Part shown: in pieces, positions 1-64,000 of the stretch | Position numbering within the stretch: position 1 is the first letter of the stretch | How the letters are laid out: each line of letters starts with the position of its first letter | DNA from: Sulfuritalea sp. | Lineage (GTDB): Bacteria; Pseudomonadota; Gammaproteobacteria; Burkholderiales; Rhodocyclaceae | Assembly: GCA_020853215.1 (NCBI GenBank) | Contig: JADYZH010000075.1 | Span: 34,078-98,077, forward strand | Direction of reading: 5' to 3' | DNA: 64,000 bases | Notes under the pieces: generated by a model | What the model was told of the DNA's origin: nothing | Databases searched by the model: none | Seen by the model: only the letters and a program-made list of their open reading frames with translations | Program-made: the position numbers and the translations under genes

Positions 1-930
1 ATATCCGGGCAGCCTGGAGTAGCACTCGCGCCCCTCGCCGGCAAAGTACCACTGGCCGAGGCGGCATTGGGTGTGATCGGAGATGTCCCCGACGCTCTTG
101 TCGTTAAGACCGAAAAAAGCCTTGTATATCTCGAACTTGAACAACACATGGTCCATTTTTGCCACTTCGACGAAACTCCGCAGCGTGGAGGCGGCGATGG
201 CCTGCTCCATCAGTGTCGCCAGGCCAAGCAGCCGCTGCATGTTCTCCGTCGCCGATCCGCCTTCGACGCTGGCGCGCCTGGCTTCCGCCGCCAGAGCCGT
301 CATGCTCTCGGTGGCGCTGCCGGTGTCGGTGCCGATCTGGCCGACCAGCGAGGAAATCTCGGCCGTGGCATTGGCCGTCCGCTCGGCAAGTTTCCGCACT
401 TCGTCAGCCACCACGGCAAAGCCGCGCCCCTGCTCGCCGGCGCGGGCGGCTTCGATGGCGGCGTTGAGCGCCAGCAGGTTGGTCTGGTCGGCTATTTCCT
501 TGATCAGGTTCACGATGCCGACGATTTTCGTCGCCCGTTCGCCCAGCACGGCGACACTGCCGGTGGCCGCTGCGGAACGCTCCGACAACCGCGCGAGGTC
601 ACCCGAGATGCGATCGATAGCGCTGCGGCTGACTTCTGTGACGCCGAAGGTTTCGATGGCGTTGCCGCGCTCGGTATTCATGGTTTCCGCGAGCCGGGCG
701 AGACTCTGTTGCGAAAGGCCGATGGATGTGCCAAAGCTGTCCAGATGTTTCATCAGACGCTGATACGCATCGAGGCGGATTTCCAGCTCGCCTGCCCTGT
801 CGGCATGCGTGGCGACCAGCGACTCGAGCGAGGCAATGCGGGATTGTGCAGCTGCTTCGGCCTGCCGGCTCTGCTGTAGTTGCGACCTGACCTGCTCAAG
901 TTCATGGCGAATGGCGGAACCGAAAAACAT
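1..930 (-). CDS. Methyl-accepting chemotaxis protein with C-terminal CZB (zinc-binding) domain, truncated at window start
   Basis: Reverse-strand translation from ATG at 930 gives [20 protein letters not shown]...; MCP signalling hairpin [44 protein letters not shown]-like [16 protein letters not shown]. Absent from the ORF track because its stop is outside the window. Confidence 0.92.
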
Positions 931-1034
931 GAGATGCTCCTGCAGTGGTTGGCCTGGCTGGTGTGCCCGACAGGCATTGTCGGGAAATTCAATTATTCAA
1001 AGTCGACGCGTTCTTGACCCGCGCAGCGACATGG

Positions 1035-1096
1035 TCTCAAAGGGACAGGGGTTTGTTTATCCGTGAATTGCGCGACAAACTGCGGTATCTACGTAG
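1035..1096 (-). repeat. Copy 1 of the 62-nt dispersed upstream element
   Basis: Reverse complement: CTACGTAGATACCGCAGTTTGTCGCGCAATTCACGGATAAACAAA-N9-CTTTGAGA; core ends 122 bp upstream of the MCP start (930). Confidence 0.85.
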
Positions 1097-1327
1097 CTCA
1101 AAGCAATTCGAAATGGACTTGGGACGAGCGCCGCGCTATGCTTGCTTCCGCATCGGCAAAAAAATTGACCATGCCACTCATCGGTTCGTTTTGCGGCATT
1201 CTGAGATTTTGATGGCTGACTGGATTTACCTGATACATTCACTGACGACGACCTGCGGAGGTTCCGGGGAAATCGCCGAGGTGGAAGTCGCCGCCGCTGC
1301 CATGCACGGACCGCGGAAGGAAGTCTC

Positions 1328-4300
1328 ATGACCCATGTGCTGGTGGTCGACGACGTCGAATCGACCCGCTATATGCTGAAGGTCGTGCTCGAAGACCATG
1401 ACTACCGCGTGACACTGGCCGGCAACGGGCTGGAGGCGCTGGCGGCGGCGCACGACGACACACCGGACCTGATCCTCTCCGATGCCCTGATGCCGGCCAT
1501 GGACGGCTTTACGCTGTGCCGGACGTGGATGGGCGACAGTACGCTGAAATCCATACCCTTCGTTTTCTATTCCGGCACCTACACCACGCCGGAGGACCAC
1601 GAACTGGGCCGGGCATTGGGCGCCGCCCGCTACATCGTCAAGCCGCAGAAACCCGCTGCCTTGCTGGCCGAGCTGGGCGCGGTGCTGCGGGAGCGCACCG
1701 CCAGCGAAAAGCCGGCCGCGGCACTGGACGACGCCGGCTTCCATGTCCTCCATGAGTCGGCCCTGGAGCGCCAGCTCCAACGCAAGATCGCGCAACTTGA
1801 GGCCGCGAACCGCAGTCTGGGCGAAAGCGAGGAACGTTTTCGCGCCATCTTCGAGCAGGCGGCGGTGGGCATCGCCCAGGTGGACCCGCGTGGCGCCTGG
1901 CAGGGAGTGAACCAGCGGCTGTGCGACATCGTCGGCTACAGCCGTGACGAACTGCTGGCGAGCAACGTTCAGGCCATCACCCATCCCGACGACCTGAAGG
2001 CGGATATGGCCGCGGTGGGCGAACTGTTGTCTGGCGCAAGCCACAGCCTCAGCCGGGAAACGCGCTTTTTCCACAAGTCGGGCGAGACCATCTGGGTCAA
2101 TCTCTCGGTGCGACTGGCGCGCACTGCCACGGACGGCTCGCCGCGCTATTTCATCGCGGTGGTGGAGGACATCGACCAGCGCAAGCGCCTGGAGCAGCGC
2201 AGCCGCGAGCAACTCGAAGAACTGCAACGCCGGGAAGCCTATGACAAGGAACTGCTGGCGGCGGCGGAACGATCGCGCCGCGCGCTGCTGAAGGCGGTCG
2301 AAGACCAGGCGCTGGCGACGGCGGCGCTGCGGGCCAGCGAGCAGCGTTTCCGCAGGTTCGTCGAAAACGCCAGCGACATCATTTTCGAACTGGCGCCGGA
2401 CGGCGTCATCACCTATCTCTCGCCAAACTGGCCGAGCTTCCTCGGCCTGTCGGCCGCCGATGCCATCGGCAAGCCGATCGAGACCTACCTCCATCCCGAT
2501 GATGTGGCCATGTGCCGGCAACTTCTCGAAGATGCAGGCGTTACGGATAAATCTGTCAGAGTCGAATACCGGGTCGGTCCGCGCGAGGGCCCGGTACGCT
2601 GGCACGCGACCCGCGGCGTGGCGGTGCGCGACGCCGCTGGCCAGCTGGTCGGCTACCAGGGCATCGCGCGCGACGTCACCGAGCGCAGAACGGCCGAGGA
2701 TCAACTGCGCAAGCTCTCGCTGGCAGTTGAGCAAAGCCCGGGAAGCATCGTCATCACCGACACTGGCGCCACCATCGAGTATGTGAACGATGCCTTTGTT
2801 CGGATCACGGGCTACAGCCGCGAAGAAGTCATCGGGCAAAACCCGCGCATCCTGCAAGCGGGCAAGACGCCGCCGGAAACCTACGCCAGCCTGTGGCAGG
2901 CGCTGAGCCGCGGCCAGCCATGGCAGGGCGAGTTCCACAACAAGCGCAAGGACGGCGGGGAATACATCGAGTTCGCCATCATCACGCCTTTGCGCCAGCC
3001 CGACGGGCGCATCACGCATTTCGTCGCGGTGCAGGAAGACATCACCGAGCGCAAGCGCCTTGGCAGCGAGCTGGACCGGCACCGGCATCATCTCGAAGAC
3101 CTGGTGATCCAGCGTACGGCGGAACTCAGCGCGGCGCGCCAGCAGGCTGAAGAGGCCAGCCGAGCCAAGAGCAGCTTTCTGGCCAACATGAGCCACGAAA
3201 TTCGCACGCCGATGAACGCCATCATCGGTCTGACCCATCTGCTGCGCCGCGACGAACGCACCCCCCGGCAAGCCGACCGGCTGGAGAAAATCGGCACCGC
3301 CGCCAAGCACTTGCTGGCCATCATCAACAACATCCTCGACATCTCCAAGATCGAGGCCGGCAAACTCGAGCTGGAACAGACGAACTTTGCACTGAGCGCC
3401 GTCCTCGACCAGGTCCGCTCGCTGGTCTCCGATCAGGCCCACGCCAAGGGATTGGCGATCGAGGTCGATCCCGACGCCGTGCCCGCATGGCTGTGGGGCG
3501 ACCCGACGCGACTAAGGCAGGCGCTGTTCAACTTCACCAGCAATGCCATCAAGTTCACCGAGCGCGGCACCATCACCCTGCGCGCCGTCCGGCTGCATGC
3601 CGGCGGCGATCCCCCGCACGAAGCCCCTCACCCCGAAGAAAGTTCTCCGGGGGAATTGGGGGAAGAGATTCTGGTGCGTTTCGAAGTCGAGGACACGGGC
3701 ATCGGCATTACACCCCAGCAGATGTCGCACCTGTTCCGGCCCTTCGAGCAGGCCGATCTCTCGACCACCCGCAAATATGGCGGCACCGGTCTTGGACTCG
3801 TCATCTCCCGGCGGCTGGCCGAACTGATGGGCGGTGAAGTCGGTGTGGAGAGCACGCCGGGCAAAGGCAGCATCTTCTGGTTCACCGCCCACCTGCACCG
3901 TGGCACAAGCATCATGCCTGCCACTGCGCCCACAGAGGTAGAGGATGCCGAGGGCACACTGCGCCGGCACCACACCGGCACACGACTGCTCCTGGCCGAA
4001 GACAACGCCATCAACCGTGAAGTCGCCCTGGAACTCCTGTACGCGGCAAGCCTGGCCGTCGATACTGCCGTCGATGGCCTGGAAGCCGTGGACAAGGCGC
4101 GCAGCATCGACTACGCGCTGATCCTGATGGATGTACAGATGCCCCGCATGGACGGTCTGCAAGCGACCCGCGCCATCCGCTCGCTGCCCGGTCGGGCCAC
4201 CACGCCGATTCTGGCCATGACCGCCAACGCTTTCGACGAGGATCGCCGTGCCTGTCAGGCGGCAGGCATGAACGACTTTGTCGCCAAACCGGTGGATCCC

Positions 4301-4840
4301 GACGCCCTTTACACCGCACTGATCAAGTGGCTGCCAAAGCCTGATTTTCCCTCTCCATTGACGCAGGGCCCTGCCGTGGCTGTGGCTACCTCCCCCTTGA
4401 CGGAAGATGGCCTGGGAGGGGGTGCGCCCGCCGTCCCGCCAGCGCCGACTTTTGCGGCGCAAGACGACGCCTCATGGCGCCTTCGCCTGGCAGGTATTCC
4501 AGGGCTGGACATGGAGCGCGGGCTGGCGCTGGTGCGCGACAATCCGGCCAAGCTGGCACGCATGCTGGTCCTGTTCGCGGACACGCATGCGGCGGATGCC
4601 GCGCAACTCTCGGCAGGAATGGCGGCGCACGATTCCGCAAGCCTCAAAGCGCTGGCCCACTCCCTGAAGGGTTCTGCCGGCACGATCGGCCTGGCGCAGG
4701 GTGCCGGGACGGCCGCTGCCCTGCACGCGGCAATCCGCGCCGGCGCCGGGCCGGACGAGATCGACACGCACGGCGCTGCGCTCATCGACGAACTGACTTC
4801 GATCGTCGAGTGCATCAAAAACATGTTGACCGATCGGTAG
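1328..4840 (+). CDS. Hybrid sensor histidine kinase/response regulator (REC-PAS-PAS-PAS-HisKA-HATPase-REC-HPt)
   Basis: N-terminal REC ([15 protein letters not shown]), PAS repeats, His[21 protein letters not shown], ATPase [19 protein letters not shown], second [24 protein letters not shown], HPt-like [15 protein letters not shown]-like ggaagg upstream. Confidence 0.95.
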
Positions 4841-4962
4841 GCCGCGGAATTGCCCACGGGTGTTTCGCGACGCCCTGTTCAGCGTGTCACCGGCGCCGAC
4901 TATTGCGGGAGGCCCGAAGCCCTCCATGTGACTTTGTTGCAGTGGTGGCGAGGTCGGCCGGA

Positions 4963-5973
4963 TCAGACAAAGGCGTCGTCGGCACCGCCACCGCCGAGCT
5001 GGATTTGACCCTCCTCAGCAAGGCGACGCGCGACCTTGAGAATTTCCTTTTGTTCGTTTTCCACTTCCGAAAGGCGCACCGGACCCTTGGAATCGAGATC
5101 TTCCCTGAGCATCTCGGCCGCCCGTTGCGACATGTTCTTGAAAATCTTCTCGCGCAACTCCGGCGAAGCGCCTTTCAAGGCGATGATAAGCGCATCCGAC
5201 TGCACCTCGCGCAACAGCAACTGAATGCCGCGATCATCAATGTCGAGCAGGTTCTCGAAGATGAACATCTCGTCGAGAATTTTTTGCGCCAGATCCGCAT
5301 CGTACTCGCGGACGTTGTCGATAATCGTCGTTTCGTTAGCCTGACCGACGTAGTTGAGAATTTCCGCGGCGTGTCGAATGCCGCCCATGGCGGTTTTCTT
5401 GACGTTGACCGCGGCACTGGCGAGTATGCGCGACAAGGCTTCGTTGAGTTCGCGCAATGCGGCCGGTTGCACGCCATCCAGCGTGGCGATGCGCAGCAGC
5501 ACATCGTTGCGCAAGCGATCCGTGAAGTGCTTCAGGATATCGCCGGCATGATCGTATTCCAGGTGCACAAGAATGGTGGCGATGATCTGCGGGTGCTCGT
5601 TGCGAATCAGATCGGCGACGCTGGCCGCCTCCATCCACTTCAGTCCCTCGATGCCGGCCGTGTCGTCGCCCGACATGATGCGGCTGATCAGGCCGGCAGC
5701 GCGATCATCGCCCAGCGCCTTGGTCAGCATGGCCTTGATGGTTTCGTTGTCAACGGCGACCGGGGCGCCCCTGGCGGTCTGCTCGGTAAATTCGTCGATC
5801 ACCGACTCGATTCGCTCGCGTGCCACCTGTTTCAGCCCGGCCATGGCGTGACCGAGTTTTTGTACTTCTTTCGGGCCCAGATTTTTCAGTACTTCGGCGG
5901 CCTCGTTTTGACCCAGGGAGAGCAGCAGAATGGCGCTTTTTTCGACGCCTTCACTTTCAGTGCCCACCACCAC
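4963..5973 (-). CDS. fliG: Flagellar motor switch protein FliG
   Basis: KSAILLLSLGQNEAAEVLKNLGPKEVQKLGHAM; C-terminal motor domain; overlaps the fliF end. Confidence 0.97.
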   Translation of the reverse strand: MVVGTESEGVEKSAILLLSLGQNEAAEVLKNLGPKEVQKLGHAMAGLKQVARERIESVIDEFTEQTARGAPVAVDNETIKAMLTKALGDDRAAGLISRIMSGDDTAGIEGLKWMEAASVADLIRNEHPQIIATILVHLEYDHAGDILKHFTDRLRNDVLLRIATLDGVQPAALRELNEALSRILASAAVNVKKTAMGGIRHAAEILNYVGQANETTIIDNVREYDADLAQKILDEMFIFENLLDIDDRGIQLLLREVQSDALIIALKGASPELREKIFKNMSQRAAEMLREDLDSKGPVRLSEVENEQKEILKVARRLAEEGQIQLGGGGADDAFV

Positions 5974-7594
5974 CCACCCATTCCTTGATCATGCCGGCAA
6001 CGGCTTTGGGGTCCTGTTTAGCCAGATCGCGTGCGGCGGCAAGCTTGCTCTCGTAGGTTTGGCGTGTCGCGGCCTCGCCCGCCACCGCTTCGATGCCTTG
6101 CGACGCGGGGACGGCGGCCGCTTCGATGAGTTTCTCCAGCAGCGGCTTGAGGACGCGAGTCCACAGCCAGAAGACGGCGATGGCGATGAACAGGTATTTC
6201 GCCAATTCCTTCAGGCTCGCAATGAGCTCCGCGTTGGCCCAGAAGGGCGCATCGGGAGCTATGTCCTTCACGGCTACGGCAAAGGGCGCATTGGCGATGC
6301 TCAATGTGTCACCCCGCTCCTTGTTGAAGCCCATGGCCTCGCGTGCCAGCTCGTTGATCTGCTTGAGGTCCGCCTCGGATAGTGGCAAAGGCGGGGCTTT
6401 CGCCGGATCCTTCTCCTTTGTCAGATCCTTCTTGTGATTGACTACCACGGCGACCGACAGGCGGCGAATACTGCCCGGGGAGCTCTTGGTATGACGGATG
6501 GTCTTGTCAATTTCGAAGTTCGTGGTGGCGCTCTTGCTGTAATTCTGGGCGGCATTGGTCGCGGCGGCAGGCGGCTGGGCCGCAGCGCCGGCCGCGGGCG
6601 GCTGGGTGATAGCTGCGGTGGCGGGCGGCGGTGGCTGGTTGCTGAGGGCCCCGGGAACTCCCGCCGCCGGGGAAGAACCGGTGGCGGCTTCGTTGATCTG
6701 CTGACTGCGGATGGCGGTCTCGGGATTCGGGTTGGGCTTGTAGGTTTCCGCAACCAGGTCGGTCTGTGAAAAATCGACGTCTGCCGCGACCTGCGCTCGA
6801 ACATTGCCCAGTCCGACGATCGGCGCAAGTATGGCCTCGATGCGCCTTACGTAGCCGGACTCTATTTCGCGCAGGAACTTGACTTGCGCCGGATCCAAAC
6901 CGGCATCGCGTGACGGGTCCGCATGCTGCGAAACCAGGGTACCCTCCTGATCGACCACGCTGACATTCATCGGCTTGAGCTGCGGTACGCTGGAGGCAAC
7001 CAGATTGACGATGCCGACGACCTGCGCCGGCTCCAATGTGCGGCCCGGATAGAGACTTACCAGGACCGAGGCCGAAGGTTTCTGGTCGTCGCGCAGGAAG
7101 GCGGTCTGTTTTGGGATGGCCAGATGCACGCGCGCACCCTTGACCGCGGCCAGCGACTGGATCGAGCGGGCCAGTTCGCCTTCCAGGCCGCGCTGAAAAT
7201 TCACTTGCTCGGCGAACTGGCTGATGCCCATTTTTTGATTTTCGAGCAACTCGAAGCCCACCAACCCGCCTTTGGGCATGCCCTGCGCGGCAAGGCGCAA
7301 CCTGGTGTCATGCACTACGGCCTGCGGTACAAGGATGGTGTGTCCTCCTTCGCTGAAGCGGTAGGGGATATTTTGCTGCTGTAGCGCGGCGACGATCTGA
7401 CCGCCATCTTTTTCGTCCTGGATCGAGAACAACACCGCGTAAGCGGGCTCCCTGGCCCAAAGCAGACCGCCGATCAAGATTGCCAGCAACAGGGCAATGC
7501 CGGCGATGCTGATCAACTTCTGGCCGGCGCCAAGGCGGAAAAAACCCTCCATCGAGCTCGGAAAAGGTGTTCTGGCCGTCGCGGTTTCTGCCAT
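5957..7594 (-). CDS. fliF: Flagellar M-ring protein FliF
   Basis: Two TM regions, YscJ/FliF-like domain (PYRFSEGGHTILVPQAVVHDTRLRLAAQGMPKGGLVGFELL), C-terminal FliG-binding tail. Confidence 0.97.
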   Translation of the reverse strand: MAETATARTPFPSSMEGFFRLGAGQKLISIAGIALLLAILIGGLLWAREPAYAVLFSIQDEKDGGQIVAALQQQNIPYRFSEGGHTILVPQAVVHDTRLRLAAQGMPKGGLVGFELLENQKMGISQFAEQVNFQRGLEGELARSIQSLAAVKGARVHLAIPKQTAFLRDDQKPSASVLVSLYPGRTLEPAQVVGIVNLVASSVPQLKPMNVSVVDQEGTLVSQHADPSRDAGLDPAQVKFLREIESGYVRRIEAILAPIVGLGNVRAQVAADVDFSQTDLVAETYKPNPNPETAIRSQQINEAATGSSPAAGVPGALSNQPPPPATAAITQPPAAGAAAQPPAAATNAAQNYSKSATTNFEIDKTIRHTKSSPGSIRRLSVAVVVNHKKDLTKEKDPAKAPPLPLSEADLKQINELAREAMGFNKERGDTLSIANAPFAVAVKDIAPDAPFWANAELIASLKELAKYLFIAIAVFWLWTRVLKPLLEKLIEAAAVPASQGIEAVAGEAATRQTYESKLAAARDLAKQDPKAVAGMIKEWVGGGGH

Positions 7595-7651
7595 TGTGTC
7601 TTGTGTCCAGTATTCAGGTCAGTCTACCTAGGAGGAAAGTATGGAGTCCCT

Positions 7652-7669
7652 TAGCAAAACTGGTTCCCG
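7652..7669 (-). promoter_or_regulatory. Predicted sigma54 (-24/-12) promoter for fliFG
   Basis: Minus strand GGGAACCAGTTTTGCTAA: GG-N10-GC spacing with TTGCT at -12; about 60 bp upstream of fliF. Confidence 0.55.
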
Positions 7670-7676
7670 CAAGAAG

Positions 7677-7692
7677 CGGCAATTTTTGCCGG
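7677..7692. promoter_or_regulatory. Palindrome CGGCAATTTTTGCCGG, candidate activator site between fliF and fleS
   Basis: GGCAA-N3-TTGCC dyad in the divergent intergenic region; the same dyad recurs at 34641 and 44513. Confidence 0.5.
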
Positions 7693-7749
7693 TATATCGG
7701 CCACCCACTTCCTTGTTTGCAGGCCTAGATTCTGCCATCATCGCAACAC

Positions 7750-8952
7750 ATGGTCCTTCCGTCTGTCACCCCCAAGCCGCCAACTGCTCCCGTGCCGGGT
7801 GCGCAGGTCGCGCCTGAAGAAGCGCTTCGCCTAGCTGAAGCCTTTCGAATTTTCAGTCAGGCGTCGGAGGAATTAAGCGGCGCCTACAGCAAATTGCAGA
7901 GCCATGTGGAGCAGCTTAGCGATGAGCTGGCGGCTGCCAATGGCGCCCTGCGCCAGCAGTATCAGGAGAAGGCCGCCTTGACCGAACGCCTGAGCCTGTT
8001 GCTCGACGCATTGCCCGCCGGTGTGGTGGTGCTTGACGATGCCGGTAGCGTGGTGCAGTTCAATCCGGCCGCCAGCAATTTTCTGGGTGACGTAAAAGTC
8101 GGCGCTGACTGGGCGGCGATTTATGCCAAGACGCTGGTACCCGACGCTACGCCCGGCGAGTTTCTCGGCGGCGAGCGGCACTTGGCGGTCGACGTGACGC
8201 CGCTTGATTCCACCGGCGGCCGCATTGTCCTGCTGCATGACATTACGGAGGCACAACTGCTGAAAACCCAGGCCGAACGCAATCAGCGTCTGGCAGCGAT
8301 GGGCGAAATGGCGGCCCAACTCGCGCATCAACTGCGCACACCGCTGGCCGCTGCGCTGCTCTATGCCGGCAACCTGCAAAATGCCGAACTGGCCGCGGAC
8401 AATCGTGCCGCCATCGCGGAAAAGACCGTGGCCCGCCTCAAGCACATCGAACATCTGATTCAGGACATGCTGTTGTTTGCACGCGGCGAAGCGCTCGGCC
8501 GCGAACGTTTTACCGTGACCGATCTGTTCGTCGAACTGACGCAGAATTTCGAGCCACTGGCCCAAAACAACGGCGTGCGGTTTATCGTGACCGACAAGAG
8601 TGCGGGAACGTGGCTCACTGGCAAGCGCAAATCGCTGGTCAGCGCGCTGACCAGTCTGCTGGAAAACGCGCTGCAGTCCGTCGAGGGGCAGGAAGACCGG
8701 TGCATCGAGATTTCCGCCCGACGCGAAGAGAGTACCTTGTTGCTTGCGGTAAAGGATAACGGTCGCGGCATGGACAATGCCACTGCCGCCCGTTTGTTCG
8801 AGCCTTTTTACACCACGCGCAGCGATGGTACAGGCCTCGGCCTCGCGATCGCGCGCGGTGTGGCGCGCGCCCATGGTGGCGGCATCGAAGTCATCTCCAA
8901 CCCCAGTGCCGGTGCCGAATTCATCCTCAGTCTGCCATGCCCGAAAAACTGA
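7750..8952 (+). CDS. fleS: Flagellar sensor histidine kinase, FleS/FlrB-like
   Basis: PAS, HisKA (MGEMAAQLAHQLRTPLAAALLYAGNL) and HATPase motifs; overlaps the fleR-like gene downstream, next to fliE. Confidence 0.88.
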   Translation: MVLPSVTPKPPTAPVPGAQVAPEEALRLAEAFRIFSQASEELSGAYSKLQSHVEQLSDELAAANGALRQQYQEKAALTERLSLLLDALPAGVVVLDDAGSVVQFNPAASNFLGDVKVGADWAAIYAKTLVPDATPGEFLGGERHLAVDVTPLDSTGGRIVLLHDITEAQLLKTQAERNQRLAAMGEMAAQLAHQLRTPLAAALLYAGNLQNAELAADNRAAIAEKTVARLKHIEHLIQDMLLFARGEALGRERFTVTDLFVELTQNFEPLAQNNGVRFIVTDKSAGTWLTGKRKSLVSALTSLLENALQSVEGQEDRCIEISARREESTLLLAVKDNGRGMDNATAARLFEPFYTTRSDGTGLGLAIARGVARAHGGGIEVISNPSAGAEFILSLPCPKN

Positions 8953-10352
8953 ATATCCTGGTCGTCGAGGACGACGATGCACTGCGCGATGCACTACAAG
9001 TCACGCTGCAGGCTGCCGGCCATGACGTCGGCAGTGTTGATGGCGGCCCTGCGGCACTGGAAGCCCTGCGACGCAAGGCATTCAACATGGTCGTCTCAGA
9101 CCTGCGCATGAGTCCGATGGATGGACTCACCCTGCTCGGTGAAATCCGCGTCCGGCATCCCGGCTTACCGGTCTTGCTGATGACGGCCTTCGGTGATGTC
9201 GACAAGGCGGTGGCTGCGATGCGCGGCGGGGCCTGCGATTTTATGCTGAAACCTTTCGAGCCGAAGGCGCTGATTGACCAGATTGCCCGCTATGCAACGC
9301 CTCCGGCACCAGCCGCCGGCGTCATCGCCGTCGATGCCCGGACGCGAGACACCCTGCTGCTTGCCGCACGTGTGGCGCGAACCGATGCGACGGTGCTGCT
9401 GACAGGCGAGTCCGGTGTCGGGAAGGAAGTATTCGCGCGCTATATCCACGATCAGTCGGCACGCGCGACGGGCATTTTCGTGGCCATCAATTGCGCTGCG
9501 ATTCCAGACACCTTGCTTGAAGCCACGCTTTTCGGTTACGAGAAGGGCGCGTTCACCGGCGCGCTGACCGCCCAGGCAGGCAAGTTCGAACAGGCCAACG
9601 GCGGCACCTTGCTGCTCGACGAAATATCCGAAATGCCACTGGGTCTGCAGGCCAAGCTGTTGCGGGTGCTACAGGAGCGCGAGGTGGAACGCGTCGGCGG
9701 CAAGAAACCGGTACCGCTCGATATCCGCATCCTGGCTACCTCCAACCGCGACATGGCTGGTGAAGTGCGTAAGGGACGGTTTCGTGAGGATTTGTTCTAC
9801 CGGCTTAACGTGTTTCCGCTTGAGATTCCGCCACTGCGCGAGCGTCCGGGCGATATCGTGCCGCTGGCACGAAAAATTCTGGCACAAATGGCCGCAGCGG
9901 CACGGCGTGTGGCAGGATTTGCCGCTGCGGCCGAAGCACGGCTTCTGGCGCATTCTTGGCCGGGCAACGTACGCGAACTGGAAAACGTCGTCCAGCGCGC
10001 ACTGATTCTCGAACCGGGTGAGGTGATCGAGGCCGAGGGTTTGCGCCTGGACTTCAAACCGGCCGTGCCATCGGCGGCGACATCCATGGCAGCGAATGCG
10101 CCGCCCGGCACCGCCCAACCCTTGTCACCAGGGTGCGTCCCCGCCGCAACCGACGTTGAAACCCCCGTCACAGCAGGCGTTCCCGCCGACATGAAAACGC
10201 TCGAGCGCCTGCATATCCAGGAAACCCTGGCCAGTGTTGGGGGATCGCGCAAGAAGGCCGTGGCAATCCTCGGTATCTCGGAACGCACACTGCGGTACAA
10301 GCTGAACCAGTATCGCGAAGAAGGATTGCTCAATGAACGTGAAAATGATTGA
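8937..10352 (+). CDS. fleR: Sigma54-dependent flagellar response regulator, FleR/FlrC-like
   Basis: REC (VVSDLRMSPMDGLTLL), AAA+ (GESGVGKEVFARYIHDQS, GAFTGA) and Fis-type HTH (RKKAVAILGISERTLRYKLNQYREEG). Confidence 0.93.
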   Translation: MPEKLNILVVEDDDALRDALQVTLQAAGHDVGSVDGGPAALEALRRKAFNMVVSDLRMSPMDGLTLLGEIRVRHPGLPVLLMTAFGDVDKAVAAMRGGACDFMLKPFEPKALIDQIARYATPPAPAAGVIAVDARTRDTLLLAARVARTDATVLLTGESGVGKEVFARYIHDQSARATGIFVAINCAAIPDTLLEATLFGYEKGAFTGALTAQAGKFEQANGGTLLLDEISEMPLGLQAKLLRVLQEREVERVGGKKPVPLDIRILATSNRDMAGEVRKGRFREDLFYRLNVFPLEIPPLRERPGDIVPLARKILAQMAAAARRVAGFAAAAEARLLAHSWPGNVRELENVVQRALILEPGEVIEAEGLRLDFKPAVPSAATSMAANAPPGTAQPLSPGCVPAATDVETPVTAGVPADMKTLERLHIQETLASVGGSRKKAVAILGISERTLRYKLNQYREEGLLNEREND

Positions 10353-10367
10353 GTTGGCGCAAGCATA

Positions 10368-10382
10368 TGGCACGACAATTGC
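10368..10382 (+). promoter_or_regulatory. Sigma54 promoter for fliE
   Basis: TGGCACG-ACAA-TTGC matches the TGGCACG-N4-TTGC consensus; 34 bp upstream of fliE. Confidence 0.85.
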
Positions 10383-10415
10383 TTTTAGTGATTAGAATTC
10401 TCTGAGGAGCCCGTC

Positions 10416-10742
10416 ATGGCTATCGAAACCCGTCAAATTGACCAGCTGCTTTCCGAACTGCGCTCCGCTTCCTCGCTTGCGAGTGGAAAACCCGCCGGAA
10501 ATTCGGCGCCAACGGACGGGCCCGATTTTGCCGATTTACTGAAGAGCACGATTGACCAGGTCAGCGCTGCCCAACTGGACGCGAAACAAATGGCCGCGGA
10601 TTTTTCCAGCGGCCAGAGCGAGGTAAATTTGCAGGACGTGATGATCAATCTGCAAAAGGCCAATCTGTCCTTCCAGCAAATGGTCCAGGTGCGCAACCGG
10701 CTGGTGTCGGCCTATCACGACATCATGAACATGCAGGTCTGA
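10416..10742 (+). CDS. fliE: Flagellar hook-basal body complex protein FliE
   Basis: DFADLLKSTIDQVSAAQLDAKQMAADFSSGQSEVNLQDVMINLQKANLSFQQMVQVRNRLVSAYHDIMNMQV. Confidence 0.97.
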   Translation: MAIETRQIDQLLSELRSASSLASGKPAGNSAPTDGPDFADLLKSTIDQVSAAQLDAKQMAADFSSGQSEVNLQDVMINLQKANLSFQQMVQVRNRLVSAYHDIMNMQV

Positions 10743-10999
10743 TTCCGCCTCACAACCAAGCCGTTGCGGACGATAATACTGGTCGGATTCACTGGTGCAG
10801 CCGGCCGGCCCAGCGACTCCTGTGATGCGCCTCCGGCGTCCCCACCGCGGTACTCGCCGCGTTCTGTACGGCCCGACTAAAGAATTTCGGTTCGCTGCCG
10901 TAGTTGGAATAGCTCCAAAGCGAAGTTTCAGTGGAGATGGGCGGCCGCTCTGTCGACGTCAAACGTTGTGGCCGCGACCAAAATCGGAAAGCGAGAATC

Positions 11000-12562
11000 A
11001 TGTCTGCGATGAGCGTGGCGTTCATGCCTTGGGTGGGCCTGTTTCTACTGGTGCTGCATGGCACCGCCGTTGCCGGTGGCTGGCAGAAGGTTGTCGTCGG
11101 CAAAAGTGAAATCATCGAGATCGACACGACCAGCATCGCGCATGCGGATTCGGGCGTCACCGCCTGGAGCCGCATCACACTCGATCACACGGTCAGGGAT
11201 GCAGGCGGCGTCTTTGATGCGATACATGCGCAGAATCTCTATGACTGCACGGGGCGTCGCTTCACCACTCTGCGTCGCGCGTATTTTAATGGTGACGCGC
11301 TGGTACGCGAGGTTGTAGTTTCGCGGCAGCGAGCAAACACGGTACAGGTCGGCAGTATCGACGAACGCTTGTTCAGTCTGGCCTGCCGTGTCGCCACGGC
11401 AGGCGACACGCTCGCATCCGCAGATTCCACCCGCAGATCGAACGACGAGGCTTCGCATGGCGAACCAGGCGGACGTCCTGCGCCAATGCACGCAGATATG
11501 CGGACACCCAGGGCCGACCATTCACCACCCCGGCTGACGCCGGTTGCCGATACCACTCCGGTGGCACCGTCCGAAAAGCCAAAACTGATCGTCCTGCCAC
11601 CGATCGACAAGGCCGCTGCGGACAAGGCTGCCGGGAGCATCGGGCAAACGCCGGCCATGGTGCCTGCACCGACAACAGCCAGGGTAGATCCCGCCGCGCC
11701 AGACAAGGTGCCTGTGCCGACCCTGTCGGCGACCAAGCGGAACGTCGACCGACAGGAGGTCGAAAGCAAGGCTGACAAGCGTCTGCGGGAGTTGCACTAC
11801 GCCACGTCGGGCCCGCGTAAGGTGACAAAGAAAAAGTTGCCGGCGGAGCCGTCCGCGGCCAGCGGCCAAGAAAACACCGCGCGTTTGCACGGCCACTGGT
11901 CTTACGAAGGCGATAGCGGGCCCGCTCACTGGGCCAGACTGCGTGGCGACTATGCCACCTGCGACACGGGAAAGCGCCAGTCGCCAATCGATATTCGCGA
12001 GGGCATAAAGGTCGATCTCGAAAGCATCAAGTTCGATTACAAGCCTACGCAGTTTCGCATCATCGACAACGGTCATACGCTACAAGTCAGTGTCGGCGAG
12101 GGACTTGGATTGACGGTGATGGGCAAACGCCATGAGTTGCTGCAATTTCACTTCCACCGTCCGTCCGAAGAGCGGATCAATGGCCGCAATTACGACATGG
12201 TGGTGCACCTGGTGCACAAGAATGCCGAAGGCAGGCTGGCGGTCGTCGCCGTACTCCTGGAAAAAGGCAGCGAGCATCCGCTGATCCAGACGCTTTGGAA
12301 CAATCTACCGCTCGAACAGAATATGGAAGTGGCGCCGGAAGAGTCCATCGACCTGAACAAATTGTTGCCGGAAAACCGCTCTTACTGGACCTACATGGGA
12401 TCGCTGACCACCCCGCCGTGCACCGAAGGGGTTTTGTGGATGGTGCTGAAGCAACCGGTGCAGTTGGCGGCGGAACAAGTAGCCATCTTCTCGCGTGTCT
12501 ACCGGAACAACGCCCGTCCGCTGCAACCGGCGAACGGTCGACTTGTCAAGGAATCGCGGTGA
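11000..12562 (+). CDS. Secreted alpha-carbonic anhydrase-like protein with extra N-terminal domain and long linker
   Basis: Signal peptide MSAMSVAFMPWVGLFLLVLHGTAVAGG; C-terminal alpha-CA signatures KRQSPIDI, LQFHFHRPSEE, VHLVHKN, SLTTPPCTEGVLW. In-frame upstream start at 10931 possible. Confidence 0.88.
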   Translation: MSAMSVAFMPWVGLFLLVLHGTAVAGGWQKVVVGKSEIIEIDTTSIAHADSGVTAWSRITLDHTVRDAGGVFDAIHAQNLYDCTGRRFTTLRRAYFNGDALVREVVVSRQRANTVQVGSIDERLFSLACRVATAGDTLASADSTRRSNDEASHGEPGGRPAPMHADMRTPRADHSPPRLTPVADTTPVAPSEKPKLIVLPPIDKAAADKAAGSIGQTPAMVPAPTTARVDPAAPDKVPVPTLSATKRNVDRQEVESKADKRLRELHYATSGPRKVTKKKLPAEPSAASGQENTARLHGHWSYEGDSGPAHWARLRGDYATCDTGKRQSPIDIREGIKVDLESIKFDYKPTQFRIIDNGHTLQVSVGEGLGLTVMGKRHELLQFHFHRPSEERINGRNYDMVVHLVHKNAEGRLAVVAVLLEKGSEHPLIQTLWNNLPLEQNMEVAPEESIDLNKLLPENRSYWTYMGSLTTPPCTEGVLWMVLKQPVQLAAEQVAIFSRVYRNNARPLQPANGRLVKESR

Positions 12563-12723
12563 GCCACCCCCCCGGCTGCGGGAAGCCGGCACCGGACCCT
12601 GGCATTCTCGGTTAAAGTTATCAGGCTCCGTGACACGACACGGCACCAAGAACGAGGCGGCTGAACCTTGTCCGCGAGCGAAGCTCGGTAGTGGGAATCA
12701 GACAATTCAAGGACAGGGGTTCA

Positions 12724-13215
12724 ATGGGCGCATTGATGTTTTCCGGAACGCGGACGCGAGACGGGTTGGCGCGACTCGCTATTTTGCTTTCAACGCTGTT
12801 GGTCGTGGCCTGCGGCGATACCCAGATGGCCTTTTTCAGCGGTGACGATCGCGCTCAAACGGTTTCGCTTGTTCGCGAACAGGCCTGGTTCGGTGGTCCG
12901 TGGCAAACCACCCTGATTGTCGCCAATAGCCCGAAGTGTCAGCGACGCTACTCCCTGGAAGGCTTGTCGGCCGACGAACTTGGAATGGACGTCTATCGCC
13001 CCGAGCCAAGCGTGTTCATCTTCAATACGGGCAAGCGTTGGTACGTGACGGAGTTGCAAAACTGCGGCTTTCAAACCTACAAGAAGCCGCCACCGGAACC
13101 GGGCGAAATTATCGGCAATTTCCGGATGCAGGACGGCAACTCGCGCTTTCTCGCCAAGAATTCCACCAACACCGTGGCCCGGGGCGCGGTTCGTCCGCCA
13201 GCCATCTCCAGATGA
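12724..13215 (+). CDS. Putative lipoprotein of unknown function
   Basis: Signal sequence with lipobox LLVVAC followed by a globular region; ORF extends up to 12691. Confidence 0.6.
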   Translation: MGALMFSGTRTRDGLARLAILLSTLLVVACGDTQMAFFSGDDRAQTVSLVREQAWFGGPWQTTLIVANSPKCQRRYSLEGLSADELGMDVYRPEPSVFIFNTGKRWYVTELQNCGFQTYKKPPPEPGEIIGNFRMQDGNSRFLAKNSTNTVARGAVRPPAISR

Positions 13216-13266
13216 TCGTTACCACTGCCAGCCCGCAGCAACGCGGAAACTCTCCCGGATAAAAGC

Positions 13267-14496
13267 ATGCTGAAAAAAATCGGCGTCGAACACCTTTGCC
13301 TTGGAATGCATATTCACGAGTTGTGCGGCTCATGGATGGACCACCCGTTCTGGCGCACGCGCTTTGTGCTGGACAATGCAGACGATCTCCGCCGAATTAG
13401 AGACAGCGGCATCACCGAAGTCTGGATCGATGTCAGCATCGGCCGCGACTTATCCACCGAAGAATCGACAGCGGTAGCTCATTCTGAAGCCGAAATTGCC
13501 ACAGAAGTAAATCGCAGGCTGGAGCAGGCAGCAACCCAAAGTGCTCCACAGAAGCAGGTGGCGATGGTCGAAGAGGTGAGGCGTGCGGCCAGAATTTGCG
13601 TCGGAAGCAAAAGGGCGGTGGTCTCGATGTTTCACGAAGTTCGCATGGGCAAGGCGGTATCGCCCGAGGCGGCGGGAGCCCTGGTCGATGAAATTTCAAG
13701 CTCGGTAATACGCAATCCCGGGGCGCTGATCAGCCTGGCGCGACTGAAGACGGCGGACGACTACACCTACATGCACTCAGTGGCGGTTTGCGCTCTGATG
13801 GTGGCGCTGGCCCGCCAGCTGAATCTTGACGATGCGACCGTGCGCGAACTGGGGATGGCGGGACTGCTGCACGACCTGGGAAAGGCGCTGATGCCGATGG
13901 AGGTACTGAACAAGCCCGGCAAACTGACGGATGAGGAATTCGCCATCATCAAGGGTCACCCGGAAGCAGGACATAGAATCCTGGTCGAGGGTGCGACTGC
14001 AGGTGATATTCCGCTCGATGTGGTCTTGCATCACCACGAGAAGACGGATGGGAGCGGCTATCCGCGACGATTGAAGGGCGACCAGATCAGCCTCTACGCC
14101 CGAATGGGCGCGGTGTGCGATGTGTATGACGCGATAACCTCCAACCGCCCGTACAAGGCCGGCTGGGATCCGGCCGAATCCATTCGCAAGATGGCAGAAT
14201 GGTGCAATGGTCATTTTGACGAACGCATATTTCAGGCCTTCGTCAAATGCATCGGCATCTACCCTGTCGGTTCGCTGGTGCGGCTGGCATCGGGACGCCT
14301 GGGCGTAGTGACGGAGCAGTCTGAACAATCACTGCTTACCCCATGTGTAAAAGTATTCTTTTCTACCAAGTCGAAAACACAGATAGCTCCCGAAATCGTC
14401 GATCTATCCCGTGCGAGCGTGAAGGACGAGATCGTCAGTCGCGAGGAAGCAAGCCGCTGGGGCTTGAGGAACATCGAACAACTATGGGCACCGTAA
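13267..14496 (+). CDS. HD-GYP domain cyclic-di-GMP phosphodiesterase-like protein (DUF3391-type N-terminus)
   Basis: HDLGKALMPMEVLNKPGKLT, HHHEKTDGSGYPRRLKGDQI. Confidence 0.93.
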   Translation: MLKKIGVEHLCLGMHIHELCGSWMDHPFWRTRFVLDNADDLRRIRDSGITEVWIDVSIGRDLSTEESTAVAHSEAEIATEVNRRLEQAATQSAPQKQVAMVEEVRRAARICVGSKRAVVSMFHEVRMGKAVSPEAAGALVDEISSSVIRNPGALISLARLKTADDYTYMHSVAVCALMVALARQLNLDDATVRELGMAGLLHDLGKALMPMEVLNKPGKLTDEEFAIIKGHPEAGHRILVEGATAGDIPLDVVLHHHEKTDGSGYPRRLKGDQISLYARMGAVCDVYDAITSNRPYKAGWDPAESIRKMAEWCNGHFDERIFQAFVKCIGIYPVGSLVRLASGRLGVVTEQSEQSLLTPCVKVFFSTKSKTQIAPEIVDLSRASVKDEIVSREEASRWGLRNIEQLWAP

Positions 14497-14504
14497 GTGT
14501 CGCC

Positions 14505-15386
14505 ATGTCGCCAGCGTACAAACCGCGCGCCTTGAACCGCAAGCGAGTGCCGGGCATGTCCAAGCAGGATGACGTATCGACCGAACCGGCGGCCAGGCGG
14601 CGCGAGAAGCGGCAGCCGCACTCCCACCATACTCGGAATCCGCTGCTTTCAGCCGTGCTTGCCCAGTTGCTCGGTGCCCTGGCGGCCGGCGGCCTCGCGC
14701 TGGCCTTTTTTCCGCCATCCTTCGTCCAGCCTCTTGCCATCGCCGCGCTGCAGGGGTCTTGCGCGCTGGTTGCGGCCTGGCGACTGCGGGCGCGAGCCTG
14801 GTGGCTACCCATCCATCTGGTTTTCATGCCGCTCGTGGTTCTGGCCCGTGGCATGGACCTGCCGTCATGGCTGTGGGCCAGTGGATTTCTCTTGCTGCTA
14901 TTGATTTTCTGGCGCACCGATACAAGCCAGGTCCCGCTATATCTCACCAATCGCAAAAGTCGTTACGCCGTGCTGTCCGTCCTGCCGGCTACGCCCTGCC
15001 GGGTGATCGACCTCGGCTGCGGCGATGGCGCCTTGTTGCGCCACCTGGCCCGCAGCCGACCGGATTGCACGTTCGTCGGCTTCGAACATGCGCCCCTCAC
15101 CTGGGCCTGGGCCCGGCTGTCCACGCACGGCCTTGCCAACGTCGACATCCGCCGCGGTGATTTCTGGACCCACCCACTTGCCGGCTACGACCTTGTGTAC
15201 GCCTTTCTCTCGCCGGCACCAATGGCAAGACTTTGGGCCAAGGCCCGTGCCGAAATGTCGCCCGGCGCCCGCCTCGTCAGCAACAGTTTTGTCGTTCCGG
15301 AACAGGCGCCGTTGGCGGTGGTCGATGTCGACGACAAGCGCCGGACACGACTCAACATTTACATTGGCGCCAGCCTGCCAGGCTGA
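14505..15386 (+). CDS. Membrane-anchored class I SAM-dependent methyltransferase
   Basis: N-terminal hydrophobic segments, then VIDLGCGDGALLRHLARSRPDCTFVGFE (SAM motif I); start ambiguous (14484/14505). Confidence 0.75.
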   Translation: MSPAYKPRALNRKRVPGMSKQDDVSTEPAARRREKRQPHSHHTRNPLLSAVLAQLLGALAAGGLALAFFPPSFVQPLAIAALQGSCALVAAWRLRARAWWLPIHLVFMPLVVLARGMDLPSWLWASGFLLLLLIFWRTDTSQVPLYLTNRKSRYAVLSVLPATPCRVIDLGCGDGALLRHLARSRPDCTFVGFEHAPLTWAWARLSTHGLANVDIRRGDFWTHPLAGYDLVYAFLSPAPMARLWAKARAEMSPGARLVSNSFVVPEQAPLAVVDVDDKRRTRLNIYIGASLPG

Positions 15387-15449
15387 TGCAGCCCCAGAAT
15401 CAGAACGCTGGGCCGGCAGCGGGTGGCTGAAGCTCAATAATACACGGGG

Positions 15450-15511
15450 CTACGTAGATACCGCAGTTTGTAGCGTAATCCACGGATAAACAAAGCCGAG
15501 TCTCTTTGGGA
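15450..15511 (+). repeat. Copy 2 of the 62-nt dispersed upstream element
   Basis: CTACGTAGATACCGCAGTTTGTAGCGTAATCCACGGATAAACAAA-N9-CTTTGGGA; core ends 202 bp upstream of the GGDEF gene. Confidence 0.88.
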
Positions 15512-15695
15512 TCATCCACCTCCATGGGAAGCGAATATCCTGCCGGCTCGCATGTAAACTGCTCGAAGAAGAACATCTCGGCTGGCAATCCTGGTGATCC
15601 GGGACTCCGGCATGCAGCCGTAATGCCGATTCATGCACGATCTTCCGCGCAGAGCCACCAGATTTACTAATGGATTAGAGACGCAATGGTGAAAC

Positions 15696-17492
15696 ATGGC
15701 TGAGCCCGGCAAACTTTCCGAACTTGAAATCGCCCGCGAAACCCTGCGCAGTCTCGCATCGAGAAAAATACCCCCGACGCCTGACAATTACAGGGCCTTG
15801 TATTTCGAAATATCCGGCGCACCGGTCACTGCGTCCTTTCCAGCGCAGGAGTTCAAGGCACTGAACGCGGCCTTGCCGCGCACTACCCCGGAGCAAAATC
15901 GTTTCACCCGTCAGCTGGAAACCGCGATTGCCAAGGGAACATGGGAAGGGGTAGGCGCGGTACTGACCGACTTGCTGACCAAATTCGGCAGCGACCAGCC
16001 GCACTGGCCGGGCTTGATTCGCGATCTGGTGCAACAACTTGAAGCGCATACTGCCGGCCTGACCGCCGCCCGAAAGAAGGAAGCGCTGGAGCATGTCCTG
16101 TCGGGTTCGGGAAACTCCGATCTTCTGCTCAACCGCCTGCAGTCATTGATTCGCTCCTGGAGCCAGAATCCCGCAGGTAGCGGGCCTGCCGTACTGGCCA
16201 CACAGGGAGCAGACCTGGAAGCGATCGTTAAGGCACCCGCTGCGACGCCATCCGCAACGAACCGGAAACCACTGCTCCAGCCGGTCTGGCAGGGTGGCAT
16301 CGTCGATCTGCGAGAGATCATCGCCCAATTGCTCGACAATACCCTCTCGATAGTCTTGCGCGACAAACCCGAGCTCGCCAGCGAGGCAAACCAGATTGCA
16401 GCCAGCGTGCGGGCCGCGCAAAACGCCGAAGCACTGATTGGCCTCTCGGAGCGGCTGAAGAAACTCTGCTACCGGGCCCACTTCATCGCCGAAGATCAGG
16501 CCGAGTTGAGCAATGCCCTGCTTCATCTGGTCCAGCTGATCGTGGAGAACATCGGTGAACTGGTGGTCGAAGATCAGTGGCTGACGGGTCAGATCAAGGT
16601 GGTGCGCGACCTGTTTCTTCAGCCACTCGACTTGCGCAGGCTGGATGATGCAGAACGCCGGATGAAGGATGTCATCGTAAAGCAGAGCTCGCTCAAGAAG
16701 AGCCTGAAGGAGGCTAACGACCGCCTCAAGCTGATGCTGATGACATTCGTAGACCGGCTGGCCGACTTTTCCGAGACGACCAGCGAATATCACGGCAAGA
16801 TCGAAAGCTGTTCGGAGAAAATCAGTAAAGCCAAGGACATTTCCGAGCTCACCGACGTGCTGGGCGAGGTCATGCGCGAAACCCGCGTGATACAGATCAA
16901 CACGGCGCGCTCACGCGATGAATTGAACGTCATGCGCAGCCAGGTGAGCGAGTCGGAGCAGATAGTTGCCCGCCTGCAGAATGAACTCTCGCACGCCAGC
17001 GAACTGGTCCGGCACGACATGCTGACCGGGGCGCTCAATCGCAAGGGCCTGGACGAAACCATGGAAAAGGAAATTGCCCGCCTCCGACGCCAGGGCGGAA
17101 CGCTCAGTCTGGCGCTGCTCGATGTCGACAATTTCAAAAAGCTCAACGACACCATGGGACATTCCGCGGGCGATGCCGCGCTGGTGCATCTGGCTGCGGT
17201 CGTCAAGGAAGTGGTGCGCCCCGACGATACACTGGCGCGTTACGGCGGCGAAGAGTTCGTCGTGCTGCTGCCCAATACCTCAAGCGAGGAAGCCGTTACC
17301 GTCATGAAACGCGTCCAGCGCGAGCTCACGCGAAACTTTTTCCTGCACAAGAACGACAAGGTCTTGATCACTTTCAGTTGCGGAGTAGCGGAGTTAGCCA
17401 ATGAAGAAGAACCCTACGACGCCCTGAAGCGAGCCGACGCCGCGATGTATCTAGCCAAGCGCGCAGGCAAGAATCGGGTCATACCGTCGTAG
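15696..17492 (+). CDS. Diguanylate cyclase (GGDEF domain)
   Basis: VVRPDDTLARYGGEEFVVLLPNTS: GGEEF active site plus RxxD I-site five residues upstream. Confidence 0.94.
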   Translation: MAEPGKLSELEIARETLRSLASRKIPPTPDNYRALYFEISGAPVTASFPAQEFKALNAALPRTTPEQNRFTRQLETAIAKGTWEGVGAVLTDLLTKFGSDQPHWPGLIRDLVQQLEAHTAGLTAARKKEALEHVLSGSGNSDLLLNRLQSLIRSWSQNPAGSGPAVLATQGADLEAIVKAPAATPSATNRKPLLQPVWQGGIVDLREIIAQLLDNTLSIVLRDKPELASEANQIAASVRAAQNAEALIGLSERLKKLCYRAHFIAEDQAELSNALLHLVQLIVENIGELVVEDQWLTGQIKVVRDLFLQPLDLRRLDDAERRMKDVIVKQSSLKKSLKEANDRLKLMLMTFVDRLADFSETTSEYHGKIESCSEKISKAKDISELTDVLGEVMRETRVIQINTARSRDELNVMRSQVSESEQIVARLQNELSHASELVRHDMLTGALNRKGLDETMEKEIARLRRQGGTLSLALLDVDNFKKLNDTMGHSAGDAALVHLAAVVKEVVRPDDTLARYGGEEFVVLLPNTSSEEAVTVMKRVQRELTRNFFLHKNDKVLITFSCGVAELANEEEPYDALKRADAAMYLAKRAGKNRVIPS

Positions 17493-17579
17493 CACCGAAC
17501 CACCGACCGAATCGTAGTTTGCGGATCGCCCGAGCGGAAATGCTTCGACGCGATCCGTCAGAATCCGGAACAACCTCTC

Positions 17580-20500
17580 CTACCGGTGGTCCCGGCTGAG
17601 CGCCTTCAGCAGGGTCGCGAACAGCGCGTCCGGATTGAAGGGTTTGGCAAGAAAGTCAGTCATCCCTGCCTCGAAGCAGCGGGCCTGGTCCTCGGCAAAT
17701 GCGTTGGCTGTCATGGCGATGATCGGTGTGTCACGGTAGCCGATCATTTCACGAATCTGCCGCGTCGCCTCCAGGCCGTCGACGTTGGGCATCTGCATGT
17801 CCATGAAGATGACCGCATAGCAGGTCTCCTGCGCCAGAGTGACCGCTTCGGCGCCATCTTGCGCCGTGTCGATCACCAGACCGAGATCCTCCAACAGCAT
17901 CCCGGCCACTTCCCGGTTCACCGGCTCGTCGTCGGCCACCAGAATGCGATAGCCTTGGAAACGCTGCCGGATCTGCGCTTCGGCATCGAGGTTCGGCGCT
18001 TGCGGTGCAGCGGTGGTGGCAGATTTTTTCAGCCGCGCCTCGAACCAGAAAGTGCTGCCCGCCCCCGGCGTGCTGTCAGCGCCGACTTCGCCGCCCATCA
18101 GTTCGGCCAGCCGCCGCGTAATGGCCAGCCCGAGTCCGGTGCCGCCATATTTGCGCGTGGTCGAATTGTCAGCCTGCTCGAAAGCCCCAAAGAGCCGGGG
18201 CATGATCTCGGGCGGGATACCGATGCCGGTATCCTCAACTTCGACGCGCACCCGCACCGATTCGGCGGTCTCCTCCCCCTTGCGGATACGCAGCGTCACG
18301 CTACCCGTTTCGGTGAACTTGATGGCATTGGTGGCATAGTTGAGCAAGGCCTGCTGCAACCGCGTCGGATCGCCCACCAAGTTGGGCGGCAAGGGTTCTG
18401 TCTCGATCAGCAGGCGCAGGCCCTTGGCCGCGGCGCGTTCCGAAAGTAGCGTGCGGACATTGTCCAGAAGGCCGTCGAGGAGGATGGGCACCTCCTCCAG
18501 CGAGAACCTCCCGGCCTCGATCTTGGAAAGGTCGAGGATGTCGTTGATGATGGCCAGCAGGTGCTGGGCCGAGGCGTCGATGATGTCCAGGCGCCCTGCC
18601 TGCTGAAGCGTCACACCGCTGCGGCGCAGGATATGAGCCATGCCCAGGATGCCATTCATCGGGGTGCGGATTTCATGGCTCATGTTGGCCAGGAAGGCGC
18701 TCTTGGCGCGGTTGGCGGCTTCGGCCTGGAACTTGGCCAAGGTCAGGGACTGGTTTGCCGTTTCGAGGTCGGCGGTACGCGCAACGACACGCGCTTCGAG
18801 ATCGGCGTTGAGCCTTCTGATCTCGGTCTCGGCACGCCTGCGCTCGGTAATGTCGCGACTGATGACAACCAGCCCCTCACGCCCACCCTGCTGGTCATAG
18901 ATCGGCACCCTCCTCACCTCAAAATCGTGCAAGCGACCGTCATCAGCGACAATGGCCTCATACGCCAGGGTCAACCGGCCGGCCTCCCACGCCTTTTCGT
19001 CATCCGCCAGGCCGGTTTCATGCATGGAGCGGAACTCCGGATGCAGCTCGGCCAATTCCATTTCGGATTTTTCCTGCCAGGGAATGGCGTGCAACCGGTA
19101 CAGGCGCCTGGCAGCTTCATTGGTAATGATCCACCGACTCTTTCCATCCTTGAAGAAAATGGCATCCGGGATGGCCTCGATCAGGGCACCCAGAGACTTG
19201 TGGGAGAACGCCAGATCCATCTCGCTCTGCTTGCGCTCGGTAATGTCGATGTAGCTGGTGATAAAGCCGCCACAGGGCAGGGGCATGCCGCGAATCTCCA
19301 GCACCGTACCGTTGGCGCACATCCGCTCGAACAGGTGCGGCTGGAAATTGCGGGCACGGGCGACGACGGCTGCGACTATCTGCCCGGTATCGCCGGGACC
19401 GTACTCGCCGCGCTCGGCGTTGAAGCGGATGATGTCCTCGAAATGCACCTCCGGCTTTTCAAACAGCGCATCGGACAAGTCCAGCAACTGCTTGAACTGG
19501 TTGTTGTATATGACCAGGCGCAAGCCAGCGTCGAACACCGATATGGCGCCAGGAAAATTCTCGATGATGGCGGTAAGCAGGTTGTTCTGCCGCAGCAGCT
19601 TCTCCTCGATGTTCTTGCGTACGGTGATGTCGGCGATTACGCCGATGAGACCACTTTCCTTGCCATTGGCGTCGTGGAAAGGCCTCCCCGTCAGATGCCC
19701 CCAGAATTCAGTTTGGTCGGTGCGCCAGTAGTGACTGTCCAGATCCACCGAGGGAATGGCGCCTGACAGCAACTCACTCATCTTCTGCCGACCGGCATCG
19801 TGCTCCGACGGGTGAACAAGGGCGGCATACTCGCTTCCCACCAATTCATTGAGCGCACGTCCGAACATCTCGGCCATGCGCCGGTTGGCTCGCGTGATCC
19901 GCCCTTCCTTGTCAATCAGGAAGATTGCCACGCTGGACGTATCGAGAACCTGTTTGAGCAAGGCTTCGCGTCCCGCCAGATCGTCATTGGCCCTTCCCAG
20001 CGCCTGCGTGCGCTCGACGACCTTATGCTCAAGCTCCCCCTGGTGGGCCCGCAACTTCGCCACCAGTATCGCGACAGACGTCAGCAACAGGCTGAAGATC
20101 AGGCCGAACACGGACTTTAGCCAGAACCAGAGCGGATCACCCCAGCCCTTGATGGGCGCGACGCTCAGGGTCCAGTTACCATAGGCCAAGTCCAGGTTCT
20201 GCTCCACGGGTGCGACCAGGGCAGCGGACGACGAGGTGGCGATCACCTGCTTCTGCCCGCTATCAGGATGAATGCGCCAGAGTTCATAATCGATTCCCTG
20301 CTCGACCAGCTGCGGCAAGCGGGCACCCACCAGCGCCTCGGGGAAGCGGATCACGACGTAGGTGAATCCCCAGAAGTAGCGCTTCCCCTTTGCATCACTC
20401 AGAAACACCGGCAAGCGCCCGACGGCACCGAGACCGCCTTGCACCAGATTCATCGGGCCGGCCAGGGTCAGTTTTCCGGTATCCCGGGCGATCGCGGCCT

Positions 20501-20906
20501 CCTTGTCCTGCACTGGATCGTTCAATTGGTCGAAACCGATGGACTTTTCGTTACCGGTCAGCGGCACGACCTGCCGAATGATGCCTCCGGGCGAGATTCC
20601 CAAGGCAGAGACACCCGGATAAAACCGCAGCATCTCGCTGGCAACTGCATCAAACTCGGGGATGTTCCCGTTCCCATGGCGAACAAGTGCGGCCATGGCG
20701 TAGGTGGCGGATAGTGACCGTTCGATAGTGGTCTCAAGTGCGCGCGAATGGTCTTTGGCCAAACCGGCAATGCGCGCTTGTTCCTCCCGCAGGTTGTGTT
20801 GCTCGGAATGCCAGATCACGCTCGCCGCAACTGCCGCGGCCGCCAGGAATACGGCTGCCGCCATGACCAGCAAACGCTGGCTGCGTGGATGGGAATTGGC
20901 GTTCAT
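17580..20906 (-). CDS. Hybrid sensor histidine kinase (CHASE-PAS-PAS-PAS-HisKA-HATPase-REC)
   Basis: N-terminal TM and CHASE-like region, [65 protein letters not shown]. Confidence 0.94.
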
Positions 20907-21121
20907 ATGGATTTCATGATGGCCCGAGAGCCGAATGTTTCAGCCGCTTCAACTTGCAAGATTCGGCATATTCAAACGAACCGCACCGAGTATCCGGGAC
21001 ATCGATACCTCCGTCAATTGCCTGTTTTTGACTGCAAATTCCGGAGAAATCCTCATGCCGTCCCGACAGCGCTCCGGGCCATATGCGGCGGGATTCCTCA
21101 CCTTTCACGACGTGCATGATT

Positions 21122-21877
21122 TCAATTGAATGGTCGCTTGATAGCCGGAGGAACCGGCAAGGTCGGCAAACTTGGCGGCGTCGGCGATATTGGCAGCGTT
21201 GGCAGGGTCTGGAAAGCCGGCTTCGGATGGGCTCCAAAAACGGCCATCCACAGCTCACCTGCATGTGGATATGAAACCGCTGGCGGATCGGACGGAAGCC
21301 TTGCTTCGTACTGGTTGGCCCAGGCTGCCGCGTTTCCGTATGCGGTTCGCCAATTATGGATCACCTGGGCGATAACGTCGTCCTTTGCCGGTACTTGCAT
21401 CCCACATACCCGGGCCTGGTCCTCCCTGTCCAAACCCATCGCACGATTCATTTCATTCAGCTCTTTCAGACCTTCACATCCGTCTCTTACATCCAGCTCG
21501 GTCATCGCAACGAGTACCCCAACGCCGATGTAGGGGATAGAAGTCCCGGCCATCGCCGAAACATTCCGGGTAACGTTCCTGGAAATCCGGTGCGCCAAAT
21601 TCGACGACAGCTTTCTTCCGGCAGTGTTCGCAACCAGAACTGTTTGCCGCAACTGCTCAGCCCTTGCTTCGAGATCCCGATTGACTTTCTCCAGTTCCAG
21701 AATTCTCTCCTCGAGTTCCATACTCACTTTTTCCAATGCAGCATATCTTTCTTCAAGGCTCACTGTCGCGGGATCGAGGTCTGCAATGGCAGTCGCTGAC
21801 GTAGCAGCCTCCTGTGCCTGGGCCAAATTGCTGATTGCGAAAATACAGGCTGCCAGGACCGCGATACGCATCGTCAT
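21122..21877 (-). CDS. Secreted coiled-coil protein of unknown function
   Basis: Signal peptide MTMRIAVLAACIFAISNLAQAQ; heptad-rich LEERYAALEKVSMELEERILELEKVNRDLEARAEQL; Pro-rich C-terminus. ORF track start (22234) runs into the repeat, so the later start is preferred. Confidence 0.6.
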   Translation of the reverse strand: MTMRIAVLAACIFAISNLAQAQEAATSATAIADLDPATVSLEERYAALEKVSMELEERILELEKVNRDLEARAEQLRQTVLVANTAGRKLSSNLAHRISRNVTRNVSAMAGTSIPYIGVGVLVAMTELDVRDGCEGLKELNEMNRAMGLDREDQARVCGMQVPAKDDVIAQVIHNWRTAYGNAAAWANQYEARLPSDPPAVSYPHAGELWMAVFGAHPKPAFQTLPTLPISPTPPSLPTLPVPPAIKRPFN

Positions 21878-22113
21878 GGCGTCACGCAAAAGTATGCATC
21901 GCTTTGCCGATGACAGAAGCGATGTGGCCTTGATATCGATAATTGGTACTGCGCGCGTCCCGGTCACCATATTCGCCGCCTTCATATTCGGACAAGTGAT
22001 TGTCCGCGGTCCGTCCAGTCGATGGCGCAATGCAGCCGACATCGACGATAAGGCAAGTCCTGACCCGCAATGCGTGATGGGCGCCCCGTCCCCATGCCTC
22101 TTCTGCCCCGTGC

Positions 22114-22175
22114 CTACGTAGATACCGCAGTTTGTCGCGTATTTCACGGATAAACAAAATACCACCCCTTTGAGA
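22114..22175 (+). repeat. Copy 3 of the 62-nt dispersed upstream element
   Basis: CTACGTAGATACCGCAGTTTGTCGCGTATTTCACGGATAAACAAA-N9-CTTTGAGA; core ends 174 bp upstream of fliH. Confidence 0.88.
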
Positions 22176-22331
22176 GTATCACTCTCCATGGGACGCGAAC
22201 ATTCAGTTGCCTTTCTTTGCCAGACGAATCGCAAGCAGTCGCGGCCTTTTTACGGGGAAATCAGCAATGAGCAGCAACATTTCCGCGACCACCCGGCAGC
22301 CGAATCATTTCCGCGACGACCCAGGATTTCC

Positions 22332-23009
22332 ATGCCTCAACCCAAACCTTCGCCGACTGCCTGGAAACGCTGGGAACTGACGCACTTCACCGAAGCTGCC
22401 AGTACAGCCACCACCAAAGCCAGGTCCGTCATGACGCACCTGCCGCCGGACGCCGTGGCGCCACCGCCGACTTTCGCTGACGAGGAAATTGCCCGTTTGC
22501 GCGAGGCAGCCCGACAGGAAGGCTATCAGGCGGGTTTCGACTCGGGTCGCGAAGCGGCTGCGGCAACCGGACACGAACTCGCCGCGCGACTGGGGCAGGC
22601 CATTTCCCGCTTCGACTCTGGCGTTTCCCAGCTCGAACAAGCCGTGGCAAGCGAAGTTCTGGCGCTGGCGCTCGAAATTGCGCGCAAGGTCGTTCACCAG
22701 ACCATTGCCGTGAAGCCCCGGATCATCCTCGACGTGATCCGGGAAGCCCTGCTGCAAATGCCTTTGCAGCACGCAATGATTCACCTCAATACGGAAGATG
22801 CCGCGCTGGTGCGCGCCCATGCCGGTGAGCAACTAGCGCATGCCGGCCACCGCATCCAGGACGACCCCCAGCTGGCGCGCGGCGATGTCGTTATCGATAC
22901 CGGCGGCGCGCATCTGAACGCCCGCCTCGCTACACGCTGGCAAAACGTCATCGCCACGCTCGGCCAAGACACGCCCTGGCTTGAAGCAGACGAGACAGGG
23001 CACTCATGA
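22332..23009 (+). CDS. fliH: Flagellar assembly protein FliH
   Basis: [26 protein letters not shown] and C-terminal FliH domain; overlaps fliI. Confidence 0.92.
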
Positions 23010-24397
23010 ATCCGCAACGAATGGCACAGTATCTCGATCAGTGCCGCGTCCAGGTCGCCGCTGCCCAGGCCCGAAATCTTGCCGGGCGCCTGACCCGCAT
23101 CAACGGACTGGTGATGGAGGCTTCCGGCCTGAAGTTGCCGCTAGGAGCCGCGGTACGCATCCAGACGCCAGGCGCCGGCATGGTCGAAGCCGAAATTGTC
23201 GGCTTTGCCGGCGACCGGCTATTCATGATGCCCGCGGAAGACGTCTATGGACTGGCCCCGGGCGCGCTTGTGCTGCCACAGGAACCGCCGCTGGGCGCTC
23301 CGGTTTTCGGGCAAAGTCCGCCGGCGAAACGCCGCGCTCGGGATCGCACCAAACACCTGCCGGTGGGCGATGAGCTGCTGGGTCGGGTGGTGGATGGCAA
23401 TGGCCGGCCGCTCGACGATCTAGGCCCCATCGTTACCAGTCACCAGCATTCATTGGCGAGCCGTCCGCTTAATCCGTTGAAACGGGAGCCGATTCGTCAC
23501 AGCATGGATGTCGGCATCCGTGCCATCAACGGCTTGCTGACGGTGGGTCGCGGACAGCGTCTGGGCCTTTTCGCCGGCTCGGGCGTGGGTAAGAGTGTGC
23601 TGCTGGGCATGATGGCGCGCTACACCGGAGCGGACCGTATCGTGGTTGGACTGATCGGCGAACGCGGCCGCGAAGTACAAGAGTTCATCGACCAGAATCT
23701 GGGCCGCGAAGGTCGCGCCCGCTCTGTCGTCGTCGCCGCTCCGGCCGATGTCAGCCCCTTGCTGCGACTGCAAGGTGCGGCCTATGCAACTGCGATTGCC
23801 GAGCACTTTCGCGATGAGGGCCAGCATGTATTGCTGATCATGGATTCACTCACCCGCTACGCCATGGCGCAGCGCGAAATTGCCCTGGCCATCGGCGAAC
23901 CACCGGTCACCCGTGGTTATCCTCCCTCGGTTTTCGCCCGCCTGCCACAACTGGTGGAACGCGCCGGTAACGGACCCCCTGGCGGCGGCTCGATCACCGC
24001 TTTCTACACGGTGCTCACCGAGGGCGATGATCCACAGGATCCGATTGCCGATGCCGCGCGTGCCATCCTCGATGGCCATATCGTGCTCGGACGCCAACTG
24101 GCCGACGCCGGACACTATCCGGCCATCGATATCGAGCAGTCCATCTCGCGCGTGATGCCCCAGCTCATCACGCCGCAGCAACTCGAACTGGCACGCCACT
24201 TCAAGCAGCTCTATTCACGCTACCAGCGCGCCCGCGACCTTCTCGCTGTCGGCGCCTACGCACCCGGCTCCGATCTGCTGCTCGACCGCGCGATAGCGCT
24301 CTACCCGAAGATCGAAGCCTTCCTCCAGCAACCCATCGAAGAACGCGCCAGCAGTGACAGTGCGGCGCAGCGCCTCGGCGAATTGTTCACGGCATGA
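23006..24397 (+). CDS. fliI: Flagellum-specific ATP synthase FliI
   Basis: Walker [51 protein letters not shown]. Confidence 0.98.
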
Positions 24398-24438
24398 CAT
24401 TGGCGCCAGCTGACATCACTTTCTGAAAGCCCTTCAAC

Positions 24439-24927
24439 ATGGCCTCAAACTTTCCCCTGCAATCCTTGCTCGACCTCTCCCAATTGCACCTCGACGAAGC
24501 GGCTCGCGAACTGGGCAAACTGATCGCCGGAGAGCAGGAAGCCTCCAAGAGGCTCAGCATGCTGGTGCAGTACCGGGAGGAATATCATGCGCGGTTTCTG
24601 GCCCAGGCAAAAAGTGGCATCGGCCTGGGTGAGTGGAGCAACTACACCCACTTTCTTGCCCGCATCGATGATGCCATCGTACCGGCTGCGCTGGCCGTGA
24701 CGCAGACCCAGCAGCAGACTCTGGCCGGCCAGCAGAACTGGATGGGGAAACACGGACGCGTCAGAGCCTTCGGTACCTTGGCCGACCGTCATCAGTCACA
24801 CGTCGATTCGCAAGAGCAACGCACGGAACAGAAAGCCAGCGACGAACATGGCGCGCGGCGACATGGTGCAATGGAAAGCGAGTGGAATCCCTTCCGGATG
24901 CTCGCACCAGCCCTTCCGACAGGTTAG
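24439..24927 (+). CDS. fliJ: Flagellar export protein FliJ
   Basis: Position after fliI, coiled-coil, DEHGARR C-terminal motif. Confidence 0.85.
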   Translation: MASNFPLQSLLDLSQLHLDEAARELGKLIAGEQEASKRLSMLVQYREEYHARFLAQAKSGIGLGEWSNYTHFLARIDDAIVPAALAVTQTQQQTLAGQQNWMGKHGRVRAFGTLADRHQSHVDSQEQRTEQKASDEHGARRHGAMESEWNPFRMLAPALPTG

Positions 24928-24999
24928 TTCCGAGGCCAAGAGCGTGGCACAAGCCTTGCTTGAACTAACGCATGACAATCCAGGCCGGAAGAAAATCAA

Positions 25000-26202
25000 A
25001 TGAATGAAATCCTGATGACACCGCAGTCCGGAGCCGCGCCGACCCAGGCCTCCGGCCGCAGCGCCGAATCTCGCGCCGGTGAAGCCGCCAAGGGCGACAC
25101 AGAAACGGGCCCGCAAGTACTGTTTGCGGCGGTCCTGAAAGCGAAAAGCGAAAAGCAGCCGACGGAATCCGGCAAGGAAGTTCCATCCGACACGGAGTCA
25201 CCGCCGATTGATGGCGCATCCGGCGTACCAACCGTTGCTGCGCCGGATCTGCTTACCATGCTGGTGGCGGAACACCCTCTCGCCGCAAAAGCGGAGCAGA
25301 CGGCCTTTGCACCCGCAACCCCGCCGGCCGGCCAAGTTCAGCTTGATCCGCTCGCCGTTGTGGCGCCGGCAGCTCCGCCGACGCAAGCCCCCTCCCCGAG
25401 CGACGCCATGGCAACTTTTGATACCTCGCGCCACCCCGCCGGGATCGATACCAATCCCGGCGACACCGTATCGCCAACGCCGACTTTCCTGTCGGCTGAG
25501 ACGCCGGATGCCAAGAACAGTTCCGGCCGGCGGCAGGGAGAGCCGGGGGTCGATCACGGCAACATGGCAAGCCCTGCCCCGGACAAGCTTGCCGTCGACG
25601 CGGCAATTGCTGCCACCTCCGCAAAGGCAGGCACCGCTTCAATGGCCAATGATTTATATGAACAGGATTTCCGCACCGCCATCGATCGCGCGTCGGGCAA
25701 CCCGGCAGCCATCGGGGTACAGACCAGCGCAACATCTGCACCCATGCCGCCCGCACCCGGCCTGCGTGTGGAAACCCCATTGGGCCAGCCAGGCTGGCGC
25801 GATGAAGTCGGCCAGAAGCTGACGTGGATGGTGAGCAATAACCGGCAACAAGCTGAACTCGTATTGAATCCACCCCAGCTCGGCCGTATAGAAGTCGCGC
25901 TGACCATCGAGGACGACCGCGCCAGCGTGAGCTTTGCCACGCCCCACGCAGCGGTACGCGAGACGCTTGAAAACTCCGTGGCGCGACTGCGTGAAATGCT
26001 CGCCGACGCCGGCGTCACGCTCGGTCAAACCCAGGTCGGCACCAACTCCGGCAATGACCCGAATCCAATGCACCCGAAAATTGATCGCTTTCTATCCACC
26101 CGCCCGGCCGGTGAAGGCCATGCCGCCACAATCGGTCTGCCTGGCAGCGAATCGGCATGGCGTTCCACCACCAGTCGCGGTATGGTGGACGTTTTTGCCT
26201 AG
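25000..26202 (+). CDS. fliK: Flagellar hook-length control protein FliK
   Basis: Pro/Ala-rich N-terminus; C-terminal AELVLNPPQLGRIEVALTIEDDRASVSFATPHAAVRETLENSVARLREMLADAGVTLGQTQV. Confidence 0.93.
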   Translation: MNEILMTPQSGAAPTQASGRSAESRAGEAAKGDTETGPQVLFAAVLKAKSEKQPTESGKEVPSDTESPPIDGASGVPTVAAPDLLTMLVAEHPLAAKAEQTAFAPATPPAGQVQLDPLAVVAPAAPPTQAPSPSDAMATFDTSRHPAGIDTNPGDTVSPTPTFLSAETPDAKNSSGRRQGEPGVDHGNMASPAPDKLAVDAAIAATSAKAGTASMANDLYEQDFRTAIDRASGNPAAIGVQTSATSAPMPPAPGLRVETPLGQPGWRDEVGQKLTWMVSNNRQQAELVLNPPQLGRIEVALTIEDDRASVSFATPHAAVRETLENSVARLREMLADAGVTLGQTQVGTNSGNDPNPMHPKIDRFLSTRPAGEGHAATIGLPGSESAWRSTTSRGMVDVFA

Positions 26203-26225
26203 CGTGGTCAGCGCATGACGCCGGA

Positions 26226-26243
26226 ACGGCGCCGATGTTGCGG
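26226..26243 (+). promoter_or_regulatory. Possible sigma54 promoter for fliL
   Basis: CGGCGCCGATGTTGCGG: GG-N10-GC with TTGC; -24 box degenerate. Confidence 0.4.
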
Positions 26244-26309
26244 TAGTAGCGCAAAAGCAGGAGCCGCGACGCATACCGCATATCCATGACTCTACTCCGG
26301 AGAACTTGA

Positions 26310-26888
26310 ATGGCAGATACCAAAAAGGCAGAGACGGAAGCTGCGCCACCACCGCCCAAGAAGAAGAGTAAATGGCTGCTGTTCATCATTATCGGCATAG
26401 CGGGTTTGGCACTGGGGGGGGGTGGCGCCTACTTTCTGGTGAAAAAGCAGGTGACCGAAGAAAGTGCGGACGCGCCGGCGCCGGAAGGTGCAAAGAAGAA
26501 GAAAGCCGACAACGCCGCCCCACCCGTGTTCTACAAATTCGACAAGCCATTTACCGTCAAGCTGCAAACAGAGCAGCAGGAAGCCTACTTGCAAGCCGAG
26601 GTGCAGTTGAAACTGCCGGACGCGCAGAGCGTCGATCTGATCAAACAGTACGAGCCGGAATTGAAACATCGCATTACCTTGACCATGATGGGAAAAAAAG
26701 CGTCGGTCATCGGCACGGCCGACGGCGTGCAACAACTGGCCAACGAATTGCGTAGCGTCACCAACAGCGTCATCGTTCCGGCATCAGTGCCGAAGGGCAA
26801 ACCTGTCGCCGAAACAGACCCTGCCACGATCCCCGACGCTGATGCCCCGGTACAATCCGTGCTATTCTCAAGCTTCATCATCCAGTGA
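26310..26888 (+). CDS. fliL: Flagellar basal body-associated protein FliL
   Basis: Single TM then YKFDKPFTVKL...AYLQAEVQLKLPD. Confidence 0.93.
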   Translation: MADTKKAETEAAPPPPKKKSKWLLFIIIGIAGLALGGGGAYFLVKKQVTEESADAPAPEGAKKKKADNAAPPVFYKFDKPFTVKLQTEQQEAYLQAEVQLKLPDAQSVDLIKQYEPELKHRITLTMMGKKASVIGTADGVQQLANELRSVTNSVIVPASVPKGKPVAETDPATIPDADAPVQSVLFSSFIIQ

Positions 26889-26916
26889 TTCCGCGCCCTT
26901 TCAAGGGCGAACCCGC

Positions 26917-27894
26917 ATGGCCGAGGATTTTCTCTCCCAAGAAGAAGTCGACGCACTACTCAAGGGCGTTACCGGCGAAACCGACGAGACGGCGTCGAAT
27001 GTCAGTGACCCCGGGGGCGTCAAATCCTACGACATAGGCCGTCAGGAGCGCATCGTTCGCGGCCGCATGCCGACGATGGAGCTCATCAACGAGCGTTTTG
27101 CCCGCTACCTGCGCATCGGCCTGTTCAATTTCATGCACAAGGGCGTCGAGGTATCCGTCGGCCCGATCAAGGTCCAGAAGTACAGCGAGTTCATCCGCAA
27201 CCTGGTGGTTCCCACCAACCTCAACCTGATTCAGGCCAAGCCATTGCGTGGCTCCGGGCTGATCGTGCTGGACCCGAATCTGGTCTTTCTTGTCGTCGAC
27301 AACATGTTTGGTGGCGACGGCCGTTTCCATACACGGGTCGAAGGCCGCGACTTCACGGCGACCGAGCAGCGAATCATCCAGGGACTGCTCGGGGTTGTCT
27401 TCGAGGAATATCAGAGGGCCTGGCAACCGGTTTATCCGCTCACCTTCGAATATGTGCGTTCCGAAATGAACACACAGTTCGCCAACATTGCGACGCCATC
27501 GGAAGTAGTGATAGCCATCACCTTCAACCTCGAATTTTCCGGCAACACGTCGGACCTGCACATCTGCCTACCCTACTCGATGGTCGAGCCCATTCGTGAC
27601 ATGCTCAACAGCGCCATGCACAGCGAGCAGGCGTCGTCCGACAATCGCTGGACCAGCATGCTGACGCGACAACTGCAAACCGCGGAAGTGGAGCTTGTTT
27701 CCACGCTGGGCTCGACAAGCATTACGTTTGGGGAGATCATAAACATGAAAGTCGGCGACGTAGTACCGCTGACGATCGAGGAAAATGTTCGGGCCACGGT
27801 GGATGGAGTGCCTGTCGTCGAGGCCCGATACGGTATTCGAAACGGACAGTACGCGCTCAAAATCAATCGCTTCCTTAGCGAAAAAGAAGCCTGA
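26917..27894 (+). CDS. fliM: Flagellar motor switch protein FliM
   Basis: MAEDFLSQEEVDALLKGV; RIVRGRMPTMELINERFARYLRIGLFNFMHKGVEV. Confidence 0.98.
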   Translation: MAEDFLSQEEVDALLKGVTGETDETASNVSDPGGVKSYDIGRQERIVRGRMPTMELINERFARYLRIGLFNFMHKGVEVSVGPIKVQKYSEFIRNLVVPTNLNLIQAKPLRGSGLIVLDPNLVFLVVDNMFGGDGRFHTRVEGRDFTATEQRIIQGLLGVVFEEYQRAWQPVYPLTFEYVRSEMNTQFANIATPSEVVIAITFNLEFSGNTSDLHICLPYSMVEPIRDMLNSAMHSEQASSDNRWTSMLTRQLQTAEVELVSTLGSTSITFGEIINMKVGDVVPLTIEENVRATVDGVPVVEARYGIRNGQYALKINRFLSEKEA

Positions 27895-27942
27895 CGACTC
27901 CATCGGGCGCTGCCGCAAGCGTCATAAATGTCGGAGAAGTGA

Positions 27943-28371
27943 ATGAACCTGAAAACTGCACCTGCCAGCGTCGAACAACCGGTCTCGGATGACGATTGGG
28001 CCGCTGCCATGGGCGAACAGGCCACAATCGAAGCGTCACCCGGCCCGGTCATCCAGCCAGCGCAGATTTTCGAGCAGTTTGCCGAGACAGACGGCAAGTC
28101 GCCGACGCCACAAGGTTTTGACATGATCATGGACATCCCGGTCGCACTCACGGTGGAACTGGGCCGTACCAAGATTTCCATCCGCAATCTGTTGCAACTG
28201 GCGCACGGCTCGGTAGTCGAGCTTGACGGCATGGCCGGCGAGCCGATGGACGTATTGATCAACGGCACGCTGATCGCACAGGGCGAGGTAGTCGTGGTCA
28301 ACGACAAATTCGGCATCCGCCTGACCGACATCATCACACCGCAGGAACGCATCCGCAAACTGAACCGCTGA
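27943..28371 (+). CDS. fliN: Flagellar motor switch protein FliN
   Basis: IMDIPVALTVELGRTKISIRNLLQLAHGSVVELDGMAGEPMDVLINGTLIAQGEVVVVNDKFGIRLTDI. Confidence 0.98.
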   Translation: MNLKTAPASVEQPVSDDDWAAAMGEQATIEASPGPVIQPAQIFEQFAETDGKSPTPQGFDMIMDIPVALTVELGRTKISIRNLLQLAHGSVVELDGMAGEPMDVLINGTLIAQGEVVVVNDKFGIRLTDIITPQERIRKLNR

Positions 28372-28487
28372 TAAGTCGGCGCTTACCCCCTTTGCTTCAC
28401 GGCTTTTCAAGCCGTCGGGGCTCTATGCTTGCACCAATATTTCCGCCGCTGCTCCGCCACCGCGCGGTGATGCGGTTTCAGGTGCGC

Positions 28488-28892
28488 ATGCGCAAACTTA
28501 TCACCTTCTTCGTCACCGGTTTCCTGCTTGCCGCGGACCTCTCGGCGCAAGCAGTAGCCCCGCCATCGGTAAGCGGTGGCCTGGCGCAGATGCTACTTGG
28601 CCTGGGCGGCGTCCTGGCACTCCTGGTAGGCAGTCTCTGGCTTCTGAAAAAACTCACGGCACCACGCGGCGCGGCAGCCGGGCTGATGCGGGTCGTCGCC
28701 GCCACCGCGGTGGGCGGGCGTGAGCGCGTGGTCATCGTTGAAGTCGGCAGCACATGGCTGGTGCTGGGCGTAGCCCCCGGTCACGTTTCCGCCTTGGCCG
28801 AGATTCCTCGTCAACCGGTTTCCGAACCCCCATCCGGAGCGGCAGCACCCCCTGTACCTGGCTGGCTGCAGCCGTTGATGAAGCGACGTTAG
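28488..28892 (+). CDS. fliO: Flagellar biosynthetic protein FliO
   Basis: TM segment, [35 protein letters not shown]; between fliN and fliP. Start uncertain (28392-28488). Confidence 0.88.
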
Positions 28893-28894
28893 TC

Positions 28895-29629
28895 ATGCCG
28901 GCGCGATTTCTCGCCATTTTTTTCCTGCTTTCACCGGCGCAGGCATTTGCCCAGGCGCTACCTGCGCTCACCAGCACCCCAATGGCGAGCGGCGGCATCC
29001 AGTGGTCACTATCGATTCAAACCCTGCTGCTACTCACCGGCATTACTTTCCTGCCGGCCCTGATCCTTATGATGACCAGCTTCACTCGCATCATCATCGT
29101 CTTCTCCTTGCTGCGTCACGCCTTGGGAACCCAAACTTCGCCGCCGAACCAGGTCCTGGTCGGATTGGCGCTGTTCCTCACATTTTTCATCATGGCCCCG
29201 GTCGGCGAGCGGATCTACAACGAAGCCTATCTGCCTCTGGCCGAAAACAAGATCAGTTTCCAGGAAGCCCTGGAGAAGGGTGCTGTGCCGCTGCGCAACT
29301 TCATGCTGAAGCAGGTCCGCGACGCCGACCTTGCCACATTTTCAAGAATCGCCAAGCAACCCGCTCCGGTCAGAGCCGACGAGATCCCCATGCGCATCCT
29401 GATTCCGGCCTTCGTCACTTCGGAACTGAAGACGGCCTTCCAGATCGGCTTCATCGTTTTCATCCCGTTTCTCATCATCGACATGATCGTCGCCTCAGTG
29501 TTGATGTCGATGGGTATGATGATGATGTCGCCGGTCATCGTTGCCCTGCCTTTCAAGATCATGCTTTTTGTCCTGGTCGATGGCTGGAACCTGCTGATCG
29601 GCTCGCTGGTCCTGAGTTTCGGTCAATGA
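28895..29629 (+). CDS. fliP: Flagellar biosynthetic protein FliP
   Basis: [53 protein letters not shown]. Confidence 0.98.
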
Positions 29630-29895
29630 CCCCGACCACCGTCATCGAAATCGGCCGTGGTGCGCTTGAGCTTACGTTGCTGATTTCCGCGCCGCTGTTC
29701 ATCGCCGCGCTGGTGACCGGACTGATTGTCAGCATCTTTCAGGCGGCCACCCAGATCAATGAGGCGACACTTTCCTTCGTGCCGAAGCTGGTGGCGATTT
29801 TCGTTACCCTGATTCTCGCCGGGCCGTGGATGATCACCATGATGACCGACTACATGCAGCGCCTCTACGGTTCGATTCCCGGAGTCATCGGTTAG
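29626..29895 (+). CDS. fliQ: Flagellar biosynthetic protein FliQ
   Basis: [54 protein letters not shown]; overlaps fliP stop. Confidence 0.97.
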
Positions 29896-29925
29896 GATCC
29901 GTTCTCAATCATGCGACGGTGGCGC

Positions 29926-30022
29926 CGGGATCAAATTGGGATGCGATGCAAGGCGCTGCGACGCCGCGATGTTCATACCTCGCCAGGAGTCGCAACGCCG
30001 CAGCGCGCCCAATTTGGCCCGG
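29926..30022. repeat. Extragenic imperfect inverted-repeat (REP/BIME-like) element between fliQ and fliR
   Basis: Arms CCGGGATCAAATTGGGATGCGATGCAAGGCGCTGCGAC and, reverse-complemented, CCGGGCCAAATTGGGCGCGCTGCGGCGTTGCGAC, with a short centre. Confidence 0.7.
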
Positions 30023-30047
30023 TCCTCCGGGTTGAGGCCGGACCCTC

Positions 30048-30833
30048 GTGATTTCGGTCAGCTCGGCCCAGCTCGATGCCTGGCTGGGCCTGTTTATTTT
30101 CCCCCTGACGCGGATTCTTGCGTTGTTGGCCACCGCACCGGTATTCAACAATGCGGCGTTGCCAGTGCGCATCCGCCTGGTCGCGGGTCTGGCCATCACC
30201 TTCGCACTGGCGCCTGCCATGCCTGCACCGCCGCCGATTCCGGCGGGATCCTGGCTGGGACTTGCCGTCATCGGAGAGCAGATGCTGATCGGCATGATGA
30301 TGGGTTTTGCCCTGCGCATTACCTTTGTCGCCCTCGATGTGGCCGGCGAATTGATCGGCCTCCAGATGGGACTTTCCTTCGCCACGTTTTTCGATCCCGG
30401 CAGCAGCGGCGAATCACCGGTGATCGCCGCCTTCCTCGGGCTGCTGACGGCGCTGATTTTTCTCGCCATGAACGGGCACCTGCTGACGCTCACGCTGCTG
30501 GCGGAAAGCTTTACGCTGTTGCCCGTGAGCACCGCCCCGTTTCATGCGGTGGCGCTATCATCGCTGCTGACGGCCTCGGCCATGATGTTTTCCCTGGGGG
30601 TGATGCTGGCCCTGCCGCTGATCACCGCGCTCTTGGTCACCAACATTTCGCTGGGTGTTCTGGCCCGCGTTGCGCCGACCCTGAATTTGTTTGCGGTGGG
30701 TTTCCCTGTCACGCTGGCGCTGGGTTTCATCGTCCTGCTGCTGTCCCTGCCCTACATCGGCGCCGCCATGGAAGGGGTGTTCAACGGCGGCTTCATGGCA
30801 CTGGAGGCAATCCTGCGCGCCGCCGCCGGATAA
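30048..30833 (+). CDS. fliR: Flagellar biosynthetic protein FliR (GTG start)
   Basis: LDAWLGLFIFPLTRILALLATAPVFNNAALPVRIRLVAGLAITFALAP. Confidence 0.96.
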   Translation: MISVSSAQLDAWLGLFIFPLTRILALLATAPVFNNAALPVRIRLVAGLAITFALAPAMPAPPPIPAGSWLGLAVIGEQMLIGMMMGFALRITFVALDVAGELIGLQMGLSFATFFDPGSSGESPVIAAFLGLLTALIFLAMNGHLLTLTLLAESFTLLPVSTAPFHAVALSSLLTASAMMFSLGVMLALPLITALLVTNISLGVLARVAPTLNLFAVGFPVTLALGFIVLLLSLPYIGAAMEGVFNGGFMALEAILRAAAG

Positions 30834-30835
30834 GG

Positions 30836-31330
30836 CTATTTGCGCGACAGCTGAATCACTCCCTTTGCCACCCGCTGCGAGCCCAGCACCGATGAATCAA
30901 GTCCTTCGCTATATTCGACCACAGCATAGCTGTCGAAACCATTTTCCCGCATCAAATCCCTGGCCCGCTGGTGAAATACGGCACGTGCCTCGCCCGCCCC
31001 ACCGGCATAGACCCGCTTCATCTTCAACGAGAGATGGTAGTAACGGTCGGGGAAACTGGCCTGCTCGATCTCCCAGTTGGGCGCGAGGGGGTCGAGAATC
31101 AGCCAGGCGGCGCCGACATACAAGCCCCATCCTACGAGACTTTCCAACGGGATTTGCACTGACTTGGAAAGGTTGATCGTCGTATCGGCAATGATTGGCG
31201 ACGGAGTGGGCGTAAGGCCTGTGCTGGAACAACCCGCAAGTCCGCAGGACAGCAGCGCCAGAAACATGAGCCGGCGCTGGCGCGTTCCGCGTGCCGGGAA
31301 CTCCGCCGCACGCACAAGCAATGGCCTCAC
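30836..31330 (-). CDS. Putative lipoprotein of unknown function
   Basis: Lipobox LLSCGLAGCSS; ATG at 31330 overlaps the flgL stop; internal start at 31267 also possible. Confidence 0.65.
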   Translation of the reverse strand: MRPLLVRAAEFPARGTRQRRLMFLALLSCGLAGCSSTGLTPTPSPIIADTTINLSKSVQIPLESLVGWGLYVGAAWLILDPLAPNWEIEQASFPDRYYHLSLKMKRVYAGGAGEARAVFHQRARDLMRENGFDSYAVVEYSEGLDSSVLGSQRVAKGVIQLSRK

Positions 31331-32643
31331 AGGTAGTCGAACAACGAAAGTTGGGAAATCTTGACGAAGGACTGCTGCGCGGCCTGCAAGTCAGTTTGCT
31401 TGCGCGTCAGATCCGAGATTGCCTTGGCATAGTCGAGATCCTGCAGTTCGGCCAGGGTCTGCTGATATTGCAGGCCGAGATCTTCGTTCAGGTTACCCAG
31501 GGACTCAATCTCGTTCATGCGCGAGCCGACTTGGGCGCGTACGCGCAGGATGTTGTCAATCGAATGATCGAGGTTGGCCAGGGCAAAGCCGATTTCACTA
31601 CCCAATTTGGCATTGGCGGCCGGCGTACCTCCGTGCATTTCGAGCGCACCAATCAAATTCGCCAGCGTCGCAAAAACGCTCTGCGATGAACTCGGTGCAA
31701 TACTGAAGCTGTCATTATCAGCCGGCGCGCCCGTGATCAATACGCTGCCACCGAAGTCGAAGGCCGGCTCGAGACCCTGGCTCTTGAGAATGATCGGTTG
31801 ACCGCTTTGATACACCCGCTGGCCGGTGGCTGCGGTGGGCGGCAGCACGGGTGCCAACCCGGTCAGCATTGAGTTGCCACTGCCCGTATCCACGATGTCG
31901 TAATAAGTCACTGGTGGCACGGCCACCATGTCAATACTGAAATTGATGCTGAAATTCTTAGCCGGCTGTGCGTTCCACTTGGCCGGATCCGTAATGTTTC
32001 CGGAATCGACAATTCCGGTACCGGTGTTGCCCGCCGCATAGCCGGTAGCAAAATATCCGTTGCCATTGCGAATTCGGTTGAATACATCATTCCCCGAGTC
32101 GCTAATTTCGATAAAACGTGTGGGTGAGACCTGGAGCTTGCGCCGTCCGTCGTCACCCCCGTAGTCAATTTCGCCGCCGGCCAGAATGCTCTCGATCGTG
32201 CCGCCAAACGGCTTGGTCGTGCCCATGAAGCCGGCAAATATATGGTTACCCGTACCATCGGTGACGTTAGCGATCCCGAGCATCTCGTCGAAGCGCGCAC
32301 GTAACTCGATGGCAATGGACTTGCGATCTGTTGCCGATAGGCTGGAATTACCGCCTTGTACCACCAGCTCTCGCACCCGTGCCAGAATCTCGCCGGCACT
32401 GCTCAATTGCACTTCTTCGAGCCCCATGGCGGAACTTGCGAAATTCTGGCTCTGTTTGAAGTGGGCAGTAACATCGCTGGCTTGTGTCACCTCCAGCGCC
32501 CGTGCGGCTGCTACCGGGTCATCGCTCGGCGTCAGAATCCTCCGCCCAGAGGCAACCTGCTGCTGCAGATGCAGGAGTGAAGACGTTTGCCGGTTGATGC
32601 TGGCAACACCGGCATCAAAGATCATTCCGTTACTGACACGCAT
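31327..32643 (-). CDS. flgL: Flagellar hook-associated protein FlgL
   Basis: MRVSNGMIFDAGVASINRQTSSLLHLQQQVASGRRILTPSDDPVAAARALEV; flagellin-like N-terminus. Confidence 0.96.
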   Translation of the reverse strand: MRVSNGMIFDAGVASINRQTSSLLHLQQQVASGRRILTPSDDPVAAARALEVTQASDVTAHFKQSQNFASSAMGLEEVQLSSAGEILARVRELVVQGGNSSLSATDRKSIAIELRARFDEMLGIANVTDGTGNHIFAGFMGTTKPFGGTIESILAGGEIDYGGDDGRRKLQVSPTRFIEISDSGNDVFNRIRNGNGYFATGYAAGNTGTGIVDSGNITDPAKWNAQPAKNFSINFSIDMVAVPPVTYYDIVDTGSGNSMLTGLAPVLPPTAATGQRVYQSGQPIILKSQGLEPAFDFGGSVLITGAPADNDSFSIAPSSSQSVFATLANLIGALEMHGGTPAANAKLGSEIGFALANLDHSIDNILRVRAQVGSRMNEIESLGNLNEDLGLQYQQTLAELQDLDYAKAISDLTRKQTDLQAAQQSFVKISQLSLFDYL

Positions 32644-32669
32644 GCGGTTCTCCTTCTATGAATGCCAGA

Positions 32670-34616
32670 TCATCGGCCGAGGGAAAGAATTTCATCAAAC
32701 ACCTTGCCGGCAATTTGCAGCACCTTGGCCGATGCCTGATACGCCTGCTGATAACGCAACAGGTTGGCCGCCTCTTCGTCCAGATTGACACCGGAAAGTG
32801 ACTGCAAAGCCTGTGTGGCATGATCGGCCAGCCCTTGCTGCGCGGCACCAATCGCGGCCACTTCGTTGGCCTTGCTGCCAACCGCACTGACAATCTGCGC
32901 ATAGGCTGATTGATAGGACGCGGTAGGTCCTGAAGTACTGCTACCAATCATGGTGGTGCGCGTCTGCAAGGCTCCCAGAAGCGCTGCGTTACGATTGTCT
33001 GCAACGCCATTGGTATTGGCCTCGATGGTGAAGATATCGCCTGTCGCCGAATTGCCGGTGATCTGCGTCGTCCATCCGTTGTAGGTAATATCGGCACCGG
33101 CTACATGTGCGACAGCGCTGGCCAGCGTCGTCGCTGTGGTTACGTCGACCACATCGAAAGTCGTCGGGCTGGTAAAGGTAATCGTCACCGTGTGCTGCAG
33201 CGCCGGATTGGTCGGCGGCGGCGCGTTCACAGTCCCTTCACCGATGCTGGCCGTGCCAGTGTTGGTCAGTGCTGCCGCCGTACGTATCGGCGCAGCAGCC
33301 GCAATCTGGCGGGCATCCGAAAAATTGACCGCAATGTTGCCAGCGCCGCTGCGTGTGGGCTGGATCAGCACTGTGTCATTGACAACCGGCGCCCCGGCTC
33401 CGGTCCAGGTCCCCAGCCCGATCGTCATGCCGTCGACCGTCTGCGGCAAGGTCGCATAGCTCTGCACCTGATTGTCGGAAAGGCGCGTCAATGCATAGGG
33501 AGTGGCGCCACCCACAAAGGTGAGCCGGTAATCGCTACCGGTGAGTCGATCGATCGTTGTGGCATTGATGTTCGCCGTCGGCATCCCGGTTCCAGTATTG
33601 AGGCTACTGGGACGCACAGTCGGAACAGAAGTGCTGAAAAAATTCTGCCCCAAGGCGCCGGTCAAATCCTGCCCCAACCGATGCTGGTCGTTGAAGTTCT
33701 GCGCCAGGGTCAGCGCAACACGACCAAGGGCGTTTTGCACATCATCCAGGGTCTGGCTGCGGAAATTGAGCAAACCTCCGAGGCTGCCGCCGGTAATCTG
33801 CGACTCGGGCATGGTCAGCGCCGTACCGCCAACGCCGACTATTGCAACATTGGTTCGTTCGGGATCATCGGGCGCCTGAACCGCCTTCAACTGATAGGAC
33901 TGGTTGCCCACCACCAAGGGCTGCCCATTGCCGATGAAGACGTTGAAGCTGCCGTCACCCTGCACGACCGTGCTGACCCGTACCAAGGTGTTCAGGTCCT
34001 TCAGCATTTGGTCGCGCTGATCGAGCAGATCATTGGGTGGCTGATCGGCACCGCGCGCCTGCGCCAGGATGATGCGCTGATTGATGTCGGCCAGTTGGGA
34101 ACTGTAAGTGTTTATCTGGGCGACCTGTCCGGCAATCTGCTGATTGGTGTCATCGCGAATTTCCGTCAGCCGCCGATCGATCGCCTGGAACCTTGCCGTC
34201 AGGGCCTGCGCCGCAGAGAGCATCGACTGACGACCGGGAATCGAGGCAGGGTTCGCGGCAACATCCTGCACACCTTTGAAGAATGCGGCAAGCGCGGGCG
34301 ACAGTCCGGAACTGGAGTCGGCCAACAGATTGTCGATCTGGCTGATCTGCGCCTGATAGGTGCCCATCTCCGCGGCGCCGGCCTCCGCACTTAGCACCTG
34401 GCGACCGAGAAACTGGTCATATATCCGCCTGACAGTCTGCACGTGCGTTCCCTGGCCCACGAAGCCCACGCCAGTAAAGGTAGCGGTATTCGTCCCCTGA
34501 ACGATCTCCTGACGGTTGTAACCGGCAGTCGAGGCATTGGCAATATTGTGACTGGTCGTCAACATCCCAGCCTGTGCCGCATTGAGCCCGCTGATACCAA
34601 CACTGAAAACGCTCAT
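32670..34616 (-). CDS. flgK: Flagellar hook-associated protein FlgK
   Basis: MSVFSVGISGLNAAQAGMLTTSHNIANASTAGYNRQEIVQ; C-terminal SGVNLDEEAANLLRYQQAYQASAKVLQ. Confidence 0.98.
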   Translation of the reverse strand: MSVFSVGISGLNAAQAGMLTTSHNIANASTAGYNRQEIVQGTNTATFTGVGFVGQGTHVQTVRRIYDQFLGRQVLSAEAGAAEMGTYQAQISQIDNLLADSSSGLSPALAAFFKGVQDVAANPASIPGRQSMLSAAQALTARFQAIDRRLTEIRDDTNQQIAGQVAQINTYSSQLADINQRIILAQARGADQPPNDLLDQRDQMLKDLNTLVRVSTVVQGDGSFNVFIGNGQPLVVGNQSYQLKAVQAPDDPERTNVAIVGVGGTALTMPESQITGGSLGGLLNFRSQTLDDVQNALGRVALTLAQNFNDQHRLGQDLTGALGQNFFSTSVPTVRPSSLNTGTGMPTANINATTIDRLTGSDYRLTFVGGATPYALTRLSDNQVQSYATLPQTVDGMTIGLGTWTGAGAPVVNDTVLIQPTRSGAGNIAVNFSDARQIAAAAPIRTAAALTNTGTASIGEGTVNAPPPTNPALQHTVTITFTSPTTFDVVDVTTATTLASAVAHVAGADITYNGWTTQITGNSATGDIFTIEANTNGVADNRNAALLGALQTRTTMIGSSTSGPTASYQSAYAQIVSAVGSKANEVAAIGAAQQGLADHATQALQSLSGVNLDEEAANLLRYQQAYQASAKVLQIAGKVFDEILSLGR

Positions 34617-34640
34617 GATCACTCCACGATGGAACCCGAA

Positions 34641-34661
34641 TAACGGCAAAATTTGCCGTTA
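34641..34661. promoter_or_regulatory. Perfect 21-bp palindrome TAACGGCAAA-A-TTTGCCGTTA in the flgK leader region
   Basis: 10-bp perfect arms; lies between the predicted flgK sigma54 promoter and the flgK start. Confidence 0.6.
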
Positions 34662-34681
34662 GTTGAGTATTCAGGGGGAAT

Positions 34682-34700
34682 GGAGCAACCTGCGTGCCAA
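34682..34700 (-). promoter_or_regulatory. Sigma54 promoter for flgK(L)
   Basis: Minus strand TTGGCACG-CAGG-TTGCTCC, near-perfect consensus with GG-N10-GC. Confidence 0.85.
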
Positions 34701-34825
34701 GCCTTGAATTTTGGAGTGCAAACCAAGGAATTTCAGCGGCGCCTCAGGTCTATCCACTGTTGTCCGCTTCATTTTTTTAAAAAAATAACCAACCCACGCC
34801 CCTCGAAATACAGGTATCCACTTTC

Positions 34826-34843
34826 TGGCCTGGGTCTTGCTTT
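34826..34843 (+). promoter_or_regulatory. Sigma54 promoter for the EF-hand gene
   Basis: TGGCCTG-GGTC-TTGCTTT, GG-N10-GC, 55 bp upstream of the ORF start. Confidence 0.7.
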
Positions 34844-34897
34844 GCAATAAACCACACTTCGGTATCAGAGTGCGCAACAGCAGACAAGGAGACAGAC

Positions 34898-35506
34898 ATG
34901 ATAGGCATTGGCACCATCATCAGCCTTGCAGCATCGGCATTTCAAATCATACAGGCGGCGAACCGCCCCGACCCCGCGACACAGAAAGCCGACCAATTAT
35001 TTTCGCAACTTGATGCCGCTGGAAAAGGTTCCATTGAAAGTGCCGACCTGAAGTCGGCTTTCGACAAGATCGCGGCAAAGGCCACCGTCAAAGCGGACCA
35101 GCTCTTTTCAAAGCTTGATGCCAATAGCGATGGCGCGGTAAGCAAAGAAGAGTTTTCAATCTCGATAAATCGACTAGCCGACCAGCTTGATCAGCATTAC
35201 ATGCGTGTGCGTATGCATGGTGAGCAGGTCGGCAAGAGCTTCTCCCAGAATGAACTAATTGGCCTGGCGTCACATGTCACCAAAAACTTCAACAACGCTG
35301 ATCGGGATGGTGACGGCAGGATCAGTATCAAGGAAGCCGCCGATTTCGGGAAGGCCAATTCAACTGGTTCCCTGTCAGCCTCCTCGACTTCCCCTGCAGA
35401 AAGCCAGAATATCGAGCTGATGCTGCAGGTGCTACGGTTGATGCAAGCCTACGGCACGAATCAAGGCGCACCCGGCAACAGCGGGAGCAAGCCTCCAAAC
35501 GTTTAG
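34898..35506 (+). CDS. EF-hand calcium-binding protein of unknown function
   Basis: DANSDGAVSKEEF and DRDGDGRISIKEA EF-hand loops, plus degenerate loops near the N-terminus; hydrophobic N-terminus. Confidence 0.82.
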   Translation: MIGIGTIISLAASAFQIIQAANRPDPATQKADQLFSQLDAAGKGSIESADLKSAFDKIAAKATVKADQLFSKLDANSDGAVSKEEFSISINRLADQLDQHYMRVRMHGEQVGKSFSQNELIGLASHVTKNFNNADRDGDGRISIKEAADFGKANSTGSLSASSTSPAESQNIELMLQVLRLMQAYGTNQGAPGNSGSKPPNV

Positions 35507-35628
35507 GTTGTGGCCTTGCTGCGGTAATCCACATTGGACTTCTCGCAGCCGTCCTCCAATTCAAGGCGCCGTGTCGCCAGCGCCGACATTTGGAGGTTAA
35601 TTGCGTCTCTTGTCGAGACTTCCGAAAA

Positions 35629-36615
35629 TCATGCAGTCCAGCCAGCCAAAGCCTGCCTCAGCGTCGCGCCGCCAATGATGCTTTCGAGCTTGGCCGCGTA
35701 CTGTGGGTCGGTGGCATAGCCGGCGGTCTGCAAGCCGCGGGCAAAGCGGTCCGGCTCCTGCGCGCCAAGAATTGCCGCGTAGCGTGGGTTGCTGACCAGC
35801 AGACTGGCGTAATCACCAACTGCTTCGTCGTAGGAACCATAGGCACGGAAACGTTCAACGCGGGTCTGCGCCAGGCCGGCAATGACTTCCGTGGTGGTCG
35901 CCTCCACCGTCGCGCCGCGCCAGTTGGCACCCGCCTTGATGCCGAAGATGTTGAAGCTCGAACTGCCATCGGCACGGCGCGGCTCGAACTTGCCCCAGCC
36001 GGTTTCCAGCGCCGCCTGTGCCACCATGAAGTGCGCCGGAATGCCGGTCATACGTTCGGCAGCAACGGCTGCCGGCAGAATGCGATCGACGAACGCACGT
36101 TGCGTGGTGGCGCTGCCTGATACCGGAGCCGTAGTCGGCGGGACGGGAGCGGCAGGGGCGAGCGGAAGATTCTGCAGGGGAACGAAGGCCGGTGCGGCAT
36201 CGCGCTGCAGCGGCAGCGCATGCTCCCGCGACACAGAAAAAGCCGGAGCATCAACTTGCAGCGGAAAGGGTCCATGCAACGGCCGCGGGTCCTGATTCTG
36301 GCGCGCCAATTGCGCCTCGATCATCGCCGCCAGGCCGGTACCCCGGTTGCCGCCGCCAAGCACCTGGGCAAGCTGCTGGTCGAGCAATGATTCATACATC
36401 CGCGTCTGATCGCTATCGAAGACTCCTTCGCGCGGCGTGGCTTCGCGCATCGACTTCATGACCATCTGCAAGAAGAATGCCTCGAATTGCCGGGCAACCT
36501 CCTTGTTCGCCGCCGGATCACCCCTGCCCGCCTGACGCTTGAGCGTGGCAAGGCTGCTGACATCGAGGACGTTCGCAGTTGCAGGCAGCGGAGCTATGTT
36601 GTTGGCGTTGGCCAT
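35629..36615 (-). CDS. flgJ: Flagellar rod assembly protein/muramidase FlgJ
   Basis: EAFFLQMVMKSMREATP rod-binding domain; glucosaminidase domain FMVAQAALETGWGK. Confidence 0.96.
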   Translation of the reverse strand: MANANNIAPLPATANVLDVSSLATLKRQAGRGDPAANKEVARQFEAFFLQMVMKSMREATPREGVFDSDQTRMYESLLDQQLAQVLGGGNRGTGLAAMIEAQLARQNQDPRPLHGPFPLQVDAPAFSVSREHALPLQRDAAPAFVPLQNLPLAPAAPVPPTTAPVSGSATTQRAFVDRILPAAVAAERMTGIPAHFMVAQAALETGWGKFEPRRADGSSSFNIFGIKAGANWRGATVEATTTEVIAGLAQTRVERFRAYGSYDEAVGDYASLLVSNPRYAAILGAQEPDRFARGLQTAGYATDPQYAAKLESIIGGATLRQALAGWTA

Positions 36616-36693
36616 GGCAGCGATCAGGATCGCATGACTGGGGCAAGGTCAGTCGTCAAAGCAGGGCAGAAAACATTTCCCTGACCACGACAA

Positions 36694-37806
36694 TCAAATG
36701 ATCTCCAGCTCGGCGCGCAAGGCACCCGCCGATTTCATCGCCTGCAAAATGGCAGTCAGCTCCTGCGGACCGGCACCGAGGCTATTCAATGCCTTGACGA
36801 TGTCAGCGAGATTCGCACCGGCCTTGACGTTGATCAGCGAACTGCCTTCCTGCTTGATCTCGACCTGCGCATTTGCCACGGTTGCCGTCTGCCCGCCGGA
36901 CAACGGAGGCGGTTGGCTCACCGCATTGTCGGTGGTGACCGAAACCGTAAGCGTGCCATGCGCCACCGCGCAATTATCCAGCAGCACGTCCTGATTCATC
37001 ACTACCGAACCGGTGCGACTATTGACAATCACCTTCGCCGCCATTCTGACCGGAGTCACTTCGATGCTCTCGACCTGACCGATGAAGTTTACACGTTCAT
37101 CCGGGTTGGTCGGCGCGCGCACCCGAACCTGGCGGCCATCCACGGCTAGGGCGGCTCCCGGCAGCACTCGGTTGATGCCTGCGGCCAGTCGCTGCGCCGT
37201 ACCAAAATCGGTTGCATTCAACTCCAGATAGACGAATTCGCCCTCTCCCAGCGGCATCGGTACTTCACGTTCGACCGATGCGCCGTTAGGAATCCGGGCC
37301 GCGGACAAATGGTTCACGGTCACCTTGGAACCGGCACCCGAGCCGCCGGCGCCAACCACCATCAGGTTGCCCTGCGCCATGGCATAGACCTGTCCGTTCG
37401 CCCCCTTCAGCGGGGTCAGGATCAGTGTCCCGCCTTTCAGGCTCTTGGCGTTGCCAATCGACGAGACGGTGACATCGATCAGTTGTCCGGCACGAGCGAA
37501 GGCCGGCAAGTTGGCCGTTACCATCACAGCGGCAACGTTCTTCAATTGCAGCGACTGACCTGGCGGCAGATTGGCGCCCATCGCGGACAGCATGTTGATG
37601 ACGCTCTGCACGGTAAACGGGGTTTGCGTGGTCTGGTCGCCGCTGCCATCGAGACCAACCACAAGGCCATAGCCGACCAACTGGTTGCTGCGTACGCCAG
37701 CAATCGAGGCAATATCCTTGATGCGCTCGGCACGCGCCATGTCCATGACCAGCAGCGTCATCAGCACCCAGAGGAACATCAGAAAACCCTTTTCAATCCG
37801 CGTCAT
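36694..37806 (-). CDS. flgI: Flagellar P-ring protein FlgI
   Basis: ERIKDIASIAGVRSNQLVGYGLVVGLDGSGDQTTQTPFTVQSVINMLSAMG. Confidence 0.98.
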   Translation of the reverse strand: MTRIEKGFLMFLWVLMTLLVMDMARAERIKDIASIAGVRSNQLVGYGLVVGLDGSGDQTTQTPFTVQSVINMLSAMGANLPPGQSLQLKNVAAVMVTANLPAFARAGQLIDVTVSSIGNAKSLKGGTLILTPLKGANGQVYAMAQGNLMVVGAGGSGAGSKVTVNHLSAARIPNGASVEREVPMPLGEGEFVYLELNATDFGTAQRLAAGINRVLPGAALAVDGRQVRVRAPTNPDERVNFIGQVESIEVTPVRMAAKVIVNSRTGSVVMNQDVLLDNCAVAHGTLTVSVTTDNAVSQPPPLSGGQTATVANAQVEIKQEGSSLINVKAGANLADIVKALNSLGAGPQELTAILQAMKSAGALRAELEII

Positions 37807-37816
37807 GTCAGACTCC

Positions 37817-38476
37817 TCAAAATGGCAGGAAAGTAAGGAAGAAGCGCGACAGCCATCCCATGACCTGAGCTGAGTCCAGGAATCCATTGGCCTTGTACTC
37901 GATGCGCGCATCCGCCACCTGCGTGGAAACAACGGTATTGGCGAAAGTGATCGTATTCGGGTTTACCACCCCCGAGAACCGGATGAATTCCTCGCCTTCC
38001 TTTAGGCCAATCTGCTTTTCTCCCGAGACCAGCAAGTTGCCGTTGGGGAAGACCTCGATGACTGTCACGGTGAGCGTACCGGTGAAATCGTTGGAGGACG
38101 TGTTCTCACCCTTGCCATTGAAATTGTTGCTGTCGTTGGCCGACAGCGTGGTCCCCTGCACGCTCTTGAAGGGCAGGCCGATCATCGTCGGCACGCTGAC
38201 ATCGACCGTCTGGCTGCGGGACGTCTTGTTCTCCGACTTCTTCGAAGCCTGGACCTTTTCCTGGATGTTGACCGTCAGGGTGTCGCCGACAAAGCGGGCA
38301 CGCCGATCCTCGAACAGTGGTCGCGCAGTCGCAACACTGAAAATCGCACCGCTGCTCGGAGCGGTGGCAGGCGTCGGCCGCGCGGTCATCGGCTGGTGCA
38401 CCGCCGTCGACGGAGTCGTCGTCACGCAACCGTACAGCGAAAGGACCAGGACAAGGCTGCAGTATGAATTATTCAT
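37817..38476 (-). CDS. flgH: Flagellar L-ring lipoprotein FlgH
   Basis: LSLYGCVTT lipobox; ARPLFEDRRARFVGDTLTVNIQEKVQASKKSE. Confidence 0.97.
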   Translation of the reverse strand: MNNSYCSLVLVLSLYGCVTTTPSTAVHQPMTARPTPATAPSSGAIFSVATARPLFEDRRARFVGDTLTVNIQEKVQASKKSENKTSRSQTVDVSVPTMIGLPFKSVQGTTLSANDSNNFNGKGENTSSNDFTGTLTVTVIEVFPNGNLLVSGEKQIGLKEGEEFIRFSGVVNPNTITFANTVVSTQVADARIEYKANGFLDSAQVMGWLSRFFLTFLPF

Positions 38477-38505
38477 GGTGCACTCCGACATTCATTGTGT
38501 TGCCC

Positions 38506-39288
38506 TTACATTTGAGTCAGCCGCGCCAGCATCGCATCGGAAGTGGTGATGGCTTTCGAGTTCATCTCGTAGCCGCGCTGTGCCACGATCATGTTCACCA
38601 GTTCCTCGGCCACGTTCACGTTGGATGTTTCGACGTAACCCTGGTTGAGCAAGCCGGTGCCGTTGGTCCCCGGCGTATTCGGCGTCGGCGTTCCCGATGA
38701 TGCGGTTTCGACAAACAGGTTTTCGCCGACGCTTTGCAGCCCGCCGTTGTTGATGAAGCCGGCCAGCTGAATCGTGCCTACCTGGGTCGGCGTAGTCACG
38801 CCCTGCTGGGTGTAGGAGACGATTCCATCGCGGGTGATCGTCAGGCTGATGGCGCTGGCCGGGATCGTGATGGCCGGGCTCAGGGGGTAGCCGCTGGCCG
38901 TGACAATCTGGCCGTTGGCATCCTTGGTGAATGAACCGTCCCGCGTGTAGGCCAGCGTTCCGTCCGGCATCTCCACCTGGAAGAAGCCGTTACCCTGAAT
39001 CGCTATGTCGAGCGGATTATCGGTCTTCAGCACGTTGCCCTGGGTGTAGATATGTTCAGTGCCGACCACCCTCACCCCGGTGCCGAGGGTCAACCCTGAA
39101 GGAACCACCGTCGTCTGCGAGGATGACGCGCCCGGCTGCCGGAGGGTCTGGTAGAGCAGGTCTTCGAATACGGCACGCGAGCGCTTGAAGCCGTTGGTGC
39201 TGACGTTGGCCAGATTGTTCGTGATGACATCCATCGAGGTCTGCTGTGCATCCAGACCGGTCTTGGAAATCCAGAGGGAGCGGATCAT
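38506..39288 (-). CDS. flgG: Flagellar distal rod protein FlgG
   Basis: [53 protein letters not shown]. Confidence 0.98.
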
Positions 39289-39336
39289 CGCGGGTAACTC
39301 CTGACAAGGCGGAAGAGGTTAGGCTGCGGCCGGACT

Positions 39337-40608
39337 TCAGGTGGCGTTTGCCAGGTTCTGCAGCACCTGGTCAAGAATCTTGAAGGTCTGGGCGCTCGCC
39401 TGATAGTTGCGTTGCTGTTCGATCAGGGCCACCAGTTCAACCGTCAGGTCGACGTTAGACTGTTCCCTGGCGGCGCCCTGGATACTGCCGAGTCCGAATC
39501 CCCGGTTGCCCAGCGGCGTATCGAGAAGTTCTGTGCCGGAGCCCTTCACCGGATCCGCATTGGCCATCCACTGGTTGTCGCCCAGACTGATCAGCGCATT
39601 GGGGTTGATGAAATTGGCGAGCACGACCTGCGCCACCTTGCGCGACTGGCCGTTTGAATAATATGCCTGAATTACGCCATCGTTGCCGACGCGGAGGCCG
39701 ACGGCACCGTCAATCGCACCAGCACCATAGCCATCCTGGGTGATCGCACTGACGCTGAACGGATTGCCATACTGGACGGTTTTTCCCAGATCAAGGGTGA
39801 TGGACAGGTTGCCGCCGCCACCTAGGGCGTAGGTCTGGGCTGCCAGCGGCATCGCGGTCGTCAGCAGGCCGTTGGTATCGAAACCCAGGTTCACCGGCCC
39901 GGTCTGCGCGATGCCATCCAGCGTGGTATGCAGGTCCCAATTATTTCCCGGTAAGGATTTTGAAAAATACAATCTCAGTTCGTGGGTCGCGCCAGATACG
40001 TCGAATACAGTGACTGCGGTCGAGTCGTTGTAGGTCTGCTCGTTATTCGCGGCGAAGGGTGCCATCGCCGGGGGCGCCGCCTGAGCATCCAGGCTGGCGC
40101 CGACCAGCACCCTGCTGGTTGCGGCGGCCGGCATCACCGGATCGATCAGGATATCCTGCGGCGCGGCAGTCGTTACGATCACGCCTTGGGGATCTGTGCC
40201 GTAGTCGGCCGCATAGCCGGTGACATTGAGTCCGCTGCGGTTGACGAGTGCGAACTGGCCCGACGTGCCGGTGTCGTAGCTCAGTCCAAACTGGCCATCG
40301 CGGGAATAGGTTATCGCGCCACCATTATTCAGGCGGAAGAAACCCGGCCCGGTGATCGCCATGTCGATGGGGTTGTCGCTTTGCAGCGCAACCCCCTGAT
40401 CGAACTTCTGATTGATGATTTCCGCACTGACGCCGGCACTCGCCGCTCCGCTCGACGGTTCGCCGGTCGCCGAGGCAGCAAGCACGTCGGCAAAGCGTGC
40501 GCTCGAGCTCTTGAAGCCGATGGTTTGCGAATTCGCAATGTTGTTGCCGATGACGTCGATCGCCCTCGAAGCGGCGGTCAGTCCGCTCAGGCTGGTTGCG
40601 AAGCTCAT
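39337..40608 (-). CDS. Second FlgE-like hook protein
   Basis: MSFATSLSGLTAASRAIDVIGNNIANSQTIGFKSSSARFADVLAAS...SNVDLTVELVALIEQQRNYQASAQTFKILDQVLQNLANAT; same ends and similar length as FlgE at 41524. Confidence 0.9.
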   Translation of the reverse strand: MSFATSLSGLTAASRAIDVIGNNIANSQTIGFKSSSARFADVLAASATGEPSSGAASAGVSAEIINQKFDQGVALQSDNPIDMAITGPGFFRLNNGGAITYSRDGQFGLSYDTGTSGQFALVNRSGLNVTGYAADYGTDPQGVIVTTAAPQDILIDPVMPAAATSRVLVGASLDAQAAPPAMAPFAANNEQTYNDSTAVTVFDVSGATHELRLYFSKSLPGNNWDLHTTLDGIAQTGPVNLGFDTNGLLTTAMPLAAQTYALGGGGNLSITLDLGKTVQYGNPFSVSAITQDGYGAGAIDGAVGLRVGNDGVIQAYYSNGQSRKVAQVVLANFINPNALISLGDNQWMANADPVKGSGTELLDTPLGNRGFGLGSIQGAAREQSNVDLTVELVALIEQQRNYQASAQTFKILDQVLQNLANAT

Positions 40609-40685
40609 GGTTCGGGTCTCCCGCTTGTCTGCTGCACGCTCGGTCCAATCGTTTGGTAATGGGAAGGGCGGCTCATGGCATGTTC

Positions 40686-41438
40686 CTAGCGCAATGCGAG
40701 GATTTGCGTTGCGGCCCGGTCATTGGCGTCGGCCGTTGACAGCATTTTCATTTGCATCTCGAACTGCCGTGCCAGCGAAATCATCGCCACCATCTGTTCA
40801 GCCGGATTGACGTTGCTGCCCTCGAGGGCCCCGGTCGCGATCTTGACGTTTTCATCGACCGGCGCCGCCGAGCCGTCCCGCAGGCGAAACAGGCCATCTC
40901 GGCCGCGAACCATGTCGGCTACCGGCGGATTGACCAGTTTGACCCGGCCGATGACGCTCACCGTGTTCTGGGCACCCGATTCCGGCAACGTCGAGATCGT
41001 GCCATCGACGCCGACGCTGATCTTTTGTTCCGGGGGAACGGTAATCGGGCCGCCATCGCCCTGCACCGGGACGCCGCTGCGGGTCTGGATGATTCCGTTG
41101 ACATCGAGTTCGAAGCTGCCGTCGCGCGTATAGGCCTCGCTGCCGTCCGGCATCTGCAAGGCAATCCAGCCCGTTCCGCGCACTGCCATGTCCAGGGGCC
41201 GATCGGTGGTCACCATCGGGCCGGAAGCGAAATCGGTATGGGTACTGGCATCGACGGCAAAAGCTCGCGTCGCCAAGCCCTTCTGCCAGGCAGCTGACTG
41301 TACCTGGACGGCGCGCAAGCGGTGCTCCTCGGCCCGGTACCCGGTGGAGCTGGCGTTGGCGAGATTGTGTGCCACCGCCGCCTGCCGGTTCAGCGTCTGG
41401 CTGGCCCCGGTCATTGCCGTGTAGATCAGTCTGTCCAT
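40686..41438 (-). CDS. flgF: Flagellar proximal rod protein FlgF
   Basis: MDRLIYTAMTGASQTLNRQAAVAHNLANASSTGYRAEEHRLRAVQV. Confidence 0.96.
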   Translation of the reverse strand: MDRLIYTAMTGASQTLNRQAAVAHNLANASSTGYRAEEHRLRAVQVQSAAWQKGLATRAFAVDASTHTDFASGPMVTTDRPLDMAVRGTGWIALQMPDGSEAYTRDGSFELDVNGIIQTRSGVPVQGDGGPITVPPEQKISVGVDGTISTLPESGAQNTVSVIGRVKLVNPPVADMVRGRDGLFRLRDGSAAPVDENVKIATGALEGSNVNPAEQMVAMISLARQFEMQMKMLSTADANDRAATQILALR

Positions 41439-41523
41439 GTCGCCGCCCGGTTCGCTGTCGCTGGTTCAGTCGTCGCCCGGTGCGCCGTGTCGTCGGCACC
41501 GACTTTGTGGCTGTACATCGCTG

Positions 41524-42822
41524 TTAACGCAGGTTGACCAGGGTTTGCAGAATGCTGTCCTGCGTCTTGATCGTCTGCGCGTTGGCCTGGTAGGCCCGCT
41601 GCTGGGTGATCATGTTGACCAGTTCGGCGGTCAGATCCACATTGGAATCCTCAAGCCCGGAGGCCTGCAGAACGCCATACTGTCCCGAGGATCCCGGCGC
41701 GCCGACAATCGGATCGCCGCTCGTCGGCGACTGCGCCCAGCGATTGTCGCCCAGGGGCTGCAAACCCTGCGGATTGCGGAAACTGGCAAGGATGACCTGG
41801 CCCACCGGGTTGGTCTGCCCATTGGTATAGCGACCCAGCACCACGCCATCCTTGCCGATACTGAACCCCGCCAGCGTGCCCGCGGCAAATCCATCCTGAA
41901 TCATGGCATTCACCGCAAACTGCGTGCCGTACTGGGTGGATCCGCTGAAATCGACCGGGAATACCTGCGGCGTGGTAACCGCTCCGGCATACCCAAGCTG
42001 CGCGTCGGTGAGCGATGCGGTAAACGCGGGAGAAGTGAGCGCGCCCGATGTATTGAAGGTCAAGGTCCCAAGAGCTGTAACACCGCCACCGGATAGATCG
42101 AGAAACGTCGGCACTGCACCCGCCGGGTTCGTGATCGTCGCATAGGCCTGCCAGGTATTTGCAGCTGCGGCCTTGACGAAATACATCGAGTAGGTATGCG
42201 GATTCCCCAGGCTGTCATAGATGGTCGTCGCCGTCGACTGGTTGTATGAGGTGGGATCGCCGTAATCGAATGGCGCGGTGATCGGGACTCCCAGGCGAGA
42301 ATCGAGGTTGATATTCGCCTGAATCCCGGTCGCCGAACTGCTGCCACCCGTGGCTTGTGGCGTGCCGGACAAACTCTGGGTCGGATCGAACAGGCGCAGC
42401 GGTACCGCCGGCGATCCGGCGGCAATCAGTCCATTGACAGCCGCGATACCCTTGAGCTGCAAACCTTGGGAATTCACGATAAAGCCGTCCTTGTCGAGCT
42501 GGAATTGGCCATTCCGGCCGTAGACCGTTCCGCCCGAGCCGTCATCCATAAGGAAGAATCCGCCGCCATTGATTGCCGTGTCCAGCGGATTGTTGGTGAC
42601 GGAGATATTGCCCTGGGAAAATTGTTGAACGATAGCCGACACCTTGGATCCAATTCCCACCGGTGCCGCACCAGCACCGCTGAGCGAGGCCGCAAAAACG
42701 TCGGCGAACTGTGCCGAACCGCTCTTGAAGCCTATCGTTCCCGAGTTGGCGATGTTGTTGCCGACGGTATCAAGCGCCTTTGAGGATGCGTTGAGACCGC
42801 TCAAACCTTGCTGAAAGCCCAT
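41524..42822 (-). CDS. flgE: Flagellar hook protein FlgE
   Basis: MGFQQGLSGLNASSKALDTVGNNIANSGTIGFKSGSAQFADVFAASL; VDLTAELVNMITQQRAYQANAQTIKTQDSILQTLVNLR; follows flgD. Confidence 0.97.
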   Translation of the reverse strand: MGFQQGLSGLNASSKALDTVGNNIANSGTIGFKSGSAQFADVFAASLSGAGAAPVGIGSKVSAIVQQFSQGNISVTNNPLDTAINGGGFFLMDDGSGGTVYGRNGQFQLDKDGFIVNSQGLQLKGIAAVNGLIAAGSPAVPLRLFDPTQSLSGTPQATGGSSSATGIQANINLDSRLGVPITAPFDYGDPTSYNQSTATTIYDSLGNPHTYSMYFVKAAAANTWQAYATITNPAGAVPTFLDLSGGGVTALGTLTFNTSGALTSPAFTASLTDAQLGYAGAVTTPQVFPVDFSGSTQYGTQFAVNAMIQDGFAAGTLAGFSIGKDGVVLGRYTNGQTNPVGQVILASFRNPQGLQPLGDNRWAQSPTSGDPIVGAPGSSGQYGVLQASGLEDSNVDLTAELVNMITQQRAYQANAQTIKTQDSILQTLVNLR

Positions 42823-42835
42823 GCTCTTCTCCCGC

Positions 42836-43519
42836 TCAGAAAATTTGTTTGACGTTGCCCATTGTTGCCAATCCAAGTGGCCCAAGGTCGAGCGTTACGC
42901 CCTGACTGCTACGGTTAACGCTCACCACCCCGGCAAGTTCCAGCGGCGAGATATCCACCTTCTCGGTACCACGCTTCGCCGTAAGCGCCATGCTGTAACT
43001 GCCATGCGCTGCCTCTGCGCCCGAGTCGGTCTTGCCGTCCCAGGCGAAAGTGTGCACGCCGGCGTCGAGGTCGCCGAGCTCAATGGTCCTGATTGGCAAG
43101 CCGTTGGGATCCTTGATGGTCAGCACCACCTGATCGGCCGCAGCGGCCAGTTCCATGCCGCCCACCGCGCCACTGCCGGTCAGTTTGAGTCCGCTGCCGG
43201 CCACCATCACCTGACGCCCTACCAGCGCAGCCGCCTGCATGGCCTCGGCATCGACGGTGCTCGACAGCAGCTTTTGCAAGGTTGCATTCAATTTCTCGAT
43301 GCCATCTACGGTACTGATCTGGGCCAGCTGGGACGTCATCTGGGCGTTATCCATCGGGTTCAGCGGATCCTGATTCTTGAGCTGAGTCGTCAGCAGTTTC
43401 AGGAAACGGTCCTGCGCTTCGTTGGTGACGCTCTTGGCTTTGGTGCTTGCGGTGCCATTGACTGAATCGATCAGCGTCTGGGCAACGCCTGTACCCCCTG
43501 CAGTTACGGTAGTTGTCAT
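42836..43519 (-). CDS. flgD: Flagellar hook capping protein FlgD
   Basis: DRFLKLLTTQLKNQDPLNPMDNAQMTSQLAQISTVDGIEKLN. Confidence 0.98.
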   Translation of the reverse strand: MTTTVTAGGTGVAQTLIDSVNGTASTKAKSVTNEAQDRFLKLLTTQLKNQDPLNPMDNAQMTSQLAQISTVDGIEKLNATLQKLLSSTVDAEAMQAAALVGRQVMVAGSGLKLTGSGAVGGMELAAAADQVVLTIKDPNGLPIRTIELGDLDAGVHTFAWDGKTDSGAEAAHGSYSMALTAKRGTEKVDISPLELAGVVSVNRSSQGVTLDLGPLGLATMGNVKQIF

Positions 43520-43542
43520 GTCATCCTCTCTTTGATAGCGGC

Positions 43543-43944
43543 CTACTGCCCGATTGCCAGCATTTTTTGTACCAGTGACTTGGCAGTGTTCAGTACCTCG
43601 ACGTTGTTCTGGTATGAACGCGATGCTGAAATCATATTGACCATCTCGTCCACCACGTTCACGTTGGGCATCGCGACATAGCCCTGATCGTCTGCCGCCG
43701 GGTTCGACGGGTCGTACAGCGTGCGAAGCGGTGCCGTGCTTTCGGTCACTCGCGTAACCCGAACCCCGATACCGCCGCCTTCAACGGGCGTCGCCTTGAA
43801 TACCACCTGTTTGGCGCGATATGGCTGACCGTCTGCCCCGACCACGCTGTCGGCATTGGCCAGATTGCTGGCAACCGCATTGAGACGGGCCGACTGTGCG
43901 GTAAGCGCGGAACCGGCAATCGAAAAAACGTTGAGGAGGCTCAT
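43543..43944 (-). CDS. flgC: Flagellar rod protein FlgC
   Basis: [69 protein letters not shown]. Confidence 0.98.
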
Positions 43945-43948
43945 GGTC

Positions 43949-44353
43949 TTACTGGCTCATCGCCATTTGCAAGCTCTTGAAATCGCTGTTGATGAATGTC
44001 AGGGCGGCCTCCAGCCGCAGCGCGTTCTGGGCGAATGCGCTGCGCTCGACATCCATGTTCACGGTGTTGCCGTCCACGCTGGGCTGAAATTCCGTGCGGT
44101 ACTTGGCGGCACCGGCGAAGGATGAGCCGCTCGTACCTCCCAGATGCCGTGGCGATGTCGCCATCATGCCGACATCGGCGCTCCGACGTCCGGCAAGCGC
44201 CGAACCCAGCGCATCCTTGAAGTCAATATCACGTGCCTTGAAGTGCGGTGTATCGGCATTGGCGATATTCGACGCCAGGAGTTCCTGGCGATGGGTCAGC
44301 ACGCCGAGCGCGACGCGCTGAACCTTGAGTTGTTGGTCAATCCGGTCAATCAT
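43949..44353 (-). CDS. flgB: Flagellar rod protein FlgB
   Basis: [32 protein letters not shown]. Confidence 0.98.
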
Positions 44354-44399
44354 GGTATCGGTCGCAAAGTACTCAAAAAGAAGTTACGTGGCTTGACCT

Positions 44400-44417
44400 A
44401 AGCAGTATCCATGCCAT
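44400..44417 (-). promoter_or_regulatory. Predicted sigma54 promoter for the flgB operon
   Basis: Minus strand TGGCATG-GATA-CTGCTTA, GG-N10-GC, about 50 bp upstream of flgB. Confidence 0.65.
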
Positions 44418-44512
44418 GCACTAATATCCCTTATGCCTGCGCTGAATCCCGCATCAAACGTACGCCGGCGGCAGGAGTCGCCCTTGCCGTGGCAAATGCG
44501 TAACACCGACGT

Positions 44513-44525
44513 GGCAAAAGTTGCC
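44513..44525. promoter_or_regulatory. Palindrome GGCAAAAGTTGCC between flgB and flgA
   Basis: GGCAA-N3-TTGCC dyad about 100 bp upstream of the flgB sigma54 promoter. Confidence 0.45.
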
Positions 44526-44598
44526 GCCCGAAGTAAGGCACTGCCCGTAACCTTCGGGATACAACGTCGCCCTGGGCATCGTGCTGTATTCTTCACCC

Positions 44599-45294
44599 AT
44601 GCGGATGCCTGTCACCACCCTCGTCTCCACCTGCTTCCCACTGCTCCTTCTGATCGCAGGCGCAGCGCGGGCGGCTGAAGTGGAACCCATCCGGCGAGCC
44701 ATTGCGGAGTTTCTGCAAGTCCAGAACAAGGGCCTGCCGGGCAAGGCACACTCCAGTATCGGCACTATCAACGCCGGTCGCCTGGCGGCCGGCTGTAGAA
44801 GCTTCGATGTGTCGATCGATACCGGCGCCCGGCCATGGGGGCGCACTCATGTCAAGGTACGTTGCACGGAAGGCGCCACATGGAGCCTGTATGTGCCGGT
44901 GCAGATTCATGTCGCAATCGACTATCTGGCCAGCGCCCGTCCCCTGCGCGCCGGCCAGTTGATCGCCGAGGCGGACATAATCCGCCGCCAGGGTGACCTG
45001 GCCGAATTGCCGGCGGACATATTGACTGATCCGGCACAGGCGCTCGGTCAATCCGCCAGCGTCTCCTTGCCGGCCAATCGTCCGCTGCGCGCCGCCATGC
45101 TGAATCAGCCACTGGTGATCAGGCAGGGTCAAAACATAAAGTTAGTTGCCGCAGGAAAGGGTTTTCAGGTCTCCCGCGAAGGGCGCGCGCTCAACAACGC
45201 CGTGCCGGGCCAGGTCGTTCAGGTGCGCCTTGCCTCGGGAGAAATCATCAGGGGCACCGCACGGAGTGACGGCACGGTTGGATTGGCCAATTGA
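44599..45294 (+). CDS. flgA: Flagellar P-ring chaperone FlgA
   Basis: Signal peptide; SAF-like ARPLRAGQLIAEADIIRRQGDL; VIRQGQNIKLVAAGKGFQVSREGRALNNAVPGQVVQVRLASGEIIRG. Confidence 0.95.
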   Translation: MRMPVTTLVSTCFPLLLLIAGAARAAEVEPIRRAIAEFLQVQNKGLPGKAHSSIGTINAGRLAAGCRSFDVSIDTGARPWGRTHVKVRCTEGATWSLYVPVQIHVAIDYLASARPLRAGQLIAEADIIRRQGDLAELPADILTDPAQALGQSASVSLPANRPLRAAMLNQPLVIRQGQNIKLVAAGKGFQVSREGRALNNAVPGQVVQVRLASGEIIRGTARSDGTVGLAN

Positions 45295-45386
45295 GTTCCC
45301 GCTCTCATCAGCCTCGGAACCCGCTGTAGAATATCCCGGCATAGTCCGGGAAACTGAAACTAAGGAAACAAATCTCCGGCAAGTAC

Positions 45387-45413
45387 TAAAGTTTGGTCGT
45401 CTCGTGCCGTTAA
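45387..45413 (+). promoter_or_regulatory. Sigma28 (FliA) promoter for flgM
   Basis: TAAAGTTT-N11-GCCGTTAA versus consensus TAAAGTTT-N11-GCCGATAA. Confidence 0.9.
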
Positions 45414-45448
45414 GGCGGTCAAGCTCAAAACCCACAGTGGTGCATTCC

Positions 45449-45745
45449 ATGAAGATCAACTCCTCGATACCGTCGCCCACCACGCCACTGAAGTCCCACA
45501 ACCAGACTCAGTCGGACACCTCGGCAACGCAGGCATCCCGAGCCGCCGGCGATGCCTCGGCATCCATGCACCTGAAACAAACATCAACACTGGACGCAAC
45601 GACCGCCCCCTTCCATAGTCAGCGTGTTGCAGAAATCCGGCAGGCTATTGCCGACGGACATTTCAAGATCGATGCCGAGAAAATTGCCAGTCGCTTGATC
45701 GATGATGTACGCGACCTGCTGGCCAAAGACCGGCCGGCCACCTGA
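45449..45745 (+). CDS. flgM: Anti-sigma28 factor FlgM
   Basis: MKINSS... HSQRVAEIRQAIADGHFKIDAEKIASRLIDDVRDLL. Confidence 0.93.
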   Translation: MKINSSIPSPTTPLKSHNQTQSDTSATQASRAAGDASASMHLKQTSTLDATTAPFHSQRVAEIRQAIADGHFKIDAEKIASRLIDDVRDLLAKDRPAT

Positions 45746-46229
45746 AATTCCCGTTGCCTTGACTGCCATCGATACGTTGCTGGAACAGACGGTCGCCGAC
45801 CTGAAGCGTTTCATTGCCGTCATTGCCACCGAGCGGAGCACGCTCATTTCCGGCGATATCGATCGGCTGCCGGCCATCGCCGAGGAGAAGTCCGCATTGG
45901 CGACACGCATCGCCAATCTCGAAGCGCAACGCGATGCCGCGCTCGGGGCGGCCGGCTTCAGCGCCGGACGGCAAGGCATTGACGCCTGGCTGGCCGCCAA
46001 TCCGGCCCCTTTGTCAATATCCCGACGAACTGCCTGGAAGCTTCACTTGGATCTTGCGACCGAAGCCAGGCGCGACAACGAAATCAATGGCAAGCTGATT
46101 GCCGCAGGTCTCCAGCAAAACCAGCAAGCACTCGACACGCTGCTGGGTAAAGCTGCCGATGCCGGCACTTATGGTGCCGATGGTCAGCGCCAGACCGCCG
46201 CTGGCCGGCGACCGCGAGGCAGTGCCTGA
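45702..46229 (+). CDS. flgN: Flagellar export chaperone FlgN
   Basis: Position after flgM; helical LLEQTVADLKRFIAVIATERSTLISGDIDRLPAIAEEKSALATRIANLE. Real start probably near 45759 (TTG). Confidence 0.82.
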   Translation: MMYATCWPKTGRPPEIPVALTAIDTLLEQTVADLKRFIAVIATERSTLISGDIDRLPAIAEEKSALATRIANLEAQRDAALGAAGFSAGRQGIDAWLAANPAPLSISRRTAWKLHLDLATEARRDNEINGKLIAAGLQQNQQALDTLLGKAADAGTYGADGQRQTAAGRRPRGSA

Positions 46230-46262
46230 ATCAGCCCAGCTGCACCTCTCGTCCAGGGGGAT

Positions 46263-47060
46263 TCAGTCCTGAAGAGGAACGTCCACCTGTTGGTCCGTAG
46301 CACGTGACTCGATCGTGATTGCCACACGACGATTCCTTTGTCGCCCTTCCGCGAAGGCATTGTCAGCAACCGGTCGCTGATCCGCGTAGCCTGTTGCGGT
46401 CAGACGCCGCGGATCGACGGCGGTATCAATGAACAAGCGAACCACACTGGCCGCCCGTGCTGTAGAGAGTTCCCAATTTGAAGGAAATTGCGGCGTGCTG
46501 ATGCGAATATTGTCCGTATGCCCCTCGACGACAATCGGAAAGTCTGTTGCCGCCAGAACCCGCCCCACGGTGCCCAACGCACGCACTGCTCCCAGGTCGA
46601 GCCGCGCTTCTCCAGGTGCGAACAGTACGCTGGCGTTGATATCCACGGTAATGGCCAAGGCACCCTCGGTAACCCTGACCTTACCCTCCGCCATCAACGG
46701 CGCCAATGCCTGATTGATGTCCTTTGCCAAGCTGCGTAAATGCTCCTTCTTCATCGGCTGGGTTTCCTCGGTCTTGATCCTGGCCGGATTGCGGCGCAGC
46801 GGAATCGCCAGCGGCACGGGATCGCTCGGACTGACCACCGAAATCACCCCGGAGGACGCGCCCGGCACGCTGCGAAAGGCGTCTACGATGGAATTTGACA
46901 TCACGCGATACTTGCCTTCGCTAATCGAGGAAATTGCGTACATCACCACGAAAAAGGCGAACAGCAATGTAATGAAATCGGCATAGGATACGAGCCAGCG
47001 ATCATGGTTGTCGGGCTCGTCCGACGCGCGGCGGCGGCGGCGACGTCTATACAGCGCCAT
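46263..47060 (-). CDS. motD: Flagellar motor stator protein MotD (MotB family, OmpA C-terminus)
   Basis: DRWLVSYADFITLLFAFFVVMYAISSI; VVEGHTDNIRISTPQFPSNWELSTARAASVVRLFI. Confidence 0.93.
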   Translation of the reverse strand: MALYRRRRRRRASDEPDNHDRWLVSYADFITLLFAFFVVMYAISSISEGKYRVMSNSIVDAFRSVPGASSGVISVVSPSDPVPLAIPLRRNPARIKTEETQPMKKEHLRSLAKDINQALAPLMAEGKVRVTEGALAITVDINASVLFAPGEARLDLGAVRALGTVGRVLAATDFPIVVEGHTDNIRISTPQFPSNWELSTARAASVVRLFIDTAVDPRRLTATGYADQRPVADNAFAEGRQRNRRVAITIESRATDQQVDVPLQD

Positions 47061-47808
47061 CGACAAAATAACCCTGTAAACGGCCTTCAATGATGTGCGG
47101 ATTGTCGCCGTTGCCGATACTTACCAGTCCATCCACCAGCATCTCGCGAAAGGTAACGATACGAACAATGTGCGCAAGCAATTTTTTGGCGATCGGCAGA
47201 AAAATCAGGTTGGCCGCGCCAACGCCATAAATGGTCGCGACGAAAGCCACGGCGATACCGCCGCCCAGTTTGGACGGGTCGGACAGATTTTCCATGACAT
47301 GAATCAGGCCCATCACTGCGGCCATGATGCCGATCGTCGGCGAATATCCTCCCGCCGACTCCCACACTTTCGCCGCAGCCTTGAGGTTGGATTCCCATGC
47401 GCTGATCTCCACTTCCAGCACTTCACGCATGGCGTCAGGTTCTGCACCGTCAACCAGCAACTGCAAGCCCTTGGCGGCAAACGGGTCACTCTGGATTCTG
47501 ATCTGGGCCTCCAGCGACAGCAGCCCCTCCTTGCGCGCAATGTAGCTCCAGCGGGCAATGTCCGCAATCAGGCGCTTCGGCTCTACCGGCGGCGGGAAAA
47601 ACACCCATCTCGCCATTTTCATGCCATCCCTGAAAACACTCAGCGGACTTTGCAGCATCACCGCGCCCAGCGTACCGCCGACAACGATCAGAAATGCAGT
47701 CGGCTGCAGCAGCGAATCAATATGACCACCTTCCAGCAGCTGGCCACCGACGATGGCGGTCAGGCCGAGCAGCAAACCAGCAATGCTGATCTTGTCCATC
47801 TGCATCAC
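47047..47808 (-). CDS. motC: Flagellar motor stator protein MotC (MotA family)
   Basis: MDKISIAGLLLGLTAIVGGQLLEGGHIDSLLQPTAFLIVVGGTLGAVMLQ; overlaps motD. Confidence 0.93.
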   Translation of the reverse strand: MMQMDKISIAGLLLGLTAIVGGQLLEGGHIDSLLQPTAFLIVVGGTLGAVMLQSPLSVFRDGMKMARWVFFPPPVEPKRLIADIARWSYIARKEGLLSLEAQIRIQSDPFAAKGLQLLVDGAEPDAMREVLEVEISAWESNLKAAAKVWESAGGYSPTIGIMAAVMGLIHVMENLSDPSKLGGGIAVAFVATIYGVGAANLIFLPIAKKLLAHIVRIVTFREMLVDGLVSIGNGDNPHIIEGRLQGYFVDGAV

Positions 47809-48569
47809 TGGCCGATGCCGTTCACGGTGCGCTTGCGCCGCCCGATGCCCAGCAGCTTGCCCTCGCCAACCACGCTGGCACGCAAGCGAGCGACCGCCTG
47901 ACTATGCAATTGACAGACGCGTGACTCGCTGACCTCCAGTACTTCGCCTATTTCACGCAGATTCAAATCCTGTTCGTAATACAGCGCCATCATCATCTTT
48001 TCCCGCTCCGGCAGTCCCTCGATAGCCGCTACCAGTGCTGCGTGCATGTCCGACTCCTCCAGAAGCGCCAGCGGATCAAGGCTGGTTGCCGGTGCATGAC
48101 GCTCGAGGTAATCGTCGCCACTGCCATCGGTCATGTCCTCGATATAGACCAGTTGGTGACCACGCGCCTCGAGTAGCATCTTCTGGTAGTCTGCCAAGGA
48201 CATGTCCAGAGCGACTGCCAGTTCGCCTTCGGACGGCGCGCGACCGTGCTCGTGTTCCAGCTTTCGGATCGCCGCCTCGACCAGACGCATATCGCGGCGC
48301 ACGCTACGCGGTAACCAGTCGTTTTCGCGCAGGCCGTCCAGCATGGCACCGCGTATCCGCTGCACCGCGTAGGTTTCGAACTGGGCACCGAGACCCTCTT
48401 CAAACCGGTCAAGCGCATCAAGCAGACCGATCATTCCATTCTGGATTAAATCATCGACATCAACGCTAGCAGGGAGCTTCGCCATTAGTAGGAAAGCCAT
48501 ACGCTTTACCAGTGGAGCGTACTGGGTAACACGCTGCTCTTTGGCAAGCACGCCTTGGGCGGTGTACAT
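47805..48569 (-). CDS. fliA: Flagellar sigma factor FliA (sigma28)
   Basis: YAPLVKRMAFLLMAKLPASVDVDDLIQNGMIGLLDALDRFE; LPEREKMMMALYYEQDLNLREIGEVLEVSESRVCQLHSQA. Confidence 0.98.
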   Translation of the reverse strand: MYTAQGVLAKEQRVTQYAPLVKRMAFLLMAKLPASVDVDDLIQNGMIGLLDALDRFEEGLGAQFETYAVQRIRGAMLDGLRENDWLPRSVRRDMRLVEAAIRKLEHEHGRAPSEGELAVALDMSLADYQKMLLEARGHQLVYIEDMTDGSGDDYLERHAPATSLDPLALLEESDMHAALVAAIEGLPEREKMMMALYYEQDLNLREIGEVLEVSESRVCQLHSQAVARLRASVVGEGKLLGIGRRKRTVNGIGQ

Positions 48570-48771
48570 CGATCCTGTCGCTCGGGTCGTCTATGGCGCA
48601 TTGTCGAAGGTGTCGCGCAGGCCGTAGACGGGCAGTAGCATCGTCGTCGCCGGATCGTCCACCCGCATGATTGTGGTCATAGCGCCTTCCCTCGAAAAAA
48701 GACCACGAACTCCTGAGCTAGTCCCGCCAAAGCAAGTCACCGGAATGCTCGTGCCCCATACGAAGACATAC

Positions 48772-48833
48772 TCTCAAAGAGGCAAGGTTTTGTTTATCCG
48801 TGAATTACGCGACAAACTGCGGAATCTACGTAG
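48772..48833 (-). repeat. Copy 4 of the 62-nt dispersed upstream element
   Basis: Reverse complement CTACGTAGATTCCGCAGTTTGTCGCGTAATTCACGGATAAACAAA-N9-CTTTGAGA; core ends 220 bp upstream of fliA. Confidence 0.88.
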
Positions 48834-48910
48834 CGCCCGGGGAACGCTCATTTCCGCGCAATAGGCACAGCAACATCAGTCGATATTGCAGGGATAGGCC
48901 GGCAAGATGG

Positions 48911-49750
48911 CTATGATGCAGACGCCGGTTGCCTCATCAAACCTGTCGACTCAGTGACAGAGGTTCCTGCAAAAGACTGGAACCTGAATGAGCCTCCGTC
49001 TTCGGAGCCCCGCGACGGACAGCTCTGCAAGGCCCCGGCAAAATGATCCACCGTCGGCACGCGAGCGCTACCCAAATAGTTCAGGCGTACGCCCAGGTGC
49101 TCGTGGGCGGTGTGACGCATATTGTAAAAAATTGCCAGCGCCTCCTGCTCCGATCCAGCACGGGTAATCGCGATATGAAACCCATCGCGCCGGCGTTCCT
49201 GCGCCAGACGCTTGATCAAAGAGTAGGCCCGGGTAATCGCCGAACTCTGTGCTGCGAGCACCACCGTCAAATTCGGCGTAGCCAGAGCCAGCGGAGATAA
49301 ATACTTGCCATTGCGAGTGGCGCAGTCAATCAGGACAAACCCGCTGTCCTCCTGTAGTTGCCTCAGTACAGCATCGAGCCGGCCCACAGCAGGTGCATCG
49401 ATCTGATCCACACTGCCCGCGAACCGCGCAGCGGACATCACACTAAGCAGGGGCGCCACGGGTTGCACCAGACGTTCAAGCGGGTAGCCCCCCTGCACCA
49501 AGTCGAGCAAGTCATATCGCGCCTTCATGCCAAGAACGGAGTGCGCATTATTCGCACCAGGATTCTCGTCGATGATCACCACTCTCCGGCCAGCCTTGGC
49601 CAAGGCAGCAGCAGTGTGCGTCAACAGCGTGGTGCGGCCGCACGCTTCTCGCCCGGAGACAAAAGCAATCGCACGGGCCGTTCGCGGACCGAACAAACGC
49701 CGCAGCCCGGCGGCCTGATCCATCGCGGAACCGCTTATCAAGTCAAGCAA
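48911..49750 (-). CDS. flhG: Flagellar number regulator FlhG/FleN (MinD-like ATPase)
   Basis: MinD-like fold IAFVSGREACGRTTLLTHTAAALAKAGRRVVIIDENPGANNAHSVLG; starts within the flhF 3' end. Confidence 0.9.
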   Translation of the reverse strand: MLDLISGSAMDQAAGLRRLFGPRTARAIAFVSGREACGRTTLLTHTAAALAKAGRRVVIIDENPGANNAHSVLGMKARYDLLDLVQGGYPLERLVQPVAPLLSVMSAARFAGSVDQIDAPAVGRLDAVLRQLQEDSGFVLIDCATRNGKYLSPLALATPNLTVVLAAQSSAITRAYSLIKRLAQERRRDGFHIAITRAGSEQEALAIFYNMRHTAHEHLGVRLNYLGSARVPTVDHFAGALQSCPSRGSEDGGSFRFQSFAGTSVTESTGLMRQPASAS

Positions 49751-51227
49751 CAGCCGCCCCCGGTGTCATCGGCTGATTTCGTGCGAAAGTCTGCGCAATT
49801 TCTTCTTTATGCAAAGTGTGCACCGTTGCCTCGGCGCCAACTTTGAAGGCGCGGTGCAGAAGATACATACGATTCGGCACGTGGAGGTCTTCCGGCACCC
49901 GTTGACCATTGGCGACATAGCTCAGTATCAAACCGTGACGCACTATGCAATCGAGCGCCGGAGCCAATGCCCTGGCTTCATCCGCTTTGGTCAGAATGCA
50001 GCCGGCGAGATCTTCACCGCCGTACGCGCGCACCACGTCGTCGAGCGTATCGCCGCGACTGCCAGCATTGAGCAGCAGTAGTCGATTAACCTCGCCGGAA
50101 CGGGTCAGCATCGCCGCCTGCTCGGCTACCATGCGGTCGCGCTGGCTCATCCCCACGGTATCGATCAGCACCATATGCTTGTCACTCAGGTCGGCCAGCG
50201 TGCGCCGCAAATCCTCGCCATCGCGCACCACAAAGACAGGAACGCCAAGAATGCGGCCATAAATACGCAACTGCTCATGAGCACCAATGCGATAGCCGTC
50301 GGTTGTGACTAGTGCCAACCGCTCTGCGCCATAGCGCACGACGCAGCGGGCAGCCAACTTGGCAGTGGTCGTGGTCTTTCCTACGCCAGTAGGACCGACC
50401 AGCGCATAGACCCCGCCGCGATCGATAAAGTCAGCCTCGGATGACAGGGTACGCAGGCGGCGATTGACGGCCGCCGTCAGCCACTTGCGGCCATCGTCTG
50501 GGCCCAGGTCTGCGGCCATTTCCTGCACCAGACGGCGCGTGAGGCTGCCTGAAAAGCCCGCCTCGAGCATCTCGCCCAGGAGCAGCACGCGCGTCGGCGC
50601 TTCCCGCGCCATCTCCCCCCAGGCAAAACCTGCCAACTGGCGCTCAAGCAATCTCTTGATGACCCGCATTTCGTCCATCAACTGCTCCGTAGGGCGTGAG
50701 ACCTCATTCGCCAGAAGCGCCGAAAGATCGCTGGCACTGATGCGCGCTGAAGGGCCTGCGGATGGCGGCGAATGACTGGTGGCCACCTGGCGCGGCGAAC
50801 CATTTGGCAAACTGTGCGGTGGCCGTGGCTGTTGCCACGAGGTGTCCATCCTGTATTCCGCCGGCGGTTGTGAGGTTCTTGTCGCAGGGGAATCGGCACT
50901 ACCATACGGCACCCACGGCCGTGCTACCGGTTGCTCCCGCGAAACATCCCGTTTTGCGTCGCGGACTGCCGATGACAAGGTCACGGTGTAATCGTCATCC
51001 GCCACTGGAGGCGTGAGGGAATGCGTCGGCAACGATGCAGGTGAAGAAGGGCCCGCAGCGCGTCCCTGCCGCGAAATGGCATCAAGACTCTCCGGCGACA
51101 TGGCGACAATCTCGACGCCATTTCCCACCGCCTTGTTGGAGATGACCACGGCATCAGGTCCGAATTCTTCTTTCGCGCGCCGCAGACAGTCACGCGCCGT
51201 AGCGCCGACGAAGCGTTTAACGGTCAT
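49743..51227 (-). CDS. flhF: Flagellar SRP-like GTPase FlhF
   Basis: MTVKRFVGATARDCLRRAKEEFGPDAVVISNK; ALVGPTGVGKTTTTAKLAARCV. Confidence 0.97.
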   Translation of the reverse strand: MTVKRFVGATARDCLRRAKEEFGPDAVVISNKAVGNGVEIVAMSPESLDAISRQGRAAGPSSPASLPTHSLTPPVADDDYTVTLSSAVRDAKRDVSREQPVARPWVPYGSADSPATRTSQPPAEYRMDTSWQQPRPPHSLPNGSPRQVATSHSPPSAGPSARISASDLSALLANEVSRPTEQLMDEMRVIKRLLERQLAGFAWGEMAREAPTRVLLLGEMLEAGFSGSLTRRLVQEMAADLGPDDGRKWLTAAVNRRLRTLSSEADFIDRGGVYALVGPTGVGKTTTTAKLAARCVVRYGAERLALVTTDGYRIGAHEQLRIYGRILGVPVFVVRDGEDLRRTLADLSDKHMVLIDTVGMSQRDRMVAEQAAMLTRSGEVNRLLLLNAGSRGDTLDDVVRAYGGEDLAGCILTKADEARALAPALDCIVRHGLILSYVANGQRVPEDLHVPNRMYLLHRAFKVGAEATVHTLHKEEIAQTFARNQPMTPGAAVA

Positions 51228-53326
51228 TTGCTTGCTCCGATAATGGACGTCACTTTGATTACTTTCGAGTCAGGCACTTCACCATTGGCAATCACCTTGA
51301 GTTGCGGCACGGCGCGACGCAGGAAGCGCGACAAGAGCCAGCGCAACGGTCCCGGAACCAGCAATGCCGGCGGCAAGCCAAGGTCTTCCTGGTGCCGGGT
51401 GGCGATGGCTGTCTCGCGCAGCAAGGTGTCCGCCAGGCCTGGCTCGATGCCACCAGCATCGCCCCCACCCTGCAATGCCTGGCCGATGATCCGTTCCAAC
51501 CCCGGGTCCAGCGCCATGATTTGCATTTCATTACCTGTCGGATAGAGTTGCTGCACGATGGCACGACCCAGCGCAATGCGCAACTGCGAGGTCAATTCCA
51601 GCGAATCTTGCGTGCGCGGCGCATGCTCGGCGAGAGTCTCAATGATGGTGCGCATGTCGCGAATATTCACACCTTCTTCAAGCAGGTTCTGCAGTACGCG
51701 CTGCACCACCCCCAGCGGCAACTGCTTTGGCACCAGATCCTCGACCAGCTTGGGCGAGTCGACGGCGAGGTGATCCAGCAGAGCCTGAGTTTCCTGCCGA
51801 CCCAGCAGTTCCGACGCGTGGGAAAGAATGACGTGATTCAGGTGGGTGGCGATCACCGTGCTGGCATCGACCACCGTGTAACCGAAGACATTGGCCTGCT
51901 CGCGCAAAGTGGCATCGATCCATACTGCGGGAAGGCCGAAGGCCGGATCCTGCGTTGGCGTCCCCGCTACTTGCCCGGAAACACGCCCCGGATTGATCGC
52001 CAGATACTGGCCCGGAAAGGCCTCACCGTCGCCGATAATCGCCCCCTTGAGCGTCAGTCGATAGGCATTCGGCCGCAGCTCCAGGTTGTCCCTGATATGT
52101 ACCGGCGCAGAAAGGAAACCGATATCCTGTGCGAATTTTTTGCGCAATCCGCGAATCCGCTTCAGCAATTCACCATCCTGTCCGCGATCCACCAGTGGAA
52201 TCAGCCGGTAACCCACCTCAAGGCCCAGCACGTCGACGGGCACCACGTCCGACCAGTTGGCCTCAACATTCTCGACCGGCGCAGCCACCGCCTGTTGTGC
52301 GGTAGCCTCCGCTGCAGCCGCAGCCGCATTTCTTGTCGCTGCCGGACTGTGCAATCCCCGCCAGGCAAGAAATCCAAGAACCGACGCCAGCATCAGAAAT
52401 ACCAGATTCGGCATTCCCGGAATCAGGCCGAGCGTACCGAGGATAATGGCGGTCAAGGCCAACACCATGGGGTTGCCGAACAATTGCGCCACCAGTTGCT
52501 GCCCGATGTCCTGCTCGGTGGCCACTCGCGTTACCACCAGGCCGGCCGCCGTGGAAATGATCAAAGCGGGAATCTGCGCCACCAGACCGTCCCCGATGGT
52601 CAGCAACGTGTAGGCCTTGGCTGCGTCGCCTGCACTCATGTCATGCTGGAGCACGCCGACAATCAAGCCACCGATGATGTTGATGAACAGAATCAAAATG
52701 CCGGCGACCGCGTCGCCGCGCACGAATTTCGAGGCGCCATCCATCGATCCGTAAAAGTCCGCCTCCAACGCCACGGTAGCGCGGCGTTTACGCGCCTCGT
52801 CCTCGCCGATCAGGCCGGCATTCAGATCGGCGTCGATGGCCATCTGCTTGCCCGGCATCGCATCCAGGGTAAAGCGAGCCGAAACTTCGGCGATGCGCCC
52901 GGCGCCCTTGGTAATCACGATGAAGTTTATCAGGGTCAGGATGATGAACACTACGATGCCGACGGCGTAATTGCCACCCACCAGAAAGTGCCCGAAGGCT
53001 TCGATCACCTTACCGGCAGCATCCGGACCCGTGTGCCCGTGCAACAGGACAACCCGCGTCGAAGCGACGTTCAGCGACAGCCGCAGCAAGGTGGTCACCA
53101 ACAATACCGTGGGGAAAATCGCGAAGTCGAGCGGCTTCATGGTGTACATCGCCACCAGCAGCACCATGATCGAAATGGCGATGTTGAATGTAAAAAATAC
53201 GTCGAGCACGAACGTCGGCAGCGGCAACACCATCATCGACAAAATAAGGATGATGAGCAGCGGCGCCAGCATCTGGCGGAGGTTCAGACGGCCGAAGAAC
53301 CCTTGCAGCGTCAGACTCTCATTCAA
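51224..53326 (-). CDS. flhA: Flagellar export apparatus protein FlhA
   Basis: LNVASTRVVLLHGHTGPDAAGKVIEAFGHFLVGGNYAVGIVVFIILTLINFIVITKGAGRIAEVSARFTLDAMPGKQMAIDADLNAG. Confidence 0.99.
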   Translation of the reverse strand: MNESLTLQGFFGRLNLRQMLAPLLIILILSMMVLPLPTFVLDVFFTFNIAISIMVLLVAMYTMKPLDFAIFPTVLLVTTLLRLSLNVASTRVVLLHGHTGPDAAGKVIEAFGHFLVGGNYAVGIVVFIILTLINFIVITKGAGRIAEVSARFTLDAMPGKQMAIDADLNAGLIGEDEARKRRATVALEADFYGSMDGASKFVRGDAVAGILILFINIIGGLIVGVLQHDMSAGDAAKAYTLLTIGDGLVAQIPALIISTAAGLVVTRVATEQDIGQQLVAQLFGNPMVLALTAIILGTLGLIPGMPNLVFLMLASVLGFLAWRGLHSPAATRNAAAAAAEATAQQAVAAPVENVEANWSDVVPVDVLGLEVGYRLIPLVDRGQDGELLKRIRGLRKKFAQDIGFLSAPVHIRDNLELRPNAYRLTLKGAIIGDGEAFPGQYLAINPGRVSGQVAGTPTQDPAFGLPAVWIDATLREQANVFGYTVVDASTVIATHLNHVILSHASELLGRQETQALLDHLAVDSPKLVEDLVPKQLPLGVVQRVLQNLLEEGVNIRDMRTIIETLAEHAPRTQDSLELTSQLRIALGRAIVQQLYPTGNEMQIMALDPGLERIIGQALQGGGDAGGIEPGLADTLLRETAIATRHQEDLGLPPALLVPGPLRWLLSRFLRRAVPQLKVIANGEVPDSKVIKVTSIIGASK

Positions 53327-54471
53327 TCAGGCGCTCCCGGATCGAGCCCTTCTGGTACGGCAATCAGGGCCGGCGCAGCCGGCAACAGCATGGAGCCGGC
53401 GTTGGCCGCAAACTCGTTCACCTGATAGACCCAGGCCATGACTTCGGCCACTGCGACATACAGGGCGGCCGGAATCTGATCCCCGACTTCGGCATGACGA
53501 TATAGCGCACGCGCCAGCGGTGGGGCCTCGAGCAGAGGTACCCGGCTCTCACCGGCGATTTCACGGATACGATCAGCGATCAGATTCATCCCTTTCGCCA
53601 CCACCACCGGAGCGCTGCTGACGACGCGATCATATTTCAAGGCCACAGCGAAATGCGTCGGGTTGGTAACCACCACATCCGCTTTGGGCACCTGCGACAT
53701 CATGCGACTACGCGCCATCTCGCGCTGCTGACTGCGGACGCGCGCCTTGAGCTGGGGATCGCCCTCGCTTTCCCGGGCCTCCTTCTTCAACTCCTCGCGC
53801 GTCATCTTCAATTGATCATGGTATTGCCAGAGCTGAAACGGCACATCGATCGCGGCGATCAATGCCAGGCCGGCAATCACCGCAACAAAGCTGAAGAAAA
53901 GCAAATGGGAAAATGAAGTCAGCCCGGCCTCGATCGGCTGTGCCACCAGGGCGAACATGCGATCCTGCTCATTCCTCACGACCCAGTAAAGCACACCGCC
54001 GATCAGCAGCGCCTTTAGAATGGCCTTCATCAGTTCGGCAAGGCTCTGCCAGGAAAACATGCGCCCGAAACCCTTGATCGGATCCATCCGCGTGAGGTCG
54101 AACTGAAATGCCTTGGACGAAAATATCCAGCCACCCATGATGAAAGGTGTTGCGATGATGGCCGCCATGATGGCCAGGAAAATTGGTCCGACGATGCCAA
54201 AACCATCCGCAGTCTGCGCCAGCGCAGTTCCGCTCATGACCGTGGAATCGAATGCCGCATTTCGGCTGAAGCTCAGTCCGTGCCGCAAAAGATCGGCAGC
54301 GCTGTGCGCCATCCATTCTCCGAGCACCCAGAACGTACCAGCTCCGGTGGCCAGGACCATAAACGCCATCAGCTCACGCGAATGCGGAACGTTACCATCT
54401 TCCCGCGCCTGCTCGAGACGCCGCTCCGACGCGGGCTCAGTTCGCTCGAGGTCGCTTTCTTCAGCCATGGA
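53323..54471 (-). CDS. flhB: Flagellar export apparatus protein FlhB
   Basis: ERTEPASERRLEQAREDGNVPHSRE; autocleavage motif VVVTNPTHFAVALKYD. Confidence 0.98.
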   Translation of the reverse strand, partial: SMAEESDLERTEPASERRLEQAREDGNVPHSRELMAFMVLATGAGTFWVLGEWMAHSAADLLRHGLSFSRNAAFDSTVMSGTALAQTADGFGIVGPIFLAIMAAIIATPFIMGGWIFSSKAFQFDLTRMDPIKGFGRMFSWQSLAELMKAILKALLIGGVLYWVVRNEQDRMFALVAQPIEAGLTSFSHLLFFSFVAVIAGLALIAAIDVPFQLWQYHDQLKMTREELKKEARESEGDPQLKARVRSQQREMARSRMMSQVPKADVVVTNPTHFAVALKYDRVVSSAPVVVAKGMNLIADRIREIAGESRVPLLEAPPLARALYRHAEVGDQIPAALYVAVAEVMAWVYQVNEFAANAGSMLLPAAPALIAVPEGLDPGAPD

Positions 54472-54692
54472 TATACTTTCCCATGCCGACAATTATTGCC
54501 GCCGGGCCGATTCCAGAGCATGAGAACAAGCGCGAAAATGTCGGCTTAATCCTGAGCCGGGGATGCCGGGATCATCTGGGTTTTCGCGGAAGATATCCAG
54601 AGGAAATCAAGATCCGCATGAGATTTTGACTATCTCGTCGTCCTTGCGGCTTTGCGTCGAACGAACAGAGTCCCTTTTGAGTTCTGACCAGA

Positions 54693-55496
54693 TCAGATCA
54701 TCCCGGATTCACGCATCTTGCGTTCGCGTTCGATCTTCATGATGTAACGTTGAACCAGTCTTGCCATCGGTCCCGGCAAATGGACGAATTCGCAACCCGC
54801 GCGCTTGGCGCGAATGCCGCTGCGACTAACAGATTCCGTAAGGCTGCGCAGACGCAGAGCGAAGGTGATCAACCCGATCTCGGGCAACTCAATCCTGCAA
54901 CCGGAAAGCTCCATATCGGTTTCCAAAGGCAGGTTCAGCGGCAAGCCCACCAGCAAGACACCGCCGCCGCTGATGTCGGCTACATGGGCTTCGACCACAA
55001 TGCTTGAACCATCCGCCTCTGGAACACGGATTCGGCATTTGAGCGCCTGCACAACTGGCGTAACCAGCCTGTAGAATTCACGCCGTTGCAGACGCAAAAC
55101 GCTGTCCGGCAGCGGAGCATGAAAGGCGGGGCGCCCGCCTACTTCGATCTGATCCACTCCGGACAGAATGAACTGGATTTTCACTTTATCCAGTTGGCTG
55201 ACGCAAAACAACTTATCCGCCTTGAGCGCCTTGCGGTTCATTTCCGTGCTGGCGCCGAACTCGAGAACCACACCATCGTCACCGCAACTGATCAGGCTGG
55301 ACAGCACCATGTTGCGGCCTGCATTGAACATCATCGTGACTTGCGATACATGCTCGACCAAACCGCGCAAGACAGGCAGTATCTCGCTTTTCGAGTACAG
55401 CAGGTACTGACTGAATTCGTCGGTTGGCAGGACTTCCGTGACGGCTTGCTGCGTCAGTGACGGACTGGCATCGGGTTCATCACTCGGAGGGGTCAT
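54693..55496 (-). CDS. YcgR-like PilZ-domain flagellar brake protein
   Basis: YcgR-N-like region, then LQRREFYRLVTPVVQALKCRI and ADISGGGVLLVGLP PilZ motifs. Confidence 0.88.
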   Translation of the reverse strand: MTPPSDEPDASPSLTQQAVTEVLPTDEFSQYLLYSKSEILPVLRGLVEHVSQVTMMFNAGRNMVLSSLISCGDDGVVLEFGASTEMNRKALKADKLFCVSQLDKVKIQFILSGVDQIEVGGRPAFHAPLPDSVLRLQRREFYRLVTPVVQALKCRIRVPEADGSSIVVEAHVADISGGGVLLVGLPLNLPLETDMELSGCRIELPEIGLITFALRLRSLTESVSRSGIRAKRAGCEFVHLPGPMARLVQRYIMKIERERKMRESGMI

Positions 55497-55533
55497 GATG
55501 TTGCACAGGGAAGGGCGAGGTTCGTCGCCGATT

Positions 55534-55851
55534 TTAGCCCGGATTGCTTACATCGGCCGACGGGAACAACCTCGGGGCTTCCCCGCGTTCTACCTGATAC
55601 AACCAGGCCAGCAATTCCGCCACCGCGATGTAAAGCTGCGGCGGGATGTGCTGGTCCAGGTCGACCTGGGCGAGTAGAGCGACGAGTGCAGGCGACTCAT
55701 GTACATAAATACCGTTTTCTTGCGCACGAGCGATAATTTCGTCGGCAATCAGGCCGCGCCCCTTCGCCACCACCGTTGGGGCAGTAGCGCCGGGAGCGTA
55801 TTTCAGCGCCACGGCCAGCGTGCGCTGGATGTCCTCGTCAGTCTGCGTCAT
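55534..55851 (-). CDS. FlhB C-terminal domain-like protein (EscU/YscU/HrcU family)
   Basis: RTLAVALKYAPGATAPTVVAKGRGLIADEIIARAQENGIYVHESPALVALLAQVDLDQHIPPQLYIAVAELLAWLYQV; no NPTH and no TM domain. Confidence 0.9.
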   Translation of the reverse strand: MTQTDEDIQRTLAVALKYAPGATAPTVVAKGRGLIADEIIARAQENGIYVHESPALVALLAQVDLDQHIPPQLYIAVAELLAWLYQVERGEAPRLFPSADVSNPG

Positions 55852-55874
55852 GCGGCGTCTGCGTCATGCGGCGT
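55843..55874. repeat. 16-bp perfect tandem duplication at a gene junction
   Basis: TCTGCGTCATGCGGCG repeated twice back to back. Confidence 0.9.
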
Positions 55875-57020
55875 CTGTACCCCCAGCAGCGTCAGGCCGG
55901 CGGCGGCCAGCGCGTGCTGCAACGATGGAATGGCGGCGTCAAGATCGGCCGCACTGGAGGTGTCGAGCGTGTGCAGCACAAGCTGCACGGTCTGCCCGCT
56001 CAACTTTACCCGGGCGTCGATGGCACCGAGACGCGGCAAGGTGAGGCGCAAGTTTGTAGTCCAGACGGCCGCATCGCCCGACGCAGCTTCACCCTGCCCG
56101 GCATCACGTTCGATTTCCCAGTCCATGGTCTGTTTTGGCCAGATTTCGCCGTGCCATGTCAACCGCTGCGTCGCGGCAGCCTCGAGCTGTTGCTGCACCA
56201 GCGGCCGCAAATCGTCGGGGATCGCCAGTGTGGCGGCAGTCTGGTTCACCGGCGGATGCAATTCCGCCGGCATTGCGTCGGCCGTTGTTGTGTCGCCCCC
56301 GAACAGCGCCTGCAGCAGCGAGTTCGAAGGCTGTGGCGCACCGGCAGTCTCACGCCGTACCGCCAACGCCGACCTTGCAGCGGCTTCCTGCAACGCCCCA
56401 GTCCCAGCAAATGCCGCCAGGGTTACCGGGTTCGAGTGCTGCCCCTGCGGTTCGGCGAGCAAGCTGGCCAGTGGCCGCTGTCCCAATGCCCATTGCACTT
56501 GATGCGCTTCATAGAAAATTCCGCTGGTGCTGACCGCCAGTGCGAGTTTTGGCGGCAGTCCTTGAACCAGCACCGTCGCGTTGGCCGGCACCTGGGGCAA
56601 CAGTGCGCGACCGCGATTTAGGGCTGCCGGTGTGGCCGGCTCGTTTTCACCAGCGAGCAACGAGGCGATCAGTTGCCCGGTCCGTGAAAGCGTTGCGTGC
56701 TGATACGGTTCACCACCGGCGGCTATGCCACCCCCGACAATTTTCGCCACGATCGCACGCGGTGCGCGATCGATGACCACCAGATCCAGCGTGTCACCCG
56801 TCTTGGCACCTTCGGGCAAGGAGAGCGTCAGCAAACTTCCGGCGACCAGCGCCTTGAAGGTATTCTCCGGCAGGACTTCCCGGATCTGGGCGCGGAAGAC
56901 TTGCCCCTTCTGCAAATCCGGCAAATCGGAGGAAATTTCCGCGATCGGCCGCAGCGGGTGCAGCGGTGCCTCGGTTTGACTGCGAACTTGAACGCCGACA
57001 TCGGTGGGAATCATCACCAT
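55848..57020 (-). CDS. Second FliK-like hook-length control protein
   Basis: C-terminal WTTNLRLTLPRLGAIDARVKLSGQTVQLVLHTLDTSSAADLDAAIPSLQHALAAAGLTLLGVQ; coupled to the FlhB-like gene. Confidence 0.8.
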   Translation of the reverse strand: MVMIPTDVGVQVRSQTEAPLHPLRPIAEISSDLPDLQKGQVFRAQIREVLPENTFKALVAGSLLTLSLPEGAKTGDTLDLVVIDRAPRAIVAKIVGGGIAAGGEPYQHATLSRTGQLIASLLAGENEPATPAALNRGRALLPQVPANATVLVQGLPPKLALAVSTSGIFYEAHQVQWALGQRPLASLLAEPQGQHSNPVTLAAFAGTGALQEAAARSALAVRRETAGAPQPSNSLLQALFGGDTTTADAMPAELHPPVNQTAATLAIPDDLRPLVQQQLEAAATQRLTWHGEIWPKQTMDWEIERDAGQGEAASGDAAVWTTNLRLTLPRLGAIDARVKLSGQTVQLVLHTLDTSSAADLDAAIPSLQHALAAAGLTLLGVQTPHDADAA

Positions 57021-57113
57021 AGCAGGTTACCGCTCGCAGGAATACCGCCAGATCGGCCCACATCGCCGAGATAGTGGCCCGTGACGCGGGTACCCCATGG
57101 ATCGCTCAGATGC

Positions 57114-57473
57114 TCACCAACCATCCGGAGTGCTGTCCGTCGCCGCATACGCGTACTGCACTTGCCGGCGACGGTCCTCACTGCCGAGGAATTGGCGAAC
57201 ATGCTGCATCCAGGGTTCCGTATGGCGGCGAATTTCGGCATCGTCTTCGAGGATTCGCCGGATCAAGCTACACTTGTGATCATTCTCCGTCGCGATCGTG
57301 CCAGTATCCAGGCCAAGACCGATGTTCGCGATCAGTTCATCGCGCAAGACCCCGACGCTGCGCTCAAGGATGACCAGGCGATCCCAGTCATGCGACCGCG
57401 CAGCATTCACCATATCCGATGAAAGTGCACGGATTTCTTCGTAGAGGTCGATCTGGCGGCACATCGAAGGCAT
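57114..57473 (-). CDS. fliT: FliT-like flagellar chaperone
   Basis: Small helical protein after fliS: IDLYEEIRALSSDMVNAARSHDWDRLVILERSV. Confidence 0.75.
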   Translation of the reverse strand: MPSMCRQIDLYEEIRALSSDMVNAARSHDWDRLVILERSVGVLRDELIANIGLGLDTGTIATENDHKCSLIRRILEDDAEIRRHTEPWMQHVRQFLGSEDRRRQVQYAYAATDSTPDGW

Positions 57474-57481
57474 GGTAAGAC

Positions 57482-57919
57482 TCAAGCAGCGGCCTTGCTC
57501 GCGGAAGCTACAGCGGGATCCTGGGCTATTTCCACCCACGCTGACCTGAGTTCAGCCAGCAACCGGCCCACCTCGTTCAGTGCCGCCGCGTCGTTCTTCA
57601 GATTGGCGTACAGCAGGCGATTGCACATATAGTCGTACAGTGCCGCCAGCCGATTGGCCAGTTCGTCGCCAGCAGCAAAATTGAGGCTGGCCTTGAGTCC
57701 GTTGGCAATAATGTCGATAGCGTGGGAAATTATTTGCCCCTTCTCGGCGATTCGCTTCTGTTCCATGGCGCTGCCAGCCTTGGCGACAGCAAGCAGGGCA
57801 CCGTCGAACAGCATCAGGATCAGCCGATGCGAATCGGCGGCGGCTACACCGGTTTCAACGCCGACTTTGGCATAGGATTGTGCGGCGCTGTGGCTACGGG
57901 ATGTGGGCGCGAAAGACAT
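57482..57919 (-). CDS. fliS: Flagellin export chaperone FliS
   Basis: SYAKVGVETGVAAADSHRLILMLFDGALLAVAKAGSAM; ANRLAALYDYMCNRLLYANLKND. Confidence 0.97.
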   Translation of the reverse strand: MSFAPTSRSHSAAQSYAKVGVETGVAAADSHRLILMLFDGALLAVAKAGSAMEQKRIAEKGQIISHAIDIIANGLKASLNFAAGDELANRLAALYDYMCNRLLYANLKNDAAALNEVGRLLAELRSAWVEIAQDPAVASASKAAA

Positions 57920-57932
57920 GGCTCTCTCCGGA

Positions 57933-59312
57933 TCAGTTGTTGTTCGAGGTGCCGGGCAGGCTGGCAAGTTGCTGTGTAAGGAATTGACTGGTTTTGTTCA
58001 TGCCGGCGATCAAGCCATCGAGCGCCGTAAACTGGGCCCGATAGCGGGCTTCGATTTTTGTCAGGCGCAGCGCGAGAGCTTCACGGCGTTTGCCGATATC
58101 CTTGATTGAATTCGAGATACCATCGGTACGGCTGGCGAGCAGGCCCGAGCTGCCGATGATGGATTCCATTGCTTCGTTGAAGCGCAGGGCGATACCTTGG
58201 TTGCCGGCCGTGGTCGATGAAAACAATGCGGTGACATCCTTGGTCGGATCGGCCAGCACCGCCGCAAGTTTGGTGCCATTGACCAGCAGTGTGCCGTCTT
58301 TTTGCAAGGCAATGCCGATGCTGGAAAGTGTCTCGACTCCGCCACCAACACCGCTGACGGTGCTTTGCGCCAGCATACGCAACTGCGAACCGACACTCCG
58401 CGCCATGCTGTCGCCGGTGAGCACGGAGGCGACTTTGGTGGCCGCGTTGTAAGCCGACGCAGTCTGCAGCTGCTTGACGGTATCGTTATAGGCTTTGACG
58501 AAGGCATTGATCGCCGTCGTGGTCCCCCCGGTGTTGTTGCTGACCGTGATGTTGCTCGACCCCACTTTGGCCAGATTCAGCGTCAAACCTGCAACCACAT
58601 CGCTGACGGTATTGCTGGAACGGGTGAGGGCAAAACCATTGACGCTGAATCCGGCATCGTCGGCAGGCTGGGTCGCCACCAGTACCGAGGAATCCAGCCC
58701 TGCCAGCGCATGGGTGCCGCCGCTACCGGAATCGGTGGCCGTCACGGAGATCGCGCCTGACGTGCCGAGAGTCTTCGAGGTCAGCAACAACCGATTGGTG
58801 CTGCCATCATTGATGATGGCAGCAGTGACGCCGGCATTGGCATCGTTGATGGCCTGGCGGATGCCGGCCAGCGTATTGTTGTCGGTATCGATGTCGACAT
58901 TCACCGTCGCGCCGGTGCCGACTTTTATCGCCAGAGTCCCGGTATTAAAGGTGTCGGTGGTCGCCGCGTAATCGGTGTTGCTGCGCACCGCGTGGTACTT
59001 TGCCAGTTGAGTGACGACAACAGAATAAACACCCGCCGCCGCCGCAGTATCGGCCGAAGCAGAAAGGACAGTCGCCTCGGACACCGTGGCCGTACGGCTG
59101 GTAAATGTCGCCGCCATGGTCAGCGCCTTGGCGGTTGATTGAACGGACGACAGCGCACCCTTGAGCGAGCCATATGCCGTGAGCTTGGCCTGAAAACCGG
59201 CTTCCCGGGTGTTCAGCGCCTTGGCTGGCGCCTGCTCGATTTCCATCAACTTGGTGACGAGCCCATTGATGTCGAGCCCCGAGCCGATCCCGGGAGTTGA
59301 AAGTCCAGCCAT
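57933..59312 (-). CDS. fliD: Flagellar cap protein FliD
   Basis: GLSTPGIGSGLDINGLVTKLMEIEQAPAKALNTREAGFQAKLTAYGSLKGALSS; C-terminal YRAQFTALDGLIAGMNKTSQFLTQQLASL. Confidence 0.98.
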   Translation of the reverse strand: MAGLSTPGIGSGLDINGLVTKLMEIEQAPAKALNTREAGFQAKLTAYGSLKGALSSVQSTAKALTMAATFTSRTATVSEATVLSASADTAAAAGVYSVVVTQLAKYHAVRSNTDYAATTDTFNTGTLAIKVGTGATVNVDIDTDNNTLAGIRQAINDANAGVTAAIINDGSTNRLLLTSKTLGTSGAISVTATDSGSGGTHALAGLDSSVLVATQPADDAGFSVNGFALTRSSNTVSDVVAGLTLNLAKVGSSNITVSNNTGGTTTAINAFVKAYNDTVKQLQTASAYNAATKVASVLTGDSMARSVGSQLRMLAQSTVSGVGGGVETLSSIGIALQKDGTLLVNGTKLAAVLADPTKDVTALFSSTTAGNQGIALRFNEAMESIIGSSGLLASRTDGISNSIKDIGKRREALALRLTKIEARYRAQFTALDGLIAGMNKTSQFLTQQLASLPGTSNNN

Positions 59313-59404
59313 GTCAGTATTCTCCTCTACGACAACTATAACGGAAGCTCGGTCGGAATCTGTAGGCTACCCCTCGGCAAGGGAGGCACGGACGCAACAG
59401 GGTG

Positions 59405-60247
59405 CTAGAACCCGAGCGTGATGCGCGCGTTGGCAAAACGTGCCTCTATCCGCGGAAAATGCTCGCCTAACCGCTCCCAATCGATATCCATGCGAGCGCA
59501 GGACAAATTGGACAATTCGGGCACCCGCGAATCCTCGCTGCCCCCCAGGTCAAGCGCGTGACTCAGTACTTCGGCGATGTGTACCACATCGGCCAGTTCA
59601 TTTTCAGGCTCGTTCTGGTCCGACACATGATGCCCCGCGATCGCGTCTGCCACGGCTTCCGGCAGCTTCCAGAGCCTGGCCAGTTCGCCGCCGACATGCG
59701 CATGATCGACGCCGATAAGCTCGCGTTCAATCGGGACGATGTCAGTATCGCGCGCACCCCTTGCCTGCAACACCCTGGCGTAGGCATCGGGATTGAAGAC
59801 AACCAGCAGCAGCTGGCCGATGTCGTGCAGCAAGCCGGCGGTGTAGGCGGCATTCACGTCAAGCCCGGCGGTGCGCGCCAGGTCTTGTGCGCAAATGGCT
59901 ACCCCCACGCTGTGCAGCCAAAGATGCTGTGCATTGAAGGGCAACACCGACTTGAAGCGATCGATGATTGCCGTGGCCAGGGTGATGTCACGCACGCGGC
60001 TGATACCGAGCAGCAGGATGGCCTGAGGCACCGAATCGACCCGGCCGCCGGCGCCCAGGGCGCCAGCATTGGCCGCCGCCAGGATGTGCCCCACCACCGC
60101 CGGATCGTTGACGATGTGGGTGCTGATCGACTCGACATTGACTTCATCATCACCCAGCATTTCCAGAATCCTGCTCACGATCTGCGGCAACGCAGGCAGC
60201 GCATCCGCGCGAGCCAGAACCTGCTCGATGGTGAACGGCGGACTCAC
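59405..60247 (-). CDS. HDOD-domain signalling protein (GTG start)
   Basis: DALPALPQIVSRILEMLGDDEVNVESISTHIVNDPAVVGHILAAANAGALG; GTGA overlap with the upstream gene stop. Confidence 0.88.
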   Translation of the reverse strand: MSPPFTIEQVLARADALPALPQIVSRILEMLGDDEVNVESISTHIVNDPAVVGHILAAANAGALGAGGRVDSVPQAILLLGISRVRDITLATAIIDRFKSVLPFNAQHLWLHSVGVAICAQDLARTAGLDVNAAYTAGLLHDIGQLLLVVFNPDAYARVLQARGARDTDIVPIERELIGVDHAHVGGELARLWKLPEAVADAIAGHHVSDQNEPENELADVVHIAEVLSHALDLGGSEDSRVPELSNLSCARMDIDWERLGEHFPRIEARFANARITLGF

Positions 60248-60681
60248 GAGGCCGCCCGCTGCCGGTAGGCGGCGATCGCCGCGCCCAGATTCCTTCGCGC
60301 CGCGCTGCCATCGCCGCGGAACAGGTGGGCGACACGCGCGGCGGCCGCGGCCACGTCGTGTTCGATCCGAACCGCATCGCGTGATTCCCTCTGCAGCACA
60401 TGGACGCACTCAATCCCGCGCTGGATCAGGCGCCGCAATTGATCGGCGCCAAGCTCCGAGCCAGCCGGCAGCAGCACGGCGCCATCGGCGCGGCGCACCG
60501 ACTGGGCCAGGCGCATGCCTGGAACCAGATTCAGAATGGGAATGCAAACGTCACGCTCGGCCGGCGCCGGCGTGCCGTCGCCCAGGCCCGACAAGGTCAC
60601 TGCCGGATCGGCCGCACTCGGTCCGCTACCGGCGGACGGGCGTTCGTCGCTCTTGCCCGTGAACCTGCTCAAGAATCCCAT
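60244..60681 (-). CDS. Protein with a region resembling the N-terminal domain of HD-GYP proteins, coupled to the HDOD gene
   Basis: ILNLVPGMRLAQSVRRADGAVLLPAGSELGADQLRRLIQRGIECVHV; 4-bp stop/start overlap with the next ORF. Confidence 0.6.
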   Translation of the reverse strand: MGFLSRFTGKSDERPSAGSGPSAADPAVTLSGLGDGTPAPAERDVCIPILNLVPGMRLAQSVRRADGAVLLPAGSELGADQLRRLIQRGIECVHVLQRESRDAVRIEHDVAAAAARVAHLFRGDGSAARRNLGAAIAAYRQRAAS

Positions 60682-60774
60682 TCAAGATCTCCTGGCGTGA
60701 ATCGCCCTGGTGTTCATCCGGTCTCGTCAGCCGCGTCGGCATTCATGGCTTAGAACACGACGACTATCGGATTG

Positions 60775-60836
60775 TTCCAAAGGAAGCGTGGCGAGTCCAT
60801 CCGTGAATGACGCAGCAAACCGGGAAAACTACGTAG
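60775..60836 (-). repeat. Copy 5 (divergent) of the 62-nt dispersed upstream element
   Basis: Reverse complement CTACGTAGTTTTCCCGGTTTGCTGCGTCATTCACGGATGGACTCG-N9-CTTTGGAA; about 95 bp upstream of the 60681 start. Confidence 0.75.
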
Positions 60837-60970
60837 TTTCGCTGACCTGGGTGTCCTTGGGCTGCCCCCCGATCGCAGTGGATTTGAGCCACGAGATTGC
60901 AAATCGACGGATCACCTCTGATGACCGAGAATCGCCGCCGTAGCGCCAGCGCCGACTTTCGGCCCGCACG

Positions 60971-61009
60971 CGCAAATGCCCGCACCGACGTATCGGGCGG
61001 GCATTTGCG
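60971..61009 (-). terminator. Strong hairpin after flaG
   Basis: CGCAAATGCCCGC...GCGGGCATTTGCG, 13-bp perfect stem 29 nt past the flaG stop; no clear U-tract. Confidence 0.65.
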
Positions 61010-61037
61010 TTGCTGCGGCCATCCTTGTGGGAAGGCG

Positions 61038-61415
61038 TCAGGCTTTCTGCTTGACCAGTATCCCTTGCAGGCGATCCAGCGAGCGGGCGATCTCCAGCAT
61101 TTCCTGCGAGGGAATCTGCCGGATCAGTTCACCGGATTCCCTGTCGGTGACACGGACAATGGTCTTGCCACTGTTCTCGTCGATGGAGAAATCCAGGCTA
61201 TTGCTGCTGATCGCCTGAATTTGCACCTTGACTTTGGCAACAGCCTCTTCGACATTCGCCCGCTCGGGGACAGCCTGTACCTGGCCGGATTGACCGGGCA
61301 GCGGCTGAATTGTTGCTTCGGGTAGTGGCGGCGGTGCAGCGGTATGCATAGCGCTTCCTTGCGAAGCGCCCGCCGTTGCAGCGAAGCTTGAACTGCTAAC
61401 AGATTGAATGTTCAT
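61038..61415 (-). CDS. flaG: Flagellar protein FlaG
   Basis: LDFSIDENSGKTIVRVTDRESGELIRQIPSQEMLEIARSLDRLQGILVKQKA. Confidence 0.95.
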   Translation of the reverse strand: MNIQSVSSSSFAATAGASQGSAMHTAAPPPLPEATIQPLPGQSGQVQAVPERANVEEAVAKVKVQIQAISSNSLDFSIDENSGKTIVRVTDRESGELIRQIPSQEMLEIARSLDRLQGILVKQKA

Positions 61416-61436
61416 GGAATCTCCTTATTCTGAGAC

Positions 61437-61460
61437 GAGGCGGAACTCGCGTTCCGCCTC
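61437..61460 (-). terminator. Hairpin between fliC and flaG
   Basis: Minus strand GAGGCGGAAC-GCGA-GTTCCGCCTC: 10-bp perfect stem, GNRA tetraloop. Confidence 0.65.
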
Positions 61461-61491
61461 ATGGTTCAGCTTCTCTCAGAACCGGCCTGGA

Positions 61492-63678
61492 TTAGCCGCG
61501 CAGCAGTGTCAGCACCTGGTTTGGCAGCGCATTGGCCTGGGACAACATCGCGATGCCTGCCTGTTGCAGGATCTGATTGCGGGTCAATGCCGCGGTTTCC
61601 GCCGCAAAGTCCGCATCCTGAATCCGGCTGCGTGCGGAGGAGAGGTTCTCCGACGAAGCCGTCAGGCTGGACACCACGCTCGAGAACCGGTTTTGCAGGG
61701 CACCCATGCTGCCGCGGATGGTGGCGACCTGGCTCAGGGCGCCATCGATCAGCGAAATCGCGTTGTTGGCGCCGGCTACCGTGGAGATATCCACTACGTT
61801 GATCGCCGACAGGCCAACGCTTGCACCACTCAAGCCCGCGTCGCTGGTGGACGTTCCACCAATGGAGAAGCTCGTGGCAGAGTTCAGGGTCAAGGTGCCC
61901 TTGGTACTGCTTGCCGTGTAAACACCGCTCACACCCGCAGTAACGGAAGCGATTTCCACGGTTCCCGCAGTACCGGCGGTGACCGGTTCGGTCGGGGCCG
62001 CCACAACGCCGGTGGAGCCGTACAGATTGTTGGTCATGGTCACCGCTCCGGAGGCACGAGAGGTGAATTGCACAGTGCTGTTGCCAGCGGCGAACTGGGC
62101 CGAAAGCGCATCGGCGAAGTTGGTGGCCGTCAGGATATCGTCATCGGTCGCAGCCGTGCCACCGGTGCCTAGTTTGACCTGGACATTACCGCTGGTTGCG
62201 GCACCAGTGGCCGTAGGCAGCGTAAACTCATAAGTGACTCCGCCGACCTTCACCGTATCGCCTACGGCAATTCCAACTCCGGTCGTGGTCTGTGCAAAGG
62301 CGCCCGCGGCGGCCACTGAAGCCGATGCAGACAGTATGCCATCGGCTATCGAAGTGGAGATGACGTTGGCCTTTGCGGTCAGCGTGGTGACACCGACTGC
62401 AGTGCTGGTTCGGGTCACGTTCTTAAGCGTTCCGTCAGAGATGGCAGCGTCGATAGCCGCGGCGACTTCAACGCCTTGGTCGGTGATGGAATCATTGTCA
62501 ACCTTAATCTGACTGGCCTGGTCGGTGATCGCTGCAACGTAGGTAAAGGTCTTGCCGGCGATGGTGATCGTCTGACCGGCAGCGGCGGTTGCGGTGGCAG
62601 TATGCGTACCGACCTGACGGACGCCATCGGTCGTGCCGCCAAAGGTGAGCGTGTTAACCGCCTTGACTTTGGTTGCGTCCGCCAATTCCAGACCCGTGGC
62701 GTTTTCCACGCGGGTGGCTCCGTCAGCCGTGACGGATGCATTGGTGGTGATATCGATGGTTTTTCCGGTGCTGGAAGTCAGCGTTAGTTGACCCGTACCG
62801 CTGTTGGCTACCGCGGAGACGCCGGTGGCGTTGCTAACCGCATTGATGGCGGCAGCCACATTGGCCCCTTGAGTTGCCACGTTGCTGGAACCGGCTACCG
62901 CACCGATGCTCACGCCGTTGATCACCAGATCGCCGGACTGCAAAGACTGGTTGGCCAGCAATGCGTTGGTGGCGGCAGTGGAACTGCTGACCGTGGTCAA
63001 TGCAGACGCGGTCACGCCGGTGCGGATGGTTGCGCTGTTGATGCTGGCGGCGATCGCCTCGGCCGAGCCCGAGGTCGAGCTACCCACATCGATACCATTG
63101 AGAGTCAATGCCCCTGCAATCAGCGCATTGCCGGAAACAGCGGTCCCCCCACTGGTAATTTGGTAGGAACCAATCGCCGTGGTCTGGGCGTTACCCACGC
63201 TGGCGGTGATGGTCTGGTTGGCGTTGGCGCCGACCTGGAACTGGGCAGCGGTGAAGGTGCCGTCCAGGATGTTCTGACCGTTGAACTGGGCGGTTTGGGA
63301 TACCCGCTGGATTTCGGCCAGCAACTGCGTCACTTCGGCATTCAGCGAAGCGCGATCCGACGAGGTATTGGTCGAGTTGGCGGACTGAACAGCCAGTTCG
63401 CGGATACGTTGCAGGTTGTTGGCCACTTCGGCCAGGCCACCTTCAGCGGTTTGTGCCAGGGAGACGCCGTCGTTGGCGTTGCGTGCCGCTTGGTTCAGGC
63501 CGCGAATCTGCGAGGTCATCCGGTCGGAAATCGCCAGACCTGCCGCGTCGTCCTTGGCGCTGTTGATGCGCAGGCCGGAGGAGAGGCGCTGCAGGGAAGT
63601 CGCCAGGGCGCTTTGCGAACTGTTGAGGTTGCGCTGCGCGTTCAGCGACGAGATATTGGTGTTGATGACTTGTGGCAT
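61492..63678 (-). CDS. fliC: Flagellin FliC, 728 aa with expanded central region
   Basis: MPQVINTNISSLNAQRNLNSSQSALATSLQRLSSGLRINSAKDDAAGLAISDRMTSQIRGL; C-terminal ENLSSARSRIQDADFAAETAALTRNQILQQAGIAMLSQANALPNQVLTLLRG. Confidence 0.98.
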   Translation of the reverse strand: MPQVINTNISSLNAQRNLNSSQSALATSLQRLSSGLRINSAKDDAAGLAISDRMTSQIRGLNQAARNANDGVSLAQTAEGGLAEVANNLQRIRELAVQSANSTNTSSDRASLNAEVTQLLAEIQRVSQTAQFNGQNILDGTFTAAQFQVGANANQTITASVGNAQTTAIGSYQITSGGTAVSGNALIAGALTLNGIDVGSSTSGSAEAIAASINSATIRTGVTASALTTVSSSTAATNALLANQSLQSGDLVINGVSIGAVAGSSNVATQGANVAAAINAVSNATGVSAVANSGTGQLTLTSSTGKTIDITTNASVTADGATRVENATGLELADATKVKAVNTLTFGGTTDGVRQVGTHTATATAAAGQTITIAGKTFTYVAAITDQASQIKVDNDSITDQGVEVAAAIDAAISDGTLKNVTRTSTAVGVTTLTAKANVISTSIADGILSASASVAAAGAFAQTTTGVGIAVGDTVKVGGVTYEFTLPTATGAATSGNVQVKLGTGGTAATDDDILTATNFADALSAQFAAGNSTVQFTSRASGAVTMTNNLYGSTGVVAAPTEPVTAGTAGTVEIASVTAGVSGVYTASSTKGTLTLNSATSFSIGGTSTSDAGLSGASVGLSAINVVDISTVAGANNAISLIDGALSQVATIRGSMGALQNRFSSVVSSLTASSENLSSARSRIQDADFAAETAALTRNQILQQAGIAMLSQANALPNQVLTLLRG

Positions 63679-63776
63679 TTTGCTTCTCCTTTCAGAGGGT
63701 TATCTTCGTCGGCCTGCGGCGTTTGCCTTGGCACCGGCTCAGGGTTTTTGGCGATGTCTATTTGTCTACAGGTGCA

Positions 63777-63803
63777 TTTACGGAGCGGGGTCGGGAAACT
63801 TTA
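63777..63803 (-). promoter_or_regulatory. Sigma28 promoter for fliC
   Basis: Minus strand TAAAGTTT-N11-TCCGTAAA: perfect -35, partial -10, about 100 bp upstream of fliC. Confidence 0.65.
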
Positions 63804-64000
63804 GCGACAAATGGATTAACCCCGACTGGTCGCCGGCGTGACTTGCCTGATGCGTTCTCCCGGATAAGTCCCGCCCCCGAGCATCCGACCATTGACCGGG
63901 ATGTCCGCGCCTTCAACGAAGATCACTATAAGCATCTCGCCGTCGACGGACTGCGCAAATCGCCAAATCCATCGATTCGCATATGCCGATAAGACTCGTA

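Follow-up and report, generated by a model that had tools for sequence, protein, structure and literature searches.

The FleSR-, FlrBC- and FlbD-type flagellar regulons combine sigma54 -24/-12 sites with a FleR-type activator gene in the flagellar cluster itself, and both features are also present in the 64,000-nucleotide stretch of Sulfuritalea sp. DNA analyzed here (the window; genome assembly of 364 contigs, 90% complete, 5% contamination). In such regulons, the FlbD ftr site has a GGCAA...TTGCC-like sequence. EF-hand proteins are, to our knowledge, not among the standard components of flagella, and calcium sensing in bacteria is still poorly understood. A first-pass annotation of the window had singled out an EF-hand protein gene lying between flgK and flgJ as a calcium-binding member of the flagellar sigma54 regulon. 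Based on sequence comparisons across the bacterial family, we consider it fairly likely that this protein is an accessory member of that regulon, with a palindromic upstream element mediating its control.

The EF-hand gene and its flagellar neighborhood

The gene (P0001; 34898..35506, plus strand), assigned from the ORF list, Pfam and orthologues, encodes a protein of 202 aa. The span first given for it, 34826-35506, had the correct end, but position 34826 belongs to the promoter and the ORF begins at 34898. By direct reading, it is preceded by a good ribosome-binding site, AAGGAG (34886..34891, plus strand), which is invariant in G021, a sister genome with the same gene order and an EF-hand protein 77% identical to P0001. 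The canonical EF-hand loops reported earlier were recovered as loop 2 (DANSDGAVSKEE, residues 74-85; 35117..35152, plus strand), read directly and matched by Pfam EF-hand_1, EF-hand_5, EF-hand_6 and EF-hand_7, and loop 4 (DRDGDGRISIKE, residues 135-146; 35300..35335, plus strand), supported by direct reading and Pfam. Loop 1 (DAAGKGSIESAD, residues 39-50; 35012..35047, plus strand) is degenerate and was placed by direct reading, alignment and an EF-hand pair match covering residues 30-86, and the EF3 position at about residues 110-122 is without a loop. The protein thus appears to have four EF-hand positions, two of which are likely Ca2+ sites. In the Pfam search, EF-hand_7 matched P0001 in two stretches (E=3.8e-15, 56.4 bits; cut-off 30 bits), and with a domain above the cut-off together with a canonical D-x-D/N-x-D-G loop the protein belongs to the EF-hand superfamily. 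Direct reading of P0001 revealed no typical signal peptide and no basic N-region. A structure prediction from two sequences had a mean pLDDT of 36, and a search for plasmid carriage of the gene gave no match.

As had been proposed, the EF-hand gene sits in the gap between flgK (32670..34616, minus strand; Pfam FlgK_D1, E=3.3e-81) and flgJ, which Pfam identifies by its rod-binding and glucosaminidase domains (35629..36615, minus strand), and it is antiparallel to both. This neighborhood is not a conserved trait, as it was found in the window genome and G021 alone among approximately 400 genomes, and none of the neighborhoods examined outside these two was flagellar. Conserved synteny therefore does not place the EF-hand gene in the flagellar gene cluster, and synteny with flgK and flgJ, being limited to two genomes, was dropped as an argument for a flagellar role.

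Three further observations concern the flagellar locus itself. The flgK frame of G021 (L017, 1784-4888) comprises ~1034 codons, compared with 648 aa in the window, and has a large mid-FlgK insertion. A lipoprotein-like gene after flgL (30836-31330, minus strand), with no Pfam match above cut-off, is kept in G021 (76%) and also adjoins flgL in G203 (44%), and may encode a flagellar-locus protein. The window also has a pair of FlgE-like hook genes that share an operon (39337-40608 and 41524-42885).

A conserved sigma54-type promoter

The good -24/-12 match described 5' of the ORF is located at 34826..34841 on the plus strand (TGGCCTGGGTCTTGCT), and was identified by reading, comparison with G021 and family conservation. 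It reads TGGCCTG-GGTC-TTGCT, has GG-N10-GC spacing and lies 72 bp 5' of the ATG. The divergent flgK promoter, likewise noted before, was found by pattern scan on the minus strand at 34684..34699 (TGGCACGCAGGTTGCT; TGGCACG-CAGG-TTGCT), with TGGCACGGCCATTGCT as its counterpart in G021. A single site of this kind is weak evidence, since the window holds six TGGC-N7-TTGCW sites against 1.8 expected; the evidence for the EF-hand promoter is strong because the site is conserved across relatives. Between G021 and the window, the stretch TTCTGGCYTGGGTCTTGCTTTG (TTCTGGC to GCTTTG) differs by one base, and the surrounding intergenic region has diverged. No sigma70 promoter for the EF-hand gene was found on its strand within 34500-35700.

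A contig search with the single protein returned one relative only, the Rhodocyclaceae MAG G402 (CAIYZZ010000238.1, 74% identical). In a sample of 399 genomes of the same GTDB family, 118 had a match to the EF-hand protein. These include a compact clade (45-79% identical) formed by the window genome, G021, G402 and the genus g34 (10 genomes), and a wider clade of Ser/Thr-rich proteins whose genes often adjoin an OmpR/EnvZ-type response regulator and kinase. All 13 compact-clade genes, two of which adjoin flgK, carry a TGGCYNGGNTCTTGCW-like site 67-73 bp 5' of the start. In the family as a whole, GGC-N7-TTGC occurs 60-130 bp upstream of 58 of 69 members, representing 19 of 22 genera, compared with a mean of 1.0 and a maximum of 4 in 200 dinucleotide shuffles; the relatives' sequences are not independent, and 19 of 22 genera is still far beyond the shuffles. 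The core promoter consensus across the family is TGGCCGATA[TA]CTTGCW. The relatives' start codons were picked by rule and a few are perhaps wrong (e.g., L019), and the genes L099 and L104 were not located in their regions. The -24/-12 site is missing in some family members, for example in all four of g50, and the GGC-N7-TTGC site is absent from the out-of-family relatives L018 and L021. With a -24/-12 site of GG-N10-GC spacing kept in its orthologues, the gene has the features of a sigma54 regulon member, and the earlier proposal of a sigma54-type promoter of its own gains support from family-wide conservation that includes relatives distant from flagellar genes.

An OmpR/EnvZ-type regulator and/or kinase adjoins the EF-hand genes L018, L019, L020, L021, L067, L103, and L117, and such neighbors of wider-family genes are conserved outside this bacterial family too. 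Most wider-family proteins (L018-L021, L067, L103, and L117) have a conserved tail at the C-terminus, which follows the pattern (L/I/V)S-V-(S/T)-A.

A palindrome shared with flagellar genes

Alignment of the g34 upstream regions revealed palindromes of the form CGGCAA-N3-TTGCCG, mostly two per EF-hand gene and with a near-constant spacing of 31-33 bp. Allowing up to one mismatch, the palindrome is found upstream of 48 of 69 family EF-hand genes in 18 genera (shuffles 0.3), and 47 of the 69 have it together with GGC-N7-TTGC (shuffles 0). In the window, a perfect copy identical in G021, proposed as an enhancer (UAS), lies in the flgK/EF-hand gap (CGGCAAAATTTGCCG, 34644..34658), a second perfect copy is located between a gene read as fliF (minus strand) and fleS (plus strand) at 7677..7691, and a copy with one mismatch is located between flgB and flgA (44512-44526). 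The latter two are candidate operators of this family's flagellar activator. Genomes contain two to nine perfect copies each, compared with none or one of a reversed control. When 57 perfect copies were tallied by hand, with gene names taken from similarity to window genes, 37 were in flagellar regions (flgA/flgB, flgK, fliK, fleR/fliE, fleS/fliF, flhB, and fliC), some of them within coding sequence, and three preceded EF-hand genes that are distant from flagellar loci; the other 17 were elsewhere, many within coding sequence such as rpsA. G110 and G076, in which the search found no member of this EF-hand family, have the same flagellar palindrome distribution. In G199, a perfect palindrome around position 1497 of L188 precedes a gene reading as pilU, and a link between the palindrome activator and type IV pili is possible.

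The palindrome is thus an upstream element common to EF-hand and flagellar promoters, as would be expected in a FleR regulon, and since about two-thirds of the perfect copies are at flagellar genes, the EF-hand protein probably belongs to the flagellar sigma54 regulon. In G135, where the EF-hand gene is at another locus, the flgK palindrome is positioned between the -24/-12 site and the start as in the window, and the window palindrome is therefore probably flgK's own. The EF-hand gene may have moved beside it with its core promoter and lost its own copy.

The best candidate activator of the EF-hand gene is the fleR-type response regulator encoded at 8937..10352 (plus strand), in which Pfam identifies a sigma54-interaction domain and a Fis-type HTH, and CGGCAA-N3-TTGCCG is the putative FleR site. 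Active FleS/FleR would lead to binding of FleR to the palindrome, and the bound FleR would turn on sigma54 polymerase at rod/hook-class genes as well as at the EF-hand gene, which in the window would use the flgK-adjacent palindrome, at a distance of 167 bp from the -24 element of the EF-hand promoter. More tentatively, Ca2+ on loops 2 and 4 might change the conformation of the protein, which might then sense or buffer Ca2+ in connection with motility or the surface switch; it may also be exported by the flagellar type III apparatus. It is possible, though rather unlikely, that the Rhodocyclaceae EF-hand family as a whole is a dedicated calcium-responsive part of the flagellar sigma54 program, perhaps flagellar-exported, through which Ca2+ is read in the decision to swim or settle.

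The proposal of flagellar sigma54 regulon membership is thus probably correct as far as the conserved promoter and the flagellar-type palindrome are concerned, but synteny and exclusive co-occurrence with flagella do not support it. The EF-hand protein and flgK do co-occur: by hand count, flgK is present in 111 of the 118 genomes with an EF-hand match and in 238 of the 281 without, but the base rate of flagella is high. G172 (10 contigs) and G291, both 99% complete and from one related genus, have an intact EF-hand gene that retains the -24/-12 site and perfect palindromes; neither genome contained FlgK_D1, rod-type proteins, a FleR orthologue or a FleR-like HTH. The gene is therefore not restricted to genomes with flagella or FleR, which counters a strictly flagellar role and weakens the case for FleR as the sole possible activator. 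The sites in G172 and G291 could serve another activator, reflect a recent loss of flagella or be relics. The sigma54-dependent EF-hand genes might be driven by a different enhancer-binding protein that recognizes a FleR-like sequence; flagellar genes would then share the motif because the two regulators have the same specificity, and any tie to motility would be indirect, for example through surface or envelope signaling. This is possible, and less probable than membership of the flagellar regulon. The few palindromes in G172 and G291 fit it, in that only those upstream of the EF-hand genes are near a matching promoter, as does a core promoter with its own conserved consensus, TGGCCGATA[TA]CTTGC, where the EF-hand TGGCCGATA differs from the flagellar TGGCAC; many family members, moreover, have an OmpR/EnvZ-type two-component system rather than flagellar genes as neighbors. 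However, most perfect palindromes in flagellate genomes are at flagellar genes, and neither G172 nor G291 yielded another regulator carrying a FleR-like HTH (highest identity, 37%).

Adjacency to flgK in only two genomes would also be expected if the promoter were real and the neighborhood accidental, the gene having transposed between flgJ and flgK in two sister species without any functional link to flagella. We consider this quite unlikely, as in 18 genera relatives at unrelated loci are preceded by flagellar-type palindromes, and the sister species has preserved the promoter along with a 77% identical protein. An effector of the XopAW type that is injected via type III secretion is less likely still. 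XopAW (NCBIfam NF041410, a calcium-binding type III effector) is the best curated model for P0001 (E=8.4e-16), the two have EF-hand pairs and a similar length in common, and the N-termini of the wider relatives are Ser/Thr-rich (35%). However, the score of P0001 is 58.5 bits, half the curated cut-off of 120, and five relatives at 45-64 bits are also below it. P0001 is thus homologous to XopAW, but its membership of that family was rejected. The compact-clade N-terminus is hydrophobic and not Ser-rich, these proteins come from environmental Rhodocyclaceae and have sigma54 promoters, and within the window no type III apparatus was seen besides the flagellar one; no host-directed secretion system was seen.

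Comparison with known systems

P0001 shares paired EF-hands and two canonical loops with calmodulin-type EF-hand proteins (Pfam EF-hand_7), and differs from them in its degenerate positions 1 and 3, its bacterial origin and its extra N- and C-terminal tails. With regard to regulation, the enhancer-like palindromes near flgK, flgB, fliE, and fliC resemble those of the FleSR, FlrBC and FlbD systems, and no EF-hand protein has been described in a sigma54 flagellar regulon of this type in the searchable literature. In this large family of environmental bacteria, the 15-bp palindrome is a candidate operator at which the flagellar activator would bind. At the sequence level, a Ca2+-binding protein is linked across the family with the flagellar sigma54 switch, which offers a testable entry point through a single promoter and a single proposed operator. 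No PEP-CTERM motif was seen in the window EF-hand protein. The RpoN-dependent PEP-CTERM genes of floc-forming bacteria (PrsR regulon) may be a comparable case among betaproteobacteria, in which sigma54-controlled accessory genes are combined with a predicted upstream enhancer, as is proposed here (PMC9850573).
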